Positions 1 to 64,000 of a stretch of 64,000 nt of DNA are shown in pieces. The notes beneath the pieces were generated by a model, which saw only the letters and a program-made list of their open reading frames with translations, ran no database searches and was not told where the DNA came from. The position numbers and the translations under genes were made by a program. The stretch is taken from assembly GCF_005047655.1 (NCBI RefSeq), contig NZ_SUKF01000004.1, forward strand, positions 1 to 64,000, written 5' to 3'. This stretch comes from Sinimarinibacterium arenosum (GTDB taxonomy: Bacteria > Pseudomonadota > Gammaproteobacteria > Nevskiales > Nevskiaceae). How positions within the stretch are numbered: position 1 is the stretch's first letter; every line of letters begins with the position of its first letter.

Positions 1-63
1 GCGTTCGAGAACTTGGCGGACAGCCTCCTCCTTGAACTCTGGTGTAAATCTCTGGGTACTCAT
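1..63 (-). CDS. IS3-family transposase OrfA, N-terminal fragment cut by window edge
   Basis: Only the first 21 codons are present, starting at an ATG at 63-61 preceded by AGGAGG. They begin MSTQRFTPEFKEEAVRQV, the familiar start of IS3-family OrfA proteins, which are small helix-turn-helix proteins that bind the terminal repeats and are usually joined to OrfB by a programmed frameshift. The helix-turn-helix and all of OrfB lie off-window. Family assignment rests on this N-terminal signature and on the matching terminal repeat. Confidence 0.75.
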   Translation of the reverse strand, partial: MSTQRFTPEFKEEAVRQVLER

Positions 64-164
64 GCACTTCCTCCTATGCTCAAATCATAGGCCGGCGATG
101 CCTACTGCCGCAGGGGAAGTCCACGGCCTTCTCGAAAGTGTCCGAGTCATCGGGGTAGAACCCA
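1..164 (-). mobile_element. IS3-family insertion sequence, one end only
   Basis: This is the terminal part of an insertion sequence that continues beyond the left edge. On the minus strand it carries the start of an OrfA-type transposase (63 down to 1) with an AGGAGG ribosome site just upstream. Read from 164 leftwards the end begins TGGGTTCTACCCCGATGA and runs into CGGACACTT. A 5'-TG start and a GGACAC-type block are typical of IS3-family terminal repeats. Immediately right of 164 an hsdS reading frame resumes, while an in-frame stop (156-158) lies inside the IS, so 164/165 is the likely insertion junction. The other end and the target duplication are outside the window. Confidence 0.75.
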
Positions 165-541
165 CTGGCGAAGTTCTGGACCGAAGGCGAAGGGGCTCTG
201 AATCAACACCTGTTCAAGGTTACCTCCGAGCGCTTCCCGATGTGGTTCGTGAGCCACTGGGTTCATCACCACCTTGAAGAGTTTCAGTCCATCGCCGCAT
301 CGAAGGCGACTACCATGGGGCATATTCAGCGCGGCCATCTCAAAACGGCGATGACTATTTGCCCATCTGGTGAACTGATGGAGAAAATGGACCCATTGAT
401 GGCTCCGCTGGTCGAGCAATCCATTCAAAACGAGCTTGAATCTCGATCGCTCGCGAAACTCCGCGACGCCCTGCTGCCCAAGCTGATCTCCGGGGAACTG
501 CGCGTGAAGGACGCCGAACGCTTCATCGAGGAACGCAGCCC

Positions 542-545
<4 letters not shown>
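165..545 (+). pseudogene. hsdS: Type I restriction specificity subunit HsdS, 3' remnant
   Basis: The open frame from 165 to the TGA at 543-545 encodes the C-terminal target-recognition and conserved region of an HsdS subunit, which gives a type I enzyme its DNA specificity. Visible family features are SKATTMGHIQRGHLK and the closing LRDALLPKLISGELRV, both typical of HsdS C-termini. About 126 residues remain of a usual 400 or more. The 5' part is missing because an IS3-type element ends at 164. Its stop overlaps the start of the next gene as ATGA. Any initiation here would have to use an internal codon such as ATG 240, giving a protein without the first recognition domain. hsdM is presumably to the left. 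Confidence 0.85.
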
Positions 546-2308
<1,763 letters not shown>

Positions 2309-2375
2309 ATTGCCCGAAAGCAAGGCAGTGTTTGGGGCAACGCCACCAGCAAGGATTTTGGGGACACGTCAGACG

Positions 2376-3134
2376 ATGAGCACAGAGATCAATGTGGACT
2401 GGTGCCCAGGCATCCGGGAAGCCTGCTTACATTGGCGCGATGCTCCGATGCTGCAGCAGAGCCTGGAGGCGCTGGAGCAAACGCTGGAACAGGACAACGA
2501 TGCCTGTATCGACTGCGCCAAAGCGATTGTTGAAGTCGTGTGTCAGGTAATCGTCGAGAGCTTTGATAACCCACTGGCGCCGCTCAAACCGAAAGCGGAG
2601 ACGCCCAGCCTCTCAGAATGGCTCACTGCCGCGGTGCGCGCCCTGAAGCTCGGTGATATCCGTGACGAGAAGTTCAAGAAACTGGTCTCCAGCCATCACA
2701 AGCTGTCGACTGCACTCAATGATCTGCGCAACCATGCCGGCACGGCCAGTCACGGCAAGGATCCGTATCTGGAGCGACTGGCGATCCACCACCGCCGCTC
2801 GGCGGTACTGGCGGCTGATGCCATCGTGGCGTTCTTGCACAAGGCCTATCTGGATGCACAACTGGATCCAGCCAGTTCTCGCGAGCCTTGGGAACGGTTT
2901 GCTGAACAAAATGCATTGATCGATGCCCAAATTGGGCTGGCGGTTGACACTGACGATGACGGGCGAACCACCCTACAATTTCTGTTGCCTAGCGGCGACG
3001 TCCTACCGGTTGGCATCGAGGTCAGCCGCTTGCTTTACCAGCTTGACCGTGAGGCCTACGTTGAAGCGTTGAACGCCACGCGCGGTATGGGTTCTGACGA
3101 AGCCGACGACGAGGTGGAGGAGACTGCATCGTGA
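2376..3134 (+). CDS. Abi_C-like (abortive infection C-terminal type) protein
   Basis: 252 aa from ATG 2376; an upstream start at 2310 would add 22 residues that look non-coding. The central part (LNDLRNHAGTASHGKD, then H-rich helices and AADAIVAFL) resembles the abortive infection C-terminal domain (Abi_C, PF14355), a helical module found in phage-defence genes. No catalytic motif is obvious. The C-terminus is acidic. The stop overlaps the next start as GTGA (3131-3134), indicating translational coupling with the RhuM-like gene. It sits within an hsd operon among other defence genes, which supports a defence role, but the activity is unknown. Confidence 0.6.
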   Translation: MSTEINVDWCPGIREACLHWRDAPMLQQSLEALEQTLEQDNDACIDCAKAIVEVVCQVIVESFDNPLAPLKPKAETPSLSEWLTAAVRALKLGDIRDEKFKKLVSSHHKLSTALNDLRNHAGTASHGKDPYLERLAIHHRRSAVLAADAIVAFLHKAYLDAQLDPASSREPWERFAEQNALIDAQIGLAVDTDDDGRTTLQFLLPSGDVLPVGIEVSRLLYQLDREAYVEALNATRGMGSDEADDEVEETAS

Positions 3135-3553
3135 CGGACCTCGTGATCTTCGAGTCCAGCGACCGCCAAGTGGAGGTCCGACTGGAGGGAGAGACGGTCT
3201 GGCTGAGCCAATCGCAGATGGCTGAGCTGTTCGACATATCAGCGGATAACGTCGGTCTCCACCTGAAAAATATTCTTAAAGACAATGAGCTGGACGAGTC
3301 ATCAACTACCGAGGATTTCTCGGTAGTTCGCCAGGAAGCCGCCCGCCAAGTCCGCCGCCGGCTCAAGCACTACAACCTCGACGCCATTATTTCCGTTGGC
3401 TATCGCGTCAGCTCCACCCGCGCCACCCAGTTCCGCATCTGGGCAACCGGCGTGCTGCGCCAGCATCTGGTGGACGGCTACACGCTGAACCAGCGCCGGC
3501 TGCAGGAGCGCGGTGTCGAATTCGAGCAGGCGCGGGAGGTACTGGCAACATGA
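3131..3553 (+). CDS. Short RhuM-family protein (possibly truncated)
   Basis: 140 aa from a GTG start that overlaps the previous stop. The N-terminus (VWLSQSQMAELFDIS, then NVGLHLKNI) is a helix-turn-helix, followed by VVRQEA and YNLDAIISVGYRVSS, both hallmarks of the RhuM/virulence-associated family. RhuM proteins are usually over 300 aa. This copy stops after GVEFEQAREVLAT, exactly where the next gene begins as ATGA, so the C-terminal Fic/DOC-like or unknown half is missing. It may be a functional stand-alone DNA-binding module or a shortened pseudogene. RhuM genes often accompany type I restriction loci. A second degraded copy lies at 5090-5395. Confidence 0.75.
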   Translation: MTDLVIFESSDRQVEVRLEGETVWLSQSQMAELFDISADNVGLHLKNILKDNELDESSTTEDFSVVRQEAARQVRRRLKHYNLDAIISVGYRVSSTRATQFRIWATGVLRQHLVDGYTLNQRRLQERGVEFEQAREVLAT

Positions 3554-4956
3554 CCACGCCGGATCAGATCGACCTCTGGCGCCGGGCTCCCTCGGAAAAC
3601 CAGCGGCTGGAATTCAAAGAGGCCAAGAATCAGTTCGACAACAACAAGCTGAGGCAGTACTGCGTAGCGCTGGCCAATGAAGGGGGCGGCACGCTACTGC
3701 TCGGAGTGGCAGACAAGCCTCCGCGTCCGGTTGTTGGCTCACAGGCATTCCAGGATACCGTCAAGGCCGCGCAAGACTTGTTTCAGGCGGTTGGCTTTCG
3801 CGTCGACATCGAGGAAGTGTTGCACCCGGATGGACGCGTGCTGGTGTTTCACATTCCTTCTCGACCACGAGGCACCACCTACCACTTGGAAGGCAAGTAC
3901 CTGATGCGCGCAGGCGAAGCCTTGGTGCCGATGAGTGAAGATCAGTTGCGTCGCATCTTTGCCGAAGGCGAACCGGACTGGCTCGAAGAATATTCGCTGG
4001 CGGATTTGGACGCGCAGCAGGTGGTCGAGTTGCTGGATGTCCAGACTTTTTTCGAACTGCTCAAGCTGCCGTACCCAACCGATCGTGCTGGGGTCATCGA
4101 CCGCCTGCTTCGCGAACGGCTCGTGGATGAACAGAACGGCAGCTATGCCATACGTCGGCTGGGTGCGCTGCTGTTGGCGAGACGACTGGAGGACTTTCCC
4201 GATATAGCGCGCAAGGCACCGCGGGTGGTGGTATACGCCGGCACGTCCAAGCTGGAAACCCGGCTCGACCAGAACGGGGTCAAGGGCTATGCCGTCGGCT
4301 TCCAGGGCTTGGTGCACTTCGTAATGAATCAGCTGCCGCAAAACGAAGTGATCGAGGATGCCTTGAGAAAGGCAGTAAAGCTGGTTCCCGAGGTCGTGAT
4401 TCGAGAGCTGGCGGCCAATGCTCTGGTCCATCAGGACTTCGCCGTAGGAGGGGCGTCGGTCATGATTGAGATCTACACGAACCGGGTGGAGTTTTCGAAT
4501 CCGGGGGAGCCAATCGTGCCAGTGGATCGCTTCATTGACGGCTATCAGTCACGTAACGAACGGCTCGCCGACCTGATGCGGCGCCTTGGCATCTGCGAAG
4601 AGAAGAGCAGTGGCATCGACCGCGTGATCCAAGCGGCAGAACTCTATCAGTTGCCGGCGCCGGACTTCCGTGCCGCGCACCGCCGCACTGTGGTTATCCT
4701 CTACGGGCCGAAGCCCTTCGAGGACATGGACCGCAACGACCGGGTTCGCGCTTGCTACCAGCACTGTGCGCTGAGGTGGGTAATGTCCGAAAAAATGACC
4801 AACCAGTCGCTTCGTGAGCGTTTTCACCTGGCAGAGGACAAGGCTGCCATCGCGTCGCAAATCATCGCAGCTGCAATAGAGGCCGGGATGATCAAGTCTG
4901 ACGAGAGCGTCGGAAAATCACGTAAGTACGCCCGCTACCTGCCCTTCTGGGCTTGA
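3550..4956 (+). CDS. AlbA_2 / Schlafen-like ATP-binding protein (RecG-related 'divergent AAA-4')
   Basis: 468 aa. The N-terminal AlbA_2 domain contains RLEFKEAKNQF (about residue 19) and NEGGGTLLLGV (about 44-54). A GHKL-type ATP-binding module follows around residue 283 (IRELAANALVHQDF, with the asparagine of an N-box) with SNPGEP and GICEEKSSGID further on, and a winged-helix end. Proteins of this architecture are annotated as ATP-binding, RecG-like or transcriptional regulators and are common beside restriction systems. The ATG overlaps the RhuM stop (ATGA). It lies between two rhuM copies, which suggests that it entered by recombination within an ancestral rhuM. Function in defence is an inference from context. 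Confidence 0.75.
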   Translation: MTTPDQIDLWRRAPSENQRLEFKEAKNQFDNNKLRQYCVALANEGGGTLLLGVADKPPRPVVGSQAFQDTVKAAQDLFQAVGFRVDIEEVLHPDGRVLVFHIPSRPRGTTYHLEGKYLMRAGEALVPMSEDQLRRIFAEGEPDWLEEYSLADLDAQQVVELLDVQTFFELLKLPYPTDRAGVIDRLLRERLVDEQNGSYAIRRLGALLLARRLEDFPDIARKAPRVVVYAGTSKLETRLDQNGVKGYAVGFQGLVHFVMNQLPQNEVIEDALRKAVKLVPEVVIRELAANALVHQDFAVGGASVMIEIYTNRVEFSNPGEPIVPVDRFIDGYQSRNERLADLMRRLGICEEKSSGIDRVIQAAELYQLPAPDFRAAHRRTVVILYGPKPFEDMDRNDRVRACYQHCALRWVMSEKMTNQSLRERFHLAEDKAAIASQIIAAAIEAGMIKSDESVGKSRKYARYLPFWA

Positions 4957-5089
4957 TCTTCATTTAAGCGATACTTGTGCGAGAACGCAGTTGAACAAAA
5001 AAAGTTATATAAAAACAGTAACTTGCTTATTTAAGCGTTTCCCGAGAGGCGCACGCGACACCGCCTCCGTCACGTTGCTAAAGCGGAAG

Positions 5090-5395
5090 GAGTTGGATGA
5101 GCCGTCAACTGCCGAGGATTTCTCGGTAGTTCGGCAAGAAGGTCACCAACGAGTCAAAAGACAGCTCAAGCACGGCAACCTCGACGCCAATATTTCCGTC
5201 GGATATGGCGTGAGCTCGGCCCGCGCCACGCAGTTCCGGATCTGGGCCACCGGGCTCATGCGACAGCACTTGATGAATGGCTACGCGCTAAACCAGCGCC
5301 AGCTCACAGGACGCGGTATCGAATTCGAGCAGGCGCCGAGCCTGCTGGCGCGAACCTTGGCGAATCAGCAACGGAGCAATAGGGAGCCTGCCTGA
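5090..5395 (+). pseudogene. Second rhuM copy, internal fragment
   Basis: The frame from about 5090 to the TGA at 5393-5395 repeats the middle of the RhuM-like gene at 3287-3535: ELDEPSTAEDFSVVRQE, then SVGYGVSSARATQFRIWATG and GIEFEQA. Identity to the first copy looks near 70% at protein level by eye. The helix-turn-helix N-terminus is absent. The preceding 100 bp are AT-rich and unlike RhuM, and the copy ends after LLARTLANQQ, a stretch that full-length RhuM proteins also have. A TTG at 4991 could start a hybrid ORF, but I regard this as a remnant. Its stop overlaps the hsdR start (TGATG), so it may still pass ribosomes to hsdR. Confidence 0.7.
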
Positions 5396-8300
5396 TGGCT
5401 TTTCTGTCCGAGGCGCAGCTGGAAGCGGCATTGCTGGAACAACTGGCCGGCCTGCGCTACGCCTGCGTCTCGGACGAGCTGATCGGCCCGGACAGCGCAC
5501 AACCGGAGCGCACCGCCCATGACGAAGTGGTGCTGGGCAACCGGCTCGCCCAGGCCGTTGCCGGGCTGAATCCGCATCTGCCCGCCGAGGCGCAGGCCGA
5601 TGCGATCCGTCGCCTGACGCAGGCCGAGCTGCCGAATTTGCTGGAGGAAAACCGCCGTCTGCATCGGCTGCTGATCGAAGGCGCGGATGTGGAGTACTAC
5701 GCGGACGACGGCGTGCTCACGGCCGGCAAGGCCCGGCTGATCGACTTCGACACGCCATCCAACAATGACTGGCTGGCGGTGCAGCAGTTCGTAGTGGTTG
5801 CGGGCCAGGTCAAGCGCCGGCCGGACGTGGTGATCTTCGTCAACGGCCTGCCGCTGGCGGTGATCGAACTGAAGGCCCCCGGCGGCGAAAACGCCACACT
5901 GAACGGGGCCTTCAATCAGCTGCAGACGTACAAACAGCAGATCCCTGCCCTGTTCCGCAGCAATGCGCTGCTGGTGACGTCCGACGGCCTGTCGGCTCGG
6001 GTCGGTTCGCTGTCCGCGGATCACGAGCGCTTCATGCCGTGGCGTACGACCGACGGCCGTTCAATCGAAGCCAAGGGCACTCCGGAGCTGGCGACTTTGA
6101 TCGAGGGCGTGTTCGAACACGGCCGTTTCCTGGATCTGCTGCGTCATTTCACGGTGTTCGGCGAGAGCCCCGGCGGCCTGATCAAGATCATCGCCGGCTA
6201 TCACCAGTTCCACGCGGTCAAAAAGGCGGTGATCTCGACGCTGCGCGCGAGTCGGACGGCCCAGCAAACGGCGATCGCGGAAGACCCAGCGGTGTACGGG
6301 CTGCCCAGCGTCAGGGACCAGCCGCCGGGCGATCACAAGGCCGGGGTGATCTGGCATACGCAGGGCTCGGGCAAGAGTCTGCTGATGGCGTTCTACGCAG
6401 GCCTGCTGGTGTTCGACCCGCGCATGGCCAACCCGACCCTGGTGGTACTGACGGACCGCAATGATCTGGACGACCAGCTGTTCGCCACCTTTGCGATGTG
6501 CAAGGACCTGATCCGGCAGACGCCGGTGCAGGCGGAGGATCGCGAACATCTGCGCAAGCTGCTCAACCGCGCCTCCGGCGGCGTGATCTTCACGACCTTG
6601 CAGAAGTTTTCCCCGGCAGCGGGCGAAACCGGTTTTCCGATGCTGACCGACCGTTCCAATGTGGTGGTCATCGCCGACGAGGCCCACCGCAGCCAGTACG
6701 GCTTCAAGGCCAAGCTTGCCGGCAAGACCGGCGAGATCGCCTACGGTTTCGCCAAGTATCTGCGCGACGCACTGCCCGGTGCGTCCTTCATCGGCTTTAC
6801 CGGCACGCCGATCGAAGCGACCGACGTGAATACGCCGGCGGTGTTCGGCCACTACATCGATATCTACGACATCAGCCGCGCCGTGGAAGACGGCGCGACG
6901 GTGCCGATCTATTACGAGTCCCGGCTCGCCCGCATCGAACTGGACGAGGACGAGAAGCCGCGCATCGATGCCGAGATCGAGGCGTTGCTGGAAGACGAGG
7001 ACGAGCCCAGCGCAGAGCGCGCCAAGCAGAAGTGGTCGACGGTGGAGGCCCTGGTAGGCAGCGACAAGCGCCTCGCATTGGTGGCGAAGGACCTGGTGCA
7101 GCACTTCGAGGACCGGGTGGCGGCGCTGGACGGCAAGGCCATGGTCGTCTGCATGAGCCGACGCATCTGCGTGGCGCTGTACGATCAGATCATTCAGTTG
7201 CGCCCGGATTGGCACAGTGAGGACGACAAGGCCGGCAGCATCAAGATCGTGATGACCGGCGCGGCTTCGGACCCGCCGGCGTGGCAGCAGCACATCGGCG
7301 GCTCGTCCGGGCAACGGGCCCGGCGCGACCTGCTGGCGAAACGGGCGCGCGATCCAAAGGATCCACTCCGGCTGGTGATCGTGCGCGACATGTGGCTGAC
7401 CGGCTTCGACGCGCCGAGCATGCACACGATGTACATCGACAAGCCGATGCGCGGACACGGCCTGATGCAGGCCATCGCGCGCGTCAATCGCGTGTTCCGC
7501 GACAAGCCGGCTGGATTGATCGTGGACTACATCGGCATCGCACAGAACCTCAAGTCCGCGCTGGCGCAGTACTCCAAGCCCGACCAAGACAAGACCGGCA
7601 TCGACGAGGCCGAGGCCGTTGCGGTGCTGCTGGAAAAATATGAAGTCGTCCGTGACATGTTCCACGGCTTCGAGTACCTCCCCGGCCTGAGCGGAACGCC
7701 CGGCCAACGCCTGGCGATGATGGCGGCGGCGATCGAGTGGATACTCGACAAGCAGCAGCAGTGGGCGGCAGCTGAAAAGACGCCTGAGGCCAAGAAGCAG
7801 GCGCAGCGGCGTTTCGCCAACGGCGTTCTGGCTTTGTCCAAGGCCTTCGCCCTGGCGGCCAGCAGCGACGAAGCGCGCGGCATCCGCGAGGAAGTGGGTT
7901 TCTTTCAAGCGATCCGCGCCGCGCTGGTCAAATCGGCTGCGGGCGCCGGCGCAAGCCGTCAGGATCGCGATCTGGCGATCCAGCAGATCGTCAGCCGCGC
8001 GGTAGTTTCGACAGAAATTGTCGATATCCTCGCCGCTGCCGGCATCCAGACGCCGGACATCTCGATTCTCTCCGACGAGTTTCTGCTCGAAGTGCAGCAG
8101 ATGGAGCAGAAGAACCTGGGGCTGGAAGCGCTGCGCAAACTGCTCAACGACAGCATCCGCTCGCGCACGCGAACCAATGTCGTCGAAAGCCGGGCGTTCA
8201 GCGAACGCCTGGAAGACGCCATCTCGCGCTACCACGCCAACGCGATCACCACCGCCGAAGTGCTGCAGGAGCTGATCACGCTGGCGCGGGACATCCGCGC

Positions 8301-8619
8301 GGCACGTAGCCGTGGCGAGGAACAGGGGCTGACCGACGAGGAAATTGCCTTCTATGACGCGTTGGCGGAGAACGAATCCGCTGTTGAAGTGATGGGTGAC
8401 GACAAGCTGCGCGTCATTGCGCATGAACTGCTGGTGAGCCTGCGAGAGAACGTCGCGGTCGACTGGGCACACCGCGAATCCGCACGAGCACGCCTGCGTG
8501 TGCTGGTCAAACGCATCCTGCGCAAGTACGGCTATCCGCCGGATTTGCAGGATGCCGCCGTGCAAACTGTGCTGCAGCAGGCCGAGGTGCTATCGGCCGC
8601 GTGGCAGCCGCGTCTCTGA
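5395..8619 (+). CDS. hsdR: Type I restriction enzyme R subunit
   Basis: 1074 aa, full length for HsdR. The N-terminal PD-(D/E)xK nuclease shows RPDVVIF (about residue 143), AVIELKAP (about 160) and a Q-x-x-x-Y motif (NQLQTYK). The SF2 translocase motor follows with Walker A HTQGSGKS (about 320), DEAHRS (about 428), GFTGTPIE (about 468) and late helicase motifs around [17 protein letters not shown] helical C-terminus would dock to HsdM. It translocates DNA and cleaves it when unmethylated sites are found, in complex with HsdM and HsdS. The gene looks intact although hsdS in this locus is broken, so the complex needs another HsdS or is inactive. The start overlaps the preceding stop as TGATG. 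Confidence 0.95.
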
Positions 8620-8677
8620 GACGCTTTTACAAAGACTGTTCGAAACGAACGCTCACCAGGACTGCGGCACAAAGCTG

Positions 8678-8742
8678 TGGGGGTATCTTTGGGGGTATTG
8701 CCGGAAATCCGAACACAAAATAATTCATATAAACAATGAATT
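8678..8742. other. Attachment-site-like element at island/core boundary
   Basis: This AT-rich patch sits between hsdR and the core psp genes. AATTCAT (8722-8728) and ATGAATT (8736-8742) form a perfect 7-bp inverted repeat around a 7-bp spacer (8729-8735), the geometry of a tyrosine-recombinase core site. Just upstream TGGGGGTAT occurs twice (8678-8686 and 8690-8698), 12 bp apart, as arm-type sites can. No integrase gene is visible in the window. The interpretation as the right attachment site of the defence island is an inference. Confidence 0.4.
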
Positions 8743-8799
8743 GCTTCGCCTATTCAGGTGACGCCACCCCACCAATTCGTTGTCCCTAGAAGTAAACCA

Positions 8800-8824
8800 A
8801 CCCCGCAGAAATGCGGGGTTTTTT
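8800..8824 (+). terminator. Rho-independent terminator
   Basis: ACCCCGCA and TGCGGGGT pair around the loop GAAA and are followed by TTTTT (to 8824). This strong GC stem and U-tract on the plus strand would stop transcription coming from hsdR. The first part of the gene-free stretch 8620-9027 holds this and the attachment-like dyad. Confidence 0.8.
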
Positions 8825-8949
8825 ATTGATCCATTGCCTCCAACAGGAAGCTACTGTCCGAGCATCCAAGCGCCGCGTTTCCACGTATAGAGAGGCGCGG
8901 AGCATCGGTCACATTGCCCTGACCGAGGATCCCTCCTCGACTCCGCTTT

Positions 8950-8977
8950 GCCCGCCCACCCGAGCGGGCGTTTTTTT
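8950..8977 (+). terminator. Second rho-independent terminator
   Basis: GCCCGC (8950-8955) pairs with GCGGGC (8964-8969), followed by a G and seven T. It lies about 130 bp after the first terminator with no protein gene between, so it may end a short untranslated transcript or the remnant of a gene displaced by island insertion. I see no tRNA or recognisable RNA in 8825-8949. Confidence 0.65.
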
Positions 8978-9027
8978 ACGCCGAACACTTTGCATGCCCG
9001 GACGGCGGGGTTCACGCGTTGCATCAA

Positions 9028-10080
9028 TCAGCGCTCAGGTGCGAGTAGCTTGTACTTGCGCAGCAGGCCGCGAAATTGGTGGTAGGTCAATGACAACAAT
9101 TCCGCTGCACGTTTCTGATTGAAGCGTCCATCTTCTAGTGCCTGCTGCAGCAACCCGGTCTCGTAGTCCGCGACACTCTGGTGAAAATCCAGTGGCAGCT
9201 GCGGCACTTTCGCCACCTCCACCGTGGTCTCCGCACGGGAGCTCGCCTCGCCCGCTACCGGCTCACTCGCGACCCTCGCTTGTACCGCGTGAGGCCGATA
9301 GGGCGATGCAAAAGGATCGAACTCGATCCGGTCCACCACCTGCCGGGCCGAATCAAGCCGATAAACCGCCCGCTCGGCAACATTACGCAGCTCACGCACA
9401 TTGCCTGGCCAGTCGTAGCTCAGCAACGCGCGCTCGGCTGCCGGTGAAAACCCTGCGAAATACTCGCGCCCCATTTCGGTCGCCATGCTCTCGGCGAATT
9501 TCTGCGCCAACAGGAGGATGTCATCCCGGCGCTCGCGCAGTGGCGGCACGGTAATCACGTCAAAGGACAGACGGTCGAGCAGATCCTCTCGAAACTTTCC
9601 GGCTCGGGCCAGTGACGGCAGGTCAACATTGGCAGCTCCGACCAGTCGCACGTCGACCCTCAGCGTCTCGGACGAACCTACACGCTCGAATTCACCATAT
9701 TCGATAACCCGCAGCAGCTTTTCCTGCAATCGCTGGGACATTGACGCCAGTTCGTCAAGAAAAATGGTGCCGCCGTTGGCCAGCTCGAAACGTCCAACCC
9801 GTGCGCGCGCTGCACCGGTGAAAGCACCGGCAACGTGGCCAAACAGTTCGGACTCAAGCAACTCCTCGTTTAGCGCGGCACAGTTGAACTTGACGTAGGG
9901 GCGCGACCAGCGCTCGGACAAGTAATGCAGTCGTGCCGCAATCAGCTCCTTTCCAGACCCGCGCTCGCCGATGATCAGTATGGGTTTGTTCAGCGGCGCA
10001 ACACGGGAGACTCGTTCCAGTGCGGCAAGGAAATTGTCGGATTGCCCGAGGATTGAGTCCGGTGCGGCATTAGTGTCCAT
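9028..10080 (-). CDS. pspF: Sigma-54-dependent activator PspF of the phage-shock response
   Basis: 350 aa. The AAA+ enhancer-binding domain has Walker A GERGSGKE (residues 38-45), the sigma-54-contacting loop GAFTGA (85-90), FLDELASMS for Walker B and the second-region signature ending in the WPGNVRELRN block. A short C-terminal helix-turn-helix (NQKRAAELLSL) completes the protein. There is no receiver domain at the N-terminus, which is characteristic of PspF, whose activity is instead held down by PspA. It is divergent from the psp genes and faces a sigma-54 promoter at 10211-10226, which it should activate. The order pspF/pspABC matches other gammaproteobacteria. Confidence 0.92.
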   Translation of the reverse strand: MDTNAAPDSILGQSDNFLAALERVSRVAPLNKPILIIGERGSGKELIAARLHYLSERWSRPYVKFNCAALNEELLESELFGHVAGAFTGAARARVGRFELANGGTIFLDELASMSQRLQEKLLRVIEYGEFERVGSSETLRVDVRLVGAANVDLPSLARAGKFREDLLDRLSFDVITVPPLRERRDDILLLAQKFAESMATEMGREYFAGFSPAAERALLSYDWPGNVRELRNVAERAVYRLDSARQVVDRIEFDPFASPYRPHAVQARVASEPVAGEASSRAETTVEVAKVPQLPLDFHQSVADYETGLLQQALEDGRFNQKRAAELLSLTYHQFRGLLRKYKLLAPER

Positions 10081-10210
10081 TGGCCGATTCTGCCTACAGT
10101 TGGCTTATTTCGCCATCATGCGGTCAGCTCGTTGCAGAACTCATCGCCCCACACACTCCGGACTTAACGATTGTCTTTATTTTTCAATGTCTTATAAATT
10201 CATCGCGGTT

Positions 10211-10226
10211 TGGCACGCTGCTGGCG
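10211..10226 (+). promoter_or_regulatory. Sigma-54 promoter of the psp operon
   Basis: TGGCACGCTGCTGGCG has GG (10212-10213) and GC (10224-10225) separated by exactly 10 bp, and matches the TGGCACG half of the -24/-12 consensus. It lies 42 bp before the first psp-operon start (10268), divergent from pspF. The AT-rich 10150-10205 upstream stretch is where PspF-binding and bending sites would be expected; I cannot define them. Confidence 0.8.
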
Positions 10227-10267
10227 TATCCCTAGGCACAACCAAAGGCTGAATGAGGAGCCCGATC

Positions 10268-10549
10268 ATGAACCACCCGCACCGTAACATTCTGAAGACC
10301 GCACTCGCCGCCGTCGCGCTACTGGGTGTCAGCGTCTCGGCGCAGGCCGATGAGAGCCTGACGCAACGGGTTGCGACGGGCGTCGGTCAGGTCATTGCCG
10401 CACAGGGCAACGCCGCGCTAATGCAGATTCGCGAGGAACTGCAGCAGCGCCTGATTGAGACGGTATCGCCGCTGATGCCGAATCCCGAGCAGTCCGGAGA
10501 GTCCGCGCCAGTCCGACTGGCCGGGACCGATACGCGGACATCGATGTAG
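10268..10549 (+). CDS. Small secreted protein leading the psp operon
   Basis: 93 aa from ATG 10268, chosen because GAGGAG (10254-10259) sits 8 bp upstream; an ATG at 10253 has no such site. The protein has a clear Sec signal peptide (hydrophobic LAAVALLGVSVSAQA, cleavage likely after SAQA). The mature part is about 68 residues with an amphipathic helix (MQIREELQQRLIE). I recognise no family. It is the first gene behind the sigma-54 promoter and 38 bp before pspA, so it should be induced by envelope stress with PspA. A periplasmic role in envelope protection is inference. Confidence 0.7.
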   Translation: MNHPHRNILKTALAAVALLGVSVSAQADESLTQRVATGVGQVIAAQGNAALMQIREELQQRLIETVSPLMPNPEQSGESAPVRLAGTDTRTSM

Positions 10550-10587
10550 CCAAACATAAACTTCGAGACTGACTGAGGACTGTAATC

Positions 10588-11280
10588 ATGGGCATTTTTT
10601 CCCGACTGAGCGACGTCATCAATTCCAATATCCACGCCATGCTCGACAAGGCCGAGGATCCGGAAAAAATGGTTCGCCTGATCATCCAGGAGATGGAAGA
10701 CACCCTGGTCGAAGTCCGCTCGACCTCCGTGCGCACACTGGCCCGCAAGAAGGAGCTGCAGCGCACGATTGCACACCTCGGCGCCGAAGCCGCCGACTGG
10801 CAGGCCAAGGCTGAACTGGCCATGAGCAAGAATCGCGAAGATCTCGCAAGAGGCGCTCTCGGCGCACGCCAGCGGGTCATCGATCACCTGAGCTCGGTCG
10901 AACAGGAAATGGTCCACATCGACTCGGAAATTGCCAAGCTCGATGACGACACTTCCAAGCTCAAGGCCAAGCTCGCCGATGCCCGTCAGCGGCAGAAGAC
11001 CATCGTCCTGCGACAGCAGTCAGTCAGTTCGCGTCTGCGCGTGAAATCGCAGATCAACGACAGCAAAATGAGCGAAGCCATGCTGCGCATGGAACAGTAC
11101 GAAGGCAAGATCGACCGCATGGAAGCCGAAGTCGAGGCTTATGATCTGGGCACCCGTTCCATCGCGGATGAATTTGCCCAACTTGAAGCCGACGACAAGG
11201 TCGAGGAAGAACTGGCAAAATTGCGTGCCAAATTCGCCAAGCCGGCGGCCCCAGCTGCGGACGACTCGGCCAATTCCTGA
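10588..11280 (+). CDS. pspA: Phage shock protein A
   Basis: 230 aa, matching the usual PspA length. It starts MGIFSRLSDVINSNIHAML and continues EDPEKMVRLIIQEMED, both diagnostic of the PspA/IM30/ESCRT-III family. The rest is a long coiled coil with an alanine- and proline-rich tail. PspA polymerises on damaged inner membrane to keep the proton-motive force, and in the absence of stress it binds PspF and blocks it. The second gene behind the sigma-54 promoter, followed by pspB and pspC. Confidence 0.95.
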   Translation: MGIFSRLSDVINSNIHAMLDKAEDPEKMVRLIIQEMEDTLVEVRSTSVRTLARKKELQRTIAHLGAEAADWQAKAELAMSKNREDLARGALGARQRVIDHLSSVEQEMVHIDSEIAKLDDDTSKLKAKLADARQRQKTIVLRQQSVSSRLRVKSQINDSKMSEAMLRMEQYEGKIDRMEAEVEAYDLGTRSIADEFAQLEADDKVEEELAKLRAKFAKPAAPAADDSANS

Positions 11281-11316
11281 ATCGACCTACGACCAAAGTA
11301 GCGAGGGGACATTTTC

Positions 11317-11553
11317 GTGGATGAAGTGATTCCACTGGTTGCGATCCTTTCCATCTTCGTGATTTTGCCTGGGATGGCGATGTATTTCGCAGACCGGCGA
11401 CGACGCTGGCGGCACGAAAACCAGACACAATCCTCCGGCAACGCGCAGCTGACGGCCGTGGCCGAACGCATGGAACGCCGGATTGACGCCCTGGAGCAGA
11501 TTCTCGACACCGAATCGCCCGGATGGAGAAAGAAATATCATGAACATTCGTGA
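11317..11553 (+). CDS. pspB: Phage shock protein B
   Basis: 78 aa from a GTG start with GAGGGGAC upstream. One N-terminal membrane helix (LVAILSIFVILPGMAMYF) is followed by a basic stretch (DRRRRWRH) and a leucine/arginine coiled coil, the PspB plan. With PspC it senses envelope stress and draws PspA away from PspF. The C-terminus overlaps pspC by 14 bp, indicating coupled translation. Confidence 0.88.
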   Translation: MDEVIPLVAILSIFVILPGMAMYFADRRRRWRHENQTQSSGNAQLTAVAERMERRIDALEQILDTESPGWRKKYHEHS

Positions 11554-11956
11554 TCGCGTCCGCTCAGGCGGGTTGTTCTCGCGGCTTCGCCGCTATCCCA
11601 AGCAAGGCTGGATCGCCGGTGTCTGCGTCGGGCTTGGCGAGTTTTTCGGCTGGAACGTCAAGCTGATCCGGGTCCTGCTGATCGCCAGCTTTGTCGTCAG
11701 CGGTTTCTTTCCGGTGGGCGTGATCTATCTGGCGCTGTGGTACCTGATGGACGAAGCCGAACTCGACGACGCCGGCAGGTCGCGCCCGTACACTCCCAGC
11801 GGCGGCCCAAGCACCCCGCCATCGCCGCACACCGCAAGCAACACCGAACTCAGCAGCCGTTTCGCGCGGTTGGAGCAACGCCTGCGCAATATGGAAGATT
11901 GCGTGACCAGCAGCGAGTTCGAATTGCGCCGCGAACTGCGCAAGCTTGAAAGCTAA
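11540..11956 (+). CDS. pspC: Phage shock protein C
   Basis: 138 aa from ATG 11540, which lies inside the end of pspB. The PspC domain shows RRYPKQGWIAGVCVGLGEFFGW followed by two hydrophobic stretches; a proline/serine linker leads to a C-terminal coiled coil. It is an inner-membrane sensor working with PspB to relieve PspA inhibition of PspF. An earlier in-frame ATG at 11483 would place its start deep in pspB and is unlikely. Last gene of the psp operon; the next gene is convergent. Confidence 0.88.
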   Translation: MNIRDRVRSGGLFSRLRRYPKQGWIAGVCVGLGEFFGWNVKLIRVLLIASFVVSGFFPVGVIYLALWYLMDEAELDDAGRSRPYTPSGGPSTPPSPHTASNTELSSRFARLEQRLRNMEDCVTSSEFELRRELRKLES

Positions 11957-11970
11957 GAGCGCTCACAGCG

Positions 11971-12612
11971 CTACATTGCACCCTGCAACAGACCGCCTCC
12001 CGACAGCTGGCGCAGCGAACGCTGGAGATTGGCGCGCGCCTGGGTCTCGTAGCGCAACTTGAACCAGTCGGTGAAGTAGATCCGCGGTCGGGCAAGGTAG
12101 TCTCGCAACGCTTTCTTGCGCACCGATTGGTACAGCTGCTGTGGAACATGCCGGGATTCCCGGCGCAGCTGCCTCTCGTACTCGGCATAACGCGCCGGGC
12201 GCGCACCCAGAATCGACAGGTCGATGTCGATCATCAGCGCCTCATCCTCAGTAACCGGCTCAGCCTGGGCGGCGGTGGCGATAATCAAACCACAAACCGC
12301 ATCGATCACCGTGTCTGAAGCGCCGGCGACCTGCAGTACTGTCCGCGCCCAGTCAGCGCTGCGCAACTCGTTATCCGCACGGCGCACATCGTAGAGCGCA
12401 TCGTGAAACCAGATGGCCAGCTCCACCTCAGCCGGTTGATCGCACAAATCCCTGACCTGCTCGAATAGATCCAGGCATTCAGCGACCCGATGCAGAGTGT
12501 GAAATACCCGCGACGGTTCACTGTGCCGACGACGCAGCTCCGCATGCACGATCGGATCCCCGTGCAGACCCATCTCCCGGAAAATCTCGGTCCATCGCGC
12601 CAGATTGCTCAT
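11971..12612 (-). CDS. HD-superfamily-like predicted metal-dependent phosphohydrolase (COG4339 type)
   Basis: 213 aa. The motif AIWFHDALYDV around residues 66-76 supplies the His-Asp pair of an HD-like domain, preceded by FHTLHRVAE, and a later DIDLSILG supplies a further aspartate. This pattern is that of the COG4339 family, sometimes mislabelled as an 'NMDAR2C subunit' homologue. Substrate unknown. It converges on pspC with only 14 bp between stops, so it has its own promoter, probably in 12613-12700. Confidence 0.75.
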   Translation of the reverse strand: MSNLARWTEIFREMGLHGDPIVHAELRRRHSEPSRVFHTLHRVAECLDLFEQVRDLCDQPAEVELAIWFHDALYDVRRADNELRSADWARTVLQVAGASDTVIDAVCGLIIATAAQAEPVTEDEALMIDIDLSILGARPARYAEYERQLRRESRHVPQQLYQSVRKKALRDYLARPRIYFTDWFKLRYETQARANLQRSLRQLSGGGLLQGAM

Positions 12613-12849
12613 GGAATATCCATCGATCCTGCGTGCCCTTCTCGCGCGTCACCCACGCTCCGTCACCCGCTTCGGCACATTCTCCGGACCCAGCCTAAAC
12701 GGCCGTGGCGCGAGCGCAATCAGGCCGCGACGAACGAGGCAATGAAACCGGCATGCGGTCGCAGCAGCGCCGCCTTACGAGACAAATCTAGGGCCGATCG
12801 GTCAAACTTTCGCTCTGACACACGACTACAGTCCTGAACTACCCCCGAA

Positions 12850-13485
12850 ATGGCGCGTAAACCTGCCCACGAACAGTTCGACACCCTTCAAGCGATCGAA
12901 AATACCGCATTCGAATTGTTCGGCCGATACGGCTACGACGGCGTTTCGATCGGGGATATCGCCAAGGCGGCCAAGCTGTCAAAAGGCGCGCTGTATTGGC
13001 ATTTCGATGGAAAAGAGGAACTTTACCTCGACTGCCTAAAGCGGCTGCATACCATTTTCAATGACTACATCTTCGAGCCCATGCGAGGGCAGTCGGACCC
13101 CGCCGCAGCAGTGGTCGACCTGTTTGCCGGCCTACAGCAATTGCTGAAAGACCCTCGGGTCGAGAATGGTGTCGCTGGGTACTGGCTGGTGCCATCACGC
13201 CAGGAAAATTCGGCATTGACCCGTGCGCAACGTGACTTCGAAACCTCATCGATTGCGACGCTTCGTGACGTACTGCATCGAGGCGTGGAGGCGAGGCAGC
13301 TCGATTTCGGCGGCGATCTGGACGACATGGCCCGGGCGATCATCTCTCTGGTCGAAGCCTGTGTACTGCCCATGCGCCACCAAGGCCCGGATGAGGTCCG
13401 CGGCATCCTCGCGGTCCTTGCCCGAACGCTGTTCCGGGCATATGCGCGGTCAGGCGACGTCGTCAAACTGACCGATCGACTTTGA
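12850..13485 (+). CDS. TetR/AcrR-family transcriptional repressor
   Basis: 211 aa. The N-terminal helix-turn-helix reads FGRYGYDGVSIGDIAKAA, then LSKGALYWHFDGKEELY, a textbook TetR DNA-binding domain (about residues 15-60). The ligand domain is AcrR/TtgR-like. It is directly upstream of and co-directional with an MMPL/RND exporter, which it probably represses in response to a hydrophobic ligand. Likely operator sites are the inverted repeats at 13560-13571 and 13619-13636. The 237 bp before this gene (12613-12849) hold no other gene. Confidence 0.88.
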   Translation: MARKPAHEQFDTLQAIENTAFELFGRYGYDGVSIGDIAKAAKLSKGALYWHFDGKEELYLDCLKRLHTIFNDYIFEPMRGQSDPAAAVVDLFAGLQQLLKDPRVENGVAGYWLVPSRQENSALTRAQRDFETSSIATLRDVLHRGVEARQLDFGGDLDDMARAIISLVEACVLPMRHQGPDEVRGILAVLARTLFRAYARSGDVVKLTDRL

Positions 13486-13618
13486 ATCCGTGGCTCGGAG
13501 CGCGGCACCGGCATGCGCCATCCGCACAGCACCATTCCGGCAGCAAGCCGTTCAGACCTGAGATCGATCTCGCCGCTGACCCTGGTCGGAGTGTCAGAAC
13601 CGGAAACTCGATGCCGCT

Positions 13619-13636
13619 AACGTCCGCCAGGACGTT
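13619..13636. promoter_or_regulatory. Inverted repeat, candidate operator for the RND gene
   Basis: AACGTCC (13619-13625) and GGACGTT (13630-13636) form a perfect 7-bp inverted repeat around GCCA, 24 bp ahead of the RND start at 13660. A second palindrome, GAGATCGATCTC, is at 13560-13571. Both lie in the only gap between the TetR gene and the exporter, as a TetR operator should. No U-tract follows, so a terminator is unlikely. Confidence 0.4.
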
Positions 13637-13659
13637 GCGCTAGAAACCCTGGAGAAGAC

Positions 13660-16011
13660 GTGGGCTCACTGGCAGATCGCGTGCTTCATCAAGTCATCCC
13701 GCTGGTGTATGCCCGACGCCGTCTGACGTTTGGCCTGCTGATCGCCCTGACCGCGTGGATGCTGTCGATGGCCTTGCGCCTGCAACCGGACGCCGGATTT
13801 GAAAAGCAGATTCCGCTGGCACACCCGTACATGCAGGTATTCAAGCAGTACGAACAGGCGTTCGGTGGCGCCAATCTGATATCAATAGCAGTGATCGATC
13901 ACCGCGGCGAAATCTACAACGAACGCTTTCTGGAAACACTCCGCAAAGTCACCGACGAAGTGTTTTTTCTACCCGGCGTTGATCGATCACGAGTAACCTC
14001 GCTGTTCACCCCAGGCGTGCGCTACATCGAGATCGTGGAAGGGGGCTTCGCCTCCGGCGACGTCGTCCCCCGGGACTACCAGCCGACGTCGGAGATGCTG
14101 GCGCTGATTCGCAGCAACGTCGCGAAGGCCGACATCATCGGTCGCCTGGTTTCGCTCGACCAGCACGGTGCCCTGGTGGTAGCTGAGCTGCTGGAACATG
14201 ACCCGAGCACCGGCCAGAAACTCGACTATCACAAGGTTGCCCAGGCACTCGAATCGATCCGTACACGCTTCGAAGGTTACGGGCTATCGATTCACGTCAT
14301 CGGATTTGCCAAAGTCGTGGGCGACGTCACCGATGCGAGCTTGGAGGTCATCGGTTTCTTTGCAATCGCGTTGCTGTCGACCCTACTGCTGCTGTGGCTG
14401 TTCTGCGGCTCACTGCGACTCGCCTTGCTCCCTCTGGGCGCCGCGATCAGCGCCGTAATCTGGGAGCTGGGCCTGCTCAAGCTGACCGGCTTCGGGCTCG
14501 ATCCATTCGCCATCCTGGTGCCATTCCTGATCCTGTCGATCGGGGTTTCGCATGGCGTCCAATACATCAATTCCTGGTCGCACGAAGTTGCAGAAAACGG
14601 CCGCAATGCACTCGACGCTTCTCTGGAAACGTTTCGGCGCCTGTTCATTCCCGGCACGGTGGCCATCGTTACCGACGTGTTGGGATTCGCAACACTGATG
14701 TTCATCCAGATCGATATCGTGCGGGAAATGGCCCTGAACGCAGTCATGGGAATGGCCGCAGTCATCATCACCAACAAGGTCATGCTACCCATCGTCTTGT
14801 CATGGGTACACCTGCCGGACGTTGCAGGATTCCGGCGCCGCGCGCACCGGCGCATCGAACTCACTGACCGCTGGTGGCACACGCTATCGGCCTTTGCCAC
14901 ACGCGGCCCTGCACTGGGCGTCATCGCTGTGGCAGTCACAGCCTTGGCATGGGCGCTGTACATGTACCCCCGGCTGACGATTGGAGACCAGCAGGTCGGC
15001 GTTCCGGAACTGCGCGCAGACAGCCGCTACAACCGTGACTCCCGCACGATCAGTGAAAATTTCGCAGTTGGCGTTGACCTGCTCAAGGTCCTCGCAGTAT
15101 CCGGCGAGTATGGCTGCATCGATCCGGCCAACATGACGTTGATCGACCGCTTCGCCTGGCACCTGCAAAACACGCAGGGTGTGCAATCAGTGCTGTCCCT
15201 GCCTCAACTCGCGCGTCAGGTTCGCGTTGCCTGGTTTGACGGCTCGCCGAAGTGGCGCGTGCTGCCCCGCAACCAAGGTGCAATGGCCGAACTGGTGGCG
15301 CCGGTACCAACGTCGATGGGATTGAACAATCCGGACTGCAGTGTGATGCCCGTGCTGATCTTTCTTCGCGATCACCGTGCCGAAACGATCCAACGCGTGG
15401 TCGACGTTGTCGAGCGGTTTCAACGCGACAATGCCGCAGCAAGAGTCGACTTCAAGCTAGCCTCCGGCAATGTCGGCGTCATGGCCGCCACCAACGCGGA
15501 AATCCGTGATCGCGAACTGCTGGTGATCATTTGGGTCCACATGACACTGGCGCTGTTTGCGTGGCTGTCGTTCCGAACGCTGTGCGCCGTGTTCTGCATA
15601 CTGACACCACTGGTGCTGTGTTCGCTGCTGACCTACGGACTGATGGCAAGCCTGGGCATCGGCATGAAGCCCGCCACCCTGCCAGTCGCGGCCTTCGGCG
15701 TCGGCATCGGTGTCGACTACAGCATCTACCTGTGGAGCGTTCTGGCATCGCAGCTGGCACAGCGAGATACGCTACGCCACGCCTACTTCGAGGCACTGCG
15801 TCATACCGGTAAAGCGGTCATTTTCACCTCCGCATCGCTGCTGCTGAGCGTCTTCACGTGGCTGTTCTCGAGCCTGCAGTTTCAGGCGGACATGGGCTTG
15901 CTGCTGTTGTTCATGTTCAGTACCAATTTGATCGGAGCGATCCTGCTGCTGCCGGCACTGGCGTGGCTCGTCGTGCGCAGTCCCGGCACAACGAGCACGC
16001 GATCTGCATAA
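13660..16011 (+). CDS. MMPL/RND-superfamily exporter
   Basis: 783 aa from a GTG with GGAGAAG upstream. It has two repeats of a large periplasmic loop plus a membrane bundle: one bundle around residues 225-390 with sterol-sensing/MMPL features (PFLILSIGVSHGVQYIN) and one near the C-terminus with FGVGIGVDYSIYLWSV. This is the MMPL/HpnN-like RND group, which moves lipids or other hydrophobic molecules between inner and outer membrane by proton-motive force. There is no membrane-fusion protein or TolC gene beside it, which fits this group. It is followed 50 bp on by a DUF1329 gene, a frequent partner. Substrate unknown. Confidence 0.85.
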   Translation: MGSLADRVLHQVIPLVYARRRLTFGLLIALTAWMLSMALRLQPDAGFEKQIPLAHPYMQVFKQYEQAFGGANLISIAVIDHRGEIYNERFLETLRKVTDEVFFLPGVDRSRVTSLFTPGVRYIEIVEGGFASGDVVPRDYQPTSEMLALIRSNVAKADIIGRLVSLDQHGALVVAELLEHDPSTGQKLDYHKVAQALESIRTRFEGYGLSIHVIGFAKVVGDVTDASLEVIGFFAIALLSTLLLLWLFCGSLRLALLPLGAAISAVIWELGLLKLTGFGLDPFAILVPFLILSIGVSHGVQYINSWSHEVAENGRNALDASLETFRRLFIPGTVAIVTDVLGFATLMFIQIDIVREMALNAVMGMAAVIITNKVMLPIVLSWVHLPDVAGFRRRAHRRIELTDRWWHTLSAFATRGPALGVIAVAVTALAWALYMYPRLTIGDQQVGVPELRADSRYNRDSRTISENFAVGVDLLKVLAVSGEYGCIDPANMTLIDRFAWHLQNTQGVQSVLSLPQLARQVRVAWFDGSPKWRVLPRNQGAMAELVAPVPTSMGLNNPDCSVMPVLIFLRDHRAETIQRVVDVVERFQRDNAAARVDFKLASGNVGVMAATNAEIRDRELLVIIWVHMTLALFAWLSFRTLCAVFCILTPLVLCSLLTYGLMASLGIGMKPATLPVAAFGVGIGVDYSIYLWSVLASQLAQRDTLRHAYFEALRHTGKAVIFTSASLLLSVFTWLFSSLQFQADMGLLLLFMFSTNLIGAILLLPALAWLVVRSPGTTSTRSA

Positions 16012-16060
16012 TCAAGACTGGCTCCAAGGAAAAACCGGCCCTGCCGGGAGACCAGTTTCA

Positions 16061-17443
16061 ATGAACAATCTGACGCAGAACATCATTGTTGGCAGCAAGA
16101 GTCACGTCGCGCGCTCATTGACTCTCGCACTGCTGATGTTGGCGTCAGCCAATGCGAACGCACGCGTGACCGATGCCGAGGCCGCCAGGCTCGGAAAGGA
16201 GCTGACACCAATCGGCGCCGAGCGCGCCGGCAACGCCGACGGCACGATTCCAGAGTGGACCGGCGGACTGCCGCAACGCAAAACGCCCCGAGGCGACAAT
16301 CCCCACGCCACGGACAAGCCGCTCTATGCCATCACTGCCGCAAATCTGGCACAGCACGAGGCGCACCTCAGCGAAGGCTACAAGGCACTGTTCAAAACAT
16401 TTCCCGACTACCGGATGCCGGTCTATCCCAGCCGCCGTTCAGCGTCATACCCGCAGTGGTTCTACGAGGCAACACAGCGCAACGCGACCGCAGTGTCATT
16501 GACGGGCGACGGTTTCGGCTTCTGCTGTGCCGCAAAAGGTTACCCGTTCCCGATTCCGAAGAGCGGCACTGAAGTGATGTGGAACCACATCATGCGCTAC
16601 AACACGAAGGGTTATCGCGGCTTTCTCGATTCGGCCGCTACTGCGGCAGACGGCGCCTACGTCGTCGAACGTGACTATGTGGAATTGTCCTACGCCTACA
16701 ACAACATCAAGTCGACAGTTGATTCGCTGCGCGGCATGAACCTGTACGCCTTCACGAAGACCGTATCCCCCCCGAACAAGGCTGGCGAAGCACATCTGCT
16801 GCATGTTCCGATCGACCGCATCAAGGATCAGACCGGAGTCTGGGTGTACAGCAACAGCATCGGTCGGGCGCGACGCATCGGCGAGGTTGGATACGACAAT
16901 CCGTTGTTCGACGGACTGATGACGCACGACCAACTGGACATGTTCAATGGACCGCTCGACCGTTACACGATCAAGCTGGTTGGCAAGAAAGACATGATCA
17001 TTCCGTACAACAGCTACAAGCTGTATGACCCCACCATCAAGTACAAGGACATCGTTACCAAGGGTCACATCAACCAGGATCTCGCGCGCTACGAACTGCA
17101 TCGTGTATGGATCATCGAGGCCGAAGTCCGACCCGGCTTCGCACATCGCTACAAGAGACGCACGTTCTATCTCGACGAGGACTCGTGGATCGTGCACGTG
17201 CAAGACATATACGACGAGCGCGACCAGTTCTGGCGCACCGCCGAATCGCACTCAATTGCTTTTGCCAACGTGCCCGTCGTAGTCAACGGCGTGCAGGTGC
17301 ACTACGACCTGCAATCGCGGCGCTACGTCATCATCAACATGACCAATGAAGAACGGAAGTTGATCGAGTACGACTGGGAGGCGGATCCCGGATACTTCAC
17401 CCCGTCTGGGCTCAAGCGGTTTGCGACAACGTCGCAGAAGTGA
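16061..17443 (+). CDS. DUF1329 outer-membrane/periplasmic protein
   Basis: 460 aa with a signal peptide (SLTLALLMLASANANA). The mature start, ARLGKELTPIGAERAGN followed by GTIPEWTGG, is diagnostic of DUF1329. The family has a LolA/LolB-like fold and travels with MMPL exporters, and often with a DUF1302 porin, in gammaproteobacteria. It probably carries a hydrophobic ligand across the periplasm with the exporter. DUF1302 is not present in this locus. It probably forms an operon with the RND gene (50 bp gap). A weak stem (CGAACGG...CCGTTCG) follows at about 17459-17497. Confidence 0.85.
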   Translation: MNNLTQNIIVGSKSHVARSLTLALLMLASANANARVTDAEAARLGKELTPIGAERAGNADGTIPEWTGGLPQRKTPRGDNPHATDKPLYAITAANLAQHEAHLSEGYKALFKTFPDYRMPVYPSRRSASYPQWFYEATQRNATAVSLTGDGFGFCCAAKGYPFPIPKSGTEVMWNHIMRYNTKGYRGFLDSAATAADGAYVVERDYVELSYAYNNIKSTVDSLRGMNLYAFTKTVSPPNKAGEAHLLHVPIDRIKDQTGVWVYSNSIGRARRIGEVGYDNPLFDGLMTHDQLDMFNGPLDRYTIKLVGKKDMIIPYNSYKLYDPTIKYKDIVTKGHINQDLARYELHRVWIIEAEVRPGFAHRYKRRTFYLDEDSWIVHVQDIYDERDQFWRTAESHSIAFANVPVVVNGVQVHYDLQSRRYVIINMTNEERKLIEYDWEADPGYFTPSGLKRFATTSQK

Positions 17444-17591
17444 CCAGTAGAGACTTCGCTCGAACGGGACCGCTGATCCATCGCAGAGGACCGTTCGGCG
17501 CCATCACTCAGAGTTCAGTCGCAATTCAGCTCACCACCCTACTCTGCTACCCAAGGACGCGAGTCACGCGGGCCCGAGACGGAGACTGAAG

Positions 17592-18188
17592 ATGAACAAA
17601 CTGCTGACCACGGTCATGGTGACGACGGCGATGCTGGCAACCTCGACCGCATTTGCAGATTCGCGATATGACGATGACTACAATGGTTACCGTGACCGCG
17701 GCGAACGCGGCAACTACGAATACGCCAAAGTGGTCAGTGCAACACCGATCTACCGCTCGGTTCGGGTCAACAATCCGCGCCAGGAGTGCTGGGATGATCG
17801 TGGCGCCTATGGCCACACGGCATACGACGATCGCGGCAATTACGCGATTGCACCGGACACTGCCGGCGCCCTGATTGGTGCTATTGCCGGTGGCGTTGTT
17901 GGACACCAGTTCGGCAAAGGCAAAGGCCGCGATGCAGCAACCGTTGCCGGCGTGCTGCTGGGTGCCGGCATCGGACACCAGGAAGGCAATCGACGCAGCA
18001 ACTCGGGTTATTCCCGAACCGGGTATCAGCAGCGCTGCGATGCCCGGCAGTCCAGCTACGTCGATCAGCGTGTCGACGGCTATGACGTGACCTACAAGTT
18101 CAACGGGCGTCTCTATCACACGCAGATGCCCTATGATCCGGGCAATCGGATCGCAGTGAGCGTGGACGTTCAGCCGGTCGGCTACTAA
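17592..18188 (+). CDS. Glycine-zipper 2TM domain envelope protein
   Basis: 198 aa with a Sec signal peptide (ending STAFA). A glycine-zipper segment lies at about residues 95-130 (GALIGAIAGGVVGHQFG and VAGVLLGAGIGHQEG), the Rick_17kDa/SlyB-like motif. A C-terminal domain contains a YDVTYKFNGRLYHTQMPYDP pattern common in this family. The two glycine helices probably insert in or line the outer membrane. There is no lipobox cysteine. It precedes a PepSY gene by 9 bp and the two-component genes, so the group may be one transcription unit. PhoPQ control of SlyB-type proteins is known elsewhere; here it is an inference. Confidence 0.8.
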   Translation: MNKLLTTVMVTTAMLATSTAFADSRYDDDYNGYRDRGERGNYEYAKVVSATPIYRSVRVNNPRQECWDDRGAYGHTAYDDRGNYAIAPDTAGALIGAIAGGVVGHQFGKGKGRDAATVAGVLLGAGIGHQEGNRRSNSGYSRTGYQQRCDARQSSYVDQRVDGYDVTYKFNGRLYHTQMPYDPGNRIAVSVDVQPVGY

Positions 18189-18197
18189 AGTAGTTCC

Positions 18198-18497
18198 ATG
18201 CGCACGACTTCGCCGCTTCTTCGCTTGGCCTGCGGTTGCCTGTTGATGGCAGCCGCAGGCTTGGCCACGGCCGGCGATGGCGGACGCAAGTTGCTGCCGG
18301 GCAAGGCTCCCGCCAAGATTGACCTGCGCGAGGATTTCATGCGACCTGCATCACCGCAGATTTCCCCGGCTGAAGCCGCGCGTCAGGTGCAGCGGCAACA
18401 TGGCGGCCGTGTTCTGTCGGTGCAGCCGCAGGGCGGCGGTTATCGTGTCAAGGTTCTCAAAGATGGCGAAGTACGCATGTACGTCGTTGAGCCCTGA
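18198..18497 (+). CDS. Small periplasmic PepSY-like protein
   Basis: 99 aa with a signal peptide (ACGCLLMAAAGLATAGD). The mature protein has ISPAEAARQVQRQHGGRVLSV then a glycine turn and YRVKVLKDGEVRMYVV, the alpha-beta pattern of a single PepSY-like domain. Such small proteins often precede PhoPQ-type regulators and are thought to affect sensor activity. It is 52 bp upstream of the response regulator and co-directional. Confidence 0.75.
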   Translation: MRTTSPLLRLACGCLLMAAAGLATAGDGGRKLLPGKAPAKIDLREDFMRPASPQISPAEAARQVQRQHGGRVLSVQPQGGGYRVKVLKDGEVRMYVVEP

Positions 18498-18549
18498 AAT
18501 ACGTCCACAACCTGCGCAACTCACCGAAACTCAAGGAATCTAGAACCCC

Positions 18550-19227
18550 ATGCGTGCTCTGGTCATTGAAGACGACATCGATTTGCGGGAACAGGTAATC
18601 CGGTTCCTGACCGAAGACGGCTTTGCGGTAGACAGCGCCGCCGACGGGGACCAGGGCGCCTACATGGCCGAGGAATACCCAGCCGATGTCGCGGTGGTGG
18701 ATCTGGGTCTGCCCGGCACACCCGGCATCGACATCATCCGCAGGGTTCGCAAAGCGGGACGCCGCTACCCGATTCTGATTCTGACCGCGCGCGACGGCTG
18801 GGAATCCAAGGTCGAGGGACTTGAAGCAGGAGCCGACGACTATCTGGTCAAACCGTTCCACCGCGAAGAGCTGCTGGCACGCGTACGCGCTCTGCTGCGC
18901 CGGGCTGGGGGCTGGACTTCAGCACTCCTGACCTCCGGGCCTTATGTCATCGACAGCGGCGCCAAAACCGTCGTCTGTGACGGCAAGCCGGTTGAACTGA
19001 CCAGCTACGAATATCGGGTGCTCGAATACCTGCTGAATCAGGCCGGCAAGGTCGTATCCAAGCTGGAACTGACCGAACATCTGTATACCGAGGATGAGGA
19101 ACGCGACAGCAACGTCATCGAGGTCTTCATCCGGCGACTGCGATCCAAGCTCGACGCCAACAATCAATACAATCCGATCACGACGATCCGCGGCGCCGGC
19201 TATCGCTGGGATCTGCCGCGCGACTGA
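18550..19227 (+). CDS. phoP: OmpR/PhoP-family response regulator
   Basis: 225 aa. The receiver domain has the acidic pair D8/D9, phosphoacceptor D51 (VAVVDLGLPG) and the conserved lysine in VKPFHREEL near residue 101. The winged-helix output domain includes LTSYEYRVLEYLLNQAGKVV and ends TIRGAGYRWDL. It probably binds promoters on phosphorylation by the adjacent sensor. The PhoP assignment, rather than QseB or another OmpR paralogue, rests on the sensor's PhoQ-like form and the gene order PepSY-RR-HK; the symbol is tentative. Confidence 0.85.
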   Translation: MRALVIEDDIDLREQVIRFLTEDGFAVDSAADGDQGAYMAEEYPADVAVVDLGLPGTPGIDIIRRVRKAGRRYPILILTARDGWESKVEGLEAGADDYLVKPFHREELLARVRALLRRAGGWTSALLTSGPYVIDSGAKTVVCDGKPVELTSYEYRVLEYLLNQAGKVVSKLELTEHLYTEDEERDSNVIEVFIRRLRSKLDANNQYNPITTIRGAGYRWDLPRD

Positions 19228-19313
19228 GTGGCGGACGCCTGAATACACTCCAGATCCTGCGGCGGACCCAGTCCGCAGTCCTTGCCGGCGTCGGCAGGAT
19301 CACGTTCAACTCG

Positions 19314-20624
19314 ATGCGCGCGCGCATGCTGCTTTCGGCAGCGCTGGTGCTGACCGCTTTCGGCACCTTGTCCGGACTGACCCTCGAGCGCGCATTCCAG
19401 AGCGGCCTGCAACAGGCACAGCAGGACAAGATGCAGACACTGATCTATTCATTGCTGGGTGCTGCATCGCCTGGCGCCGACGGTGAGTTGCTGATCTCCA
19501 TCGATGCGGTCCCCGACCCGCGCCTGCGCCAACCGCTGTCTGGACTGGAGGCAGCGCTGTTCAACGAAGACGGCGTCATCGTTTGGAGTTCGACGGATTT
19601 TCTCAGTCTGACCCAGCCTTCGGCACCGGCGGTTGGTGAGTGGCAGTTCGAGCGTCTGCTCGAGCCCAACGCGTTCTCGCTAGCATTCGGAATGCGCTGG
19701 ATCGATGCGTCCGACGATCCCCGTCGATATACCGTTGTGGTACTTGAAGATGCCGTCGCCTACGATCGCCAGGTCGGCGTATTCCGCCGCAAACTGTGGG
19801 GCTGGCTCGGCACCTTGCTGGTGGGACTCACTGCGATCCTGTTGTTCCTGACGGGCTGGGGCCTTGCGCCGTTGCGACGTCTCGGACGTGAATTACAGGC
19901 CGTCGAGTCCGGACGCCAGCAGCAGATTGCCGGACGATACCCGGACGAATTGCAGCCACTGGCCCGTGACCTCAACACAATGATCATCAGCGAGCGCAAT
20001 CAGCTCACGCGCTACCGCAATGCCTTGGGCGATCTGGCGCATTCATTGAAAACACCGCTTGCGGTACTGCGTGGAATCGAAACGCAGTCAGAGCAGAATC
20101 GCCTGATTCAGGAGCAGGTCGATCGGATGCGACACATCGTCGACCATCAACTGCGCCGGGCTGCTGCTGCCGGACGTCGCTCCCTGACCGAGCCCGTTCC
20201 GGTGCGCCCGTTGGCGGAGAAGCTGACCGCAGCGCTGACCAAGGTTTATGCTGACAAAGCCGTCGTTTTCGACAATCGTGTCGGACCCGCGGTGCGCATT
20301 CGCGCAGACCAAGCCGATCTGTATGAGCTGCTCGGCAATCTGCTCGACAATGCTGCCAAGTACGGTCGACATCACGTTCGCGTTGATGTCATCGAGGACG
20401 CCAGCCACTTCGCAATCGTCGTCGAGGACGATGGCGACGGCTTTCCCGAAAATGCAGAATCTCTATTGCAACGCGGTGCCCGCGCGGATACGCGGCAACC
20501 GGGGCAAGGACTGGGCCTGGCATCGGTTGTCGAGGTCGTGCAGGCCTATGGTGGACGGCTGCTGCTGGAACGCTCGGCGCTGCTCGGCGGGGCGCGCGTG
20601 ATCGTGACGCTGGCGCCGCACTGA
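19314..20624 (+). CDS. phoQ: PhoQ-like sensor histidine kinase
   Basis: 436 aa. The short N-terminal membrane helix (MLLSAALVLTAFGTLSGL), a periplasmic sensor of roughly 140 residues and a second helix (GTLLVGLTAILLFLTGW) precede a HAMP linker. The DHp helix has ALGDLAHSLKTPLAVL with H243 as phosphorylation site. The ATPase domain shows the N box (LLGNLLDNAAKYG), G1 (VEDDGDGFP) and G2 (GQGLGLASV). This is the PhoQ/YpdA-like class. It starts 86 bp after phoP; a longer start at an upstream CTG is possible but unsupported. The signal sensed is unknown. Confidence 0.82.
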   Translation: MRARMLLSAALVLTAFGTLSGLTLERAFQSGLQQAQQDKMQTLIYSLLGAASPGADGELLISIDAVPDPRLRQPLSGLEAALFNEDGVIVWSSTDFLSLTQPSAPAVGEWQFERLLEPNAFSLAFGMRWIDASDDPRRYTVVVLEDAVAYDRQVGVFRRKLWGWLGTLLVGLTAILLFLTGWGLAPLRRLGRELQAVESGRQQQIAGRYPDELQPLARDLNTMIISERNQLTRYRNALGDLAHSLKTPLAVLRGIETQSEQNRLIQEQVDRMRHIVDHQLRRAAAAGRRSLTEPVPVRPLAEKLTAALTKVYADKAVVFDNRVGPAVRIRADQADLYELLGNLLDNAAKYGRHHVRVDVIEDASHFAIVVEDDGDGFPENAESLLQRGARADTRQPGQGLGLASVVEVVQAYGGRLLLERSALLGGARVIVTLAPH

Positions 20625-20696
20625 CCCCTGATAACACACGCAGACACACGGTTTTGCGGAACCGCGGACGGCCCGACTGCCGCTGCTCGCGCTAGC

Positions 20697-21245
20697 CTAG
20701 CCTAGCCGGATGAAATGCTCGCGGTAGTAGCGCAGTTCGGCGATCGAATCCCGGATATCGTCCAGCGCCAGATGCGATGACTGCTTTTGAAAGCCCTTGG
20801 CAGTCTCAGGCGACCAGCGCGCACACAGTTCCTTCAGCGTGCTGACGTCCAGATTGCGGTAATGGAAAAAGCGCTCCAATCCGGGCATCCAGCGCGCCAG
20901 AAAGCGACGGTCCTGACAGATCGAATTGCCGCACATCGGTGAGGTCCCCGCCACGACCCATTCCGCCAGAAATTCGATCGTCGCGCGTTCCGCGTCCGCC
21001 TCAGTGACGGCACTTTGGCGGACCCGGTCAGCCAGACCAGACTGTCCGTGCTGGCGTGTATTCCATTCATCCATTGCCGCCAGTTCGTGCTCGGCTTGAT
21101 GAATGGCGAACACCGGGCCCTCGGCCATCACGTTGAGCTGTTCATCCGTCACGATCGTCGCAATCTCGATGATGCGATGACGCTCCGGTACCAGGCCGGT
21201 CATTTCAAGGTCAATCCAGATCAAACGGTTGGCAGCAGCAGGCAT
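20697..21245 (-). CDS. orn: Oligoribonuclease
   Basis: 182 aa, the usual length. The DEDDh exonuclease motifs are present: [10 protein letters not shown] with D and E, then [13 protein letters not shown], and [11 protein letters not shown] with the active histidine and aspartate. It degrades RNA di- to pentanucleotides and pGpG, finishing RNA and c-di-GMP turnover, and is generally essential in gammaproteobacteria. Stand-alone gene, convergent with phoQ. Confidence 0.95.
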
Positions 21246-21356
21246 GGCGGCATCAGCTCGTGGTCAGTGCTATCGTGAACTCCGACATAGTACCCGAGGC
21301 GTCTGCTTTGCATCGACGCCACGGGCTATCCAGATTCAAGCCCGTAACGCCCACCC

Positions 21357-22208
21357 ATGCACGAAACCCTTGCCGTCGTTTTCGATTTCGACGATACCCT
21401 TGCTCCGGACACCACCAGCGGATTTCTTCGCCACAGCGGCCTGGAGGATCTCGCTGGATTCTGGAAAAACGAAGTCGCGCCGCTGACCAACGATCATGAC
21501 TGGGATCCTGTACCGGCTTATCTGTATCAGATGATCCAGGCGTCGAACAGTGGAAGGATTCCACCCCTGACAGCGGAGCGGCTCGCCGATTGGGGACGCC
21601 AGGCTCCGTTGCATCCTGGCGTCGAGACCCTGTTCGAGCGGCTTTCGACTGCAGCACACGACGCGAACCCGCGCGCACATGTCGAGTACTACGTGATCTC
21701 CAGCGGCATTGGCGACATCGTGCGCAATACCCGGATCGCCGCCGCGTTCAGCGAAATCTGGGCTTCGGAATTCCACTACGGTCACGATGGCGTCGCTGCA
21801 TTCCCGAAACGGGTCGTCAGCTTTACCGACAAGACTCGCTACCTGTTTCACATCCAGAAAGGCCTGATCGGCCCCAGCCACCGTGGCAAGCCGTTTGAGG
21901 TCAACCGGAAACTCAGCGACGCACAGCTGCGCGTACCCCTGAACCGCATGATCTTCGTCGGCGACGGCTACACCGATATTCCCTGCTTTTCACTGCTGCG
22001 CCAGCATCGCGGCGTTCCGATCGCGGTGTACGACCCCAACCATGAAGAAAAATGGGGCAGCGCCTATCAGTTCGTACGTGATGGCCGTGTGACCAATCTG
22101 TTGTCCGCCAACTATGCCGAAGACTCCGACCTCAGTCGCTTTCTGATCATGGCGGTGCGCAATCTGGCATCCGAGATTGCGCTGGCGGAGCGCACCTATC
22201 AGGGTTAA
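21357..22208 (+). CDS. HAD-superfamily phosphatase
   Basis: 283 aa. Motif I is VFDFDDTLAPD (nucleophile Asp at about residue 11), motif II is SSG in YYVISSGIGDI, and motif III/IV is IFVGDGYTDIPCF. These complete a HAD phosphohydrolase. The substrate is not evident. It lies divergently beside orn with 111 bp between, and before phhB. No signal peptide, so cytoplasmic. Confidence 0.82.
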   Translation: MHETLAVVFDFDDTLAPDTTSGFLRHSGLEDLAGFWKNEVAPLTNDHDWDPVPAYLYQMIQASNSGRIPPLTAERLADWGRQAPLHPGVETLFERLSTAAHDANPRAHVEYYVISSGIGDIVRNTRIAAAFSEIWASEFHYGHDGVAAFPKRVVSFTDKTRYLFHIQKGLIGPSHRGKPFEVNRKLSDAQLRVPLNRMIFVGDGYTDIPCFSLLRQHRGVPIAVYDPNHEEKWGSAYQFVRDGRVTNLLSANYAEDSDLSRFLIMAVRNLASEIALAERTYQG

Positions 22209-22285
22209 CCGAAGCCCGGCCTGCAGCCGTCGGCAGAGCGTCCGTCAGACGATTAGAATCGCGGCCTGATCATCCGGGAAGTGCG

Positions 22286-22621
22286 ATGTCCGATCTCTCC
22301 AAGAAAACCTGCGCACCCTGTGAAGGCGGCGTCCCGCCGCTGGACTTGGCTGCAGCGGTCAGCCTCAAGGCCCAGCTGGCGCCGCGCTGGAAGATCCTGC
22401 GTGACGGCAAGGCGATCCAGGCGGTGTTCGATTTCGACAACTACTGGCAGACCACCGCTTTCGTCAACGCCGTCGCGTGGATTGCGCATACCCAGGATCA
22501 CCATCCAGACATCAGCTTCGGCTACAAGCAGTGCACGGTGCAGTACTGGACCCACGCAGTCGACGGCCTGTCGGAAAACGATTTCATCTGCGCCGCCAAG
22601 ATTGACGCACTGCTGAGCTGA
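22286..22621 (+). CDS. phhB: Pterin-4a-carbinolamine dehydratase
   Basis: 111 aa. The motif TQDHHPDISFGY with adjacent histidines is the active site of this family, which dehydrates 4a-hydroxytetrahydrobiopterin to recycle the cofactor of phenylalanine hydroxylase. An N-terminal CAPCEGGVPPL is typical of gammaproteobacterial PhhB. phhA is not in the window. Convergent with recR. Confidence 0.93.
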   Translation: MSDLSKKTCAPCEGGVPPLDLAAAVSLKAQLAPRWKILRDGKAIQAVFDFDNYWQTTAFVNAVAWIAHTQDHHPDISFGYKQCTVQYWTHAVDGLSENDFICAAKIDALLS

Positions 22622-22642
22622 TCTGTCAGCAGGCTGCGAGCT

Positions 22643-23242
22643 TCACGCTGGCGTGCGCCCGGCCAGCGCGTGCGACAGGGTTCCGCCGTCGACGTACTCC
22701 AGTTCGCCGCCCATCGGCACCCCGTGCGCGATCCGGGTGACCTTGATGCCCCGCGCGTGTGCCATCTCAATCAGGTAGTAGGCCGTCGCTTCGCCTTCCA
22801 CCGACGGGTTCAGCGCCACGATCAACTCCTCGACAGGCCCGCGCTCCAGCAGCGCCGCCAGGGCCGGCAGGCCCAGCTCCTCGGGCCCGATGCCATCCAG
22901 CGGTGACAACCGTCCCATCAACACGAAATATCGTCCGCGATAGCCAGTGTTGTGCTCGATCGCGATCAGATCCGCAGGACTTTCGACCACGCAGATCTGC
23001 CCGCTGGCCTGACGCTGCGGGTTGCAGTAACGGCAGCTCTGGTCCTCGCAGAACATGCGGCAGCTCGGGCAGCGCTCGATGCCGTCCAGGGCCGCACCGA
23101 TGGCAATCCCCAGCTGCGCTGCACCATCACGATCGCGATCCAGCAGATGGAACGCCATGCGCTGGGCAGACTTGGGGCCGACGCCAGGAAGCCGGCGCAG
23201 CGCATCAATCAGCTGAGTCAAACGCGGGGAATACGTGCTCAC
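22643..23242 (-). CDS. recR: Recombination mediator RecR
   Basis: 199 aa, full length. It begins with the helix-hairpin-helix [20 protein letters not shown], then a C4 zinc finger (CPSC...CEDQSC..C), a Toprim domain ([14 protein letters not shown]) and an end rich in conserved residues ([21 protein letters not shown] is split by 20-residue limits here). RecR with RecF/RecO loads RecA on SSB-coated gaps. dnaX and yaaK, often upstream, are not present here. Confidence 0.95.
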
Positions 23243-23336
23243 GGGCAGGTTTCAACAGCAGGTCGCACCGGCCGGTTCGGCACGGCGGTGACGGGAACGT
23301 CCGCCACCGCCATAGGATAGCCGCTTGCCGCCCGCT

Positions 23337-25043
23337 TCAGGGCGCGGGCGCTGGAGGATTCGCCAGCGGCTCGGTGGCCTCGGCCGCACGCAGATGGCGA
23401 GTGCCGGCATCCACCGCATAGGCGGCGCCCAGACTTTGCCCTTCGCTCGGCGCGTCAATCCGGTCGACATACCAATGTTCGCCGACCAACTGCTGCGGCG
23501 TGACATCGAGAATCAGATAACCCTTCTGCGCCAGATCGACGTACTTGATATGGGGATTCAGCAACTGCAGCACCGGCGTCAGCGGCGCCGCCTGCTCCAG
23601 GCCCGGGGACGTGATCGAAGTACAAACGAATTCGACACCGAGCGAGCCATCGCCGGTCAGCGGGTTGTACACCAGCAAATTCGCCGGATCGCGGGAAAGA
23701 TCCATGGACCAGGACGTATGGATATCCCCGGTCAGCACCACCGCATTGTCCACCTGCAGGGCTTCGAGCAAGTCGAACACGCGCGTGCGCTCGGCACGGT
23801 AACCATCCCATTGGTCGGTATTGATCACCAGGCCGCCGGTACTGACCAGCGGCAGACTCTGCAGCAAGGCCTGCAGCTGCTCGACCGGAACATTGGTCAG
23901 TGCCGAGAGCTCCGGCAAGCTCGGGATCCGCAGCTGGCCGAACATGACCTGCTGACCCAACAGTTTCCAGACCGTGCCCGGTGCTGCCAGCTGCCCGCTG
24001 AGCCACGCCATCTGCTCCGACCCGATCAGGGTCCGCGCCGCGTCATTGATTGATGCAGCATCGGTCATGCCGGCCTGCAGATCGCGGTCGTACAGGCGCG
24101 TATCCAGCATCACAACATCCGCAAGGTCACCGTAACGGAAGCTGCGGTAGATTCGCTCGGGGTGCGACGGATCGACCGCTCGGATCGGCAGCCACTCGTA
24201 ATAGGCCTGAATCGCCCAAGCCTTGCGCTGGGCCCAACTGCCCTCCTCGCCCTCGGCATGGTTGTTCGCACCCTCGCGCCAGGAGTTGTCTGCCGTCTCG
24301 TGGTCATCCCACACCGTAATGAAAGGATGCTGGCGGTGCGCTTCCTGCAGATCCGCGTCCGTCTTGTACTGGGCATGCCGCGTGCGGTAATCGTCCAGCG
24401 TCAGAATCTCATGCGCAGGCTGGTACTCGCGGGCATCGCCGTACTCACCACTGCCGTATTCGTAGATATAGTCGCCCAGATGCAACACGGCATCGAGGTC
24501 GGCACGCTCGGCGACGCGGCGATAGGCATTGAAGTAACCGTGCGCAAGGCTGGAACAAGACACCACGGCCAGACGCAGGCGCTCTACCGGACCTGCAGGA
24601 GCCGTCCGCGTGCGACCGATGGGCGACTGCACGTCTCCGACATTGAATCGATAGTAGTAGGTGGTCGCGGCTTGCAGCCCCTGCACATCGACCTTGACGG
24701 TGTAATCGCGGTCCGGGCTCGCGGTAGCACTGCCGCCAGTGACGCGAACACTCAGCTCGGGATCGGCGAAAACGGCATAGTCGACCGTGACATTGGAATG
24801 ATCGTATCCACTGATCCGGGTCCACAGAATCACCCGATCGCTGAGCGGATCGCCGCTGGCGACCCCATGGCGAAATTCGGCAGCTCCCGAACCACCGCCA
24901 CGACTGCCGACTGGATCGCTCGATCCGCAGCCGGGCACCAGCGGCAGCGCCGTCAGCGCTGCCGAGCCGAGTCCGGCGCGCTTGAGAAAATCACGGCGCG
25001 TCAGTGCCTTGGAACGCGGGGGACGACGACGGGGTCCGGACAT
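23337..25043 (-). CDS. phoD: PhoD-family alkaline phosphatase/phosphodiesterase, Tat-exported
   Basis: 568 aa. The N-terminus has a twin-arginine motif (LTRRDFLKRAGLG) and a hydrophobic stretch, followed by LVPGC, which could be a lipobox, so it may be a Tat lipoprotein. The PhoD catalytic domain is seen from HGVASGDPLSDRVILWTR onward, with LHLGDYIYEYG, VWDDHETADNSW and VLTGDIHTSW supplying metal ligands. It hydrolyses phosphomonoesters or diesters in the periplasm using Fe/Ca. No Pho box was identified in the 115-bp gap 25044-25159. Confidence 0.88.
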   Translation of the reverse strand: MSGPRRRPPRSKALTRRDFLKRAGLGSAALTALPLVPGCGSSDPVGSRGGGSGAAEFRHGVASGDPLSDRVILWTRISGYDHSNVTVDYAVFADPELSVRVTGGSATASPDRDYTVKVDVQGLQAATTYYYRFNVGDVQSPIGRTRTAPAGPVERLRLAVVSCSSLAHGYFNAYRRVAERADLDAVLHLGDYIYEYGSGEYGDAREYQPAHEILTLDDYRTRHAQYKTDADLQEAHRQHPFITVWDDHETADNSWREGANNHAEGEEGSWAQRKAWAIQAYYEWLPIRAVDPSHPERIYRSFRYGDLADVVMLDTRLYDRDLQAGMTDAASINDAARTLIGSEQMAWLSGQLAAPGTVWKLLGQQVMFGQLRIPSLPELSALTNVPVEQLQALLQSLPLVSTGGLVINTDQWDGYRAERTRVFDLLEALQVDNAVVLTGDIHTSWSMDLSRDPANLLVYNPLTGDGSLGVEFVCTSITSPGLEQAAPLTPVLQLLNPHIKYVDLAQKGYLILDVTPQQLVGEHWYVDRIDAPSEGQSLGAAYAVDAGTRHLRAAEATEPLANPPAPAP

Positions 25044-25159
25044 GGCGGTGGCCTCTGGATAAGCGGCAAAAGCGTCAACACTACGTTGACGCGGGCGCGC
25101 AGCATATGACGATTTCGTGTCGGTTCAGTGACACCCGACCAGCACAAAAAGCATGCGGA

Positions 25160-25984
25160 TCAGGACGCACGCTTGCGCAGCGTCTTTTCGTGCATGACCA
25201 GCGCCGCAATCTCTTCGATCGACATGTTCGCCGAGTTGACAAACGGAATCCCGCAACGTCGGTACAACTGCTCGGCCTGACGCAGCTCATACGAGCACTG
25301 CGCCAACGATGCGTATCGTGAACCTGGACGCCGCTCCGAGCGAATCTGCGACAGCCGCTCGGCATCAGACGTCAGCCCGAAACAGCGCTTCTCCAGCCCG
25401 CGAAGCGATGACGGCAGTTTCTGTTGCTCCAGATCGTCCTCGGTCAGCGGGAAGTTCGTCGCATACAGACCAAACTGCAGGGCCAGATACATGCTGGTCG
25501 GCGTCTTGCCACAGCGCGACGGCGCGATCAGGATGATCTCGGCACGGCTCAGATCGCGGGTCGAAGCACCGTCGTCGTGCTCCATGGCGTAATTCATCGC
25601 CTCGATTCGCGCCGAATACCGGCGCTGGTCGGACAATCCATGCGCCAGACCTTGCGCATGGGTGGAAGCAACCCCCAGTTCCGCCTCGACCTGGGTGATG
25701 AACAGATCGAACAGATCCAGGAACAGGCCATTGACCTTGCGCAGGACAACTCGAGCCTCATCGGTCACTGTGGTACTGAACACCAGCGGCCGCAATCCCG
25801 TCTGTTCGCCGACGAAATTGATATAGTCCACGGTGCTCTGCGCCCGCTCGGCGCTGTTGATGAATGGCAGGGTGGTTTTTTCGAAATCCTGACCGTCGAA
25901 TTGGGTCAGCAGCGTGTTGCCAAGGGTCTCGGCCGTAATGCCGGTGCCGTCGGAAACAAAAAATACGGGGCGTGCGGAGCTCAT
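25160..25984 (-). CDS. ppsR: PEP synthase regulatory protein (bifunctional kinase/pyrophosphorylase)
   Basis: 274 aa from ATG 25984; a TTG at 25990 is less likely. The family (DUF299) is shown by the N-terminal FFVSDGTGITAE and by the P-loop-like APSRCGKTPTSMYLAL, followed by YATNFPL. PpsR phosphorylates PEP synthase on a threonine with ADP and reverses it with phosphate. It is divergent from ppsA with 69 bp between, the usual arrangement. Confidence 0.93.
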   Translation of the reverse strand: MSSARPVFFVSDGTGITAETLGNTLLTQFDGQDFEKTTLPFINSAERAQSTVDYINFVGEQTGLRPLVFSTTVTDEARVVLRKVNGLFLDLFDLFITQVEAELGVASTHAQGLAHGLSDQRRYSARIEAMNYAMEHDDGASTRDLSRAEIILIAPSRCGKTPTSMYLALQFGLYATNFPLTEDDLEQQKLPSSLRGLEKRCFGLTSDAERLSQIRSERRPGSRYASLAQCSYELRQAEQLYRRCGIPFVNSANMSIEEIAALVMHEKTLRKRAS

Positions 25985-26053
25985 CGGCAAACTATGTCAC
26001 GGACATCGTGCCCGGCATAGCACCATTCACGATTGATCAGCATTGGGTAAGGC

Positions 26054-28426
26054 ATGAGCAACAACGTCCTGTGGTACTCCGAACTGGGCATGAACGACGT
26101 CGAAATCGTCGGCGGCAAGAATGCCTCACTCGGCGAAATGATCGCCAATCTGGCCCAGTCGGGTGTGACGGTCCCCAACGGATTTGCCACCACGGCCTCG
26201 GCGTATCGCGAATTTCTCGCGCACGAAGGCCTGGCGGACCGGATCAAGGAGATGCTGGACAGCCTCGATATCGAGGACGTTCAAACACTGGCCCGCACCG
26301 GCAAGACCATCCGCGAACTGGTCGCCGCCGCCCCGTTTCCAGCGGCGCTTGAAGCCGACATCCGCAGCCACTATGCCGAGCTGGTCGCAGAATCGGGCGC
26401 CGAGATCTCCGTCGCCGTACGCTCCTCCGCCACCGCGGAAGATTTGCCGGACGCCTCATTCGCCGGTCAGCAGGAAACCTTCCTGAATGTCCACGGCATA
26501 GAGAATGTGCTGCACGCGATCAAGGAAGTCTTCGCGTCGCTGTATAACGACCGCGCGATCGCCTACCGCGTGCACCACGGCTTCGAGCATTCCGCCGTCG
26601 CCCTGTCGGCCGGCATCCAGCGCATGGTGCGCTCTGACCTCGGCGCCAGCGGCGTCCTGTTCACGATGGACACCGAATCCGGCTTCCGTGATGCCGTCTT
26701 CATCACTGCCGCCTACGGCCTCGGCGAGGCTGTGGTCCAGGGTGCGGTCAACCCGGATGAGTTCTATGTCTACAAGACCGGCCTGCGCGCCGGGCGCCCC
26801 GCGGTGCTGCGCCGCGGCCTGGGTGAAAAAGCCCGCAAGATGGTCTACACCACGGATCGCACCGTCGGCAAGACCATTGAGTTCGTCGATGTCGCGCCGG
26901 CTCAGCGCCAGCAGTTCTGCATCACCGACGCCGAAGTCGAGTCCCTCGCCCGCCAGGCCGTGACGATCGAAGAACACTATGGTCGGCCGATGGATATCGA
27001 GTGGGGCAAGGATGGCGTCGACGGCAAGCTGTACATCCTGCAAGCGCGCCCCGAGACGGTTAAATCGCGCACATCGGCCAACGTCCTGCGCCGTTACAAG
27101 CTGAAGGGTCAGAGCCAGCGCCTGATTGAAGGCCGCGCCATCGGCCAGAAAATCGGCGCAGGCCCGGTCCGCATTCTCAGTTCGATTGCGCAGATGAATC
27201 GCGTCCAGCCGGGCGACGTCCTGGTGACCGACATGACCGATCCCGACTGGGAGCCGATCATGAAGCGTGCCTCGGCGATCGTGACCAACCGCGGCGGCCG
27301 CACCTGCCACGCCGCGATCATCGCGCGCGAACTCGGCATTCCCGCGGTCGTCGGCTGCGGCGACGCCACCGAGCGCCTCACCGACGGAAATCCGGTCACG
27401 GTGTCCTGCGCCGAGGGCGACACCGGTTATGTCTACGACGGCAACATCGACTTTGCGGTCGACGAGGTCGCACTCGACAGCATGCCGGATCTACCGGTCA
27501 AGATCATGATGAACGTCGGCACGCCCGAACAGGCCTTCGACTTCGCCGCGCTGCCCAATCACGGTGTCGGTCTGGCGCGTCTGGAATTCATCATCAACCG
27601 CCAGATCGGGATTCATCCGCAGGCGCTGCTTGAACTCGACAAACTGCCTCCCGAAGAGCGCCGCATCATCGATCCGATGATCGCACCCTACGGCTCGCCG
27701 GTGGACTACTTCGTCAAGCGTCTGGCCGAAGGCGTTGCGACGATTGCTGCCGCGTTCGCGCCCGAGCCGGTCATCGTGCGCCTGTCCGACTTCAAGTCCA
27801 ACGAATACGCCAACCTGATCGCCGGACAGCGCTACGAGCCGCACGAAGAAAATCCGATGATCGGCTTCCGCGGGGCCTCGCGCTACATCGCCGAGAGTTT
27901 CCGTCCTTGCTTCGAGCTCGAATGCCGCGCGCTGAAATTCGTGCGCGACGAAATGGGCCTGACCAATGTCAAGGTCATGATTCCGTTTGTACGCACGCCG
28001 GACGAAGCCCGTCAGGTCGTCGAGATTCTCGCCGCCAACGGTCTGAAGCGCGGCGACAATGGGCTCGAACTGATCATGATGTGCGAACTGCCTTCCAATG
28101 CCGTACTGGCTGACCAGTTCCTGGAGTACTTCGACGGCTTCTCGATCGGTTCCAACGACATGACCCAGCTGACGCTGGGGCTGGATCGTGACTCTGGGCT
28201 TGTGGCGCATCTGTTCGACGAGCGCAACGATGCCGTCAAGGCCATGCTGCACATGGCGATCCAGGCCTGCCGCAAACAGAACAAGTACATAGGCATTTGC
28301 GGCCAGGGCCCTTCCGACCATCCGGATCTGGCGCGCTGGCTGCTCGATGAGGGTATCGAATCGATGTCGTTGAATCCCGACACCGTGGTCGAAACCTGGC
28401 TGTTCCTGGCCGGGCAGAAAGCATGA
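26054..28426 (+). CDS. ppsA: Phosphoenolpyruvate synthase
   Basis: 790 aa. The N-terminal ATP-binding domain starts [20 protein letters not shown] and has the [19 protein letters not shown] motif. The swivelling phosphohistidine domain has [14 protein letters not shown] with catalytic His419. The C-terminal PEP/pyruvate barrel carries [19 protein letters not shown] and [11 protein letters not shown]. It converts pyruvate and ATP to PEP, AMP and Pi for gluconeogenesis, regulated by PpsR encoded divergently. Its stop overlaps the RNase T2 start as ATGA. Confidence 0.96.
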
Positions 28427-29067
28427 GGAGAGCGGTCGCGCTGCTTATAGCCGCGCTGCTGACACCGACGTCCAGCGCGATCGCACGCGATCGCGCTGGC
28501 GACTTCGACTATTGGGTTCTGGCCCTGAGCTGGTCGCCGCAGTACTGCAAGAGCAACCCGGCGGAGTCCGAGTGTGTGGAGCCGCGCGCCTTTGTCGTTC
28601 ACGGCCTGTGGCCGCAGCATGAGCGCGGATATCCGGACTACTGCGGCAGCCGCTCCGAAGAAGTTCCGGACGCGCTTGAGGAACGCATGCTGGAATGGAT
28701 GCCCAGCAAGGAACTCGTGCGCTACCAGTGGCGCAAACACGGCAGTTGCAGCGGCATGTCGATGGATCAGTACTTCCAGAACGTCGAGCGCGCCTACCGG
28801 CGCTTGGTCATGCCGCCGGATTTCCGCGATCCCGAGGACTACATCGAAACCTCGGTACCCGCGATCGAGGACAAGTTCATTGAACTCAACCCCACGCTCG
28901 ACCATGACGGTATTGCGCTGCAGTGCTCCGGCCGCTGGCTCAAGGAGATCCGGATCTGCCTCGACAAGGCATTGCAGCCACGCGCGTGCGGCGACGATGT
29001 ACGTGATCGCTGCAACGCATCCGAAGTCGTCGTTCGGCCGCTGCGCAACTCGCGACTTCGCCAGTAA
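28423..29067 (+). CDS. Periplasmic ribonuclease T2 family enzyme
   Basis: 214 aa with an N-terminal signal peptide. The first active-site motif is FVVHGLWPQ (His60); the second is YQWRKHGSC (His106, Lys105), where the position often held by Glu is Gln102. Several cysteines could form the family disulfides. RNase T2 enzymes cut RNA through 2',3'-cyclic intermediates in the periplasm or outside the cell. The start overlaps the ppsA stop (ATGA), an unusual partnership. A perfect hairpin lies in codons 17-26. Whether the Glu-to-Gln change lowers activity is uncertain. Confidence 0.88.
28472..28499. repeat. Perfect 12-bp inverted repeat in the RNase T2 gene
   Basis: CCAGCGCGATCG (28472-28483) and CGATCGCGCTGG (28488-28499) pair perfectly around the loop CACG, inside the coding sequence at the signal-peptide end. 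The stem is very GC-rich and no U-tract follows. In mRNA it could slow translation just as the signal peptide emerges or protect the transcript 3' of ppsA. Confidence 0.7.
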
Positions 29068-29087
29068 TAATTCCGTTCAAAAAGACA

Positions 29088-29116
29088 CTTCCATTGCGTC
29101 TCTGTTTAGGTATAAT
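29088..29116 (+). promoter_or_regulatory. tRNA promoter
   Basis: A consensus TATAAT at 29111-29116 precedes tRNA-Ala by 17 bp and is followed by a GC-rich discriminator (GCGCGCCCC), typical of stable-RNA promoters. The -35 is weak; CTTCCA at 29088-29093 has 17-bp spacing. Confidence 0.65.
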
Positions 29117-29133
29117 GCGCGCCCCTAGCGTGT

Positions 29134-29209
<76 letters not shown>

Positions 29210-29218
29210 AAGTTTGTT

Positions 29219-29294
29219 GTCCCCATCGTCTAGAGGCCTAGGACATCGCCCTTTCACGGCGGTAACCGGGGTTCGAATCCCCGTGGGGACGCCA
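29219..29294 (+). tRNA. tRNA-Glu (TTC)
   Basis: 76 nt with encoded CCA. GTCCCCA pairs with TGGGGAC; the anticodon TTC is at 29253-29255 and the T-arm contains GGTTCGAATCC. Nine bases separate it from tRNA-Ala, so both come from one transcript. Confidence 0.97.
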
Positions 29295-29303
29295 ATAAAG
29301 AAA

Positions 29304-29329
29304 AACCCACCGTCAGGTGGGTTTTTTTT
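29304..29329 (+). terminator. Rho-independent terminator of the tRNA operon
   Basis: AACCCACC and GGTGGGTT pair around GTCA, with an eight-T run. It lies 10 bp after tRNA-Glu and may also protect against read-through into the convergent outer-membrane gene. Confidence 0.9.
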
Positions 29330-29378
29330 GCCCGTACGATCATGAGGCGAGCCCGCCAGGGCTCGCCTCGTCACGAAT

Positions 29379-30005
29379 CTAGAACGAGAAGCGGAAACCG
29401 GCTTTGAACTCGCGCAGATTGACCCTGCTGTGGTTGTCGCCATTGAGGTTGCTGTAGCGATATTCGGTAAAGATGCCGGCCGGCCCCGGCGTCCAGTCGA
29501 AGCCGAGCAGGTACTCACCGCCATCGAGGTTGTCGTCGTCATCGACGTTGATGTAACCGGCCCCCATGTAGGCGCCCAATCCTTCGACGATCGCCTGATC
29601 GTATTCAAAATGGATTCCGTAGCCGTCACGATGGTTTTCTAGTGACAGCACGCTCGAATCCAATTGATGTGTCATGCCAACGTACTCGGCACGCAGCTTG
29701 ACGACACTGCGCGCCGCTGCGATCGGAGCGGCATAGCCAAACCCCGCGCGGTATTCGGTCACATCCAGGTCAACGCCCCGCGCATCCGTCGGAACGTACT
29801 GCGCTTCGAGTTGCAGAAAGGTGCCTTCGATCAGTCCCGCCATGTACCGCAAGCCGCCACCGATGCCGTCAAAGTCCTCGGTATTCCGACCGTCGATCGT
29901 CAGCGCCGCCCCATAGACATCAAACTTGCCGAAAGTTTCATCGGCGGTCGCGGCCGTGCTCACCGTCACCATGGTCACCGCTGCAAGCAATGATCGAGCT
30001 TTCAT
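29379..30005 (-). CDS. Outer-membrane beta-barrel protein
   Basis: 208 aa from ATG 30005, chosen for the AGGAGA site just upstream. The signal peptide ends TAATA. The mature protein is made of alternating hydrophobic and polar strands with aromatic girdles, and ends in FKAGFRFSF, a C-terminal phenylalanine signature for BAM-dependent insertion. It resembles small 8- to 10-stranded porin-like proteins (YfaZ/OprF-like), but I cannot name the family. Monocistronic, convergent with the tRNA pair. Confidence 0.7.
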   Translation of the reverse strand: MKARSLLAAVTMVTVSTAATADETFGKFDVYGAALTIDGRNTEDFDGIGGGLRYMAGLIEGTFLQLEAQYVPTDARGVDLDVTEYRAGFGYAAPIAAARSVVKLRAEYVGMTHQLDSSVLSLENHRDGYGIHFEYDQAIVEGLGAYMGAGYINVDDDDNLDGGEYLLGFDWTPGPAGIFTEYRYSNLNGDNHSRVNLREFKAGFRFSF

Positions 30006-30112
30006 ATGTTCTCCTGGGTCTTCGCAATGCATTCAATTTCGCACGAGCATAGCGCATGCACGTGGAATGCATCCAAGTCGCCGGAGCTCAGCCAGACGCC
30101 ATGCAGAGGGCG

Positions 30113-31423
30113 CTATGCGCCCTGACTGAATACCGGCCAGCTGTCGACAATGCGGCCCTCGGCATAAACCGCAATGTCGCCGAACTCCAGGAAGACGAAT
30201 TCGCTCTGGTGCGGCCGATAAAACACAAAGTCGTCAACGGCCAGCTGCACCTGCGCAGACCCGTTGAGCATTTCCTGGTTGGTGGAGTGCCCCCAGATCG
30301 CGTTGTGCTGCAGCCCCGGAGGCGAAACCGTATCGGCATGCCAGTAGCCACCGTAGGTATAGAACGTCCGGGCGGCATTCGGATCCCAGCTCGAAAACAG
30401 CCCGGTCATCGACTCCAAACCGGGCAGATCGGTTCGATCCAGCGCTTTGAGCACCGGCGTGGCGATATATGCTGCCGGGCGGTGATCGGCCAGCGTCGGC
30501 TTGTCAAAGTCGGTGGGCATCACCAGGCCCGATCCCATCGACACTTCATTGCACGGCGACGCGTCGGTATAAAGCTCGTAGGTCGAGCTGCCACCGGCAT
30601 TGAGCACCAATGCATCTGGATCAAAGTCCGATCCCAGCAGCTCGCGTGCCACATCGACGCACGACGAGTACTGCGCCATCGCCTTATCCAGCGCCTTTTG
30701 CGGCCCACCGAGAATTCCGGGCATTTTCGACGCATGCGCTTCATAACCCATGAAGCCGGAAAATCGCATCGATGGCTCCGCCTTGAGAACCTGAATCACC
30801 TCGGCCACAGCCTCGGCCGTGCGGAATCCGCCACGATGCAGCCCGATGTCGAGCTCAAGGTTCACTCGCATTGGCGCACTGCCTGCCGCGACGTTGGCTC
30901 GCGCCAGATCACGGTATTCCTGCAAGCGCTGCGTCGTGTCGATCAGCCAGTCGACCTGTGCCGCAGGGTCGAACACGGTGGCGTCGGTCAGGTGCTCGAA
31001 GAACCGCGCCGCCGCGCCGATCGGCATCGGCTTGCCGACCAGCAAGCTCGCATCCGGCATCTGCTTTGCCACCAGATTCAGAAAGGGCTGGTGAAACACC
31101 ATCAGACGGTCAGTCCCGGTCAGCTGCCGCACGGTACGGATCAGGTCCAGACTTGGCAGCGATTTAGCAACGATGCGGTAGTGCTTGCTTTTCGGCAGGT
31201 TCGCCTTCAGGCGGCCAATGTTGTGCAGCAAGGACGCACGATCGATGACCAATGTCGGGCGGAACAGGCCGGCGTCGCGCAACGCAGTCTGCATGCGCAG
31301 AAACGCCTCATTGTGCCCTCCCCCAAGTTCACGCGGCTTCAGTGCGACTGCTGCGGCGACCGGGGCTAGCAGTGCAGCGCCGAGTAGCGCACGACGGCGC
31401 CGGTTGACGGGTTGATTAGACAA
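30113..31423 (-). CDS. DSD1-type PLP enzyme (D-threonine aldolase/D-serine dehydratase-like), Tat-exported
   Basis: 436 aa. The N-terminus has NRRRRALLG followed by a hydrophobic run, a Tat-like signal. The alanine-racemase-type barrel starts around residue 55 (PTLVIDRASLLHNI), with the presumed PLP lysine in RIVAKSLPSLD. The C-terminal domain has YRPHQSEFVFL and GRIVDSWPV. In D-serine dehydratase of this fold a zinc is held by an H-x-C pair; here the second residue is serine (H-Q-S). Activity on a D-amino acid or 3-hydroxy amino acid is plausible, but the metal site is altered. It overlaps the FAD oxidase by 8 bp, so they are co-translated. Confidence 0.75.
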   Translation of the reverse strand: MSNQPVNRRRRALLGAALLAPVAAAVALKPRELGGGHNEAFLRMQTALRDAGLFRPTLVIDRASLLHNIGRLKANLPKSKHYRIVAKSLPSLDLIRTVRQLTGTDRLMVFHQPFLNLVAKQMPDASLLVGKPMPIGAAARFFEHLTDATVFDPAAQVDWLIDTTQRLQEYRDLARANVAAGSAPMRVNLELDIGLHRGGFRTAEAVAEVIQVLKAEPSMRFSGFMGYEAHASKMPGILGGPQKALDKAMAQYSSCVDVARELLGSDFDPDALVLNAGGSSTYELYTDASPCNEVSMGSGLVMPTDFDKPTLADHRPAAYIATPVLKALDRTDLPGLESMTGLFSSWDPNAARTFYTYGGYWHADTVSPPGLQHNAIWGHSTNQEMLNGSAQVQLAVDDFVFYRPHQSEFVFLEFGDIAVYAEGRIVDSWPVFSQGA

Positions 31424-32825
31424 GACCGAATACCTTTTTCAGATGCGCGTTGAGCATTCGGCCCTGGGGATCTAGCGCCTCGCGAACCGATTGGAACTGT
31501 TTCCAGTTGGGATAGCGCCGACTCAGCACATCAGCTCCCAGCGTATGCATCTTGCCCCAGTGTGGCCGACCTTCGACCGGCTGATACAGCGCCTCGATAT
31601 CACTAAAGTATGGCAGCGGGTCCTCGGCGAAATACCGATGAACCGCAATCGATCCGGAATGCGTGTGACCGGAAAATGGACTCAGCCATGCGTCGTCGCC
31701 ACGCACGACGCGAACCTCGATCGGGAAAAAGACTTCGCTGTGTTTCGACTCAACGCGCTGGCGGACCTGCTTGAGCGTCGGCAGCAGATGCTCGCGATCA
31801 AAGTGATATTCCATTTCGTTGAAGCGCACCGCCCGGTCCGACGGAAAAATCCGATACCAGACGTCCACCGCCTCTTCCGGTTGATAGTCCGCAGTCGCGC
31901 GGTTCAGCAACCAGCGCCGCGCTCCGGGCCACCAGCCCAGTACGTCACGCAGTTTCTTCATCTGCATGACCGCATCGTTATCCGGCTCGGCCGTGCGCGG
32001 GCGCAGGGGCTCGTCGGTCGGATTGATCGTGATCGCCACTCCGCTATCGCAGTTGGGCAGGAAGTACATCTCGAAACTGTGATTGGCCGCGGCAAGCTCA
32101 TCGAAGCGTTCGATCAGCTGATCCACCGGCTCCAGCCAGACTTTGCGCTTGAGCCGATGGGTCGGCACATTCTGGAACGTCACCTGGGTGATCACGCCCA
32201 GGCTGCCCATGGAAACACGCGCAGCATCGAAGATCTCAGGATGCTGAGTACGACTGCAGTCGAGCACGTCTCCGGATGGTGTCACCAGCCGTAACGCGGT
32301 GATGAACGAATGCAGGGCGCCCAGCTCGGCGCCGGTTCCGTGTGTGCCGGTGCCAATGGCACCACCAATCGACTGCTCGTCGATGTCAGGCATGTTCTGC
32401 AGTGCTTGCCCGACACCGTCGAGGACTTCGCCGATCTGCCCAAGCTTGGTCCCTGCACCAAAACTGGCAGTCATCGCTGCGGCATCGTGCGACAACAGAC
32501 CGGAAAAATGACGTAGCGACACAATGGTGCCATCGGTCGGCACCAGCGGCGTGAACGAATGACCGGCGCCGACCGGGCGGATGGGGCCTGCACCTGTTTT
32601 CAACAGCTCAGCGAGCTCGTCTTCTGACTTGGGTGACGTTCGCGACTGCGGCAGGCAATGCTGGTATCCGGACCAATTCTGCCAGGGAATACGGCGTTTT
32701 CCGTCGGGGCCGACGCTGGTCACCGGTGCTTTCGGCATCTCGGAGGCACCATGGTCGTCGCACGCAGTCAGGCCACCGGCCAAGGCCGCACTGAACGTTG
32801 CGGCCAAAAATTCTCGTCGGTTCAT
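31416..32825 (-). CDS. FAD-linked oxidase, D-arabinono-1,4-lactone oxidase family, Tat lipoprotein
   Basis: 469 aa from ATG 32825, with GGGGA at proper spacing; an ATG at 32837 is less likely. The signal is classic Tat (NRREFLAATFSAALAGG) and ends in LTAC-DD, a lipobox with Asp at +2, which would favour inner-membrane retention. The VAO-type FAD domain has GAGHSFTPL and IGGAIGTGTHGTGAELG; the C-terminal ALO domain ends GKMHTLGADVL. Relatives oxidise sugar lactones or alcohols with FAD, some covalently bound. It lies 8 bp after the cytochrome c gene, which could accept its electrons. Confidence 0.83.
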   Translation of the reverse strand: MNRREFLAATFSAALAGGLTACDDHGASEMPKAPVTSVGPDGKRRIPWQNWSGYQHCLPQSRTSPKSEDELAELLKTGAGPIRPVGAGHSFTPLVPTDGTIVSLRHFSGLLSHDAAAMTASFGAGTKLGQIGEVLDGVGQALQNMPDIDEQSIGGAIGTGTHGTGAELGALHSFITALRLVTPSGDVLDCSRTQHPEIFDAARVSMGSLGVITQVTFQNVPTHRLKRKVWLEPVDQLIERFDELAAANHSFEMYFLPNCDSGVAITINPTDEPLRPRTAEPDNDAVMQMKKLRDVLGWWPGARRWLLNRATADYQPEEAVDVWYRIFPSDRAVRFNEMEYHFDREHLLPTLKQVRQRVESKHSEVFFPIEVRVVRGDDAWLSPFSGHTHSGSIAVHRYFAEDPLPYFSDIEALYQPVEGRPHWGKMHTLGADVLSRRYPNWKQFQSVREALDPQGRMLNAHLKKVFGLV

Positions 32826-32844
32826 TCCGTTCCCCATGAGGCGG

Positions 32845-33207
32845 TCAATCGGCCTTCGACATGAAATCGATCAGCGCCAGAAAATCATCCTCGCTGCAGT
32901 CCATGCAGGACCCCAGCGGCGGCATTCCCTTGTAGCCGTTGATCGTGTGATCGAGCAGTATTTCAGTGCCCTGTGCAAGACGCGCCGCCCAGTCAGCCGG
33001 GCGTCCGGATTGCGGCGCACCACTCAGCGGCGCGGTATGACATGCCTTGCAGGTCTGCTCGTACAGACGCGCGAGATCGGCATCAGCCGGCAGTCGGGCA
33101 ACGAGTGCCGGATCAGCCGCCGCCGGCGCAGAAGGGACAGATTCCTTTCCACAGCCAACCAGCCCCGTTGCCGCAAACATCACCAGTGCAATCAAGCCTT
33201 TTTTCAT
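32845..33207 (-). CDS. Cytochrome c5-like lipoprotein
   Basis: 120 aa from ATG 33207. The signal peptide ends LVGCG, a lipobox with Gly at +2, which allows outer-membrane sorting. One heme site CKACH is followed by PPLGSCMDCSEDDF, with the methionine ligand probably in MPPLGS and two extra cysteines as in cytochrome c5. It is first in a three-gene operon with the FAD oxidase and the DSD1 enzyme, and likely carries electrons from the oxidase to the respiratory chain. Confidence 0.82.
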   Translation of the reverse strand: MKKGLIALVMFAATGLVGCGKESVPSAPAAADPALVARLPADADLARLYEQTCKACHTAPLSGAPQSGRPADWAARLAQGTEILLDHTINGYKGMPPLGSCMDCSEDDFLALIDFMSKAD

Positions 33208-33276
33208 TGTTATCCGCATCGAAGTCATCAGTGGAGTAGTCGCCGTCATGGCCCGACGCCGTCATAACGCAAGTTC

Positions 33277-33291
33277 CATACCGTCGGTATG
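33277..33291. promoter_or_regulatory. Perfect palindrome, probable TetR operator for both divergent operons
   Basis: CATACCG-T-CGGTATG is a perfect 15-bp palindrome in the 192-bp divergent region 33208-33399. A looser dyad (ATCGTAT-GG-ATATGAT) follows at 33301-33316. Sites of the form ATACCG-N-CGGTAT are bound by several TetR regulators, and a TetR gene is encoded in the plus-strand operon. The rest of the divergent region holds no gene. Confidence 0.6.
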
Positions 33292-33399
33292 CTTTTTGCG
33301 ATCGTATGGATATGATCCGTCGCACGTCAACGCTCCGTGCCCGCATGGGGCTGACTTTCCTACTCCAAGCTCGATGACCCGCCGCTATTCTCCCGCCTG

Positions 33400-33777
33400 A
33401 TGATCACCTGGCTCACCCAACGGCAATGGGAATCCCTGTTTGCCATCGCTGAACTCGCATCCGTACCGTCGCTTGCGTGGATGCTGGTTGGCGCCGCACT
33501 GATGGTGGCGCGCATCGGATCCGGGCGCGGCAGCAGATTGCTCCGTCTCGTTTCCACTTTGGCGCTGATGGCACTGACACTGCTGCTCATGTCGTGCTGG
33601 CTGAGTGCCGATCTGACGGCAGACCCTGTACTTGCACAGCATCTGCGTCGGATCGCATTCCAACTCGGATTCAATGTATTGATCGGTGCAGGTATCGCCG
33701 CCGGGTCTTTGCTGCTAATGCTGACTGCAGGCATGCGGCTGTGGGGCGAACGCCCTCATGAGAAGACGGCATGCTGA
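33400..33777 (+). CDS. Small four-helix membrane protein
   Basis: 125 aa. Four hydrophobic segments are visible (about residues 12-35, 45-68, 75-82 weak, and 88-110), e.g. LVSTLALMALTLLLMSCWL and VLIGAGIAAGSLLLML. No known family is recognised. It leads the plus-strand operon and overlaps the next gene by 7 bp. It could be a membrane partner or quinone-linked subunit for the periplasmic enzymes, but this is inference. Confidence 0.6.
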   Translation: MITWLTQRQWESLFAIAELASVPSLAWMLVGAALMVARIGSGRGSRLLRLVSTLALMALTLLLMSCWLSADLTADPVLAQHLRRIAFQLGFNVLIGAGIAAGSLLLMLTAGMRLWGERPHEKTAC

Positions 33778-35093
33778 GCCGCCGACAGCTGCTGGGGTGG
33801 TCAGCCGCCGGCGCAGCCGCAGCGGCGGCGCGCAGCTTTTCGTCCGGCTCAGCCATGAGCGTCAGGAACGCGTCTTGGTCCGAGGTCCGCGCCGGTTTTG
33901 CGTTTGCATCGACGTCGAATGCGCCGATCCCGATGAACGCAGCCAATCTGTGTCCGGCGCTGAGCATGGTGACCGACCGCGTTCACGCGGCCGCCCAGCG
34001 CCTCGATCTGGACGCCTCGTTTCATCATCGCCTGCTGTATCAGCAGACAGAACGTGCCGCTCTGGGGCCGATGCTGGAACGACACCTCGGCATCGCGCAC
34101 AAAGAAGATGTGGCACTGGTCCGTAACACCAGCGAAGCGAATTCGATTGTCGTGAATGGACTGCCCCTCACGCGCGATGATGAAGTTCTTCTCTGGAGCC
34201 AGAATCATCACACCAACAACCGCAGCTGGGCCTACCGCGCACAACGTGACGGCTTCGCCATCCGCGTGGTTGATCTGCCGACCGATCCAGTCGACGACAC
34301 TGCACTGATCGCGCCGTTCCTCAGCGTGCTGACACCCAAGACCCGCGTCGTCAGCTTCAGCCACATCTCCAATACCAGCGGCTTGCGCTTGCCAGCCGCT
34401 GCGCTGTGCGCAGCGATACGCGAAGTTCGCCCCGACATCTACATTCATGTCGATGGCGCACAAAGCTGGGGCGCCGCCGCGCTCAACCTGGCGGCAATGG
34501 ACTGCGACAGCTATGCCGCCAGCGCTCACAAATGGCTCGCCGGTCCGCGCGAACTGGGCATTCTCTATGTGCGCCCCGCGTGGGCGGCACGCATGCACGC
34601 CAACACCATCGGTTACGACTATCGATTTGACTACCCGGAAGCCGACCTTCCACAGACCGCGGCGCGATTCGAGTGCCTGGGACAACGCAACGACGCCGCA
34701 CTCAGCGGCTTGAACGCGGCGCTGCAATTCCATCTGGATCTCGGCCCGGAACGAATCGAGGCACGCATCTCCGAACTCGGCCGCCAACTGCGCGAGAAAC
34801 TGCGCCAGATCGGCCTGACGGTGTTGACGCCGTCAAACGAGCGCTACGCCCTGGGAGTCACTGTCGTTGATGTCGGCCCAAGCGACGCAATGAGCGCCTT
34901 TCGTTCGCTCTACGAAACACGACAGATTTCGGCCGCTTTCATTCACGAACATCGCATTGTCGGCGACATCGAACGCATTGCCGCTGATCAGCCCCTGCCG
35001 CTGTATCTGCGGCTGTGCCCGCACATTTGCAATGACGAAGCGGATATTGAGCGCGCCACAACCGCGGTGGCGCAGATCGCAGGCCGCGCATGA
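33771..35093 (+). CDS. Class V aminotransferase-fold PLP enzyme (isopenicillin-N-epimerase-like), Tat-exported
   Basis: 440 aa. The signal has LSRRQLLGW followed by an alanine-rich hydrophobic run, a Tat type. The fold-type I domain shows LVRNTSEANSIVVNGL, the aspartate-bearing IHVDGAQSWGA and the PLP lysine in SAHKWLAGPRELG. These fit the CefD/cysteine-desulfurase-like class V group. Export with PLP already bound explains Tat use. The gene overlaps its neighbours by 7 and 4 bp. Its partners suggest a periplasmic epimerase or beta-lyase acting on an imported amino compound; the substrate is unknown. Confidence 0.78.
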   Translation: MLSRRQLLGWSAAGAAAAAARSFSSGSAMSVRNASWSEVRAGFAFASTSNAPIPMNAANLCPALSMVTDRVHAAAQRLDLDASFHHRLLYQQTERAALGPMLERHLGIAHKEDVALVRNTSEANSIVVNGLPLTRDDEVLLWSQNHHTNNRSWAYRAQRDGFAIRVVDLPTDPVDDTALIAPFLSVLTPKTRVVSFSHISNTSGLRLPAAALCAAIREVRPDIYIHVDGAQSWGAAALNLAAMDCDSYAASAHKWLAGPRELGILYVRPAWAARMHANTIGYDYRFDYPEADLPQTAARFECLGQRNDAALSGLNAALQFHLDLGPERIEARISELGRQLREKLRQIGLTVLTPSNERYALGVTVVDVGPSDAMSAFRSLYETRQISAAFIHEHRIVGDIERIAADQPLPLYLRLCPHICNDEADIERATTAVAQIAGRA

Positions 35094-35710
35094 CTACAGC
35101 AACACGCCGCCCGTCGCGTCGGGGCCAGCAAACCCGTGAGCGCATGCTCGAAGTCGCCGAGGCACTCTTTGTCGAAGAGGGGTATCAGGGCGTCAGCATC
35201 GATCGCATTGTGCAGCAAGCCGGCGTCACCAAAGGCGCCTTTTACCACCATTTCAACGACAAGCTTTCTGCGTTCCTGGCCGTGTTCGAACGAATCGACC
35301 GCGAAATGTCCGATCTGGTGATGGAAGCTGCGCTCACCGGCACAACCCCGCTCGACATGATTCGCCGCGGCATGCGGCGCAATTTTGAATTGTGCATCCA
35401 GCCACGCTACGGCCGTCTGGTGTACATCGAGGGACCCGCAGCGCTCGGCTGGCATGAGTGGCTGCGTATCGACTCAAAGCTTGCCGGCGCGATCATCAAC
35501 ACCGGGCTGCAAGCCGGCAGAGACAGCGGCGAGCTGCGCTCTCCGTCGCTGAGCGCGCTGTCAACATTGCTGCTTGGCGCAATTCTGCAGGCCAACGTCG
35601 CAATTGCGGGCGCCGATAACGCCGCAGCCACGTGCGCCGAGCTGGCCACGGAAATGGATCACCTTTTGCAGTCCCTTCACCACCAGAGTTTCAAAGAGAA
35701 GACATCATGA
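35090..35710 (+). CDS. TetR-family regulator inside the operon
   Basis: 206 aa. The helix-turn-helix is VEEGYQGVSIDRIVQQAG then TKGAFYHHFNDKLSAF. It overlaps the aminotransferase gene (ATGA) and the receptor gene (ATGA), so its level follows that of the operon. It most likely represses the divergent promoters through the palindrome at 33277-33291 and responds to the substrate or product of the pathway. Confidence 0.85.
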   Translation: MTTATRRPSRRGQQTRERMLEVAEALFVEEGYQGVSIDRIVQQAGVTKGAFYHHFNDKLSAFLAVFERIDREMSDLVMEAALTGTTPLDMIRRGMRRNFELCIQPRYGRLVYIEGPAALGWHEWLRIDSKLAGAIINTGLQAGRDSGELRSPSLSALSTLLLGAILQANVAIAGADNAAATCAELATEMDHLLQSLHHQSFKEKTS

Positions 35711-38277
35711 ATCCTCGGCAGCTGCTGATTGCCACTGCATGCCTGTTTGCAACTGCAGTGTTCGCAAAGGACGACGATCTGGACTTCTTGTTCGAAGACA
35801 CTGCACCCGAGCAAACTTCTCAAGCGCCTGCAGACGCGCCACCTGCAGAACCGCAACCCGAGGCTGGAACACAACCGTCAGCGGATGAACCACAGCCTGA
35901 GACGAGCGCAGCAAGCGAGACTGACGAGCCGATCATCCCCGACGTTGTGCCCGTGGCCCCGTTGCGCGAAGAGCCGCAACCCACGGTGGTCGCTGCGCCG
36001 CCGCGCCGGCAGATTGAAGAAATCGTGGTCACCGCGCAGAAGACTGAACAGTCGCTGCAGGACGTGCCACTGTCAGTGACCGCACTGAGCGGCGATTTCA
36101 TCAAGAATACCGGCGCTGCGGATCTGACCGACGTCGCCGCCTATGTCCCGAACGTCCGCGTCGATACCGACGACCCGGGCTCGCCGCAGGTATTTATCCG
36201 CGGCTTTGGCACCAATACATTCAATCCGAGTTTTGAAAGTTCGGTCGGCTTCGTTCAGGACGAAGTCTTTTTTGGACGCGGCGGCTACTTCACCGAATCG
36301 ATGTTCGACATCGATCGCATCGAGGTTCTGCGCGGTCCACAGGGAACCTTGTTCGGCAAAAACACCATCGCTGGCGTATTCAACGTCACCAGTGCTGGCC
36401 CCACCGAGGAGTTCTCCGGTGATGCCCGTTACACCACGGGATCGTATGGGGACCGCCGCATTGAGGTCGGAATGGGCGGCATGCTCACCGACTGGGCCGG
36501 AATCCGGGTATCTATGCTTGACCGCAAGTCCGATGGGCAGCTGTACAACACCTATCTGAATCGTGACGAAGAGAAGCTGGATCAGCGCGCTGAACGCCTG
36601 AAGCTGAAGCTTTACGCATCAGACTCCGTCGACATGGAGCTGACCGTGGTCGACTCGGACACCAGCATCGCGTTCTGGCCGTATCAGCTGTACAAACTTG
36701 ACGCCGGCAGTCTCGCCTACCTGCGCACATTCGATCCCGAAGTTGAAGATCAGCCCAATGATCTGACCTCCATGGATACGGTCGGTTATCTGAACAAAGG
36801 CTCGACGACGGCAGGCCTCAAGACCAGCTGGGCGATGGGTGATCTAGGCGGCATTCAGGACTTCGAATCCGTTCTTGTAGTCGGCATCTCGCAGTTCTAC
36901 ATCGATCAGCTGAATGATCTGGATGTATCTCCTTCGGATATCGCCCGCCTCGACAGCCACGAGGATCACGATCAGCGCACGGTGGAACTGCGCTTCACCG
37001 GACATAGCGACGGCTTGTTCGGCCTAGGCGATCGGCTCGAGTTCGTCAGTGGCCTGTACTATTTCGACTCCGACTACGCCATCAACGCAAAGGTCATTGC
37101 CGGACAGGATCTTGGCTCCTACGCGGTTACCGGTGATGCACTAGAGTTGATTTCCGGCACCAGCTTCGGCGGACTGTTTGGCGGGATCAGCCTTCCGGGC
37201 TTGCCACTGCTCGGAACCATTACCTCGCCACTGGTCGGAGACGACTACTACGGCTTCGATTACACCCAGGGCATCACTGCCTACGCCGCCTTTGGCCAAT
37301 TCACTTGGTATCTGAATGACCATTGGGCCATCACACCAGGCATTCGTCTCAATCGCGAGAGCAAGGATGTGTTTGCTCAAGGCGGTGGTCACTGCCGAAC
37401 CGAAGCGCTGGAGACCTGCATCATGCAGGCACTGGTGCAGGGCAATCCGTATGACTATCCCAACTTGCGACGCAATGAGTCCGACATTTCGCCCAAATTC
37501 GTACTGCAGTACTACTGGAATGACGACCTGAACTTCTACACGAGCTACGCGCGTGGCTACAAGAGTGGTGGCTTCAACGCGATCTCATTCACCGGCGAGG
37601 ATATCGAGTACGAACCTGAAACCGCCCAGACTTACGAGCTGGGCATGAAGGGGAAATTCTTCGACAGCACGCTGAGTCTGAATACAACCCTGTACCGCAC
37701 GGAGTTTGACAACCTGCAGGTCCTTGCCTTCAACGGCTTCTTCTTCGATGTCAGCAACGCCGCATCTGCCTACTCCCAAGGCCTCGAAGCCGACTTCATG
37801 TGGCTGACTCCATTTGAACCTCTGAGCATCAGCGGCTCGCTGGGCATCCTCGACGCCCGCTACAAAGGCTACGACAGCGCGCCGGCTCCATACGGCTCAG
37901 CGCAGGATACGCAGGACTTGAGTGGCAAGCGCATCGCATTCGCACCGAGCAAGACCGCGACACTGACGCCAACGCTGTCATTGCCGCTGTTCGCAGGTCT
38001 GGTGACGCAGCTGAGCGTCGACGTGCTGTATCAGGGCGACCAGTACACAGACACCGACCTCGACCCGAATACCTACGTCGATGATTACACCATGTATTCG
38101 GCGCGCATCAGCCTCAGCGACGAACAAGGCTTGTGGGCGGTGACGTTCGGGGGCAGCAATCTGACTGATCGCCGCGTTCTGAATCAGGTCACCGACGCGA
38201 CATTCTTCCCCGGCACCTACTTCGCACAACTGGGCGGCGGACGCCAGTTGTTCGGCAGCATTTCAATCAACTGGTAA
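35707..38277 (+). CDS. TonB-dependent outer-membrane receptor
   Basis: 856 aa from ATG 35707 (overlapping the TetR stop). A signal peptide ends VFA. Residues 21-102 form an acidic, Pro/Glu/Ala-rich linker. The plug starts with EEIVVTAQKTEQSLQDVP and includes VFIRGFG and VLRGPQGTLFGKNTIAGVFN. A barrel of about 650 residues follows and ends in a C-terminal aromatic strand (GSISINW). The type is that of the iron-siderophore-like or TonB receptors abundant in Sphingomonads and Nevskiales, where many import organic nutrients. Here it should bring the substrate to the Tat-exported enzymes. No Fur box was seen upstream. Confidence 0.88.
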   Translation: MNPRQLLIATACLFATAVFAKDDDLDFLFEDTAPEQTSQAPADAPPAEPQPEAGTQPSADEPQPETSAASETDEPIIPDVVPVAPLREEPQPTVVAAPPRRQIEEIVVTAQKTEQSLQDVPLSVTALSGDFIKNTGAADLTDVAAYVPNVRVDTDDPGSPQVFIRGFGTNTFNPSFESSVGFVQDEVFFGRGGYFTESMFDIDRIEVLRGPQGTLFGKNTIAGVFNVTSAGPTEEFSGDARYTTGSYGDRRIEVGMGGMLTDWAGIRVSMLDRKSDGQLYNTYLNRDEEKLDQRAERLKLKLYASDSVDMELTVVDSDTSIAFWPYQLYKLDAGSLAYLRTFDPEVEDQPNDLTSMDTVGYLNKGSTTAGLKTSWAMGDLGGIQDFESVLVVGISQFYIDQLNDLDVSPSDIARLDSHEDHDQRTVELRFTGHSDGLFGLGDRLEFVSGLYYFDSDYAINAKVIAGQDLGSYAVTGDALELISGTSFGGLFGGISLPGLPLLGTITSPLVGDDYYGFDYTQGITAYAAFGQFTWYLNDHWAITPGIRLNRESKDVFAQGGGHCRTEALETCIMQALVQGNPYDYPNLRRNESDISPKFVLQYYWNDDLNFYTSYARGYKSGGFNAISFTGEDIEYEPETAQTYELGMKGKFFDSTLSLNTTLYRTEFDNLQVLAFNGFFFDVSNAASAYSQGLEADFMWLTPFEPLSISGSLGILDARYKGYDSAPAPYGSAQDTQDLSGKRIAFAPSKTATLTPTLSLPLFAGLVTQLSVDVLYQGDQYTDTDLDPNTYVDDYTMYSARISLSDEQGLWAVTFGGSNLTDRRVLNQVTDATFFPGTYFAQLGGGRQLFGSISINW

Positions 38278-38310
38278 GCGGTTCCGGCACAGCACAGCCC
38301 GCACAAACGA

Positions 38311-38338
38311 CGAAGCCCCGCCATTAGGCGGGGCTTCG
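38311..38338. terminator. Bidirectional stem-loop between receptor and clpX
   Basis: CGAAGCCCCGCC (38311-38322) and GGCGGGGCTTCG (38327-38338) pair perfectly around ATTA. The U-tract is poor on both strands, but the position between convergent genes suggests a shared terminator. Confidence 0.7.
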
Positions 38339-38361
38339 CATATCAGCCGGACAGAAGCAAA

Positions 38362-39639
38362 TCAGGCCGCGGTGCTTTTGGCCGAACCCGCACTATCGGC
38401 GTTTTCATAGACGATAAAGGGCTTGGCTTCACCGCGGACCACAGCGTCGTCCACCACGACCTTGCTGACGTTCTGCATCGACGGCAGATCGTACATAACG
38501 TCGAGGAGAATATTCTCCATGATCGTGCGCAAACCGCGAGCGCCGGTCTTGCGCTCCTTCGCACGCAGCGCAATCGCGTGTAAGGCCTCTTCGCGAAACT
38601 CCAGCTGCACACCTTCCATGTTGAACAGCTTGGCGTACTGCTTAATCAGCGCGTTCTTCGGCTCCTTGAGGATCGCCATCAGCGCTTCCTCATCAAGCTC
38701 TTCTAGCATCGCCATCACTGGCAGACGTCCGATGAACTCGGGAATCATGCCGAACCGGATCAGATCGTCCGGCTCGACACGCGCCAGCAGCTTGCCAACG
38801 TGGGCACTGTCCTTTTCCGACTTCACGTCGGCAGAGAAGCCGATGCTGGTCCGCTCGGTACGGGCTTGAACCACCTTGTCCAGACCTGCGAACGCACCGC
38901 CGCAAATGAACAGGATGCTGGCCGTATTGACCTGCAGGAACTCTTGCTGCGGATGCTTGCGCCCACCCTGCGGCGGCACACTGGCAGTCGTGCCCTCGAT
39001 CAGCTTCAGCAACGCCTGCTGCACGCCCTCACCTGAAACGTCGCGGGTGATGCTGGGGTTTTCGGATTTACGTGAAATCTTGTCGATCTCATCGATATAG
39101 ACAATGCCGCGCTGCGCCTTGTCGACGTCGTAGTCGCACTTCTGCAACAGGCGCGCGATGATGTTCTCGACATCCTCGCCGACATAACCGGCTTCGGTCA
39201 GCGTCGTGGCATCCGCAATCGCGAACGGCACATCCAGCAATCGCGCCAGAGTCTCTGCCAGCAACGTTTTGCCCGAACCGGTCGGACCGATCAGCAGGAT
39301 ATTGGACTTTGCGATCTCGACGCCATCAGCCGAACCCTTCAGCGACAGGCGCTTGTAGTGGTTGTAGACGGCAACCGACAGAATCTTCTTGGCCGTATCC
39401 TGACCGATCACGTATTCATCAAGTACCGCGCGGATTTCCTGCGGCTTGGGCAGTCCCTTGGCATGCGGCTTGGCGTGAACTTCCTCGCGAATGATGTCGT
39501 TGCACAGATCGACGCATTCGTCGCAGATGTACACCGACGGACCCGCGATCAACTTGCGGACTTCGTGCTCGCTCTTGCCGCAAAACGAACAGTACAAAAC
39601 GCGTCCGCTGTGTGATCCGCTCCGTGTCTCGTTGGTCAT
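38362..39639 (-). CDS. clpX: ATP-dependent Clp protease ATP-binding subunit ClpX
   Basis: 425 aa. The N-terminal zinc-binding domain has [17 protein letters not shown] and CDECVDLCN. The AAA+ core has Walker [16 protein letters not shown], Walker [11 protein letters not shown], the pore loop region and the ClpP-binding IGF loop (TSIGFSADV). It unfolds tagged substrates, for example ssrA-tagged ones, and feeds ClpP, encoded just upstream in the same direction. Confidence 0.97.
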
Positions 39640-39677
39640 CTTCCATCCTCATCCGGGCAATACCACCCGGCGACACC

Positions 39678-39705
39678 TGTATAGCACAGTGTCATTTTGC
39701 TGCAA
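39678..39705 (-). promoter_or_regulatory. Predicted promoter of clpX
   Basis: On the minus strand TTGCAG (39705-39700) and TATACA (39683-39678) are spaced by 16 bp, in the 88-bp gap between clpP and clpX. This would allow clpX to be made independently of clpP. Confidence 0.4.
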
Positions 39706-39727
39706 AACCTGAACCGCAGACTGGCCT

Positions 39728-40348
39728 TCAAGCGGCCGAGCCGCCCCGTTCGGCCAGAATATGGTCGATCAGACCGTACTCCTTGGCGCTTTCCGCACTC
39801 ATAAAGAAATCGCGCTCAACGTCGCGCTCGATCTTGTCGATCGGCTGACCAGTGAATTCCGACATCATTCGGTTCAGGCGCTCGCGCAGAAACAGGATTT
39901 CCCGCGCCTGAATTTCGATGTCCGATGCCTGCCCCTGCGCCCCCCCCGACGGCTGGTGAATCATCACCCGCGCATTGGGCAATGCGAAGCGCTTGCCTTT
40001 GGTGCCCGCCCCAAGCAGGAATGCGCCCATGCTCGCAGCCTGTCCGATGCACATCGTGCTGACGTCCGGCTTGATGAAACGCATGGTGTCGAAAATCGAC
40101 AGCCCCGAGGTAATGACTCCCCCGGGAGAATTGATGTACAGGTGGATGTCCTTGTCCGGATTTTCCGACTCAAGGAACAGCAGCTGCGCAACCACAAGAT
40201 TGGCCACGTGGTCCTCGATCGGACCGACGATGAACACCACCCGCTCCTTCAACAGGCGCGAAAAGATGTCAAAGGCACGCTCCCCGCGCGCAGTCTGCTC
40301 AACCACCATCGGGACGAGGTGCTGGGCACGGGTCAGAATATCGGTCAT
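39728..40348 (-). CDS. clpP: ATP-dependent Clp protease proteolytic subunit ClpP
   Basis: 206 aa from ATG 40348; longer starts add residues not typical of ClpP. The catalytic triad is seen as Ser in [13 protein letters not shown], His in VMIHQPSGG and a later Asp in RDFFMS context. It forms the 14-subunit protease chamber used by ClpX (next gene) and ClpA. The gene order tig-clpP-clpX is the standard one; lon, often following, is absent here. Confidence 0.96.
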
Positions 40349-40442
40349 GCGAATCCCTGGCTCATCGGCATAGCCGGCCGCGAGGCCGGGCAAGGCACGC
40401 TCCGAAGCCACACAGGGTGGCTTCGGAGCGCTCGGTACGATA

Positions 40443-41768
40443 TTACGATTGGGGCGCCTGTTGTGGTTTCAACAGCTCGTCCAGGCTGGTGACCTTCTCG
40501 GTCACAACCGCACCACTGACCAAGGCATCGACCACCTGCTCTTCCAGGGTCATTGCGCCCAGACCCTGCATCAGATCCTGACGCGAGCGGTAATAGGCGC
40601 GAACCTGATCAGGCTGCTCGTAGTCTGCAGCAATGCTATCCAGTGTGCGCTCAAGTCGCTCGGGATCCAGCTTGATTCCCTTGGACTTGATGACCTCGCC
40701 AATCAGCAGGCCCAGCGCCACACGACGGCGTGCTGTCTGCTCGAACAGCGCGTCCGGCAGCAGCTCGCCGAGCTTGCTCGGATCAACCTTCGCCATGTTC
40801 ATGCGAGCAGCTGCTTCCTGGCGCAACTGCGGAATTTCTTGCTGCAGCGCGACTTCGGGCAATTCCAGCGGGTTGGCCGCCAGCAAGGCATCCAGAACCT
40901 GTCCTTTCAGTTTAGTCGTCACCGCCTTGTCACGCTCTTTTTCCAGCGCGGTCCGGCACTTCTGGCGCAAACCCGCCACGCCTTCCTCACCGGACACGGA
41001 ATGCGCCTTCAGAAACTCGGCGTCAACCTCCGGCAGCTTGGGTTCACTGACGTCTTTCAGCGTCACTTCGAACTGCGCTGTCTTGTCGCGCAGATTCTCA
41101 GCGCGATAGTCAGCCGGGAAATGAACGTCGACGACGAAATTCTCGCCGGCCGCATGGCCGACAATGCCATTTTCCAGGTCCGGCAGGAACTGGCTGGAAC
41201 CAAGCTCCATCGAGACGTCCTTGCCTTCGGAACCGGCAAATGCCTCGCCATCAATCTTGCCGAGAAAATCGACCGTGACCTTGTCGTTTGCCTGTGCAGC
41301 TCGCGTGACCGCCTCGAAGGTCTTGCGCGCCTTGCGCAGGTTCTCGATCAAGGTGTCCACATCCGCCTCGGTCACTTCCACGACCGGGCGCTCAACCGCA
41401 AGCGTCTCCAGAGGCTGCAGAGCAACTTCCGGGTAGACCTCGAAATGCGCCACATATTCCAGCGGCTCACCGACCTTCTCGACCGTGATGTCAATCTTCG
41501 GCTGCCCTGCCGGCTCGACACCGGCTTTCTGCAGCGCTTCAGAGTAGGTCTGCTGCACGATGTCAGACACCGCATCCATGCGCGCCGATTCACCATACTG
41601 CTGCTCGATCACCTTGCGCGGTGCCTTGCCCGGACGGAAGCCCGGCAGCTTGGCGCGGCTGGCATATGACTGCAGCCGACTATCGAATGCCTTGGCAACA
41701 CGCTCGGCGGGCACTCGCACATGCATTTCCCGGCGAAGACCGCCCGGCGAATTCACATTCACTTCCAT
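40443..41768 (-). CDS. tig: Trigger factor
   Basis: 441 aa. The ribosome-binding N-terminal domain includes [19 protein letters not shown] with the GFRxGxxP signature. The FKBP-type prolyl isomerase domain lies near residues 150-240 ([18 protein letters not shown]). A helical C-terminal arm ends in a Gln/Pro-rich tail. It binds nascent chains at the exit tunnel. First gene of tig-clpP-clpX. Confidence 0.96.
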
Positions 41769-41812
41769 TCTTCAAGACTCGGTATGGGATCTAATGATGA
41801 ACAGCAACGCAT

Positions 41813-41897
41813 TGGTGCGAAAGGAGAGACTCGAACTCTCACGCCTCTCGGCGCTGGAACCTAAATCCAGTGCGTCTACCAATTCCGCCACTTTCGC
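41813..41897 (-). tRNA. tRNA-Leu (TAG)
   Basis: 85 nt with CCA encoded. The acceptor GCGAAAG pairs with CTTTCGC; the class II variable arm (GCGCCGAGAGGCGT region) is present; the anticodon TAG is complementary to 41861-41863. It lies between tig and the hemP promoter on the same strand as tig. Confidence 0.96.
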
Positions 41898-41966
41898 GAA
41901 AGCCGGGCAGTATACCAGCGGCATCGCGGCATAAGCTCGCCAGCAGGCGAAAACTGATTCCGCTGT

Positions 41967-41995
41967 TTGACTTATTGTTGCGAATGACTATCATT
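41967..41995 (+). promoter_or_regulatory. hemP promoter with overlapping Fur-type box
   Basis: TTGACT (41967-41972) and TATCAT (41989-41994) are 16 bp apart. The -10 is covered by AATGA-CTA-TCATT (41983-41995), a perfect dyad matching the core of the Fur consensus. Fur-Fe would block this promoter, giving induction of hemP and the hmu genes in low iron. Confidence 0.7.
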
Positions 41996-42021
41996 TCTAT
42001 AACGTTCTACCGGAGCATCTG

Positions 42022-42213
42022 ATGTCCAGCCTGACACCGAGCACCCTGTCGCCCAGAACATCCGAAGCCGACGCCACGCCAACACAACTGCGCTCGGTCC
42101 GTATCAGCAGCGACGAGCTGCTGCGTGGCGCACGTGAGATCGTGATCGAACATCGCGGCGAAGAATATCGCCTGCTGCGAACCCGAAATGACCGGCTGAT
42201 CCTGAACAAATAA
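42022..42213 (+). CDS. hemP: Hemin uptake protein HemP
   Basis: 63 aa. The C-terminal signature is VIEHRGEEYRLLRTRNDRLILNK (quoted in part: EYRLLRTRNDRLIL), characteristic of HemP/HmuP. HemP is needed for efficient heme-receptor expression in several proteobacteria. The gene is preceded by a Fur-type promoter and followed 147 bp later by hmuU. Confidence 0.9.
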   Translation: MSSLTPSTLSPRTSEADATPTQLRSVRISSDELLRGAREIVIEHRGEEYRLLRTRNDRLILNK

Positions 42214-42360
42214 CTCTCTAGCGATCAGGATCGGTCGCAATTTTCTGAAGCTCAGCAACAGGATCGCCCTTGTAACCACCCAAGCTGCGGTTGGATCGGC
42301 TACGCTGCCTCCATCCGTCACTCGCATGGTCTGGTGATGTGAATCCGCAGTGCCACACCG

Positions 42361-43398
42361 ATGCCCTCAGCTTCCATTCGATCCACTATCTCACTGCTGA
42401 CACTGTGTACCGCGATTGGCGTCGTAACCCTGCTCGCGCTCGCTACCGGTCCGCTGGAAATCTCGTTGGCACAGATCCCCGCGCTACTGCATCAATCGGG
42501 TGCCAGCAGCCCGGACTCAGCCTTCCAGGTGCTGGCACTGTGGCAGATCAGGGTGCCACGCATCGTTCTCGCCATCGTCGTCGGCGCAGCGCTCGCGCAG
42601 TCCGGGGCGGCAATGCAGGGCCTCATGCGCAATCCGCTGGCAGATCCGGGCTTGATTGGCGTGGCGAGCGGCGCGGCCTTGGCTGCTGCCGCAGCCATCG
42701 TCCTGGGCACTAACCTAATGCCCCTGCCCGCCTATGTGAGCGCCCCCGTAGCCGCGTTCGGCGGCGGCTTGGCTGCCGCCTATCTGGTAATCAGGCTCAG
42801 CTCCGCCTATGGGCGCACCAGCGTGACCACGATGTTGCTTGCCGGTCTGGCGATCAACGCGATTGCCGGCGCCGGCATCGGATTTCTGGCCTATCTGGCA
42901 GACGACACCGCCCTACGATCGGTGACTTACTGGATGTTCGGGTCCCTGGGCAAAGCGGGATGGCCCGAGCTGCGCATTGCACTCCCGTTGTTGCTGATCC
43001 CGCTGCTACTGATTCCCCTGGCCGCCAACCCGCTCAATGCGCTGCAGCTGGGCGAAGCGGAAGCTCAGCACCTCGGCGTTGACGTTGAACGTCTCAAGCG
43101 CCGTCTGCTGGCATTGATCGTCATAGCCGTGGCGGTCAGCGTATCCCTGGCCGGCATTGTCGGCTTTGTTGGACTGATCATTCCACATCTGGTGCGCCTG
43201 TGGTTCGGGCCGGATCACCGGCGTGTCCTTCCCTTTTCAGCGCTGGCCGGCAGCCTGCTGCTCCTGCTGGCTGATACGGCTTCGCGCTCGCTATTTTCTC
43301 CCGCCGAGTTGCCGATCGGCATTCTGACGGCGCTGATCGGGGGGCCGTTCTTCCTGTTCCTGCTGATGCGTCAACTGGGCCGAGAAACCCTGCCGTGA
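42361..43398 (+). CDS. hmuU: FecCD-family iron/heme ABC transporter permease
   Basis: 345 aa with about ten membrane helices. Family motifs are RIVLAIVVGAALAQSGAAMQG, LADPGLIGVASGA and, near the end, GFVGLIIPHLVRL with the ATPase-contacting loop. It forms the membrane channel for heme or an iron chelate with the ATPase encoded next (GTGA overlap). The heme-binding protein hmuT and an outer-membrane receptor are not beside it, so the exact ligand (heme, siderophore or cobalamin) is inferred from hemP. Confidence 0.82.
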   Translation: MPSASIRSTISLLTLCTAIGVVTLLALATGPLEISLAQIPALLHQSGASSPDSAFQVLALWQIRVPRIVLAIVVGAALAQSGAAMQGLMRNPLADPGLIGVASGAALAAAAAIVLGTNLMPLPAYVSAPVAAFGGGLAAAYLVIRLSSAYGRTSVTTMLLAGLAINAIAGAGIGFLAYLADDTALRSVTYWMFGSLGKAGWPELRIALPLLLIPLLLIPLAANPLNALQLGEAEAQHLGVDVERLKRRLLALIVIAVAVSVSLAGIVGFVGLIIPHLVRLWFGPDHRRVLPFSALAGSLLLLLADTASRSLFSPAELPIGILTALIGGPFFLFLLMRQLGRETLP

Positions 43399-44234
43399 TT
43401 CTCGAGGCGTCCAATCTCGGCTATCGCCCTGACGGCCGCAGGGTTCTGCATGACGTCAACCTGCGGCTGACGCAGGGAAAGGTACATGCAGTTCTCGGCC
43501 CCAATGGCGCCGGAAAATCCACCCTGTTGCGCCTGCTTTCCGGGGAGCTTGCCGCGAATTCAGGCCGCTTGTTGTTTAACGGTCGAGCACTGGCGCAATG
43601 GCCGGCCCGGCGGCTGGCGCAGCTGCGTGCCGTACTACCTCAACGCGAACAACTGGGCTTTGGATTTTCCGCTGAAGAAGTGGTTCAGCTCGGGCGCTAT
43701 CCGGCGCTGAAGCAATCCGCACCGCAGGAACAGTCGATCATCGATGCAGCGATGGTCGCAACCGCCACTTCACATCTGCGTGATCGTCGCTACCCTGAAC
43801 TTTCCGGCGGCGAGCGCGCACGCGTACAACTCGCACGGGTGCTCGCACAGATCTGGAACGCTGACGCACACTGCGGCCGAATGCTGCTGTTGGACGAGCC
43901 CACCGCCAGCCTGGACCTGGCACATCAGCACTACTGTCTGCAGCGTGTGCGGCAGTTCGCCGCCAGCGGCACCGCTGTCCTGATTATCCTGCACGACCCG
44001 AATCTGGTCGCAGACTACGCCGATGAGGTGACCCTGCTGTGTGACGGCGAAGTATTGGCTCAGGGCACGCCCGCCGATGTGCTGCAATCACCGACACTGG
44101 AGCGGATGTACGGCGTGCCGATCGACGTCGTTGGAGTGGCAGAGCATCGCTGGATTCGAGTCGCCGGTGAACGCATCGCATCGACGGACGCCTTTGCGGC
44201 GACGGCCACAAATTCAGGCCTCGCGGGCCTCTGA
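43395..44234 (+). CDS. hmuV: Heme/iron ABC transporter ATP-binding protein
   Basis: 279 aa from a GTG overlapping the permease stop (GTGA). Walker A is GPNGAGKST, the signature is LSGGERARVQLARVLA and Walker B is MLLLDEPTASLD. The pattern GRYPALK and the C-terminal region are close to HmuV. It powers uptake through HmuU. The last residues before tRNA-Pro show no further partner gene. Confidence 0.85.
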   Translation: MILEASNLGYRPDGRRVLHDVNLRLTQGKVHAVLGPNGAGKSTLLRLLSGELAANSGRLLFNGRALAQWPARRLAQLRAVLPQREQLGFGFSAEEVVQLGRYPALKQSAPQEQSIIDAAMVATATSHLRDRRYPELSGGERARVQLARVLAQIWNADAHCGRMLLLDEPTASLDLAHQHYCLQRVRQFAASGTAVLIILHDPNLVADYADEVTLLCDGEVLAQGTPADVLQSPTLERMYGVPIDVVGVAEHRWIRVAGERIASTDAFAATATNSGLAGL

Positions 44235-44245
44235 ATTCTTGAAAT

Positions 44246-44322
44246 TGGTCGGGGCGACAGGATTCGAACCTGCGACCCTCTGCTCCCAAAGCAGATGCGC
44301 TACCAGGCTGCGCTACGCCCCG
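44246..44322 (-). tRNA. tRNA-Pro (TGG)
   Basis: 77 nt with CCA encoded. Acceptor CGGGGCG pairs with CGCCCCG; the anticodon loop TTTGGGA gives TGG. The D-arm (AGCGCAGCCTGGTAGCGC) and T-arm (GGTTCGAATCC) are canonical. On the minus strand, 11 bp after hmuV ends. Confidence 0.97.
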
Positions 44323-44376
44323 ACGTTTTCAACGGCATCATTGCACAACGCTGATCCGCTGGCGCGGATGCGATGA

Positions 44377-44452
44377 TGGTGGGTCGTGGTGGGCTCGAAC
44401 CACCGACCAACTGGTTAAAAGCCAGCTGCTCTACCGACTGAGCTAACGACCC
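44377..44452 (-). tRNA. tRNA-Lys (TTT)
   Basis: 76 nt with CCA encoded. Acceptor GGGTCGT pairs with ACGACCC; the anticodon loop CTTTTAA gives TTT; D- and T-arms are canonical. It lies 54 bp from tRNA-Pro and just after queC in the same direction, so read-through from the que genes may contribute. Confidence 0.97.
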
Positions 44453-44498
44453 GCTCTCGCAACAGGGCGCGCATGATACCGGAATCGACTGCTGTGTC

Positions 44499-45185
44499 CT
44501 ACCCGTTTGCGATATATCGCGTCGGGTCGGCAATCCCCGCTTCCGCGAAGCCCTCTTTGCGCAGGCGGCAGGAATCACACTCGCCACATGCCCGCCCCTG
44601 CGCATCGGCCTGATAGCAGGACACCGTCTGCGCGTAATCAACCCCCAGACGCGTGCCCTCGGCAATAATCTGGGCCTTACTCATCTGGATCAGTGGCGCC
44701 CGCACCCGCAGGGGTCTGCCTTCGCTACCTGCCTTCGTCGCGACAGCAGCGAGTTTTTCAAAGGCTTCAATGAAGGGGGGACGACAATCAGGATATCCGG
44801 AGTAGTCGATCGCGTTGACCCCGATAAAGATTTCTTCGGCGCCGACGACTTCCGCCCATCCCAAAGCCAAGGCCAGAAACAACGTATTGCGCGCTGGCAC
44901 ATAGGTAACCGGAATCCCCGTGGAGGGCTCCTGCGGGACGGCAATTGAGTGATCGGTCAATGCCGACCCACCCACCGCTCCGAGCTGAACGTCGATGCAC
45001 TCATGGCGCACTGCGCCATAGCGGGCAGCAACCGCTGCAGCCGCCCGCAGCTCGGCATCGTGACGCTGACCATAGGCAACACTCAACGCGTAGATCTCGT
45101 AATCCTGCTCGCGCATCATCGCGAGTACCGTGACCGAGTCGAGACCGCCCGACACCAGCACCACAGCCTTTTTCCGCTCAACCAC
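44499..45185 (-). CDS. queC: 7-cyano-7-deazaguanine synthase
   Basis: About 228 aa from GTG 45185, just after the queE stop; a GTG at 45212 overlapping queE is also possible. The PP-loop is [12 protein letters not shown]. Four cysteines near the C-terminus (C-Y-Q...ACGECDSC) bind zinc. It converts 7-carboxy-7-deazaguanine to preQ0 with ATP and ammonia in queuosine synthesis. Confidence 0.94.
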
Positions 45186-45187
45186 CC

Positions 45188-45838
45188 CTAGCGTCCCGCC
45201 ACGTTGCCCCACAAGACCTTGTGGAGCTGCAATTGAAAGCGGACCGGCAACTGGTCCTCGAGAATCCAGTCAGCCAAAGCCGACGGCTCCAGCTGCGACT
45301 GACTCGGAGACATCAGCACCGTGCAACGCTGCGGCAATGCGTGCTTAGAAATCACCGCCTTGGCCCATTCATAGTCGCCACGATCACAGATCACCATCTT
45401 GATCTCGTCCTTGGCGTTCAGTGACGAGAGATTCGACCACAGATTGCGCCCCTCTTCGCCGGAGCCTGGCGTCTTGAGATCGATGACTCGCATCACCCGC
45501 GGGTCTACCGACGAAACGTCGAGCGCTCCACTGGTCTCGAGGGACACCTGATAGCCTGAGTCACAAAGGGCCGTCAGCAGACCCTGACAATTCTTTTGTG
45601 CCAATGGCTCTCCACCGGTCACACACACATGCGAGACACCCAAGGCACGGACCTGATCGACGATCTGGGCCACGTCCATCCACTGACCGCCGTGAAACGC
45701 ATAGGCAGTGTCACAATAACTGCAGCGCAGCGGGCAGCCCGTCAAACGCACGAACACGGTCGGCCATCCGACGCTGGAGCTTTCGCCCTGAATCGAACGG
45801 AAAATCTCGGTAATGCGCAGCCGTGGCGCAGCGTTCAA
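45188..45838 (-). CDS. queE: 7-carboxy-7-deazaguanine synthase
   Basis: 216 aa. The radical-SAM cluster motif is [15 protein letters not shown] (CxxxCxxC), and [16 protein letters not shown] is typical of QueE. It rearranges 6-carboxytetrahydropterin to the 7-deazapurine, the step before QueC, encoded next. It follows cpoB in the common gammaproteobacterial order. Confidence 0.94.
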
Positions 45839-45871
45839 GACAGCAGCTCCAATGCGTGCGCTTCAACGCCC

Positions 45872-46771
45872 TCAGTTACCGCCGAGGCGCTGCTCTGCGA
45901 GCCGTGCGGCGCTTGACTGCGGATAGGTTTGCACCAGCCGTTGCAGTGTGGCCTTGCCCTCTGCCTCCTGCTTCAGCTCAATCTGGGTCAGGCCAACTTT
46001 CAGCAGCGCATCCGGCCCTTTGGGACTTGCCGGGAATCGCTGCAGCACTTCCTGGAACGACGCCAGTGCCGACTTGTAGTCGCGCTTGACGTAGTAAGCC
46101 TCGCCAGTCCAGTACAGGGCGTTGTCCGCGTAACGTCCGGCGGGCCACTGCGCAACCAGGGACTTGAAGCCACGAATCGCGTCGTCGTACTTGCCATTCT
46201 TTAACGAATCGAAAGCGGTCAGATAGGCGCTTTCTTCCTCGGGAGAGCCGCCGGCGCCATTCGAGATCGTTACCGGCGCGACCGCGCCGCCCGGAGCTGG
46301 CATCTGCGTCGGCGCCTGCATCGGCGGCGCCGTCATGACCGTCCCGGACGGCGTCACCGTTGCGGAAGCACTCGGTGTCAGTCCGGACGTTCCACCATAG
46401 ACCCCGGCGGGCGGCGCCGAAGCGCCGCCGCCAAGGTTTTCAAACCGCTGCAGACGTCGATCAAGGTCCAGATAGAGATCACGGTTGCGCTTCTGCGCCT
46501 GATCGAACTCGAAACGCAGTCGTTCGACTTCGCCACGCAGCTGACGCTGATCGTCACGAATGCGCTGAGCATCCTGATCCATGCCGGTCAGGTTGACGGC
46601 GTCAAGCCGTCGTGAAAGTTCGGCGGTGCGACCTTCCACGGCCTGCAGCCGACGCTCCGACGGTGAAAGGTTGTCTGAGCCGCCCGAAATCGGGCCGCCA
46701 TAACCGGATGATGCACATCCGAGCAATGGTGCGACGAGCAACGTGATCGCACCAAGACGCAAACCATTCAT
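45872..46771 (-). CDS. cpoB: Cell-division coordinator CpoB (YbgF)
   Basis: About 299 aa from the internal start MNGLRLGA; an upstream GTG at 46810 has no signal sequence context. The signal ends in LLGCASS, a plausible lipobox, though classical CpoB is a soluble periplasmic protein. An N-terminal coiled coil (LSPSERRLQAVEGRTAEL) trimerises; a Pro/Ala/Met linker follows; three TPR repeats end the protein (YLTAFDSLKNGKYDDAI and next). It couples Tol-Pal to PBP1B activity. Last of the tol operon. Confidence 0.9.
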   Translation of the reverse strand: MNGLRLGAITLLVAPLLGCASSGYGGPISGGSDNLSPSERRLQAVEGRTAELSRRLDAVNLTGMDQDAQRIRDDQRQLRGEVERLRFEFDQAQKRNRDLYLDLDRRLQRFENLGGGASAPPAGVYGGTSGLTPSASATVTPSGTVMTAPPMQAPTQMPAPGGAVAPVTISNGAGGSPEEESAYLTAFDSLKNGKYDDAIRGFKSLVAQWPAGRYADNALYWTGEAYYVKRDYKSALASFQEVLQRFPASPKGPDALLKVGLTQIELKQEAEGKATLQRLVQTYPQSSAARLAEQRLGGN

Positions 46772-46822
46772 ACCAGACCCCTTGTCAAAACCCTGAACGA
46801 CGTCGCACACAACGTCTGCGAA

Positions 46823-47341
46823 TTACTGCCGAACCAGCTGCACTCGACGATTCAGCGACCATGCCTGGTCGTTGTGGCCTTCGTCAGCCGGGCGTTCCTC
46901 GCCGTAGCTGATGACCGAAAGCTGCACCGCACTGACGCCGCTATTCAGCAATGCGGCTTCGACCGCTTTGGCGCGGCGCTCGCCCAACCCGATGTTGTAC
47001 TCGCGGGTCCCACGCTCATCCGCGTGCCCTTCAAGACGCACCTTGGCGGTCGGATTTGCTTGCAGATAGGCTGAATAGGCATCGATGACACTCTGATACT
47101 GCGGCTTGATGACGGTGTCATCGAAGTCGAAATAGATCAGATTGGTTGTCAGCGCACGCTCAGCCGCAACCGTTGCGTCATAACCACCATCCAGGGTGCT
47201 GGGCAGCGGCGAAATGCTATCCGTATAGGGGGCATTGGTCTGAGGGACTGCACCAGCATCCGAACGGGTCTTGTCAGATCCGCACGCGCTGACCAGCAAA
47301 GCAGCGGAAACCACGATCGGCAACCAATACTTCTTGTTCAT
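46823..47341 (-). CDS. pal: Peptidoglycan-associated lipoprotein Pal
   Basis: 172 aa from ATG 47341 with AAGGAG upstream. The signal ends LLVSACGSD (lipobox, Gly at +2, so outer membrane). The OmpA-like domain has YFDFDDTVIKPQYQ and LEGHADERGTREYNIGLGER, with residues that bind meso-DAP. It anchors the outer membrane to peptidoglycan and is moved to the division site by TolQRAB. Confidence 0.96.
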   Translation of the reverse strand: MNKKYWLPIVVSAALLVSACGSDKTRSDAGAVPQTNAPYTDSISPLPSTLDGGYDATVAAERALTTNLIYFDFDDTVIKPQYQSVIDAYSAYLQANPTAKVRLEGHADERGTREYNIGLGERRAKAVEAALLNSGVSAVQLSVISYGEERPADEGHNDQAWSLNRRVQLVRQ

Positions 47342-47390
47342 CACCACGCTCCTTAAGGGGTACTACTGTAAGACCAAAGTTACATCAAGC

Positions 47391-48674
47391 CTAGCGAACC
47401 AGCGGCGACCACGCCGGTTCACGGATATCACCACTTGCCTGGCGCAGGCTCTGCCGCACCCGGCCATCAATCGATACGGTCGCAAGTTCGGAACCGCGCG
47501 AACCCTGGGTCGCGTAAATCACCACCGCGCCGCCGGGGGCAAAACTCGGACTCTCGTCGAGTCGACCCGGGCTCAGAATGCGCATGTCGCCGGTCGCCAG
47601 ATCCAGGGTCGCAATCCGGTATGCGCCACCTTCAAGGTTGACCATGACCAACGAGCGCCCATCCGGCGCGTAGCTCGCCCGCAGATTCTGGCGCCCCTCG
47701 AAAGTGACGCGTCTCGGGTCACCACCCTGAGCACTGATCTCGTAGATCTGCGGCTGGCCACCACGATCCGACGTGAACACCAGCTTGGTGCCGTCCGGTG
47801 ACCATGAGGGCTCGGTGTCGATTCCGTAGTGGTCGGTCAAGCGCCGGCGCTTGCCCGAGGCAATATCCATGACGTAGATGTCAGGATTGCTCTCGAAGGA
47901 CAGGGTCAGCGCTAGCGAACGTCCGTCCGGCGAAAACGCCGGTGAACCATTGATTCCCCGTTCCGCGATCAGGCTGCGCACCTTTCCGGTGGCGAGGTCA
48001 TGCAGATAGATCGCCGAACGTCCCCGTTCGTAGCCGACATAGGCCAGCTTGAGGCGATCAGGAGACCAGGTCGGAGACATCAAGGGCTCACGCGAAGTCG
48101 CCACAACCCGGGGATTCCAGCCATCCGCATCGGCAACAACGAGCTGGAATGTCCGCTTGTAGCCCAAACCCGAAGCTGAAACGTAGGCGATCTTGGTATT
48201 GAAGTAGCCCGGGATGCCGAGCAGCTTTTCATAAATCAGGTCGGCGATCTGATGCGCCGCATAGCGCATCTGATCCAGCCCTTTGACCGGAATGTCGAAG
48301 CCCAGGATCTGCTGCCCGCTGACCACATCGATCAGGAAGAAGCGCGCCATGTACCCACTATCGGCCCGTGCGATCTGACCAATCACGACATTGTCGATGC
48401 CCTGGGTCCGCCATGCCTGCACATCAACCTGCTGCGGCGTGGTCGGCTTCTGCAGCATGTCGTTGCGCGCAAGCGTGCGAAAGCGCCCGCTACGCGCCAG
48501 ATCGTTGTCGATGACCTGGGCCACATCGAGGGTAACGTCCGTGCCCTGTGAAAACGGCACGATCGCAATCGGCAAGGCACCTTCGGTGCCGCCAGTGACA
48601 GTGATCTCGAGCTCGGCCCGTGCCGCGCCGGACACGGTCAGCAGCGCCAGCAACCATAACCTGATCAATTTCAT
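47391..48674 (-). CDS. tolB: Tol-Pal system protein TolB
   Basis: 427 aa with a signal peptide (LLALLTVSGAARA). The N-terminal domain (IAIVPFSQG, then VIDNDLARSGRF) binds TolA; the C-terminal part is a six-bladed beta-propeller built of repeats of the type SPDGTKLVFTSDRGG. It is periplasmic and binds Pal. 50 bp before pal. Confidence 0.95.
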   Translation of the reverse strand: MKLIRLWLLALLTVSGAARAELEITVTGGTEGALPIAIVPFSQGTDVTLDVAQVIDNDLARSGRFRTLARNDMLQKPTTPQQVDVQAWRTQGIDNVVIGQIARADSGYMARFFLIDVVSGQQILGFDIPVKGLDQMRYAAHQIADLIYEKLLGIPGYFNTKIAYVSASGLGYKRTFQLVVADADGWNPRVVATSREPLMSPTWSPDRLKLAYVGYERGRSAIYLHDLATGKVRSLIAERGINGSPAFSPDGRSLALTLSFESNPDIYVMDIASGKRRRLTDHYGIDTEPSWSPDGTKLVFTSDRGGQPQIYEISAQGGDPRRVTFEGRQNLRASYAPDGRSLVMVNLEGGAYRIATLDLATGDMRILSPGRLDESPSFAPGGAVVIYATQGSRGSELATVSIDGRVRQSLRQASGDIREPAWSPLVR

Positions 48675-48752
48675 ACGCTTGCTCGTACGTTTAGTAAGTG
48701 ATGGTGATCAAAAGAAGTGAACGCCGGGTGAACGATGCCGAAAAACACCACC

Positions 48753-49748
48753 TCAGCATGCATCCTGCGATGGGCAGAATGTCACACTCAGAACGCGCTC
48801 GAACAGGCTGGGATCCGGCGGCAGCGGCAACGGACTGGCCTTGATCACGGCATTTTCGACTGACCGATCAAGTACAGCATTGCCACAACTGCGCAAAACC
48901 TGCGCACGTGTGACCTCGCCATTGGGCAGTTGCTCCACCCTGACCAGGCAATTGAAGCGACTCGCCGAACTGGCCGGGCGCTGCCAATTACGCCGGATCT
49001 TGTCGACAATCGCGGCCGTCCACGGCGCCTGCGCCGCAGACCTGGCCGCAGCGGCACGCGCAGCATCCTCTGCCGCTGCCATCTGCGCCAGCTCGTTGCG
49101 GCGCTGCTGCTCTTCAGCCTCGCGCGCACGCTTGATCCGCTCCAGCTCCTTGCGCTCTTCGTCAAGCTGACGCTGGCGCTCCTGCTCAATCTGCTTCTGG
49201 CGCTCTTCCTCGATCCGGCGCTTTTCGTCTTCGATGCGCTTTTTCTCAGCCTCGATCTTGCGCTTTTCCTCTTCTTCCTGCTTGCGCTTGAGTTCGTCCT
49301 GACGCCGCTGCTCTTCCTCGGCCTTGCGCTTGACATCGTCCTGGCGCTTGCGCTCGGCGTCGGCCTCAAGCCGCAGCCGCTCCTGTTCTTTGCGCTTTTC
49401 TTCCTGAATCTTCTTCTGCGCCTCTTCGACCTGTTGCTGTTTCTGCTCCTGCTGCTTGCGCTGCTGCTCGGCCTTGCGCTCCTGCTCTTTCTGGCGCTGC
49501 TCTTCCTGAACCTGCTGGCGGGCCTTTTCGCGCTCTTGCTGTTCCTGGGCGCGCTTCTGCTGCTCACGCTCGCGTTCAAGCTCGGCCTGGCGCTGCGCTT
49601 CCACGCTGGGGTCGCTCACCAAGACCGCCTCGAATACGGGCAGCGCAACAATTTTGCGCGTGAACAGCGCGCTGACGAACAGCAGCGAGAACAGCAGGAC
49701 ATGCAGCACAATGGCTGCAATCAGATAGCGGGGCTTGAGTCCCATCAC
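48753..49748 (-). CDS. tolA: Tol-Pal system protein TolA
   Basis: 331 aa. One N-terminal membrane helix (IAAIVLHVLLFSLLFVSAL) is followed by an extremely Glu/Lys/Gln/Arg-rich helical rod from about residue 50 to 225 and a C-terminal domain with FNCLVRVEQLPNGEV. The rod spans the periplasm. The charged rod is richer in glutamine and arginine and poorer in alanine than E. coli TolA. It overlaps tolR by 4 bp. Confidence 0.93.
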   Translation of the reverse strand: MMGLKPRYLIAAIVLHVLLFSLLFVSALFTRKIVALPVFEAVLVSDPSVEAQRQAELEREREQQKRAQEQQEREKARQQVQEEQRQKEQERKAEQQRKQQEQKQQQVEEAQKKIQEEKRKEQERLRLEADAERKRQDDVKRKAEEEQRRQDELKRKQEEEEKRKIEAEKKRIEDEKRRIEEERQKQIEQERQRQLDEERKELERIKRAREAEEQQRRNELAQMAAAEDAARAAAARSAAQAPWTAAIVDKIRRNWQRPASSASRFNCLVRVEQLPNGEVTRAQVLRSCGNAVLDRSVENAVIKASPLPLPPDPSLFERVLSVTFCPSQDAC

Positions 49749-50167
49749 TTCGCCGGCGCGTCCTCACGCGGTTGGGTGACGAATCCGACCTTCTTTGCAC
49801 CGATTTCCTGCAGCAGCCACATCGCATGGGCCACGCGATCGTAGGCCACGGCGGCGTCGCCATGAATCAGGATCATGCGTTCCGGATTGGCGCGAATGAC
49901 CTTGCCGAGGATGTCCAGAACCTCATCATCCGATTTTGGCTTGTCCTGCGCATCGCCGATGCTGAGGAATATGTCACCTGTCGGCCCAACCGACAGGATC
50001 AGATCCTCTTCCTGCACAGTCATTGACTGTGCATTGGCCTTCGGCAACTCGACCTCAATGCCCTGGGTCATCAATGGCGCCGTCACCATGAAGATGATCA
50101 GCAGCACCAGCATCACGTCGATATACGGAACGACGTTGATATCGGACGAAAGTTTACGCCTGGCCAT
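49745..50167 (-). CDS. tolR: Tol-Pal system protein TolR
   Basis: 140 aa. It starts with SDINVVPYIDVMLVLLIIFMVT, with the conserved membrane Asp (D in YIDVML) used in proton transfer. A periplasmic ExbD-like domain follows. It forms the TolQ5R2 motor that energises TolA. 4 bp after tolQ. Confidence 0.95.
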   Translation of the reverse strand: MARRKLSSDINVVPYIDVMLVLLIIFMVTAPLMTQGIEVELPKANAQSMTVQEEDLILSVGPTGDIFLSIGDAQDKPKSDDEVLDILGKVIRANPERMILIHGDAAVAYDRVAHAMWLLQEIGAKKVGFVTQPREDAPAK

Positions 50168-50171
50168 CGTT

Positions 50172-50858
50172 TCAGCCCTTGCTGTCGGTGTGGCGCAGGC
50201 CGCGGTCGATGATGCCGATCAATTCTTCGGCAAAGGTATGGTAGCGACTCTCAATCCGCTCGACGCCACGCGTGAAGAAGTTGTACGCGATGACCGCCGG
50301 GATGGCAGCAGCCAGACCCATCGCGGTCGCGATTAGCGCCTCAGCGATGCCGGGAGCCACCGTTGCCAGCGACGCCTGTTTGACGTTACCGATTGAGATG
50401 AACGCGTTCATGATGCCCCAGACCGTGCCGAACAAGCCGACATAGGGGCTGGTCGAACCAATCGTTGCCAGCAACGCCAAGCCGCCTTCCAGACGTTCAA
50501 CCTCGCGCACCTGCGTCACCCGCATCTGACGCTGAACAGCAGCCAGCGCATCTTCGGGATCACTACGCCCGGCGGTCTGGTGGCGGGTGTACTCCTCATA
50601 CCCCGAGATGAAGATTGCAGGTAGACCGTTAGCTTCGGGATTGCGCCGCTCGGTCTCATACAGCGTCGACAAGCTGCCCCCACTCCAGAAACGATCTTCA
50701 AATTCCGAAGCGTTCTTCTGCGCGTCGGACAGCAGCTTGCGCTTCGAGAAAATCACTGCCCACGACAGCACCGAAGCCGCCAGCAACAGCAACAGCACGA
50801 CCTGCGCCAGCGCGCTGGCATGCATGATCAGGTTGGAAAAAGACATTTCGGCGTTCAT
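50172..50858 (-). CDS. tolQ: Tol-Pal system protein TolQ
   Basis: 228 aa with three membrane helices: LAQVVLLLLLAASVLSWAVI, then a pair around GLALLATIGSTSPYVGLFGTV and LIATAMGLAAAIPAV. The MotA/TolQ/ExbB signatures are clear. It is the proton channel ring of the Tol motor. A second internal start (M5) is possible. Confidence 0.95.
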   Translation of the reverse strand: MNAEMSFSNLIMHASALAQVVLLLLLAASVLSWAVIFSKRKLLSDAQKNASEFEDRFWSGGSLSTLYETERRNPEANGLPAIFISGYEEYTRHQTAGRSDPEDALAAVQRQMRVTQVREVERLEGGLALLATIGSTSPYVGLFGTVWGIMNAFISIGNVKQASLATVAPGIAEALIATAMGLAAAIPAVIAYNFFTRGVERIESRYHTFAEELIGIIDRGLRHTDSKG

Positions 50859-50983
50859 GAAGTCGCTTTATTCAACGTCAAACAGGAAAAAGTGGAGAAC
50901 CGCGCCAGACCGAACCATCCGTGCGAAGCAATGGCGACGCACATTGTGCCACGGCTGACCGGTGCAGCGGCAGCACCGTTCAT

Positions 50984-51409
50984 TCATTGATCTGCAGGCG
51001 TCCATCGAGCCACGGCATCAAATAACGCCTGTGGCAGTGCGATCGGGCGAAACTGGACCGCGTCGACACACCCTACCTTCACCATGGCTCGCGCCAGGAG
51101 AGTCTCGGCGTCACCGTCGACCAGAGTTTGTTCGAACATCAGACTGGCACGGCGCATTGCCGCCACCCGCGTGTGGACTTCCAGCAGCTGATCCAGGCGC
51201 GCCGGTCGCCGATAGGCAATGTCCAGGTGCGCCACGGTAAAGACGACGCCATGCTGGCGGTGCAGTCCATCCTGCTGCAGACCCAGCGCACGCAACCATT
51301 CGGTACGAGCACGTTCGAACCAGCGCAGGTAGCCGGCGTGATAGGCCACCCCACTGGCATCGGTATCTTCGTAGTAGACGCGGATCGGAAAGCGGAAAAC
51401 GGCGCTCAT
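50984..51409 (-). CDS. ybgC: Tol-Pal-associated acyl-CoA thioesterase YbgC
   Basis: 141 aa hot-dog-fold protein. The 4-hydroxybenzoyl-CoA thioesterase-type motif is [20 protein letters not shown] with the catalytic Asp. It hydrolyses short acyl-CoA or acyl-ACP and heads the tol block. The ATG overlaps the ruvB stop (ATGA), joining ruv and tol genes in one unit. Confidence 0.93.
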
Positions 51410-52440
51410 GGGTTGAACAGATCCGGCGTGCCCAGACGCTCGGGCATGGGCAAACCATAGTGTTCATAGGCCAGACGTCCAGCAATGCGCCCACGCGGTG
51501 TTCGCATCAGATACCCATTCTGGATCAGAAAGGGTTCAATGACGTCCTCGATGGTGTCCCGTGACTCGCCGATTGCAGCCGCCAGATTGTCCAGCCCGGC
51601 CGGACCACCATCAAAGCGCTCGATCAGCGCCATCAACAGCTTGCGGTCCATCAGGTCGAACCCGTTGCTATCAACACTCAGCAGCTTCATCGCGCTGGCC
51701 GCACATGCGGCGCTGATATGCCCGTCTCCGCGGACTTCGGCATAGTCGCGCGCACGACGCAGCAGCCGGTTGGCGATACGGGGGGTCCCGCGTGAACGCC
51801 GCGCAATTTCTGCTGCACCGGCAGCGTCGATGTCAGCACCGAGGATGCGTGCACTGCGCCCGACGATAAAACTCAGATCCTCGACCGAGTAGAACTCCAG
51901 CCGCTGAACCAGGCCGAAACGGTCGCGCAGCGGACTGGTCAGAGCGCCGGCACGGGTGGTGGCTCCCACCAGCGTGAACGGCGGCAAATCCAGCCGGATC
52001 GAGCGCGCTGCCGGACCCTCGCCGATCATGATGTCGAGCTGGAAATCCTCCAGCGCCGGATACAGCACTTCCTCAACCACCGGCGACAGGCGATGGATTT
52101 CGTCGACGAACAGAAGATCTCGCGGCTCCAGATTGGTCAGCAGAGCAGCCAGATCGCCCGGCCGTTCCAGCACCGGGCCCGAAGTCTGGCGCAGATTGAC
52201 GCCCATTTCGCTGGCGAGAATATGCGCCAGCGTGGTCTTGCCCAGACCTGGCGGCCCGAAGATCAGCACATGATCGAGAGCTTCGCCGCGACGTCGCGCC
52301 GCTTCGATGGCAATGCTCAGCTGTTCGCGCACCGCCGGCTGGCCGACATAGTCCTCCAGCCTCTGCGGCCGTATCGCCCGCTCAAGCCGCTCCTCGTCCG
52401 GGGCGGCACCTGCAGATACGAGTTGCCTGCTGTCTGTCAT
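51406..52440 (-). CDS. ruvB: Holliday-junction helicase RuvB
   Basis: 344 aa. The AAA+ motor has Walker [17 protein letters not shown], Walker [11 protein letters not shown] and sensor GATTRAG. The C-terminal winged helix ends [18 protein letters not shown] (split). It drives branch migration with RuvA, encoded upstream with a 4-bp overlap. Confidence 0.97.
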
Positions 52441-53027
52441 CGGACTGCGCGTCGCAGCGCCTCCTGAATGATCTGCTCAGTACTCATGTCTTCGCGATGC
52501 ACCGCATCGGTCAAACGCTGAATTTCTGCAGGCTTGTAGCCCAGCGCGGCCAGCGCATGCTTGGCATCCTGCAGAGGACTACTGGGCACAGCCACACCGT
52601 TGAAGCCCACCGGACTGTCGGTGAACCCTCCTGCCCGATCACGCATTTCAACTATCAGACGATCCGCCGTCTTGCGGCCGACACCGGGCAACTTGGTCAG
52701 GCGCGCAGCATCTCCATTGCGCGCGCTGTCCCAGAACTCTTCGACACCAACACCGGACAGCACCGCCAACGCCAGCTTGGGCCCGACGCCGGAAACCTTG
52801 ATCAGCTCACGAAACAGCGATTTCTCGGCCTGGCTGCCGAAGCCGAACAGCAGGTGTGCGTCCTCACGCACGGTCAGGTGCGTATGCAGAGTGACCGTTT
52901 CACCCACCGCGGGCAGGTTATAGAACGTCGACATCGGCGCTTCGATTTCGTAGCCGACGCCACCTACATCAACCAGCAACTGGGGCGGCTGCTTGCTGAC
53001 CAGGCGTCCATGAATGCGTCCAATCAT
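52437..53027 (-). CDS. ruvA: Holliday-junction DNA-binding protein RuvA
   Basis: 196 aa. It starts [19 protein letters not shown], the family hallmark, and has helix-hairpin-helix motifs ([15 protein letters not shown] and [16 protein letters not shown]). The third domain that touches RuvB ends EEALRRAVR-like. It overlaps ruvB and ruvC by 4 bp each. Confidence 0.97.
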
Positions 53028-53539
53028 CGGCGCCTCCAGCTGCGCCGCTGCGGCAGCCCTGTGCGCAGTACCGTTGTCCGCACCTGCGCATGGGTCAACG
53101 CGACCGCCAAGGCGTCGGAAGCGTCCGACGCCAGCACGCCCTTCAAATTGAGCAATACACGCACCATGTGCTGCACCTGATCCTTATCGGCCCGCCCGCT
53201 CCCGGTCAGCGCCATTTTGACCTGAGTCGCAGCATATTCTGAAATCGGCAGACCAGCTCTTGCTGCGGCACATATTGCTACGCCGCGCGCCTGCCCGAGG
53301 ACCAGCGCACTGCGCAGATTGCGACTGACAAAAACCTCTTCGAGCGCGACTTCGTCCGGCTGATGAATACGAATCAGCTGATCCAATTCGGTATCGATCG
53401 CCAGCAGTCGCGGCGGCATATCGCCATCGCCGGCCACAATGCGTCCGCTGACCACGACCTGACGGCGATCACCCTCGCTGTCGACGATGCCGTAGCCGGT
53501 AAATCTCGAGCCAGGATCAATGCCGAGGATACGGGTCAC
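53024..53539 (-). CDS. ruvC: Holliday-junction resolvase RuvC
   Basis: 171 aa. RNase H-like fold with catalytic acidic residues: D in [18 protein letters not shown] in EEVFVSRN, and the late D pair in [14 protein letters not shown]. It cuts four-way junctions at the RuvAB complex. Confidence 0.96.
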
Positions 53540-54255
53540 GCCGATTCGGCGTTCGAGTAGACCTTCTGCACATCGTCGAGATCCTCGAGCATATCGATCA
53601 GCTTGCGCAGCGCATCAGCGTGCTCCGGCGCAACCGCACTGGTGGCAGAAGGACGCATCGTGACATCCGCTTCAATTGGCGCATATCCGGCAGCGACCAA
53701 CGCCTGCTTGACGCCTTCGAAGGCCTCCGGTGTGGTTAGCACCTCGGTGTAGCCATCCTCGCTGACGACGTCGTCGGCGCCCGCCTCCAGCGCCGCCTCA
53801 AGCAGCTTCTCTTCCAGCGCGGTGTCGCTGCCCGTCTCGAAAAACAGCTGACCCACATGAGCGAACTGATACGCCACGGATCCACTGGCACCGAGATTGC
53901 CTCCGTTCTTGCTGAAAGCATGCCGCACGTCCGCAACGGTGCGCGTCGGATTGTCGGTCATGCAATCGACCATGATCGCCACGCCGCCGGGCCCATAGCC
54001 CTCGTAACGGATTTCCTCAAACTGATCCGCACCCAGCTCACCGGTCCCGCGCTTGATCGCACGCTCGGCGGTGTCCTTGGTCATATTGGCGGCAAGCGCC
54101 TTGTCCAGCGCCAGGCGCAGACGCGCATTCGACCTAGGATCGCCGCCGCCGGTACGTGCGGCGACAGTAATTTCGCGAATGAACTTGGTAAACAACTTGC
54201 CGCGGCGGGAATCTTCAGCCCCTTTGCGCGCGGCAATACTTGGTCCTCGGCCCAT
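53536..54255 (-). CDS. yebC: YebC/PmpR-family protein
   Basis: 239 aa. It starts with [19 protein letters not shown] then [19 protein letters not shown], and holds [17 protein letters not shown], all typical of the YebC/TACO1 family. Members act as DNA-binding regulators or help translation of proline runs. The first residues read MGRGPS rather than the common MAGHSKWANI, meaning the extreme N-terminus differs. The stop overlaps ruvC's start (4 bp). Confidence 0.93.
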
Positions 54256-54273
54256 AAGTCTCTTTATTGCTGA

Positions 54274-54855
54274 TCAGAAGAATTTGAAGCGGAAGCCGAC
54301 GTGCAAGCCATTGTCAGCCGTGATGTCGCCACCGTTCTCAAGGCTGACTTTGACGTTGCGATACCCGATATAGACAGAAGCATTCGGCACGACCTGATAG
54401 TCGACCGCAGTCCCCACCTCATGGTACCCGTCAAACTCACCGAAGCTCAGAATTTTCGGCGCATAGTAGCCATAGACCGAAACACCAATGCGGTCATACC
54501 CGGGAAACCGCGCTTCGGCCTGACCGCCGACAGCTGCAGCACCGCCACTGTCATGGTCACGGCCGATATAGACCCCACGCAGACCGAGCCCCGCGGCGAG
54601 ATTGAAGTCCCGCATGCCGGCGTCACCAGTCACCAACGCACCGACATGGCCGACCAGCAGGTCATCCTTGCGCTCCGGCCGAACAATGATCCCGGCGTCA
54701 TACTGCCCGGTGGTTTCGGACGCGAAACGCGACAACGGACCATAAAACGCCAAGCGATAGCTGTTGTCACGCAGACTCAGATCCAGAATCTCTGCATGGG
54801 CCGTACCGGCCAGCACACACAGCAGGACACCAAACACCCCTTGAAACTTGTTCAT
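54274..54855 (-). CDS. YfaZ-family outer-membrane protein
   Basis: 193 aa from ATG 54855. A signal peptide ends TAHA. The mature part has LSLRDNSYRLAFYGPL and YHEVGTAVDYQVVPNASVYI, matching YfaZ-type porins, and ends in HVGFRFKFF with a terminal phenylalanine. Alternating strands suggest an eight- to ten-strand barrel. Function unknown. A longer frame up to 55110 runs through the end of lpd and is unlikely to be used. It sits between yebC and lpd on the same strand. Confidence 0.8.
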   Translation of the reverse strand: MNKFQGVFGVLLCVLAGTAHAEILDLSLRDNSYRLAFYGPLSRFASETTGQYDAGIIVRPERKDDLLVGHVGALVTGDAGMRDFNLAAGLGLRGVYIGRDHDSGGAAAVGGQAEARFPGYDRIGVSVYGYYAPKILSFGEFDGYHEVGTAVDYQVVPNASVYIGYRNVKVSLENGGDITADNGLHVGFRFKFF

Positions 54856-54929
54856 CAGTTTTTCCCCGTTCCCGTTATTTTGAAAAACGCCTGTTCGCCC
54901 CGGGCCTGTACTCCGGCCGCAATTCCCTG

Positions 54930-56366
54930 CTATTTCTTGGGCTTGTTGATCGCATGGACCGCGCGACCGTCGACCGCCAGCACCGCATCGTGCAGGGTCT
55001 CGGACAAGGTCGGATGACCGTGCATCGTTAATGCAAGATCCTCGCAGGTCGCAGCAAATTCGAGCGCGAGTACCGCCTCGGCCAGAAGCTCGGAGACATA
55101 GGGCCCACACATATGGAAGCCGAGAATCCGATCCGTCTTGACGTCCGCAATGACCTTGATCGATCCGGCAGCCTGCTCCATGGCTTTCGCGCGGCCGCTG
55201 GGCGCGAATGACCCCATGCCGGTCTTGACCTCGTAGCCCTTGGCTTTGGCCTGCTCTTCGGTCAAACCAACCCAGGCAATTTCAGGCGCCGTGTAGACCA
55301 CACTGGGAATCGCGTTGTAGTTGACCTGGGTATGGTGGCCGGCCAGCTGCTCGGCCAGCGCCACGCCTTCTTCGATACCCTTGTGCGCGAGCATCGCACC
55401 ACCGATAACGTCGCCGACTGCATACACGCCATCAATATTGGTCTTGTAGTGTGCGTCAACCTTGACGAAACCTCGCTCGTCGAGGGCCACGCCCAGTTCT
55501 TCGGCGCCCAATCCTGATGTATACGGCTTGCGCCCCACAGCGACAATGAGTTTGTCGAAGGTTTCCTTCTTGATTTCACCGCCCGACTCGTATTCGACGA
55601 CGACGCCTTTGGCGCCAGCCTTGGCCGATTGCACTTTGGCGCCCAGACGAATGTCCAGGCCCTGCTTGGTCAGATGACGCAGCGCCTCTTTCGAGATCTG
55701 TGCATCCACCATCGGTAAAAATGTTGGTAACGCTTCGAGAATCACCGTCTTGGCGCCAAGACGGCTCCAGACGCTGCCGAGCTCGACCCCGATCACCCCG
55801 GCTCCGATAATGCCCAGAGATTTGGGAACCTCGGTGAAGTCCAGTGCGCCCCAGGAATCGACAATACGCTCGCCATCAAATGCCGCAATTTTCAGATTGA
55901 CCGGCTCCGAACCCGTGGCAATGACGATGTACTTGGCCGACAGTGTCTGCTTCGCGCCATCGTGAGCGGTGAATTCGACCTGACCGCCGCCGAGCAGCTT
56001 GCCGTATCCGTGCAGTCCGGTGACCTTGTTCGCCGTGAACAGAGTCTTGATGCCACCGGTGAGCTGGCGCGACACGGTTTGCTTCCGCGCCTGCATCTTC
56101 TCCAGGTCAATTGCGAGCTTGCCAACGCCGATACCGTGAGCCGACGCTTCATGCTGCATGCGGTGATACAGCTCCGACGACTCCAGCAGCGCCTTCGACG
56201 GAATGCAGCCTGCATTCAAGCAAGTCCCGCCAAACGCCGTCGAGCTGTCGCGGTTTAGCCAGCCATCGATGCACGCCGTCTTGAATCCCAACTGCGCCGC
56301 ACGGATCGCACACGGGTAGCCGCCGGGGCCCCCACCAATTACCACGACATCGAATTGCTCGCTCAT
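54930..56366 (-). CDS. lpd: Dihydrolipoyl dehydrogenase (E3)
   Basis: 478 aa. The FAD site is VVVIGGGPGGYPCAIRAAQ, the redox disulfide is in GGTCLNAGCIPSKALL and the catalytic His-Glu pair in HGHPTLSETLHDA. It reoxidises dihydrolipoyl groups for the 2-oxoglutarate and pyruvate dehydrogenases. It is in the same direction as sucA-sucB, but about 3.3 kb downstream, separated by three unrelated genes. Confidence 0.96.
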   Translation of the reverse strand: MSEQFDVVVIGGGPGGYPCAIRAAQLGFKTACIDGWLNRDSSTAFGGTCLNAGCIPSKALLESSELYHRMQHEASAHGIGVGKLAIDLEKMQARKQTVSRQLTGGIKTLFTANKVTGLHGYGKLLGGGQVEFTAHDGAKQTLSAKYIVIATGSEPVNLKIAAFDGERIVDSWGALDFTEVPKSLGIIGAGVIGVELGSVWSRLGAKTVILEALPTFLPMVDAQISKEALRHLTKQGLDIRLGAKVQSAKAGAKGVVVEYESGGEIKKETFDKLIVAVGRKPYTSGLGAEELGVALDERGFVKVDAHYKTNIDGVYAVGDVIGGAMLAHKGIEEGVALAEQLAGHHTQVNYNAIPSVVYTAPEIAWVGLTEEQAKAKGYEVKTGMGSFAPSGRAKAMEQAAGSIKVIADVKTDRILGFHMCGPYVSELLAEAVLALEFAATCEDLALTMHGHPTLSETLHDAVLAVDGRAVHAINKPKK

Positions 56367-56500
56367 GATGCTCCTTTCCTGGCGTCGGCATTCTACCGAG
56401 CTGGCTGAGGCACGTCACGGCGGAATTACCCCTATGCCCGGTTCATTTACGCCTTCGATTAAACTTTATGAACAAAAGCATCAGCTGAACTGGGGAGAGA

Positions 56501-57373
56501 ATGACGATCACGGTACCCGAAGGGAACGGGCAGCCGAGACCGGGGGACGGCGACGCCCCGATCATGGGCGCTTTGCCAGAGACCTGGCCGGATCTGCTGC
56601 AGTTGTGGCGACCGCGTGATCTCTGGCTCTTTCTGAGCAAAGTCGCTTTCCGCAAGACCGGGCGCGTCGTGCTGCCGGCCGGGCTGCGACTGAATGTCGC
56701 CTTGCCGGCATATGTGCTTCTGGAATTCCACAATCTACCCAACGGAAACTATTCAAAGCGGATCACCCGCGGCTACAGCCGCGGCTTCGATCGCGTCATG
56801 CTGGGCGAAATGCGTCGCGGTCGTGCCGCCCTGGCTCAAACCCTGAAACACTGCACCCGGGTTGCCGACATGGGCTGCGGCGACGGCAGCTCCACTGCAG
56901 CACTCAAGGCAGCCGGCGTTGGACAGGTCCTGGGCATTGATGCCTCACCGTACCTGCTCAGCCACGCAAAGAATTCATACCCCGAGTTGTCATTCCAGCA
57001 AGGCCTGGCCGAGCGCACCCTTCTGCCCCCATCCTCCCTCGACGGCATCAGCGCCTGCTATCTGTTCCATGAGCTGCCACCACCAGCCGCCGAGCAGGCG
57101 CTGCAGGAGTTCGCACGCGTGCTGCGCCCTGGCGGCCGTCTCAGTCTCCTGGAACCCTCTGACATGCAGTTCGTAGCTGGCCCACGCGAGCTGTGGCGCA
57201 AATTCGGCTGGCGCGGCTTATATTTCCGCGCTCTGGCGCACTTCGTCAACGAGCCATTTGTGCGGGCGTGGCACGCCCGAAAGATCGAGCAGTGGCTATG
57301 CGCAAACGAATTTGAGCTGCTCGACGATCAATCGCTGTTTCCATCGCGCCTGATCGTTGCCCAGCGCCGCTGA
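56501..57373 (+). CDS. Class I SAM-dependent methyltransferase
   Basis: 290 aa, ATG 56501 with GGGAGAG upstream. The SAM-binding motif I is VADMGCGDGSSTAALK, motif II region LGIDASPYLLSHAKN, and a post-II loop FHELPPPAAEQALQ with EFARVLRPGGRLSLLEP. The N-terminal 100 residues carry KSFR/GRVVLPAGL-like segments that are unassigned. A UbiE-like or small-molecule methyltransferase; the substrate is not evident. It is divergent from lpd (134 bp between). Confidence 0.75.
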   Translation: MTITVPEGNGQPRPGDGDAPIMGALPETWPDLLQLWRPRDLWLFLSKVAFRKTGRVVLPAGLRLNVALPAYVLLEFHNLPNGNYSKRITRGYSRGFDRVMLGEMRRGRAALAQTLKHCTRVADMGCGDGSSTAALKAAGVGQVLGIDASPYLLSHAKNSYPELSFQQGLAERTLLPPSSLDGISACYLFHELPPPAAEQALQEFARVLRPGGRLSLLEPSDMQFVAGPRELWRKFGWRGLYFRALAHFVNEPFVRAWHARKIEQWLCANEFELLDDQSLFPSRLIVAQRR

Positions 57374-57400
57374 GCCCTAACAATCCCGACCTGCCCGACG

Positions 57401-58294
57401 TCAGGCTGCGACAGTTACCTCCATCACCGCATCCGCAGCGGTGATGGCGTCACCGCTACGCTCAAATGTCTCGACCCAGCGGTGGTACAACTCGAGCTGC
57501 CCCTGTTGCCACGGATGGAACCCCGGCCGGAAATAGCTCAGATAGTGCCGCATCAGTCGCGGATACAGGCCCCCGGGACCGTACAGCCACCACAGACCCT
57601 TGATCCAGACCCGCGGACGATGCTTCAGTCCGTCAACCTTGAACATGTGCGCCATGATCAGGAACACATGTAGCGGGAACGTGAACGACACCTGCAACAT
57701 GCTGAGAATGCGCGTCAGGTATCCGCCACGCGCCACTTTCTTGTAGACGTCGAAGGCCACCGCCTTGTGTTCGATTTCCTCGACCGCGTGCCAGGCGTAC
57801 ATCGCACGAATGCGTGGATCAGCCTTGTCAAACATGCCGTTGCCGAAAAAACCATGCGCCATCAGCGCGGTCATGTGTTCTGCCGCAGCGGTCTGGCCCA
57901 GCGTGAAGGTCTTCGGAAAATAGCGCCGAAAAAAACCGAACATCACCTCTTTCTGGCGCTCCAGAATGTGGTCAACCGCAATGCCCTGCGCTTTGAGGCG
58001 GTTGTTGAAGCGGGTATGCACAATGCCGTGCTGCCCTTCCTGGTACATGAAATCCTTGACCTGTGCCGCCAGCTCGGGATCGTCGATACCATCGCGGTAG
58101 TCGCGCACACAGGCTATGAAGAATTTTTCCCCCTCGGGAAACAGCAGGGACATCGCGTCGAAGAAGCGGGACTTGAACGCGTCTCCGCCGAACCAGTAGC
58201 GCGGAATATCGCCGTCCAGGCCGAAATCCGGTCCCTTGCGCTGCACGATCGTATGGGCGTTGGAGTCCATTGGCAGATACATTTCCGTGTTCAT
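57401..58294 (-). CDS. PF10118-family metal-dependent hydrolase
   Basis: 297 aa. Ferritin-like ligand residues are visible in FMYQEGQHGIVH and in AWHAVEEIEHKAVAFDVY, the signature of the 'predicted metal-dependent hydrolase' family PF10118. The N-terminal RYWFGGDAFKSRFFDAMSLLFP is also typical. Members occur near fatty-acid and lipid genes in gammaproteobacteria. It is just downstream of an AraC-type gene in the same direction, with CCCTGG-N6-CCAGGG at 58334-58351 between, a candidate operator. Substrate unknown. Confidence 0.78.
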   Translation of the reverse strand: MNTEMYLPMDSNAHTIVQRKGPDFGLDGDIPRYWFGGDAFKSRFFDAMSLLFPEGEKFFIACVRDYRDGIDDPELAAQVKDFMYQEGQHGIVHTRFNNRLKAQGIAVDHILERQKEVMFGFFRRYFPKTFTLGQTAAAEHMTALMAHGFFGNGMFDKADPRIRAMYAWHAVEEIEHKAVAFDVYKKVARGGYLTRILSMLQVSFTFPLHVFLIMAHMFKVDGLKHRPRVWIKGLWWLYGPGGLYPRLMRHYLSYFRPGFHPWQQGQLELYHRWVETFERSGDAITAADAVMEVTVAA

Positions 58295-58488
58295 GCCTGC
58301 GACTCTAGTGACATGCCTCCGCAGCGGCTATGACCCTGGACGACGCCAGGGAACATTTCACGACATCAACGTGGGATTTCAGTGACGACCAGCGCGGTCC
58401 CGGCTCCGCGGAAACGTGGACTTTTCCCGGCCATTGGAATAGCGAACGGAACCTGCGATCTAACGACAAATCCAGCGCCAGATCGGCG

Positions 58489-59517
58489 TCAACCGCTCCG
58501 GCGATCCCTGAATCCACTCGGAGACACGCCGGCCCAGCGGGTAAACGCACGGGTGAAACTGCGCCGATCGGAGAAGCCCAGCTGTTCGCTGATCGCCTCC
58601 AGATCGGCCTGAGCGTTCTGCAGCGCGCGCAATGCCAATCGATAGCGCACGCGATCACGGATCGCACCATACGCCTGCCGCTCGTCTCCCAGACGACGTT
58701 GCAGGGTGCGCGCATGCAATCCGAGTCGCCGCGAAACCGCATCGATGCCCAGCTTCAGCAACTTCGGTTCCTGCTCGAACGCGGCCTCGATGGCCGCAAC
58801 CAATCCGGTTGTCCGCGGCGGCATTTGCGCCAACCGTTGCAGCACTCGGCGCTCTGCCTGCTGATGGAGGCTCGGAAACGCGCCGTCCAGCGGGCGATCA
58901 AGCCTGGCCTGCGGGATTTCCAAGGCGTTATCGAGCTGATCAAAGGTCACCGGGACCCGGAAGAACTCGGCATAGGCTCGAACATAGCTCGGTTGCGCAT
59001 AGCGGAAACGCAGCCGCGTGAACGGCTCGATGTCGGCGGCGAGCATGCGGCCGAACTTGGCCACGGCGGCAAAGATCGATTCAATGAAATAGCGATCCTG
59101 CGGTGTCATCGAACCATTGCCGCCGACGAGAACCAGTGCAGCTGTGTCACCTGTTTCCTCAAGGCGGAATTCGATCATCGGGTTGATCAACTCGCGCACC
59201 CACACGAAAACGTGCATGGCCTGTCGCAAACTCGGGCTCGTCGCCAGGAATGTCCCGATATCCGGCAGGTAGTCGAACGCGAAGGTGTCGCCCAGCACGA
59301 ACGGAAAGTGCTGCGAACGCGCCGCGGCGACACAGTCCTCCATGACCAAGCCCAACTGTGGCGCCGTGATCGTGGCGTCCTCAAGATGAATCAGATCGGT
59401 CGGTACCGCGTAACGATCGAAGATCGGTTGGATATTGAAACCACAAACCGTCGCCGCCTTGACCCAGTTGGGCAAAGTGATGAACGGCAGCGGCTGATGA
59501 TGCATGGGCTTCGACAT
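58489..59517 (-). CDS. AraC-family regulator with N-terminal arabinose-binding-type domain
   Basis: 342 aa from ATG 59517; a start at 59601 would add residues matching no family and is less likely. The N-terminal ligand domain (about residues 20-190) is of the 'Arabinose_bd' class used by OruR/LuxR-like and fatty-acid or choline regulators. The C-terminal double helix-turn-helix shows HARTLQRRLGDERQAYGAIRD and RRSFTRAFTRWAGVSP. It is likely to control the PF10118 gene 194 bp downstream. Confidence 0.85.
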   Translation of the reverse strand: MSKPMHHQPLPFITLPNWVKAATVCGFNIQPIFDRYAVPTDLIHLEDATITAPQLGLVMEDCVAAARSQHFPFVLGDTFAFDYLPDIGTFLATSPSLRQAMHVFVWVRELINPMIEFRLEETGDTAALVLVGGNGSMTPQDRYFIESIFAAVAKFGRMLAADIEPFTRLRFRYAQPSYVRAYAEFFRVPVTFDQLDNALEIPQARLDRPLDGAFPSLHQQAERRVLQRLAQMPPRTTGLVAAIEAAFEQEPKLLKLGIDAVSRRLGLHARTLQRRLGDERQAYGAIRDRVRYRLALRALQNAQADLEAISEQLGFSDRRSFTRAFTRWAGVSPSGFRDRRSG

Positions 59518-59626
59518 CGCACGGCAGTATGCCGCAGGTGCCGGCGCACTCGCCCTGAAACGAACCGGGCCCGCATTGCGGGCCCGGAAATACAGCGACA
59601 AGAATCTGGTGCCTGCGCGGCAGCCG

Positions 59627-60820
59627 TTACAGCTGCAACAGGATCTTGGCCGGATCCTCGAGACTTTCCTTCATCGTGCGCAGACCGACAACCGCCTCAC
59701 GGCCGTCGATAATGCGATGGTCGTAGCTCATGGCCAGATACATCATCGGCCGGATTTCGACGCGGCCGTCGACGGCGATGGGGCGCTCAATGATGCCGTG
59801 CATGCCCAGGATCGCTGATTGCGGAGGATTGATGATCGGCGTCGACAGCATCGAACCGAATACGCCGCCGTTGGTGATCGAGAACGTACCCCCGGTGAGA
59901 TCGTCCATCGTCAGCTTGTTGGCCTTGGCCCGCGTACCGAAGTCGGCAATCGCCTTTTCGATTTCGGCCATTGAAAGCTGATCCGCATCGCGCAGGATCG
60001 GCACGACCAGACCACGTTCGCTGGAAACTGCGATGCCAATGTCGTAGTAGCCGTGATAGATGATGTCGTTGCCGTCAACCGATGCATTGAGCACCGGGAA
60101 CTTCTTCAGCGCTTCTATCGCTGCCTTGACGAAGAACGACATGAAGCCGAGCTTGACGCCATGCGTCTTCTCGAAGGCGGTCTTGTACTTCGCACGCAGC
60201 TCCGACACAGCCTTCAAGTCGACTTCATTGAAGGTGGTCAGCATCGCCGTGCTGTTCTTGGCATCAAGCAGCCGTTCGGCAATGCGTGCGCGGATGCGCG
60301 TCATCGGAACACGCTGTTCCTCACGCGCGCCCGGCAACGGCGCCGGCGCCGATACGGTCGCGGGAGCGGGCGTTGCCGGCTTCGGCTGCGCCGCGTAGTT
60401 CTTGACGTCTTCTGGGGTCAGGCGCCCGCCCTTGCCGGTACCCGGAATCTGCGAGGCTGACAGTCCCATTTCCGACAGCAGTTTGCGTACAGCGGGACCC
60501 TGTGCGTCATTGTCGGCAGACGTCGTCACTGCGGGAGCAGCGGCGACGGCAGCTGCTGGAGGTGGAGTAGAAGCTGCTACCGCACCGGGCTCCAGCACAC
60601 CCAGGATGTCGCCCGCCTGAACCGTCGCGCCAGCTTCAATCCGCAGTTCGGTGAGCACACCGTCTTCGAGTGCAGGAACCTCCAGCATCACCTTGTCGGT
60701 TTCCAGATCGAGCAGGTTCTGTTCACGCTTGACCGTATCCCCCGCTTTGACATGCCAAGCCGCAATCGTTGCCGACGATACCGACTCCGGCAGGTTGGGA
60801 ACTTTGATTTCAATCGCCAT
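59627..60820 (-). CDS. sucB: Dihydrolipoyllysine succinyltransferase (2-oxoglutarate dehydrogenase E2)
   Basis: 397 aa. The lipoyl domain has [19 protein letters not shown] with the lipoylated lysine; a Pro/Ala linker follows; the peripheral subunit-binding domain has [19 protein letters not shown]; the catalytic domain contains [13 protein letters not shown] (His and Asp). It accepts succinyl from SucA. 62 bp after sucA. Confidence 0.96.
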
Positions 60821-60882
60821 GCGTGCTCCGATGCCTCGTTCTTTAGCTTTGCGTTATCTGGAACTGCCATACGCGGGTTGCG

Positions 60883-63735
60883 CTACATCACATTGCCGCC
60901 GCTGAGCGCCTCACGCACCACTTCTTCCTGCTGAATCTGGTGAACCTTGAGATAGCCGACCGCGGTCGTGGCGGAACCCTTGCGCGTTGCGTACAGCATG
61001 CGGTGCCCACTGCCAAGATAGGTCGCCAACCGGTGCTTGATCTGATACCAGGCGCCCTGATTTTCAGGCTCTTCCTGGCACCAGACGATATCCTTGGCCT
61101 TGGGGTAGCTGGCCAGCACGGCCTCATAGCCCTCGCGAGGGAACGGATACAGTTGCTCGATGCGCACCAGCGCCACGTGATCAAGCTTTTCTTTCTGCCG
61201 TGCCTGCAACAGATCGAAATAGACCTTGCCCGAGCAGAACACGACCCGCTTGACCTTGTTTGCGTCGAGCGCCTCGACTTCCGGAATGACCGGCTGGAAC
61301 CGACCCTTGGTGAGATCCTCGATCGATGAGACCGACAACGGATGACGCAGCAGTGACTTCGGCGTCATCACGATCAGGGGAAGGCGGTAGCCGCGCTTCA
61401 TCTGCCGCCGCAGCATGTGAAACATCTGCGCCGGCGTCGACGGCACGCAAACCTGCTGATTGTTCTCAGCGCACAACTGCAGATAGCGCTCGAGGCGCGC
61501 CGACGAATGCTCCGGCCCCTGCCCTTCATAACCGTGCGGCAGGAAGACCGTGAGACCGCACAGGCGCTCCCACTTGGCGTAGCCGCTGGCAATGAACTGG
61601 TCGAACAGCACCTGCGCTCCATTGGCGAAATCGCCGAACTGCGCTTCCCAGATCACCAGCGATTCAGGGTCAGTGGTGCTATAGCCGTACTCGAAGCCAA
61701 GCACACCCACTTCGGACAGCAGCGTATCGTTGACGTCGAATTTCGCGGCATCCTTGCTCAGGTGCTGCAACGGCGTATAACGCTCGCCAGTCTTGAAATC
61801 ATGCAAAGTAGCGTGACGATGGAAGAAGGTGCCGCGCCGTGCATCCTGCCCGGACAGGCGGACTGCAAATCCCTCATTGATCAGTGACCCGTAGGCCATG
61901 GTCTCTGCGAAACCCCAGTCCATCGGCAGCTTGCCGGCCGCCATCTGCTTGCGATCCTCGTAAATCTTGGCCACACGGGGATGCAGGGTGAAACCCTCTG
62001 GCAGGCTCAGCAAACGTTTGGACAGCGAACGCAACGCATCCTTGGTGATGGTGGTATCGACCGGGCTATCCCAACTGCCCTTGCGATACTTGGCCCAGTC
62101 GACCGTGTGCTTGTTGCCGACCAGACCGAGCGTCACACGCACAGCGTTTTCGCCCTTGTCGAGTCCCTCGCGATAGGCGTCGACCAATGACTCGGCCGCA
62201 CCCTTGACCAGATTGCCCTCTTCCTCGAGCTTGCGTGCGTAGACCGACAGTGGCGTCGGATGATTTTTGACCGCCTCATACATCACGGGCGACGTCACGG
62301 ACGGCTCATCCGCCTCATTGTGACCCCAGCGCCGATAGCAGCAGATATCGACAATGACGTCTTTGTGGAATTCGTTGCGGAAATCCATCGCCAGCCGCGT
62401 CACGAACACGACCGCTTCCGGATCGTCACCATTGACGTGGAAGACCGGCGCTTCAAGCATCTTGGCCAGATCGGTACAGTAACGTGACGTCCGCGCCTCT
62501 CGACCGGCCTCGGCTTCGATCGGATTGGGCGTGGTGAAACCAATCTGGTTATTGACGATGACGTGGACCGTGCCGCCCGTCCCGTAGCCACTGGAATGCG
62601 ACAGCTGCAAGGTTTCCATCACCACGCCCTGACCGGCGAACGCGGCATCACCGTGGATCAGAACGGGCACGATGCGGTGACCAATATCGTCGCGGCGCAT
62701 GGTCTGGCGGGCCTTGACTGAGCCTTCGACCACCGGATTGACGATTTCAAGATGTGACGGATTGAAAGCCAGCACCAGATGCAGGCGTTTGCCACTGACC
62801 TCGACATCGGTCGAGAAGCCCATGTGGTACTTGACGTCACCCGCCTTCTTCAACGCCTCGGCGGTGTACTTGCCCTCGAACTCGGCGAACAGATCCTTGG
62901 GTGACTTGCCAAGAATGTTGACCAGAACGTTGAGGCGACCACGGTGCGCCATGCCGATGACGATTTCCTCGACATCTCGCGCAGCGCAGGCATGCAGCAC
63001 TTCATCCAGCGCCGGGATCAGGGCATCGCCGCCTTCCAGCGAGAAACGCTTCTGTCCAACGTACTTGCGATGCAGATAGCGTTCCAGGCCTTCTGCCGCC
63101 ACCAGTTGGCGCAACACTTCCCGCTTGCGCTTGATCGGAACCTTGGGCTGAAACGCCATCGGCTCCAGGCGCTTCTGAATCCAGCGCTTCTCCTCTGTTT
63201 CGGTCAGATACATGTACTCCGCACCAATGGTGTCGGTGTACACCGCCTTGATCAGACGGATGATTTCCTTCAGCGGCAAGCGGTCAGCATCGATCGCCAG
63301 ACTGCCGGTGTTGAACACCGTTTCCATGTCCTCGGGACCCAGCCCGTGGAACGCCGGATCAAGATCTGGCACCTGCTGAATCGGAGCAAGCCCGAGCGGG
63401 TCGAGCTTCGCGGCCTGGTGACCACGCACGCGGTAGTAGTTGATCAGGCGCAGCACACCGGCCTGCTTTTCGGCTGCACGCGCGTCGAAGCCGGCTTCAG
63501 CCGCGACAACCCTGCGCGGCTCCCGCGCCAGACGCTCAAATCGTGCGACCACGCCGCTGTGCGCGGTTTCGCGAGGCGCACCCTGATCCTGAATCAGTCG
63601 GAAATAGGCACGCCAGCTCGGATCAACCGATTCCGGATCCTCCAGAAACTGCTCATAGAACGCCTCGATGTAAGGCGCATTGGCGCCCTGAATCGAGGAG
63701 GATTCGATGAAGGTGCTGTACTTGCTGCTCGCCAT
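60883..63735 (-). CDS. sucA: 2-oxoglutarate dehydrogenase E1
   Basis: 950 aa. The N-terminal PYEEYLEDP-like segment (FYEQFLEDPESVDPSWRAYF) binds E2. TPP-binding and catalytic regions include GMAHRGRLNVLVNILGKSP and the GDAAFAGQGVVMETLQLS motif. The C-terminal domain has VFCSGKVYFDLL and VRIEQLYPFP. It decarboxylates 2-oxoglutarate using thiamine diphosphate. Starts 53 bp after galU in the same direction. Confidence 0.97.
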   Translation of the reverse strand: MASSKYSTFIESSSIQGANAPYIEAFYEQFLEDPESVDPSWRAYFRLIQDQGAPRETAHSGVVARFERLAREPRRVVAAEAGFDARAAEKQAGVLRLINYYRVRGHQAAKLDPLGLAPIQQVPDLDPAFHGLGPEDMETVFNTGSLAIDADRLPLKEIIRLIKAVYTDTIGAEYMYLTETEEKRWIQKRLEPMAFQPKVPIKRKREVLRQLVAAEGLERYLHRKYVGQKRFSLEGGDALIPALDEVLHACAARDVEEIVIGMAHRGRLNVLVNILGKSPKDLFAEFEGKYTAEALKKAGDVKYHMGFSTDVEVSGKRLHLVLAFNPSHLEIVNPVVEGSVKARQTMRRDDIGHRIVPVLIHGDAAFAGQGVVMETLQLSHSSGYGTGGTVHVIVNNQIGFTTPNPIEAEAGREARTSRYCTDLAKMLEAPVFHVNGDDPEAVVFVTRLAMDFRNEFHKDVIVDICCYRRWGHNEADEPSVTSPVMYEAVKNHPTPLSVYARKLEEEGNLVKGAAESLVDAYREGLDKGENAVRVTLGLVGNKHTVDWAKYRKGSWDSPVDTTITKDALRSLSKRLLSLPEGFTLHPRVAKIYEDRKQMAAGKLPMDWGFAETMAYGSLINEGFAVRLSGQDARRGTFFHRHATLHDFKTGERYTPLQHLSKDAAKFDVNDTLLSEVGVLGFEYGYSTTDPESLVIWEAQFGDFANGAQVLFDQFIASGYAKWERLCGLTVFLPHGYEGQGPEHSSARLERYLQLCAENNQQVCVPSTPAQMFHMLRRQMKRGYRLPLIVMTPKSLLRHPLSVSSIEDLTKGRFQPVIPEVEALDANKVKRVVFCSGKVYFDLLQARQKEKLDHVALVRIEQLYPFPREGYEAVLASYPKAKDIVWCQEEPENQGAWYQIKHRLATYLGSGHRMLYATRKGSATTAVGYLKVHQIQQEEVVREALSGGNVM

Positions 63736-63787
63736 TGCCGTTGATCCGGTGAAACTGTGCGCGATCTTTCCGATGTCGAGCTTGCGC

Positions 63788-64000
63788 TCAGGCCCGGCTT
63801 TTCTTGGGGGTGCCCTGCCAATCGGCAGTCAGCCCGCGGAGGTACTCTCGAAAATCATCGGCGAGCTCGGGGTGTTTGAGCCCGTACTCGACATTGGCCC
63901 GCAGATAGCCCAGCTTCGAGCCGCAGTCGTAACGCGTGCCCTCGAACTCGTAAGCCAGTACGGTCTGCTCGTTGAGCATCGCGCTGATCGCGTCGGTGAG
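63788..64000 (-). CDS. galU: UTP-glucose-1-phosphate uridylyltransferase, C-terminal part (cut by window edge)
   Basis: About 70 codons of the 3' end remain; the gene runs off the right edge. LAYEFEGTRYDCGSKLGYL and ANVEYGLKHPELADDF are the typical C-terminal motifs of GalU. It makes UDP-glucose for envelope polysaccharides. The last 10 residues (basic QGTPKKSRA-like) are variable in the family. Confidence 0.9.
   Translation of the reverse strand, partial: LTDAISAMLNEQTVLAYEFEGTRYDCGSKLGYLRANVEYGLKHPELADDFREYLRGLTADWQGTPKKSRA

Follow-up and report, generated by a model that had tools for sequence, protein, structure and literature searches.

A divergent sphBCD-like gene cluster with a TonB-dependent receptor and a TetR regulator in Sinimarinibacterium arenosum

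The closest described system is SphBCD of Pseudomonas aeruginosa (PA5328-PA5326), which is needed for sphingosine metabolism (PMC3900636, PMC11893366). In that organism, genetic data favour SphC and SphB acting together in one step, the product of which was not identified; sphD is dispensable, and whether SphBCD acts directly on sphingosine was left open. How this degradation proceeds biochemically, and to which immediate product, is an open question (PMC11893366). The signal of P. aeruginosa SphC has been validated (PMC6085387). For sphBC of C. crescentus, complementation was not significant.

The sphBCD-like core

The window studied here (a stretch of 64,000 nucleotides from S. arenosum) carries seven ORFs at 30113-38277, and the ORF list, family matches and motifs in the sequence confirmed the genes, export signals and coordinates given in an earlier note. 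The features are as follows:

30113..31423, minus strand: SphD-type PLP enzyme, 436 aa, of fold III (D-threonine aldolase/D-serine dehydratase subgroup), with a twin-arginine N-terminus
31416..32837, minus strand: SphC-type flavin oxidase, 473 aa, with a twin-arginine signal and a lipobox
32845..33249, minus strand: SphB-type cytochrome c lipoprotein with a single haem, 58% identical with P. aeruginosa SphB across 104 aa
33277..33291, no strand: predicted TetR operator CATACCGTCGGTATG, common to both divergent operons
33400..33777, plus strand: small membrane protein, 125 aa, with three hydrophobic regions and no family match
33771..35093, plus strand: class V PLP enzyme, PvdN/SufS-like, 440 aa, with a twin-arginine signal and the SAHKW lysine; accessory module
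35090..35710, plus strand: TetR regulator (TetR_N and TetR_C_41)
35707..38277, plus strand: TonB-dependent receptor with plug and barrel domains (the ORF list opens the frame at 35632)

Export signals were read directly from the sequence. Neighbouring genes overlap by a few bases at four junctions (PLP enzyme/oxidase, membrane protein/class V, class V/TetR and TetR/receptor), and 7 bases separate the flavin oxidase from the cytochrome.

Judged by its sequence, the core at 30113-33249 (cytochrome c lipoprotein, Tat flavin oxidase and Tat PLP enzyme) corresponds to the already known sphBCD system (PMC3900636, PMC11893366), and the arrangement cannot be called undescribed, as the earlier note had it. 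The three products are 58, 42 and 44% identical to SphB, SphC and SphD of P. aeruginosa, the order cytochrome c, flavin oxidase and aldolase-like PLP gene is kept on one strand, and a Tat signal in SphC and a c-type cytochrome lipoprotein as SphB are predicted here as well. P. aeruginosa SphC scored 376 bits on the window oxidase versus 231 on the paralogue encoded on C12 of the S. arenosum genome (stretches L001-L003 compared). The two systems differ in import and control: the places of SphR and the porin SphA of Pseudomonas are taken in the window by a TetR and a TonB receptor with one predicted common operator. Moreover, the window SphC carries a lipobox, SphD falls in a sister clade and a class V module is inserted. 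New here are these import and control genes, the palindrome in the divergent promoter, the twin-arginine signal of SphD and its invariant Gln-x-Glu. A beta-barrel gene behind sphD (29379-30032), considered as an SphA analogue, was rejected, with no match in 100 loci at E 1e-3.

Synteny was followed in the genomes of the family and in 80 named loci, the latter being the best 80 of 154 and not a random sample (L113 and L114 are one strain). Of the 28 family genomes having the PLP gene, 25 have the flavin oxidase no more than 300 bp away from it; among the 80 named loci, 65 have it on that strand at a distance of up to 3 kb. By these counts, the adjacency is beyond chance. Of the seven-gene co-occurrence that the earlier note had proposed to check, the PLP/oxidase adjacency recurs; the class V pair is separable from sphD loci, and a conserved seven-gene system is rejected. 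No oxidase was present within 3 kb in 15 of the 80 named loci, which counts against the sphingoid reading of SphBCD given below. A search for a substitute of SphC among the upstream genes of 8 of these 15 turned up an aldehyde dehydrogenase at one locus (L118), members of five unrelated families and two genes without a family.

Enzymes of the cluster

The SphD-type enzyme matches Ala_racemase_N (3.7e-19), bears the twin-arginine motif NRRRRALLGAALLAP and has the fold III barrel with Lys87 as PLP lysine. Both the sequence and the fold comparisons place it nearest to aldolases, by small margins. It has the fold and the PLP lysine in common with D-threonine aldolase, BhcC and D-serine dehydratase, but it is about 20% identical to them, is predicted to be exported and carries Gln-x-Glu where the D-threonine aldolase/DSD1 group has its metal-binding His-x-Asp or His-x-Cys, close to the C-terminus. 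Specifically, His355 and Asp357 of BhcC, which we take to be metal ligands, align with Gln406 and Glu408 of the window, and the Gln-x-Glu is invariant in 67 of 67 aligned sequences (the window sequence plus 66 of 75 from the loci that passed a length rule, the rest being near-duplicates or set aside by us). PDB titles (H351A; C353A in metal-free form) fit such a C-terminal ligand pair. A twin-arginine signal is present in most aligned SphD sequences, and in P. aeruginosa SphD too once its start is corrected; the comparison predicts that SphD is periplasmic as well.

Concerning the flavin oxidase, the FAD_binding_4 and ALO domains were detected, and with 504.9 bits (curated cut-off 292) it belongs to TIGR01679 (bact_FAD_ox). 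Its N-terminus MNRREFLAATFSAALAGGLTAC combines the twin arginine with a lipobox. It is of the same fold family as the aldonolactone oxidoreductases GULO, ALO and GalDH and as alditol oxidase. His93 of its GxGHSF motif is the predicted covalent holder of FAD, matching the histidine of GULO and ALO (GalDH has Leu there), whereas the gate residue and the cytochrome c partner gene set SphC apart. The oxygen-gate position is Pro150; Pro occupies it in 41 of 51 aligned sequences, the window among them, Ala in P. aeruginosa and Gly in eight Bacteroidota, for which the comparison predicts an oxygen-using cytoplasmic form. This alignment holds the window and 50 of 57 sequences, the others being near-duplicates or set aside by us. 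The cytochrome matches Cytochrome_CBB3 (2.1e-12), with a GLVGC lipobox and CxxCH read from the sequence.

The class V enzyme and the small membrane protein are a separate, accessory module. The enzyme matches Aminotran_5 (7.6e-37) and, under its cut-off, TAT_signal; its twin-arginine motif reads MLSRRQLLGWSAAGAAAA. PvdN, a pyoverdine-maturation enzyme of the same class that is exported through Tat, is the nearest solved relative by sequence and has the Tat signal and the PLP lysine in common with it, but the score of 119.6 bits against a curated cut-off of 650 places the window enzyme outside PvdN. In all six genomes having the enzyme, the twin-arginine signal and the SAHKW lysine are present and the small membrane protein is its upstream partner. 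The pair adjoins the sphD/oxidase genes in two of the six (the window genome and G043), which does not support the two PLP folds as a conserved pair. In G001, another family genome, a remote and partial match to the class V enzyme (36%) sits 4.7 kb away from sphD.

Substrate, proposed route and rival explanations

We infer the substrate and the chemistry of the cluster, which is probably a divergent, TonB-fed version of SphBCD for the periplasmic breakdown of sphingoid bases (long-chain 2-amino-1,3-diols, e.g., sphingosine). The TonB receptor would carry the lipid, alone or in complex, over the outer membrane. SphC, as a membrane-anchored flavoprotein, would most likely oxidise C1 of the 2-amino-1,3-diol lipid and pass the electrons to the cytochrome SphB. 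When C1 of natural sphingosine (2S,3R) becomes a carboxyl, C2 would formally be R, giving a D-beta-hydroxy amino acid of the sort on which D-threonine aldolases and D-serine dehydratases act; such a D-amino acid is what the comparison predicts as substrate of SphD, which, with its D-threonine-aldolase fold, would most likely cleave it. A TetR repressor at the predicted operator may keep the two operons silent and be released by a ligand related to the substrate, and the class V enzyme would be an accessory whose gene came to precede that of TetR in the lineage of the window genome and G043. Among the guesses of the earlier note, an amino alcohol as substrate is supported, as are periplasmic chemistry and transfer of electrons to the cytochrome. 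The changed metal pair of SphD counts against this explanation, as do the dispensable sphD of P. aeruginosa and the non-significant complementation by sphBC of C. crescentus. It is quite unlikely that the whole route holds: TonB-fed sphingoid bases, perhaps bacterial or algal ones in place of sphingosine, would become a D-beta-hydroxy amino acid, and an exported relative of D-threonine aldolase, perhaps independent of metal, would cut it. Another exported PLP enzyme would act on the amino product in this lineage, one TetR operator would govern the whole, the lipids would be eaten or disarmed before reaching the cytoplasm, and Bacteroidota would run both steps in the cytoplasm with oxygen replacing cytochrome c.

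Ceramidase adjacency is an independent hint of the substrate. With queries from L150, L151, L109 and L086, ceramidase genes (one of them a fragment) were found next to sphCD in 5 of 28 family genomes, where 0.04 were expected, and they are part of the same operon in several genomes. Per genome, a ceramidase is present in 19 of 28 with sphD versus 12 of 30 without (p 0.04; our own cut at E about 1e-28), a weak difference uncorrected for kinship. Apart from ceramidase, the neighbours of sphBCD loci are mostly unrelated, which counts against the sphingoid reading; a census of 212 of 217 neighbour proteins, scanned in two halves with five proteins of the second set aside, gave no family with more than 5 members per half among those listed. 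The first half held thiolase (4) and phospholipase A1 (2) among 25 of 106 families listed, and the second aldehyde dehydrogenase (3) and ceramidase (1) among 25 of 98. A search for the transporter adjoining sphD in P. aeruginosa gave no match in the S. arenosum genome and, run without a positive control, is uninformative.

A change of substrate in the window-type clade, in which oxidation and PLP cleavage would proceed as in SphBCD but with a different amino alcohol or beta-hydroxy amino compound, brought in by the TonB receptor, is conceivable, if somewhat unlikely. In the SphD tree, which covers 14 of 22 other-type family genomes, the window clade (11 rows, 97% SH-aLRT) lies outside the clade of P. 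aeruginosa SphD (13 rows, 100%), and the five ceramidase neighbours are all in other-type genomes, sister to the window's clade; because of both, the substrate of the window type may differ. The window type also has its own receptor and regulator, and a ceramidase adjoins the cluster in none of its six genomes, but five of these six have one elsewhere, and the catalytic residues are common to both types. Told apart by identity, the types occur in 6 and 22 of the 58 family genomes, never together, which speaks for such a change but also fits a replacement of like by like. It is also unlikely that SphD is a dehydratase or racemase, removing the 3-hydroxyl (to 2-oxo acid and ammonia) or inverting C2. 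D-serine dehydratase and 3-hydroxyaspartate dehydratase are about 1-3 Z units from the aldolases in the fold comparison and the metal pair is of neither known kind, yet the top matches are the aldolases, by the small margins noted.

That all seven genes form one pathway, the class V enzyme performing a needed step, e.g., on the amino product, seems improbable. Its gene overlaps that of TetR, and it keeps this place in G043, where the protein is 56% identical and the gene order is conserved; it sits behind the common operator in both genomes and therefore may belong to the regulon there. However, in the other four of the six genomes the pair is on a different contig than sphD, among unrelated genes, and no class V match was found within the DNA examined at 79 of the 80 named sphD loci (best 80 of 154), the remaining one (L063) being G043 again. 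An oxidase system for sugar lactones or alditols, in keeping with the annotation 'D-arabinono-1,4-lactone oxidase', is highly improbable: it accords with the ALO and TIGR01679 matches and with structure matches to xylitol oxidase and L-galactono-lactone dehydrogenase, but leaves the PLP partner, the ceramidase neighbours and the Pseudomonas genetics unexplained. Returning to breakdown of sphingoid bases, Sinimarinibacterium and Hydrocarboniphaga are possible environmental models for SphBCD.

Receptor, TetR and predicted operator

The TonB receptor is linked to sphBCD within the window's clade and is not specific to this pathway, as no enzyme, cytochrome, class V or ceramidase genes were found near the best receptor match in 14 regions elsewhere (of 15 such genomes). 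Remote TetR matches occur in three of these 14 regions. The earlier proposal that the receptor is tied to the enzymes draws support from the one predicted operator common to both operons. Promoter and terminator scans gave nothing above shuffle level.

The palindrome CATAC-N5-GTATG is present in the divergent promoter of all four lineages found with this TetR; its copy at 33277-33291 is the only exact site in the 4.54-Mb genome, and G043, Sinimarinibacterium flocculans and Oceanococcus sp. have it at the corresponding position. It was not found at four receptor-linked loci without this TetR. The motif is post hoc, having been spotted by eye in three intergenic regions; with at most one mismatch the window holds one site (0.63 expected), which is not unusual, and 21 sites over 58 genomes compare with 15 for the reversed control pattern. 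The case for the operator is made because of its position and its co-occurrence with TetR, and the site can serve as a handle for finding the natural inducer. Remote TetR genes adjoin other sphBCD loci too, and a TetR is thus not peculiar to the window type.

Gene content and likeness to SphBCD

ORF and family searches of the window, which represents bases 1–64000 of contig 19 in a genome of 4.54 Mb, recovered all seven genes described in the earlier note. Their overlapping ends favour an arrangement in two operons, with the cytochrome, oxidase and PLP enzyme read leftward and the other four rightward:

30113–31423, minus strand: SphD-like PLP enzyme
31416–32837, minus strand: SphC-like flavin oxidase
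32845–33249, minus strand: SphB-like cytochrome c
33400–33777, plus strand: small membrane protein
33771–35093, plus strand: class V PLP enzyme
35090–35710, plus strand: TetR regulator
35707–38277, plus strand: TonB receptor

Located 80 bp behind sphD on the same strand, a beta-barrel outer-membrane protein (29379–30032, minus strand) found no match among 100 related loci.

The Pseudomonas aeruginosa record (L143) presents the order cytochrome c5, D-arabinono-1,4-lactone oxidase, DSD1-family PLP enzyme, transporter and SphR, and its first three genes are sphBCD. The window proteins have 58, 42 and 44% identity with SphB, SphC and SphD, respectively. The cluster is a real, conserved and putatively periplasmic redox-PLP system that is homologous to sphBCD and, as a variant, has a predicted uptake receptor and a regulator of its own. 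The core itself is already known: in the accessible text of the P. aeruginosa study (PMC11893366), sphingosine metabolism needs sphB and sphC, direct action of SphB and SphC on sphingosine is left open by the authors, sphD is dispensable under the conditions used and the product is not identified. In the accessible parts of the openly licensed literature searched, nothing was found on this variant, on an operator common to both operons, on operons that include a ceramidase, on a signal in SphD or on its Gln-x-Glu feature. The L143 replicon (NZ_CP070468.1) is named as plasmid p1B17416, but with gmk, rph, pyrE, argB, dut and coaBC surrounding sphBCD it looks like a piece of chromosome. Mycobacterium riyadhense (L146, 5815–9576) has consecutive genes for an "amino acid deaminase/aldolase", for an M28 peptidase and for a flavoprotein of the lactone-oxidase type, which may be a distant counterpart of the SphD–SphC pair.

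Conservation of the core and of the class V genes

The earlier note proposed looking for conserved co-occurrence of the seven genes in related genomes. The PLP enzyme and the oxidase do occur together, while the class V gene stands beside them in only two of the six genomes that have it. The sphD-like gene was detected in 28 of 58 Nevskiaceae genomes (E-value of 1e-20 or better), and in 25 of them an oxidase gene is no more than 300 bp away; the exceptions are G051 and G052, with the oxidase on another contig, and G002, with no oxidase at 1e-40. Among the best 80 of 154 named loci, 65 have the oxidase on the strand of the PLP gene and no more than 3 kb from it, and a cytochrome is nearby in 52 of these 65 (49/53 Pseudomonadota, 2/2 Myxococcota, 1/1 without phylum, 0/9 Bacteroidota). 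The cytochrome is missing near the oxidase in four Pseudomonadota loci, three of them from Colwelliaceae (L097, L099, L102) and the fourth, L109, on a record that starts within the oxidase gene. Several of the family genomes recur among the named loci under a second handle (L063/G043, L064/G007, L066/G006, L068/G039, L069/G045), so the two samples overlap and do not count as independent.

Of 85 genomes from the order, six carry the class V enzyme (E-value 1e-60), each of them together with the small membrane protein. It adjoins the PLP and oxidase genes only in the window genome and G043; in G038, G046, G051 and G052 it is on a different contig from sphD, surrounded by unrelated genes. The proposal of two PLP enzymes as a conserved pair is consequently unsupported.

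Export signals, SphD types and receptor

A simple rule identified a twin-arginine N-terminus in 42 of 43 aligned SphC sequences outside Bacteroidota (51 sequences in total). For SphD, 54 of 67 aligned sequences combine a hydrophobic run with Arg-Arg among residues 1–34; they include L118 and L120, whose Arg pair lies behind the run and whose N-termini are not clear Tat signals. In eight Bacteroidota loci (L110, L125, L128, L132, L134, L135, L136, L140) both proteins are without signal peptides, the cytochrome gene is missing and the oxygen-gate residue of SphC is Gly. For P. aeruginosa SphC, the signal has been validated (PMC6085387); the main text of that paper does not mention PA5326 (SphD). 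The annotated start of that SphD is base 6983 of L143 (gene 6983–8191), and a GTG in the same frame, at 6914 and preceded by AAAGGAG at a distance of seven bases, yields MNRRKFMFAGLGAGALLAGAAAW (gene 6914–8191). The annotation thus seems to begin late, and P. aeruginosa SphD would likewise be exported, since the upstream GTG with its Shine-Dalgarno sequence gives a twin-arginine signal. No statement on its export was found in the openly licensed literature searched, including the accessible parts of PMC3900636 and PMC11893366. SphC of L143 is annotated from 5572, while its published signal starts at 5506.

In the SphD tree (86 rows, branch support by SH-aLRT only), the window protein falls in a clade of 11 rows with Nevskiales, Salinisphaerales and Spongiibacteraceae (97%), its nearest named relatives being a Nevskiales MAG, Hydrocarboniphaga and Sinimarinibacterium. 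The search tool assigned S. flocculans (G039) and Fontimonas thermophila (G045) to the genus of the window. P. aeruginosa SphD belongs to a separate clade of 13 rows (100%), including 12 of the 14 family genomes in the tree with the other type. Sorted by identity to the window protein, SphD is of the window type in six family genomes (64–100%) and of the other type in 22 (42–49%), with none of the 28 carrying both; G024 has an extra 102-residue match at 55%. Among the best 80 of 154 named loci, the receptor (51–85% identity) is divergent beside the operon in nine, all in the window clade, and a remote, codirectional receptor (24–28%) occurs in five more. Fifteen family genomes, not all of which have sphD, carry their best match to this receptor away from the module, and no module genes were near it in the 14 regions examined.

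Ceramidase neighbours and a predicted operator

Pfam PF04734 detected a ceramidase in 37 of the same 58 family genomes. It lies within 0.6 kb of sphCD in 5 of 28 (G030, G047, G049, G050 and G054, three genera; the G054 match is a fragment), compared with 0.04 expected under uniform placement. As a clue to the substrate this is limited, since all five carry the other SphD type, none the window type. Cytochrome, oxidase, PLP enzyme and ceramidase follow in this order on one strand in G047, G049 and G050, and the ceramidase is the fourth gene of the sphBCD operon in L170, L171 and L172. In L109, an uncultured gammaproteobacterium, it lies between oxidase and PLP gene (508–3183), and in L086 after the PLP gene on the opposite strand. 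Six further genomes have an SphC-family oxidase within 3.5 kb of a ceramidase and without an adjacent PLP gene (genome:contig G004:C27, G005:C6, G006:C2, G007:C173, G008:C112, G028:C115). In the window genome, the single strong match to ceramidase is located on contig 22 and is 56% identical over 830 residues to the L109 ceramidase. An aldehyde dehydrogenase or AMP-binding ligase is beside sphD in a few species (L116, 9312–10709; L118, 6384–7940; L132, 5429–7108; L147, 7208–8878), as would suit a product that is a long-chain aldehyde or acid.

Between the divergent operons lies CATACCGTCGGTATG (33277–33291), the single exact CATAC-N5-GTATG site in its genome. The 58 family genomes hold 21 such sites in 16 genomes (15 for the reversed control pattern), three of them in this same sph intergenic region, in the window genome (G000), G039 and G043, which among the regions retrieved are the family genomes whose TetR is at least 55% identical to that of the window. 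The site is also present there in Oceanococcus sp. (TetR 51%), and it is absent from that region in L044, L047, L065 and L070, which have the receptor without a TetR of the window kind. Across the four lineages that have the site, the half-sites are identical and the five central bases differ in every one; the half-sites account for 10 of the 19 columns that are invariant in the alignment of the region. We take the palindrome as a predicted TetR operator serving both operons. Remote TetR matches (32–37%, DNA-binding part) adjoin sphBCD in ten further loci (L049, L051, L052, L055, L075, L076, L079, L136, L140, L141), and Ruegeria has a TetR/AcrR gene upstream of the cytochrome. A remote TetR-type gene is also located beside the sphBCD locus of L144, which like these ten is of a type other than the window's.
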